Origin: Candidatus Hodarchaeota archaeon
GTDB lineage: Archaea > Asgardarchaeota > Heimdallarchaeia > Hodarchaeales > YT1-057
DNA length: 9,943 nt
Direction: 5' to 3'
Assembly (NCBI GenBank): GCA_016839955.1
Contig: JAEOTI010000675.1
Span: forward strand, 1 to 9,943
A program made the translations under genes and the position numbers. This document shows positions 1 to 9,943 of this stretch, piece after piece. The first letter of the stretch is position 1. Every line of letters starts with the position of its first letter. Under the pieces are notes generated by a model. It searched no databases. It worked only from the letters and a program-made list of their open reading frames with translations, and was not told the DNA's origin.

Positions 1-114
1 AATCATATAAAACGAAATTGGAATATAGATCACTGTAAATAAAACTATTAAGTAAGGAAATAAGTTAAAGCCTTTAATCACCAAACGCAGAAAAATTCGC
101 GCCAAATAATGCAC
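1..114 (-). CDS. Possible N-terminal fragment of a membrane protein, cut by the window edge
   Basis: Reading leftwards from a GTG at 112-114, 38 codons stay open to the window edge. Two in-frame stop codons sit just before the GTG, so the visible part could be a true N-terminus. The translation has a short basic start (about residues 2-14, including Arg6, Arg10 and Lys14) followed by a strongly hydrophobic stretch (about residues 16-38) that would make one membrane segment, as in a membrane protein whose body lies outside the window. Other possible starts are a TTG at 105 and a GTG at 81. No clear ribosome-binding site is seen and no family can be named. The short length means this could be chance. 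Confidence 0.3.
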   Translation of the reverse strand, partial: MHYLARIFLRLVIKGFNLFPYLIVLFTVIYIPISFYMI

Positions 115-279
115 CTACTAAGGCAATGAACAAACGCATGAGAGAGGTATTTTGAATTTTTCTTAGGCAAAAAAAAAAATTGGCCCCTTTGGGCAAGTCT
201 ATAAGAACAAATAGTCAGTTCCTCTTGTCTAGAGAGATTGAATTCATTATTTGTTCAAGGTTCACATGGATTGGTGTGA
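115..279. other. Intergenic region upstream of the zinc-ribbon protease gene
   Basis: This 165-bp stretch carries no supported gene. It contains an A-run next to a small hairpin (169-196, listed separately). A weak TATA-like CTATAAGA at about 199-206 could serve the plus-strand gene starting at 280. If the left-edge fragment is real, this is a divergent promoter region. Confidence 0.4.
169..196 (-). terminator. Hairpin plus T-run, intrinsic-terminator-like on the minus strand
   Basis: On the minus strand TTGCCC pairs with GGGC-C-AA (one bulged C) around an AAAG loop, immediately followed by 11 T residues (complement of the A-run 169-179). This looks like a terminator for leftward transcription. 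No minus-strand gene is recognised just upstream of it, so it could stop antisense or divergent transcripts, or be chance. Archaea often terminate at T-runs without needing the hairpin. Confidence 0.3.
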
Positions 280-1671
280 TTGTTGGAAAACCATTCACAA
301 AAACCGAATGAAAATGCTGAAATTGGATATCAAAGTTGTCCTGCCTGTCAAGCACCGGTTGATAAGGCAAATCGATTTTGCACGAACTGTGGGTACAAAA
401 TAACTTCTTCTCCAAAACCCAACACGCTCGTGTGTCATCGTTGCTCTTTTTCAAACCCAATTAATTTCAAATATTGCGCTAATTGCGGAGTTGCCTTAAT
501 ATTAAGTCGGGTTGTCAAAACTGAAGAAAAACAATTACCAACTTCACGTCAATATTACTTAGAATCTGATGGAGTAATTCCAAAAGAAAAAGGGGGAGTA
601 TTCCGTCAATTGCTCCCTGCCTTTTTCATTTTTATGTTGTCAAGTCTTGGTTTAATCGCGTATATTGGGGCATTTTTGCTTTTATATTCTCTAGGCCTTT
701 ATAACGAGGATAATGATTCTTTAAACATGTTATTTCAGATTATTGCTACCTTAGTACCAACAATCGCTTTAACAAACACGTATGTGTTATCACGCTTCGG
801 CCTTACAAAGGATTCTATAGGTTTAACGAACGAGTTAGATCCGCAACTTACCATTAGAGCATATCTAATTATGACGCTACTAGTTGTGATTGTTGCGATA
901 ACTCTGCAGGTTATATTGACCATGTTTTTGACCTTGATTGGTAGTGAACCAGAGCAGGTGACACCCTACCCCTCTATTGGAACGAAAGATCCTGGCTTCT
1001 TACTCCTTTGGATCCTCGCAGCAGTAATAATTGGACCAATTTACGAAGAAATACTCGCACGAGGATATTTGATTCCTCTTCTGGAGAAAAGAGGCTGTTC
1101 ACCGATCGTAGCAATATTAGGGTCTAGTATAATTTTTTCAGGTCTACATTTGCAAGCTGATCTTCTAACTATGGTTGAAGATGGAACTACAGTTGGTGCA
1201 ATTGAATTTCCTCTGTCTCATGGCGTGTCCACTTTCATTATCGGATGTGTTTTTGGAATTGTCTACTATGCGAGTGGAAGAAGTTTGAAGACAACTATTG
1301 TTCTCCACATGATTAACAATGGAGTAGCTACTATCATCTTAGCTTCAGGTGACATAAGTGTCGAAGCTCAAGTGTCATTGGGGTTGATTTACATTCTCCT
1401 TGCTTTTTTTGGTGGAGGTTACTTTGCCTACCTAAATTGGGGGTATTTTGTTAAAGAGTTTGAGTTTGTTAAAACTGATTTTTACGGTCGAGAGAGTGCT
1501 TTTATCAATTATATTTTCGCTATCTATTTTGTTGCCTTACTACCAATCATATTCATCTTCTTTAATCCACTTCTTTATATAGCATGGTACATCCTTGGTG
1601 GATTCATACTGTTGGGATTTTTACTCCTTCAAAGACAACCTGTCCATCAACATGGTGGTCAATTTGAATGA
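280..1671 (+). CDS. Zinc-ribbon CPBP (CAAX protease/Rce1-type) intramembrane metalloprotease
   Basis: A 463-residue membrane protein. The N-terminus carries two CxxC...CxxC zinc ribbons (Cys20/23/34/37 and Cys52/55/66/69). After a linker come about eight hydrophobic segments (first at about 110-140). The core has the three CPBP signatures: EExxxR (Glu256, Glu257, Arg261), FxxxH (Phe286, His290) and HxxxN (His343, Asn347). This family includes eukaryotic Rce1, which trims CAAX proteins after prenylation, and many prokaryotic members of unknown substrate. All expected catalytic residues are present, so it should be active in the membrane; the ribbons would face the cytoplasm and may bind a partner. 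The start is a TTG (280 or 283), because a TGA at 277-279 closes the frame upstream and no in-frame ATG precedes the first ribbon. The last 20 bases overlap the next gene, suggesting co-transcription. Substrate unknown. Confidence 0.88.
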   Translation: MLENHSQKPNENAEIGYQSCPACQAPVDKANRFCTNCGYKITSSPKPNTLVCHRCSFSNPINFKYCANCGVALILSRVVKTEEKQLPTSRQYYLESDGVIPKEKGGVFRQLLPAFFIFMLSSLGLIAYIGAFLLLYSLGLYNEDNDSLNMLFQIIATLVPTIALTNTYVLSRFGLTKDSIGLTNELDPQLTIRAYLIMTLLVVIVAITLQVILTMFLTLIGSEPEQVTPYPSIGTKDPGFLLLWILAAVIIGPIYEEILARGYLIPLLEKRGCSPIVAILGSSIIFSGLHLQADLLTMVEDGTTVGAIEFPLSHGVSTFIIGCVFGIVYYASGRSLKTTIVLHMINNGVATIILASGDISVEAQVSLGLIYILLAFFGGGYFAYLNWGYFVKEFEFVKTDFYGRESAFINYIFAIYFVALLPIIFIFFNPLLYIAWYILGGFILLGFLLLQRQPVHQHGGQFE

Positions 1672-2686
1672 TTTTGACTCAGAAAAAAGAGGTTCCAGAG
1701 AAAAATTCAATAAAAATTCACCATGTTCTATTGATATCTTAGAATTAACGCAGGAAATCGATTTACAAATTAGTTCACGAGAAACCCCTCATATAAAGAA
1801 CAAACTCATCACTTTAGATCAACTATTTCCCTTTTGTATAATTTCTCCTACTTCACGATTCGAAGGACCATATGTTTCTCCTGCAAGTATAATGATATCA
1901 ATACAGGGAGAAGTTCACGATTTTCTAGTCTTCTTCCGACCTCACAAAGGGAAATTTGTAGTAACCTGTCCTTCCCCTCAATTCCTGGATATTTTTCTTG
2001 AACATTTCATCAAATTCCCATTCTCAGAAATATTTTGTCGACAGACAAGCTACTCACCTTTTGACCTGGTAATAACACCCATTTCTATGGTGGAAGCAAC
2101 AAACTTAGGGAATGTCGATTTAAGGTGGAGTATATATCTAGCGCAATCAAGAGGAGGGTTTCCAAATCCTTTTCTGGTAGATCTCGGAAAACGTGAACAA
2201 GGATGGGCTGCAGTTTTACGGAATTTTATCGATTCTAAATTCGCTTTTTTACACAGCCCTTTCTACTTAACTCCGTATATTCTCGAACCTATTGCTTGGG
2301 CGCTCAGGTTTGAAACCTTTTGGAAGGCATTAAATGATTGTCTTACCACCTATAGATCTGAAGTTCATGGAATCAACGTAGTTCGAATAAATTCAAGCTA
2401 TTGTGATCCGAGTTCCTTTGTAAAAGAGGATATTTCTTCTAGTAACAAAGAAATTTTACAAAGAAATGCTGAAATACACTTAGCAAAGACTCGACAATTA
2501 TTGGTGCAAGGATTAGATTGTTTTGTTAATTATTATACAAATAATTGGATTTGTGAATCGTTTTGGAAAACAATGGACCTGATTAACGAGTTGGGTTACA
2601 AACACAAGTCTCCTCAGTGTCAAACAGTTCGATTTCACCACACATTATCGAGATTTGATAAATTCAGTAAAACATGGGAAGTATAG
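1652..2686 (+). CDS. Unrecognised protein, 344 residues, overlapping the protease gene
   Basis: I do not recognise a family. The ATG at 1652 is preferred to a TTG at 1595 in the same frame, because it leaves only a 20-base overlap with the upstream protease gene and gives a polar N-terminus. The protein looks soluble: no signal peptide or clear membrane helix, a charged first 50 residues, then a mixed alpha/beta-looking core rich in aromatic residues (Phe, Trp, Tyr). Cysteines are scattered (5, 62, 106, 129, 230, 251, 290, 301, 323) and form no CxxC zinc motif. A His-His pair lies at 329-330 near the C-terminus. The overlap suggests translation coupled to the zinc-ribbon protease, so it may be a partner or regulator; that is inference from position alone. 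The next gene converges on it after 11 bp. Confidence 0.75.
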   Translation: MVVNLNDFDSEKRGSREKFNKNSPCSIDILELTQEIDLQISSRETPHIKNKLITLDQLFPFCIISPTSRFEGPYVSPASIMISIQGEVHDFLVFFRPHKGKFVVTCPSPQFLDIFLEHFIKFPFSEIFCRQTSYSPFDLVITPISMVEATNLGNVDLRWSIYLAQSRGGFPNPFLVDLGKREQGWAAVLRNFIDSKFAFLHSPFYLTPYILEPIAWALRFETFWKALNDCLTTYRSEVHGINVVRINSSYCDPSSFVKEDISSSNKEILQRNAEIHLAKTRQLLVQGLDCFVNYYTNNWICESFWKTMDLINELGYKHKSPQCQTVRFHHTLSRFDKFSKTWEV

Positions 2687-2697
2687 CGGGTCTCTTT

Positions 2698-2943
2698 CTA
2701 ATCATTCTTTGGATAAAAGGAACGGGGAGCTAAAACAAAGTCGTCTTTATTTGTTTCTAAAACAATATCAGATTGTTTCTGCTTTTTTTTTCGTAGTTTT
2801 TTCTTTTTGGATGTTAAAGAAGTGTGCTTGCCAACCAAAGTTGGTTTTTGACATTCAGGACAATAGAAAACTCCAACAGAAGGACCTTCCTGGGGTATAA
2901 ACCCACATTCATTACAACTAAAAGGTTTAATCATAATACTCAT
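2698..2943 (-). CDS. Small zinc-ribbon protein with Lys-rich tail
   Basis: An 81-residue protein with an N-terminal zinc ribbon (Cys10/Cys13 and Cys28/Cys31; the second knuckle reads YCPECQKP) followed by a very basic stretch around residues 45-57, mostly Lys and Arg, and a polar tail. Such a ribbon plus basic tail suggests nucleic-acid or ribosome binding, but no named family can be assigned. The start is the ATG at 2943; a second in-frame ATG lies three codons later and could be used instead. No Shine-Dalgarno is visible, so a leaderless transcript is plausible. It is head to head, 27 bp apart, with another small zinc-ribbon gene of the same design (2971-3207), and its end converges on the unrecognised gene to its left. 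A plus-strand frame over the same bases (2655-2900) is judged an antisense shadow. Confidence 0.7.
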   Translation of the reverse strand: MSIMIKPFSCNECGFIPQEGPSVGVFYCPECQKPTLVGKHTSLTSKKKKLRKKKQKQSDIVLETNKDDFVLAPRSFYPKND

Positions 2944-2970
2944 ATCTAGATGAAAGTTAGTGATTAATTA

Positions 2971-3207
2971 ATGAAATCCTATACTTGTAAATCCTGTGGT
3001 TACACATCCCAAATTACTCCTAAAGGAGGAAGTTGGGTTTGTCCCAAGTGTGGAAAGAAGGTTCTTTTTAGAAAGAAAAGGGACAAGGAAATTTCAAAGG
3101 TTAAAAAGGATCCAGAGATTGAAGAACTTCTAAAACCATTAGATAGGACCAAAATGCCCCCTCCCCGAGAAAAATTATTCCTCTTCTACAAGAATAAGAA
3201 GAAATAA
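2971..3207 (+). CDS. Small zinc-ribbon protein, divergent twin of the neighbour
   Basis: A 78-residue protein starting at ATG 2971. The ribbon uses Cys6/Cys9 (YTCKSCGY) and Cys24/Cys27 (VCPKCGKK), which is a typical rubredoxin-like/zinc-ribbon spacing. The rest is Lys/Arg-rich, with an acidic patch near residue 50 and a basic C-terminus. Architecture and size match the divergent gene at 2698-2943, and the two may be old duplicates. The function is unknown; RNA, DNA or ribosome binding is a guess from charge. No convincing Shine-Dalgarno precedes the ATG. The gene ends 10 bp before the converging end of the E1 gene, so it is probably transcribed alone. Confidence 0.7.
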   Translation: MKSYTCKSCGYTSQITPKGGSWVCPKCGKKVLFRKKRDKEISKVKKDPEIEELLKPLDRTKMPPPREKLFLFYKNKKK

Positions 3208-3217
3208 ACCCCTCTTA

Positions 3218-4423
3218 TTATTTAAAACGAAATTTCACTAACTTTTCAATTTCAGAATCCAAATCTGAAATTATTAGACAGTCCCCATCAAATATTTGGT
3301 CACTTACTGCCTTATTATTATCAATTACTTGAGTTCCCCGAAAAAGAACTATTGAGGTGTCTTTTTTAAAATCCAGAGTGCGTTTAATCTCTTCTACTAT
3401 ATCTGAAATAACATCAGTTTTCTTAATAGTCATTTCGTAGAAATTGTGATTTGTTTTTGAACATGTCAAACAATTTGGGTCGATTTCACGTTCATAATTG
3501 ATGGTAGTTCCTGTTAAAGCTGAATATATTGTCCAATGGGGAATTTGAAAGCGATCATGGGAAAGTAAATTATTCAGTTCTCTTTGAAATCGTTGATTAC
3601 CTTCTTTACTTTTAAATAAATACAGACTTTTGATTATTTCTGAACACATTAGACCTGCTATGACTGCATTCACATTAATTACACTAGGTGTGTGTGAAAG
3701 TAATAGTTCTTTGATTTCGTACCGAGATAGAGGATCAAATCCGTGCTCGGATGAAATTTCTTTAACTTGAAGATATAAATGTTCGATATCTTCATCGGAT
3801 TCCGAAGGCATTCGATTGAAGGATTGATTAAACCTGTATAAGGCAATCCAGCCACAATGCTCTCGTCTTCGTGGTTTTCCAACAAGTGTACATGGTATGT
3901 CCAAAACTAGTGTTTCATCCGGTGGAAGGGGATTAAAACATCCTAGACAGGCAGTTTGTTCTGGAAGATACACTGTCATTTGTGCAAAGAACCCTTCGCT
4001 CGCACCATCAATTAGAGGTTTCTTATTTATCACAGCCATTTCGTTGAGATAAACACGGGCTAGAAAGTTATCAAAACAACCTACAATTATATCTGTCTCC
4101 TCAAATATCCTCATAGGTGTCTTTTGAATTCTATCTGTATAAAATGAAATATTTACATCTGGATTAAACCTTTTAATGGCATGTGCAGCGATTTCAGCTT
4201 TAGCTTTGCCAATATGATTTTCGGTGAACAATAATTGCCGATTTAAGTTCGAGAATTCTATTGAATCATTGTCAACTAGGATTAAATTTCCAAAACCGAT
4301 GAGAGCCAGGTTTTTAGCAACTTCACAACCGATTCCCCCAACGCCAGCTATAAGACAAGTAGAACTATTGATGATATCCTGATCCCATATAGATAACCGC
4401 TCTTGTCTTTCATATTTGCTCAT
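3218..4423 (-). CDS. E1-like ubiquitin-activating enzyme with C-terminal ubiquitin-fold domain
   Basis: It would adenylate the C-terminal glycine of the ubiquitin-like protein at 8201-8500 and hold it as a thioester for the E2. Start: ATG at 4423, with GGGAG at 4435-4439 upstream; a TTG at 4444 in frame is less likely. This gives 401 residues, beginning close to the YxRQERL motif usual in this family. Numbering from 4423: ATP loop GVGGIG (27-32), ribose-binding Asp51, the NLNRQ segment (59-63, with Arg62) and Lys73. Zinc cysteines are Cys159/162 and Cys318/321. The segment IPCTLVGKPRRREHC matches, from memory, the catalytic region of eukaryotic UBA2/UBA3, making Cys178 the likely thioester Cys. 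Residues about 328-390 look like a beta-grasp ubiquitin-fold domain (contains LFRGTQVID), as in the E2-docking end of E1s. MoeB/ThiF sulfur-carrier enzymes lack this set. Transcribed away from the OadG-like gene. Confidence 0.93.
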   Translation of the reverse strand: MSKYERQERLSIWDQDIINSSTCLIAGVGGIGCEVAKNLALIGFGNLILVDNDSIEFSNLNRQLLFTENHIGKAKAEIAAHAIKRFNPDVNISFYTDRIQKTPMRIFEETDIIVGCFDNFLARVYLNEMAVINKKPLIDGASEGFFAQMTVYLPEQTACLGCFNPLPPDETLVLDIPCTLVGKPRRREHCGWIALYRFNQSFNRMPSESDEDIEHLYLQVKEISSEHGFDPLSRYEIKELLLSHTPSVINVNAVIAGLMCSEIIKSLYLFKSKEGNQRFQRELNNLLSHDRFQIPHWTIYSALTGTTINYEREIDPNCLTCSKTNHNFYEMTIKKTDVISDIVEEIKRTLDFKKDTSIVLFRGTQVIDNNKAVSDQIFDGDCLIISDLDSEIEKLVKFRFK

Positions 4424-4474
4424 TAGGATCCGTTCTCCCAGCAAATTTCAAAAGAAAAAGATGAGAGAGACTTT

Positions 4475-4849
4475 ATGGAGTTTCCCTTTTTGAGCGATTC
4501 GGTAGCAGCTTTGATTTTGGGAATCAAAATTGCAGCTCTGGCTATGACTATGACATTTTTCGCTATGGCTCTGATTATTCTGTCAACAAAGCTATTAATG
4601 AGGCTTGGTCAAAAACCTGTTCTTGAATCCCAAGCTACTGCGAGAGCTATGGAGATAACTCCCAAAGTACGAGTAAAACCCTTACCTCCAGGGCATTTAG
4701 CCCTTATAAGTGCCGCAATTGCTAGTTTTTATCAAGAGAGAGAAAAGAAACTGGATACACATCTTCCCACATATTCAACGAAACATCGTATAATTAACCC
4801 TTGGAAATACAGCTCAAAAGTAAGGATGATGCGTGGACGTTATGGTTGA
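4475..4849 (+). CDS. Sodium-pumping decarboxylase membrane-anchor subunit (OadG/MmdD-like)
   Basis: A 124-residue protein with one N-terminal membrane helix (about residues 9-37) and a basic cytoplasmic tail. The C-terminal half has the family pattern: a short ISAAIASFY helix (about 78-85) and a terminal NPWKYSSK...RGR segment, like the ends of OadG/MmdD chains as I recall them. In oxaloacetate or methylmalonyl-CoA decarboxylases this small subunit ties the carboxyltransferase to the membrane beta subunit. A biotin-carrier gene overlaps its 3' end and OadB follows, which strongly supports the call. The ATG at 4475 gives the normal short N-terminus. The 51-bp gap to the divergent E1 gene must hold or adjoin both promoters. 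Whether the substrate is oxaloacetate or methylmalonyl-CoA cannot be told without the alpha subunit. Confidence 0.82.
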   Translation: MEFPFLSDSVAALILGIKIAALAMTMTFFAMALIILSTKLLMRLGQKPVLESQATARAMEITPKVRVKPLPPGHLALISAAIASFYQEREKKLDTHLPTYSTKHRIINPWKYSSKVRMMRGRYG

Positions 4850-5315
4850 TAGAAAACGCCGTGATCTGATTTTAACAATAGACGGGAAAGAACATAATGT
4901 CTCAGTTCAAGAAAAAGATCCTGGAGATGATACCTTACTCGAAATTTCGATTAACGGTGAACAATATGAAGTGGGAGTAAAGGCTGGATCTGAGGATCAT
5001 AAAGTCATTGATGAGATAACCGCCTTAGAAAGAGACCCTGAGTCCAGCCCAACAGCAAAAATTGTGATAGAGGACTCAGAGAAATCCAAATGGAGAGCTG
5101 AGGAAAGTGGGATAGTTCCTGCACCTATTCCAGGACGTATTTTGGAAGCTAAGGTAAAAGTTGGTGATAAGGTGAAAGTAGGCGATGTAATAGTAATCTT
5201 GGAAGCTATGAAAATGCATAATGAAGTGGCATCGCCCGTCACTGGAGTTGTAAGAAGTATCGTTGAAGCAGGAACCGCAGTTAACTTTGGAGACGATATT
5301 GCTGTAATTGAGTAG
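4842..5315 (+). CDS. Biotin carboxyl carrier protein of a sodium-pumping decarboxylase
   Basis: A 157-residue biotin carrier. The C-terminal 70 residues are a biotinyl/lipoyl domain with the attachment motif EAMKM; Lys124 is the biotinylated residue. The domain is preceded by a PAPIPGRI stretch (93-100), the usual entry to such domains. The N-terminal 60 residues form a small beta-rich region typical of decarboxylase gamma/BCCP chains. It shuttles CO2 from the carboxyltransferase to the beta subunit that pumps Na+. The start is ambiguous: ATG at 4842 (overlap of 8 bp with OadG) is preferred, but an in-frame GTG at 4833 would add three residues. The overlap indicates translational coupling. 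In many bacteria this domain is fused to the alpha subunit; here it is a separate protein. Confidence 0.92.
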   Translation: MVDRKRRDLILTIDGKEHNVSVQEKDPGDDTLLEISINGEQYEVGVKAGSEDHKVIDEITALERDPESSPTAKIVIEDSEKSKWRAEESGIVPAPIPGRILEAKVKVGDKVKVGDVIVILEAMKMHNEVASPVTGVVRSIVEAGTAVNFGDDIAVIE

Positions 5316-5320
5316 GAATT

Positions 5321-5326
5321 GGAGGG
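5321..5326 (+). promoter_or_regulatory. Strong Shine-Dalgarno-like GGAGGG without a nearby start
   Basis: GGAGGG lies 6 bp after the biotin-carrier stop. It is the best ribosome-binding match in this part of the window, yet the first usable OadB start (GTG at 5360) is 33 bp further on and no ATG, GTG or TTG falls at the normal 5-12 bp distance. It may be coincidence or mark a non-standard start. Confidence 0.35.
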
Positions 5327-5359
5327 TCAAGATCGCCTAACAATAGCTTCGATAGTGCT

Positions 5360-6529
5360 GTGGATTTTATTGAAGAGTGGTATGAATCTACAGGATTTTA
5401 TGGTTTCATAGATGATCCTAGATATTTTATTATGGTCATTATTGGATTGATTCTAATCTATCTAGCTATTGAAAAAGAATTCGAACCACTCCTCTTACTT
5501 CCAATTGGTTTTGGTTGTATTTTGGTAAATATCCCATTTTCTGGGATGATGGATGAACCTTCTAATGGAGAATCTGGTGGAGTACTATACTTTCTATATG
5601 AAGCAGGGATCATTACTGAATTATTTCCGATCTTAATTTTCATTGGTATCGGTGCAATGACTGACTTTACTCCATTACTGAAACGTCCTAGTGTTTTAAT
5701 CTTCGGAGCAGCTGCACAGTTTGGAATATTCTTCACTCTGATTGTAGCATTACAATTACAGGAACTTGATTTGATAGAAGGTGGTCTTGAGGTTGCTGCA
5801 AGCATTGCAATTATAGGTGCGGCAGATGGCCCCTCAACAATATTTTTAACTTCTAGATTCGCCCCAGATAAGCTCGGACCCATTTCAGTGTGTGCATATT
5901 CCTACATGGCGATGGTCCCTTTAATACAGCCTCCAATAATCCGGTTAATGACCACGAGAAATGAACGAAAAACTCCAATGCCCTATGATGAGGGTATCGA
6001 ACCTAGTAGGTCCACTAAAATACTTTTTCCAATTATTGTGACACTAATAACATGTACACTCGCTCCCATGGCAACCCCATTAATGGGTTCTTTGATGATG
6101 GGTAATCTCTTCCGAGAAAGTGGAGTTGTTGAACGACTAGCCCAGTCTTCAGAACAGGAATTGACAAATATTGTAACAATACTCCTTGGTGTTACTATCG
6201 GTGCGACAATGCAAGCAAAACAGTTCATCACGATGGAAACTCTAGTAATTTTTATTCTAGGGTTAGTAGCTTTTACAGCAGCGACTGCAACGGGAGTTTT
6301 TTTCGGTAAAGTGGCCTATATTGGATCTAGAGGTAAAATTAATCCAATGATAGGTGCTTGTGGTATTTCAGCGTTTCCTATGAGTGCTAGGGTTATTCAT
6401 AAAATGGGTTTAGAAGAAGATCCGCAGAATTTCCTATTAGGACATACTATGGCCGTTAATACTGGCGGACAAATAGGATCAGTTGTTGCGACAGGCATGT
6501 TTCTTCTTCTTATCCCGTTATTTTTGTAG
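5360..6529 (+). CDS. Sodium-translocating decarboxylase beta subunit (OadB/MmdB-like)
   Basis: A 389-residue polytopic membrane protein, normal length for the family. Diagnostic blocks are present: GIGAMTDF (about 96-103), AAQFGIF (about 118-124), the Na+-binding segment GAADGPS (Asp156, matching the essential Asp203 of Klebsiella OadB), AYSYMAMVPLIQPPI (about 179-193), GNLFRESGVVERL (about 248-260), INPMIGACGISAFPM (about 327-341) and EEDPQNFLL (about 352-360). The segment after that reads NTGGQIGS where bacterial proteins usually have NVAGVIGS. The subunit decarboxylates carboxybiotin and uses the energy to export Na+. GTG at 5360 is the first conventional start in the open frame; a longer N-terminus through a non-standard codon cannot be excluded. 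It probably forms one operon with the two preceding genes. The alpha (carboxyltransferase) gene is absent from this window. Confidence 0.95.
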   Translation: MDFIEEWYESTGFYGFIDDPRYFIMVIIGLILIYLAIEKEFEPLLLLPIGFGCILVNIPFSGMMDEPSNGESGGVLYFLYEAGIITELFPILIFIGIGAMTDFTPLLKRPSVLIFGAAAQFGIFFTLIVALQLQELDLIEGGLEVAASIAIIGAADGPSTIFLTSRFAPDKLGPISVCAYSYMAMVPLIQPPIIRLMTTRNERKTPMPYDEGIEPSRSTKILFPIIVTLITCTLAPMATPLMGSLMMGNLFRESGVVERLAQSSEQELTNIVTILLGVTIGATMQAKQFITMETLVIFILGLVAFTAATATGVFFGKVAYIGSRGKINPMIGACGISAFPMSARVIHKMGLEEDPQNFLLGHTMAVNTGGQIGSVVATGMFLLLIPLFL

Positions 6530-6592
6530 GAAAATCTTGGTAAAAACTGAATTTTCTTAAGCGATACCTAGTCAGTTTCATCATCTCTTCTG

Positions 6593-6922
6593 GTGAATAT
6601 CCTGACTCAACCGAAAATCACTCTTTACGGAGCTAATTGGTGTTCTGATTGTCGTCGAGCAATAAAGTATTTTGGGGAACAAGGAATCCATTATGATTTG
6701 AGGGACATTGAAGAAGAGACTCCTGCGGGAAGAGAAGCTTATAATTTTGTCTTAGAAGCAAATGGGAAGGTGTATGGAAAATCCAAAAGAAAAATTCCAG
6801 TTATAGAATTTGAAAAGAATGGAAAAAAGGATCTTCTCATCGAACCAACAAACGTGGAACTTGCGAAACGACTCGGATTAGCAATTGAAACAGCGGGTGA
6901 AGGAGTTTCTGCATCAATATAG
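6593..6922 (+). CDS. Glutaredoxin-like thiol-disulfide protein
   Basis: A 109-residue thioredoxin-fold protein. It opens with a beta strand (KITLYGANWC) leading to the redox motif Cys17-Ser-Asp-Cys20, followed by RRAIKYF as in NrdH/mycoredoxin-type glutaredoxins. A KIPVIEF segment holds the expected cis-Pro69, although the usual Thr before Val-Pro is replaced here. The insertion around residues 51-68 (NGKVYGKSKRK) is longer than in bacterial glutaredoxins. It would reduce disulfides or mixed disulfides in the cytoplasm. The start is GTG at 6593; there is no good Shine-Dalgarno upstream, so a leaderless mRNA is plausible. It follows OadB by 63 bp on the same strand and converges on the E2 gene. 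A role in protecting the catalytic cysteines of the neighbouring E1/E2 enzymes is conceivable but is only inferred from location. Confidence 0.85.
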   Translation: MNILTQPKITLYGANWCSDCRRAIKYFGEQGIHYDLRDIEEETPAGREAYNFVLEANGKVYGKSKRKIPVIEFEKNGKKDLLIEPTNVELAKRLGLAIETAGEGVSASI

Positions 6923-6936
6923 CTCCGTGAAGGCCT

Positions 6937-6942
6937 AAAAAA
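6937..6942 (-). terminator. T-run downstream of the E2 gene
   Basis: Six T residues on the minus strand lie about 20 bp after the E2 stop codon, in the 40-bp convergent gap with the glutaredoxin gene. Oligo-T tracts are the usual archaeal termination signal, so this may end the JAMM-E2 transcript. Evidence is the tract and its position only. Confidence 0.3.
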
Positions 6943-6962
6943 TAGACTAAACGGGTAAAGAT

Positions 6963-7511
6963 TTATTGAGGAGTAAATGCATGCTTTTTTGTCCATTCCT
7001 TTGCTGTTTGAAAGTATAAATCAAAATTTTTAAGCATTTGTTCTCCTGCTTCTTTGTTAAAGGGATCTCTTGGATCTACTAGGTATTCAGGGAACTCTCC
7101 TTCAGTAGGAAAGACATCTAGCATCATTTCAAGGTGTTCAACGACAGATGGAAGAGTAATGGTCTCCTTCCAACCTCCTGGTTTTCCTGCATTATTCCAA
7201 TTAATCAAGCTTAAACATACATTAGAACCCCATTTCCATCGCATATCCCCAATAGCGAGGTTTGCATGCCATATTGGTGTCCTAAAATTAATAATTGGTG
7301 GTTTAAAGGGATATTCAGACGGTAGGTCAATTGTTACTTTCCAAGATCCCCCTTCATATGGTGTTCCTTTTTTACCAGAGATGATTAACTCATATTTTGA
7401 TAAATCTCTGTCAATTAATTTCCAGGAAACGCTACTACGACCTGGTGGATAGGATTTTAACATTGCTTTGAATTCTGATCGTAGTCGTGTAGAATGAAGG
7501 TCTTGAGTCAT
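6963..7511 (-). CDS. E2-like ubiquitin-conjugating enzyme
   Basis: A 182-residue UBC-fold protein; it would accept the modifier from the E1 and pass it on to a lysine. Typical UBC landmarks run in order: basic N-terminal helix, GTPYEGGSWKVTIDLP (49-64), YPFKPPIINF (67-76), WHAN (81-84), SNVCLSLINW with catalytic Cys99, then the Trp114-containing segment and a long C-terminal helix region ending about 178. Two departures stand out: the usual HPN triad reads HAN (82-84), and seven extra residues (AIGDMRWKWGS region) sit between that triad and the Cys (15 positions against the usual 8). A longer loop also follows the helix near 133-150. Start: ATG at 7511, with AGGGAGA (7522-7528) at a normal distance. 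It is 28 bp behind the JAMM gene, so probably the same operon. UFC1-type E2s lack these motifs, so this is the canonical ubiquitin type. Confidence 0.92.
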   Translation of the reverse strand: MTQDLHSTRLRSEFKAMLKSYPPGRSSVSWKLIDRDLSKYELIISGKKGTPYEGGSWKVTIDLPSEYPFKPPIINFRTPIWHANLAIGDMRWKWGSNVCLSLINWNNAGKPGGWKETITLPSVVEHLEMMLDVFPTEGEFPEYLVDPRDPFNKEAGEQMLKNFDLYFQTAKEWTKKHAFTPQ

Positions 7512-7539
7512 AACTTGAGATTCTCCCTAATATTTAACC

Positions 7540-8046
7540 TTAATTTTCTGTTATAGACCACTCTAAACTCTCATACTTGCTGTTAAACCAATTTTCTGGA
7601 TTTATAACCCGAAAAATAGCCAAAAATTTTGTATTTGGCTCTTTTTCTAAGTAAGGATCAAGTACAATAGCGATTGCTCTTGGATACCTTAGTTGGAAAG
7701 CCAGACAATGAGTTTCAATATCTGTGCTACTAAGAAATACTCCCCAAGAAGGATGTGAATGATACCATCCAATAATAAATTCACCTTTCTCGTCATCAAG
7801 ATCTATCCATTCATAAAATGAAAATTGCCAGTCCTGAAGCTCTACAAAAGAAGAGCTACCTTCCGAAAGAGGGATTATTCTCTCAACTTTGAGATTTTTA
7901 CTACTTATTTCACATCCTACCAATAGTCCCAGAACTTCTTTTCGTTCGTCTGAGAACGCTGAGGCATGGGCTATCATATCTGCAACAGCGGTGTTTTGAA
8001 GAACTACATGGGCCCTATTATCTATCTTTGTGGATTCTAATGACAT
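7540..8046 (-). CDS. Rpn11-like JAMM/MPN+ deubiquitinase
   Basis: A 168-residue zinc metalloprotease of the JAMM family, made of the MPN+ core alone (eukaryotic Rpn11 is much longer). The catalytic set is complete: Glu37 in EVLGLLVG, and GWYHSHPSWGVFLSSTD (93-109) giving His96, His98, Ser106 and Asp109. That block is almost identical to the Rpn11 sequence as I remember it, including the GWYHSHP start. It would cut the isopeptide bond after the modifier's Gly-Gly, and could also remove the one extra residue from the precursor encoded divergently at 8201. Start: ATG at 8046, with GGGG (8055-8058) upstream and a good TATA-like box at 8089-8100. It leads an operon with the E2. Sulfur-carrier (SAMP) systems also use JAMM enzymes, but they lack an E2. 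Confidence 0.94.
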   Translation of the reverse strand: MSLESTKIDNRAHVVLQNTAVADMIAHASAFSDERKEVLGLLVGCEISSKNLKVERIIPLSEGSSSFVELQDWQFSFYEWIDLDDEKGEFIIGWYHSHPSWGVFLSSTDIETHCLAFQLRYPRAIAIVLDPYLEKEPNTKFLAIFRVINPENWFNSKYESLEWSITEN

Positions 8047-8088
8047 TTTAAATACCCCTGTTCTTCAGGAAAGGTAATATCCGTGCAA

Positions 8089-8100
8089 TTTATTTTATAT
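8089..8100 (-). promoter_or_regulatory. TATA-like promoter element for the JAMM-E2 operon
   Basis: On the minus strand this reads ATATAAAATAAA, a good archaeal TATA match. It lies 43-54 bp upstream of the JAMM ATG, which would put the transcription start near 8065-8070 with a short leader carrying the GGGG ribosome-binding site. Called from sequence and spacing only. Confidence 0.5.
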
Positions 8101-8151
8101 GAGGACTTTTCTAAAAACTAATTTTTCACAGGAAGGATTAGTTTGGAAATT

Positions 8152-8160
8152 CTTAAAACC
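8152..8160 (+). promoter_or_regulatory. Weak TATA-like element for the ubiquitin-like gene
   Basis: CTTAAAACC is AT-rich and would place a start near 8180-8185, just before a possible ribosome-binding site (AAGAAGG, 8185-8191) ahead of the ATG at 8201. The match is poor and other placements are possible, including use of the 8089-8100 box in both directions. Confidence 0.25.
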
Positions 8161-8200
8161 TCTTTCTGAGGGGAATTAATACTAAAGAAGGTTTCTAGTT

Positions 8201-8500
8201 ATGACCTATGGCGATAATTCTTATGATGGTGATTTGGACGCTCCAACAATCAATTTACGATTTAAAGACCCACAATTACCTCCAGGCCGAAATACAAAAG
8301 CTGAAGTAGTTCGTTTAGATTGGACAATCCGGCAATTAATTGCAGCAGTTCGGGATATGTTCTCAATTCCGATAAATTTGCCCATTGCCTTACTCTATAA
8401 AGGAAGAAGACTTAATCCCGAAACTATGTTACAAGATTATACTCCTACTGAAAATGATTTATTTATGATTGTACCTGATCAAATAAAGGGTGGAACGTAA
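8201..8500 (+). CDS. Ubiquitin-like modifier precursor ending Gly-Gly-Thr
   Basis: A 99-residue protein with a beta-grasp (ubiquitin-like) pattern. A polar, acidic extension (residues 1-15) and a first strand (16-21) lead into a Pro-rich loop, a strand with EVVRLD, the helix TIRQLIAAVRDMFSI (42-56), then ALLYKGRRLNPETML (63-77), which matches the central strand and turn of ubiquitin (IFAGKQLEDGRTL), and LFMIVPDQ near the end. It closes with Lys-Gly-Gly-Thr, so Gly98 would become the active C-terminus once Thr99 is trimmed. Eukaryotic and Caldiarchaeum modifiers are likewise made as precursors. The start at ATG 8201 has AAGAAGG 9 bp upstream. Neighbours supply the matching E1, E2, JAMM protease and a candidate E3. 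Extra N-terminal residues relative to ubiquitin (76 aa) are the main oddity. No counterpart of the acceptor lysine pattern of ubiquitin can be read from the sequence. Confidence 0.9.
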   Translation: MTYGDNSYDGDLDAPTINLRFKDPQLPPGRNTKAEVVRLDWTIRQLIAAVRDMFSIPINLPIALLYKGRRLNPETMLQDYTPTENDLFMIVPDQIKGGT

Positions 8501-8515
8501 ATAAAACAAGATTTT

Positions 8516-9943
8516 TCAGTTCGATGCATTCTCAATTGTCTCTAAATTACCCTTACATTCAATACAAAAGAATGCGTCTACATCTTTGAGATCCTTAGTA
8601 CATGATTTACAAACCGCTGCTTGGCAAACGGCACATTTTGAAACAGGTTGTTTCGATTCTTGACAGATTGAACAGCGGGCTTCAATTGTCTCTTCATATC
8701 GGACTAATTTTCCATTGTCTATATCAATTCGAGCAGGTATAGCATTTGTTAAGATCATTTCAACAATTTCTTCTATTAAAGAATCTTCTGATTGCCCTGT
8801 GACAGTAGCAATCGCTGATAAAGGTATTTTTTCTCCGGTGCTTGTATCAAATATTTCTTTTACTTTTAATGAACTATTAGTCTGAGAATAGCTAGCTGGA
8901 AGTCTCCAACCTCTTTCTAAGGGGGAAAAACCACACAGGCGACATTTTTCGCTTGTTTGAAGCCCTTCGACCTCAACATAAGTCAGTCCACACGATGGAC
9001 ACATTCTTGGGAATTCAAGGATAAATTGACCAATGTTGTCACAAAAGGGACAGGATTTACTTTCTCGAGCTTCATAACAAGAAGCAAATACGACTCTACG
9101 ACAATTCATACATTCATAATATCGCAGAGGTGATTCTTCAAACATCAGTTGATCATATACAGTCCCATCAAGTTGACAGAAGATTTGTATTGCTTCTACT
9201 CCTATTACTTCTAGTCCTCGGTTTACCAATCGTAAACCCTGACTGTTTGCCATTATTTGAAGTAAATAAAAAGCAATTGTTGAAGTAATATCAAAAATAG
9301 AAGCAAAGGCGTTAATATCTATTGCTGATTTTAATCGATTCTTTATTTGATCTGTAGAAGGACTAAATATTCCTTTATTATCTATTTGTCCAATTTGTAT
9401 TATTGCTTGCAATTTTTGAAGAATATCTATTAGAACTTCGACAGAAATATGCAATTTTCTCGCTAGAGTTTCAGGGTTAAATGATTCAAGCACTAAAAGA
9501 AATTTTACAATTCGTTCTAGAATGCGAGGTAGAGAAAGAACCTGTTTGTTATCTGCTGAAAGTAGCGTTTCAAGGATTGCTTCTTGATGTAAATGATTAA
9601 GTAAATCCAATACTTGTGAGGATGACAATTTAAAGATATTTTGTACAAGTTGAAGCGATACACCTTTGTTACCCTTCTCAATTAATAAATTTCTTATAAA
9701 AGCTGAATAAACTTCGATAGCGCGAGGACTACGCAATATCAAGTCCCTGGAGATATTTGATGTAGTGTAAATCATATGATTCCGATCAATAAATCCTGAA
9801 ATATTCTCTTCTTCCGATAATAACATTAAAATAGATTCAATTCGATCTATTGACCAAGCAAGCTCTTGTATTACCTCCCACGCCAAGATTTTATCCGACC
9901 CTTTAATTTTGTTTAAGAGTTGTTGTTTAGCATTTTGAAAACT
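8516..9943 (-). CDS. Candidate E3: UFL1-like winged helices, zinc ribbons, PCI-like domain and RING-like finger (5' partial)
   Basis: The frame is open to the right edge; the only start candidate inside is a TTG at 9886, so the N-terminus probably lies outside. Numbering from 9886 (456 residues): residues 1-190 are helical with repeated winged-helix-like units; about 121-187 contains IDNKGIFS...RLKSAI, resembling the UFL1 (UFM1 E3 ligase) N-terminal region as I recall it. Two cysteine clusters follow (259/262 with 279/282, and 296/299 with 315/318), typical zinc ribbons. Residues 341-397 read like a PCI-type winged helix (IPLSAIATVTG...). The C-terminus has eight cysteines, 405/408/418/421/426/429/441/444, spaced as in a C4C4 RING finger such as CNOT4. 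A protein joining a RING-like finger to UFL1-like helices fits a ubiquitin ligase. Its position beside the modifier gene, convergent with a 15-bp gap, supports this. A zinc-binding regulator of another kind remains possible. Confidence 0.72.
   Translation of the reverse strand, partial: SFQNAKQQLLNKIKGSDKILAWEVIQELAWSIDRIESILMLLSEEENISGFIDRNHMIYTTSNISRDLILRSPRAIEVYSAFIRNLLIEKGNKGVSLQLVQNIFKLSSSQVLDLLNHLHQEAILETLLSADNKQVLSLPRILERIVKFLLVLESFNPETLARKLHISVEVLIDILQKLQAIIQIGQIDNKGIFSPSTDQIKNRLKSAIDINAFASIFDITSTIAFYLLQIMANSQGLRLVNRGLEVIGVEAIQIFCQLDGTVYDQLMFEESPLRYYECMNCRRVVFASCYEARESKSCPFCDNIGQFILEFPRMCPSCGLTYVEVEGLQTSEKCRLCGFSPLERGWRLPASYSQTNSSLKVKEIFDTSTGEKIPLSAIATVTGQSEDSLIEEIVEMILTNAIPARIDIDNGKLVRYEETIEARCSICQESKQPVSKCAVCQAAVCKSCTKDLKDVDAFFCIECKGNLETIENASN

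Follow-up and report, generated by a model that had tools for sequence, protein, structure and literature searches.

A probable second ubiquitin-like conjugation and removal cassette with a winged-helix, PCI-bearing E3 candidate in a Hodarchaeales archaeon

Asgard archaea are already known to carry E1-E2-ubiquitin-JAMM sets, and the question raised by this locus is whether it holds one more copy of such a set or a separate system with a modifier and partner of its own. The window (the whole 9,943-nucleotide stretch of Candidatus Hodarchaeota contig JAEOTI010000675.1 that was analysed) was read in an initial annotation as a eukaryote-like set for attaching and removing a ubiquitin-like modifier (Ubl), a claim that profiles, active-site motifs and gene neighbourhoods support. 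Profile searches of the window revealed five components, encoded on both strands: an E1, an E2, an Rpn11-like JAMM protease, a Ubl ending GG-T and a Cys-rich multidomain protein, while Rfam and tRNA scans of the same stretch gave no match. We consider it probable that the locus encodes a eukaryote-like system dedicated to attaching and removing this Ubl and that related genomes run such a system alongside the standard Asgard cassette; its substrates, E3 activity and chemistry are predictions.

The E1-like activating enzyme (3218..4444, minus strand; 408 aa from a TTG start, with Met at residue 8) matched Pfam ThiF at 1.9e-59, and its closest solved chains in the PDB were the E1s of SUMO, ubiquitin and NEDD8 (from 3e-36), with ThiF/MoeB behind at ~9e-23. 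As the initial annotation had it, both the ATP loop (GVGGIG) and a catalytic-Cys motif (PCTLVGKP) are present, the latter aligning with GCTIRNTP of UBA2 as in E2-using E1s, together with two CxxC pairs. The C-terminal tail may adopt a ubiquitin fold; the Fig. 1 legend of PMC5654768 mentions a UBL at the C terminus of E1-like proteins from archaea. Sodium-pump genes (up to 6529) and a glutaredoxin (6593-6922) lie between E1 and E2, bearing out the claim that the E1 is set apart from the other components, and these intervening genes had no match by tblastn or blastp in related loci L001-L009 and L079. Adjoining the E1 is a small zinc-ribbon protein (2971..3207, plus strand; 78 aa), whose relative in related loci lies between the genes for E1 and the E3 candidate, and a second (2698..2943, minus strand; 81 aa) matched the same relatives. 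For a 261-aa zinc protein of the related loci, nothing scored above Pfam cut-offs or under E 0.3 in the PDB, and a CCDC47 identity for the 269-aa membrane protein after JAMM was rejected, as one member reached 0.0014, below cut-off, and two other members and the PDB profile search were unsupportive.

The conjugating and removing enzymes are encoded on the minus strand only 28 bp apart. The E2 (6963..7511; 182 aa) matched Pfam UQ_con at 3e-23 and carries its catalytic Cys in the VC motif (SNVCLSL), as claimed, with HAN replacing HPN. The JAMM/MPN+ protease (7540..8046; 168 aa) matched Pfam JAB at 4.3e-14, had Caldiarchaeum Rpn11 (6fjv, 3.5e-15) as its closest PDB chain, and possesses the full metal-site set that had been noted (HSHP-x6-S-x2-D). 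The Ubl itself (8201..8500, plus strand; 99 aa), annotated as a beta-grasp protein ending GGT, scored above cut-off for Pfam Rad60-SLD (2.4e-6) and below it for Pfam ubiquitin (18.9 bits, cut-off 25.4), with a designed ubiquitin as best PDB match (0.0026). Its Gly-Gly codons and one extra Thr codon occupy 8489..8497 (GG at 8489-8494, within an ending KGG-T). Gly-Gly is retained in all 14 aligned Ubls and is followed by 1-10 residues in the five full-length relatives (69-74% identity), such that the window protein, judged by its letters, looks like a pro-form.

The remaining component, our E3 candidate (8516..9943, minus strand), runs off the window edge, which removes its first ~140 residues (ten full-length relatives have 591-626 aa), and combines tandem winged helices, a central zinc domain, a PCI winged helix and a C-terminal eight-Cys domain. 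The PCI part (8702..8830, minus strand; residues 372-414 of the fragment) scored 22.3 bits against Pfam PCI (PF01399, cut-off 22.0) in the fragment and 38.8 in relative P0001; of 22 family members, 21 matched PCI with E no higher than 1, and the match covers the winged-helix half only. The initial annotation had called this multidomain protein RING-like, and that description is fair for the C-terminal domain (8555..8674, minus strand; Cx2C-x9-Cx2C-x4-Cx2C-x11-Cx2C) by profile, given matches to the RING profiles of UHRF1 (1.1e-4), MAT1 (1.5e-3) and TRIM32 (8e-3), but not by Cys spacing. RING consensus spacing is C-x2-C..C-x(1-3)-H/C-x(2-3)-C-x2-C..C-x2-C, whereas Cys 3-6 here read C-x2-C-x4-C-x2-C in 21 of 22 rows, which is PHD/FYVE-like. 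RING chains also appeared against the P0001 model at Foldseek E 0.14-0.18 (prob. 0.99-1.00, the matched model range not being displayed). Folded alone, the zinc half gave a poor model (mean pLDDT 59.7) whose search listed no RING, which is no evidence against one since only the PCI part was probed.

What kind of protein is this candidate? Human UFL1 tags ribosomes, and UFL1-DDRGK1 is the UFM1 E3 ligase; the best structure matches of the candidate were UFL1 and UFL1-DDRGK1 (Foldseek 1.2e-6, TM-score only 0.23), and UFL1 was also among its top sequence-profile matches. All of the top five Foldseek matches for the P0001 model were UFL1 chains (TM-scores 0.16-0.23 by query length), and the PCI winged helix aligned, weakly, to DDRGK1 (E 0.14). 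In PMC10183829, UFL1 and DDRGK1 are traced to Asgard archaea and a UFM1-independent role there is suggested. One reading, speculative and in our judgement rather unlikely, is that the candidate survives as a single-chain relative of UFL1-DDRGK1 that has kept a RING-family domain and serves its own cassette, separate from the standard one.

A serious possibility, short of an even chance, is that the UFL1 likeness only reflects how tandem winged helices look in general and says nothing about descent. The profile E-values for UFL1 are totals over several weak stretches, the best single one at 0.0017, and the TM-scores are low, which weighs the descent reading down and this one up; hhalign also aligns the proteins in several registers, and the UFL1 superposition on the P0001 model has high rmsd and is poor over long range. 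Against it, other tandem winged-helix chains were 2,000-fold weaker than the best UFL1 (TFIIIC 2.4e-3, SelB 6.2e-3), and the UFL1 family model PF09743 (cut-off 23.2) was passed by cluster homologue L003 (24.0 bits) and by a relative in genome G078 (30.9), with the window fragment, in its truncated form, below at 10.3 bits. L003 was alone in passing among the cluster proteins tested, and the G078 relative matched FeoC, TrmB and other helix-turn-helix models with scores similar to or better than UFL1, its phmmer search of the PDB returning no UFL1 chain.

Across the 227 Asgard genomes searched, PF09743 matches occurred in 95, the strong ones being proteins of ~790 aa (best E 7.7e-20). We set these aside as a different protein, as blastp found no ubiquitin-type E1, E2 or Ubl alongside in five loci (L134-L137 and L139, one of them a 7.4 kb contig). 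A 20-residue chance match falls inside the UFL1 protein itself in L135, and a JAMM gene lies ~3.6 kb off in L136. The PF09743 match in G001 was likewise discarded; the protein in which it falls (L076:8060-10441) shows HEAT repeats without UFL1 in a full Pfam scan, and the match was not recovered in the 227-genome search.

The components would most likely act in the following order. The JAMM would trim the modifier behind Gly-Gly, the E1 would adenylate the Ubl and bind it by a thioester to the Cys in the observed PCTLVGKP motif, and the Ubl would pass to the E2 Cys, whose motif is likewise present. The winged-helix/PCI/zinc protein would then hold charged E2 and substrate, with the C-terminal RING-family domain and the UFL1-like winged-helix array (both resemblances observed) as its likely E2-binding parts, and the JAMM would take the modifier off again.

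It is possible, if on the unlikely side, that only the E1-E2-Ubl-JAMM core is real in this sense and that the winged-helix/PCI/zinc protein is an adaptor that binds the modifier, a JAMM scaffold or a translation- or membrane-linked neighbour, the E2 working without an E3 or with another. PCI domains scaffold MPN proteases in other systems, the eight-Cys spacing departs from the RING consensus, and a homologue in G048 lies away from the B genes (those of the window's cassette type) with an SPFH gene still beside it. An E3 role is favoured by the top fold and profile matches, which are E3s (UFL1, RING), and by gene order: 11 of 13 genomes place the protein next to the B E1, and it is linked to the Ubl in the window's lineage.

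A sulfur-carrier or SAMP-type system (MoeB/ThiF/UbaA, MoaD/ThiS, JAMM1) is very improbable. The initial annotation had named assignment to MoaD/ThiS/SAMP functions by profile as one outcome that would count against conjugation; that assignment failed, because the locus has an E2, the E1 finds its nearest PDB chains among E2-using E1s and keeps their catalytic-Cys motif, and no MoeB, ThiF, UbaA or desampylase model scored above its NCBIfam cut-off. NCBIfam does rank ThiF (125 bits) and MoeB (120) over Ube1 (112) on the E1, all far below cut-off, and the JAMM, nearest to Rpn11, reached 30.5 bits for desampylase against a cut-off of 130. We therefore rejected this reading and kept that of conjugation.

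Compared with the standard Asgard cassette ("A"; Ub-E1-E2-JAMM, cf. PMC9192718), the window cassette ("B") has the same kinds of enzyme and, by its sequence relationships, is a second cassette parallel to it. The B modifier carries a KDPQLPP motif that the A modifier does not, and it was present in 13 of the 227 Asgard genomes searched. Window E1 and E2 are 31-35% and 29-34% identical to the A forms, and six A loci gave no BLAST match to the E3 candidate. That the window is merely the standard cassette rearranged has a negligible probability and was rejected, for while the same four kinds of enzyme occur and the window's own genome lies outside the comparison, in both trees a 100/100 branch separates the window's E1 and E2, on the B side, from the A forms, and an A cassette was co-resident in 6/6 B-bearing related genomes where the region of another E2 match was fetched.

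Several parallel ubiquitin-like pathways run in eukaryotes. That Hodarchaeales, an order proposed in PMC12077186 as the sister lineage of eukaryotes, harbour two distinct E1-E2-modifier-JAMM cassettes within one genome suggests that parallel pathways may predate eukaryotes. If the UFL1-relative reading is true, the E3 of a second ubiquitin-type system in archaea would be ancestral to the eukaryotic UFM1 ligase scaffold, and the archaeal kin of eukaryotes would already have had two insulated modifier pathways, one with a PCI-MPN pairing. The resemblance hints at a possible origin of part of the human tagging machinery. As far as the literature searched extends, the pairing of a parallel cassette with a partner that is UFL1-like and bears a PCI domain appears new: we found no description of a second Asgard ubiquitin cassette or of such a PCI/winged-helix partner in a search whose coverage stopped short of supplementary files, preprints and most subscription journals. 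A cluster III is mentioned in Supplementary Fig. 1 of PMC5654768.

Three known systems offer comparison. The Caldiarchaeum subterraneum operon comprises Ub, E1, E2 and a small RING protein (srfp), with Rpn11 nearby (PMC5654768 and PMC6043591), and like the window it brings E1, E2, a tailed GG-modifier and an Rpn11-like JAMM together in one locus, the possible UBL tail of the window E1 having a counterpart there. It differs in that the window genes lie on both strands, that no small RING gene emerged, the ten window proteins scanned giving no RING match (Pfam; ORFs of at least 60 aa), and that the E3 candidate, at ~600 aa, contains winged helices as well as PCI and zinc domains, agreeing with the earlier claim that it is unlike the small RING protein. 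PMC6043591 states that archaea are not known to have PCI complexes, and the locus places an archaeal PCI domain beside an Rpn11-like protease. This likeness, a PCI domain encoded together with an MPN+ protease, extends to the PCI-MPN assemblies (proteasome lid, COP9 signalosome, eIF3), from which the window differs in matching the winged-helix half of PCI only. With UFL1-DDRGK1 (PDB 8ohd, 8qfc, 8b9x, 8c0d) the candidate has in common a tandem winged-helix array, and it differs in being a single chain that includes zinc and RING-family domains and in having partner genes that encode a ubiquitin-type E1, E2 and JAMM, giving a UFL1-like protein a concrete set of partners.

All of the genes named by the initial annotation were found in the window where it had placed them, and profile searches confirmed each of the core parts over Pfam cut-offs, namely the E1 (ThiF, 1.9e-59), the E2 (UQ_con, 3e-23), the JAMM protease at 7540..8046 on the reverse strand (JAB, 4.3e-14) and the ubiquitin-like modifier at 8201..8500 on the forward strand (Rad60-SLD, 2.4e-6). 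Among solved structures, the E1 was nearest to the SUMO, ubiquitin and NEDD8 E1s (from 3e-36), with ThiF and MoeB ranking after them (about 9e-23), the E2 to UBE2K (3.6e-17) and the protease to Caldiarchaeum Rpn11 (3.5e-15). The catalytic motifs of the E2 (VCLSL) and protease (HSHP-x6-S-x2-D) are in place, and PCTLVGKP of the E1 aligns with GCTIRNTP of UBA2, whose shared cysteine we take to be the catalytic one. The sulfur-carrier assignment that the initial annotation had raised against its own reading did not emerge, as no NCBIfam sulfur-carrier or SAMP model reached cut-off on the window proteins; the E1 scored 125 bits for ThiF and 120 for MoeB versus 112 for Ube1, all far under threshold.

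Evaluating the modifier further, we found it below the Pfam ubiquitin cut-off (18.9 versus 25.4 bits), and against solved structures it gave weak ubiquitin-like matches alone (best 0.0026). Its C-terminus reads KGG plus one threonine. Across 14 aligned modifiers of this second cassette (hereafter B), F-K-D-P-Q-x-P-P is shared and Gly-Gly invariant, the latter forming the C-terminal end in 11 and being followed by 1–6 residues in those of the window and genomes G047 and G048. The relatives of the window modifier comprise five full-length proteins at 69–74% identity and one short fragment at 77%, named much like those of the E3 candidate; all five full-length ones carry 1 to 10 further residues after Gly-Gly and therefore look like precursors. 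Caldiarchaeum ubiquitin is likewise reported as a precursor, trimmed by its own Rpn11 (PMC5654768).

The E3 candidate (8516..9943, reverse strand, cut by the window edge) has 12 relatives at 53–55% identity whose names, where given, are Hodarchaeota, Hodarchaeales, Heimdallarchaeota and, once, Thorarchaeota. From these names and those of the modifier relatives, we assign the window to an Asgard archaeon of Hodarchaeales type. In the window fragment its PCI winged helix scored above the Pfam cut-off, and 21 of 22 family members matched with E no higher than 1. The central zinc domain, lacking one cysteine in the window copy, matched Prok-RING_4 in 9 of 22 members under the same E limit (best 4.3e-5). 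The C-terminal domain carries eight cysteines spaced 2-9/11-2-4-2-11-2 in 21 of 22 rows, which is the pattern of PHD or FYVE fingers, yet its profile matches mostly RING E3 ligases (UHRF1, 1.1e-4; MAT1, 1.5e-3; TRIM32, 8e-3). C1 and PHD domains also match, weakly, lower in the list. Further large Hodarchaeal proteins (L027, L028, L033, L034, L038 and L030/L039, the last pair on contig C194 of G045) contain the central zinc region at about 24–39% identity, a resemblance hinting at a wider family with the E3 candidate. The one Lokiarchaeal-type UFL1 protein scanned (L134:8645-11011) matched the Pfam PCI (2.8e-23), UFL1 (1.6e-20) and DDRGK (4.1e-15) models and has a Cys-rich N-terminal region; Asgard archaea are reported as the place of origin of UFL1 and DDRGK1, with a UFM1-independent function suggested for them there (PMC10183829).

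With the E2 as query, a scan of 84,980 species, one genome apiece, returned nine loci, every one bearing Heimdallarchaeota or Hodarchaeota in its title. Among 227 Asgard genomes, 159 had an E2-like match, only 11 the close form (55–69% identity; also G046, in two pieces) and 13 the B modifier at 47–55% identity, with two further modifier matches weak (21–27%). B-type modifiers also occur under the record names Freyrarchaeum, Ranarchaeia and Odinarchaeota; G078 contains B as a compact Ubl-E1-E2-JAMM run (L074), and in the 1.4 Mb genome G009 the B form is the only E2. One gene order, kept in part in L009, is common to nine loci (L001–L008 and L079 of G045): SPFH protein, E3 candidate, small zinc-ribbon protein, E1, modifier, 261-aa zinc protein, E2, JAMM and 269-aa membrane protein. 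The window order differs, the SPFH, 261-aa zinc and membrane proteins being absent from it and the sodium-pump genes and glutaredoxin indeed lying between E1 and E2, as first annotated; for neither of these was a match found in L001–L009 or L079.

The sodium-pumping decarboxylase is represented by its biotin carrier and beta subunit (4833-6529; TIGR01109, 4.4e-129), preceded by a small ORF (4475-4849) of weak gamma-subunit likeness (E 0.29), and no alpha subunit was noticed within the window. The gene at 280-1671 joins a double zinc ribbon to a membrane protease of the CAAX (Rce1-like) type (Pfam 2e-20). In related loci, the SPFH/Band 7 gene (L001:4150-5052, Pfam 1.3e-16; L078:3993-4859) is a neighbour of the E3 candidate, a pairing that G048 keeps although its B modifier and E1 lie on a separate contig. 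The zinc protein adjoining the B modifier (261–283 aa, N-terminal zinc ribbon; L001:8994-9779 and equivalents in L002–L009, L079, L096 and L097) reached no Pfam cut-off and hit nothing in the PDB below E 0.3, and two P-containing segments may recall RWD/UEV-like folds. Downstream of the cluster, L001:12177-13301 holds two small tandem GTPase genes, putatively Arf-like from reading rather than searching, and such a pair also follows in L003, L004, L009, L079 and L101.

In six B-bearing genomes (G001, G002, G003, G004, G007, G048) we fetched the region around another E2-like match, and each contained a further run of E1, E2 and JAMM genes with a ubiquitin-like gene lying upstream of it, the standard Asgard ubiquitin cassette (A); this co-residence is seen in related genomes, not in the window's own. 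Of the two upstream genes scanned, that of L075 passed the Pfam ubiquitin cut-off (3.5e-7) and that of L072 fell below it (20.0 versus 25.4 bits). The A ubiquitin-like protein of G001 (L072:7549-8031) ends in STAGSSNRS without Gly-Gly, unlike the B modifier, and A-type genes stand in tandem in G002 (L102) and, by reading, G003 (L075). In trees of 35 E1s and 34 E2s, labeled A or B beforehand by BLAST score, a 100/100 branch parts A from B; the window branch in the E1 tree is long, and the program warned about long branches.

The analysis shows the parts of the cassette with their motifs, the conservation of their neighbourhood and their resemblance in sequence, whereas each chemical step, the E3 role and insulation from A are inferred. 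In the most likely course, the modifier would be trimmed by JAMM, charged by E1 and handed to E2, with the winged-helix/PCI/zinc protein aiding transfer and JAMM reversing the modification. In the literature searched, which did not extend to supplementary files or preprints, we saw no account of a second cassette in Asgard archaea that is linked to a PCI protein resembling UFL1, and this does not prove that none exists. E1-E2-ubiquitin-JAMM sets of Asgard archaea and Caldiarchaeum are already published, the latter reconstituted (PMC5654768, PMC6043591, PMC9192718), and Heimdallarchaeota AB125 is reported to have two E2s with the catalytic cysteine (PMC9192718). The kind of system is already known, and the window cassette is, as far as searched, a seemingly undescribed variant of it, one part of which is of real evolutionary interest.
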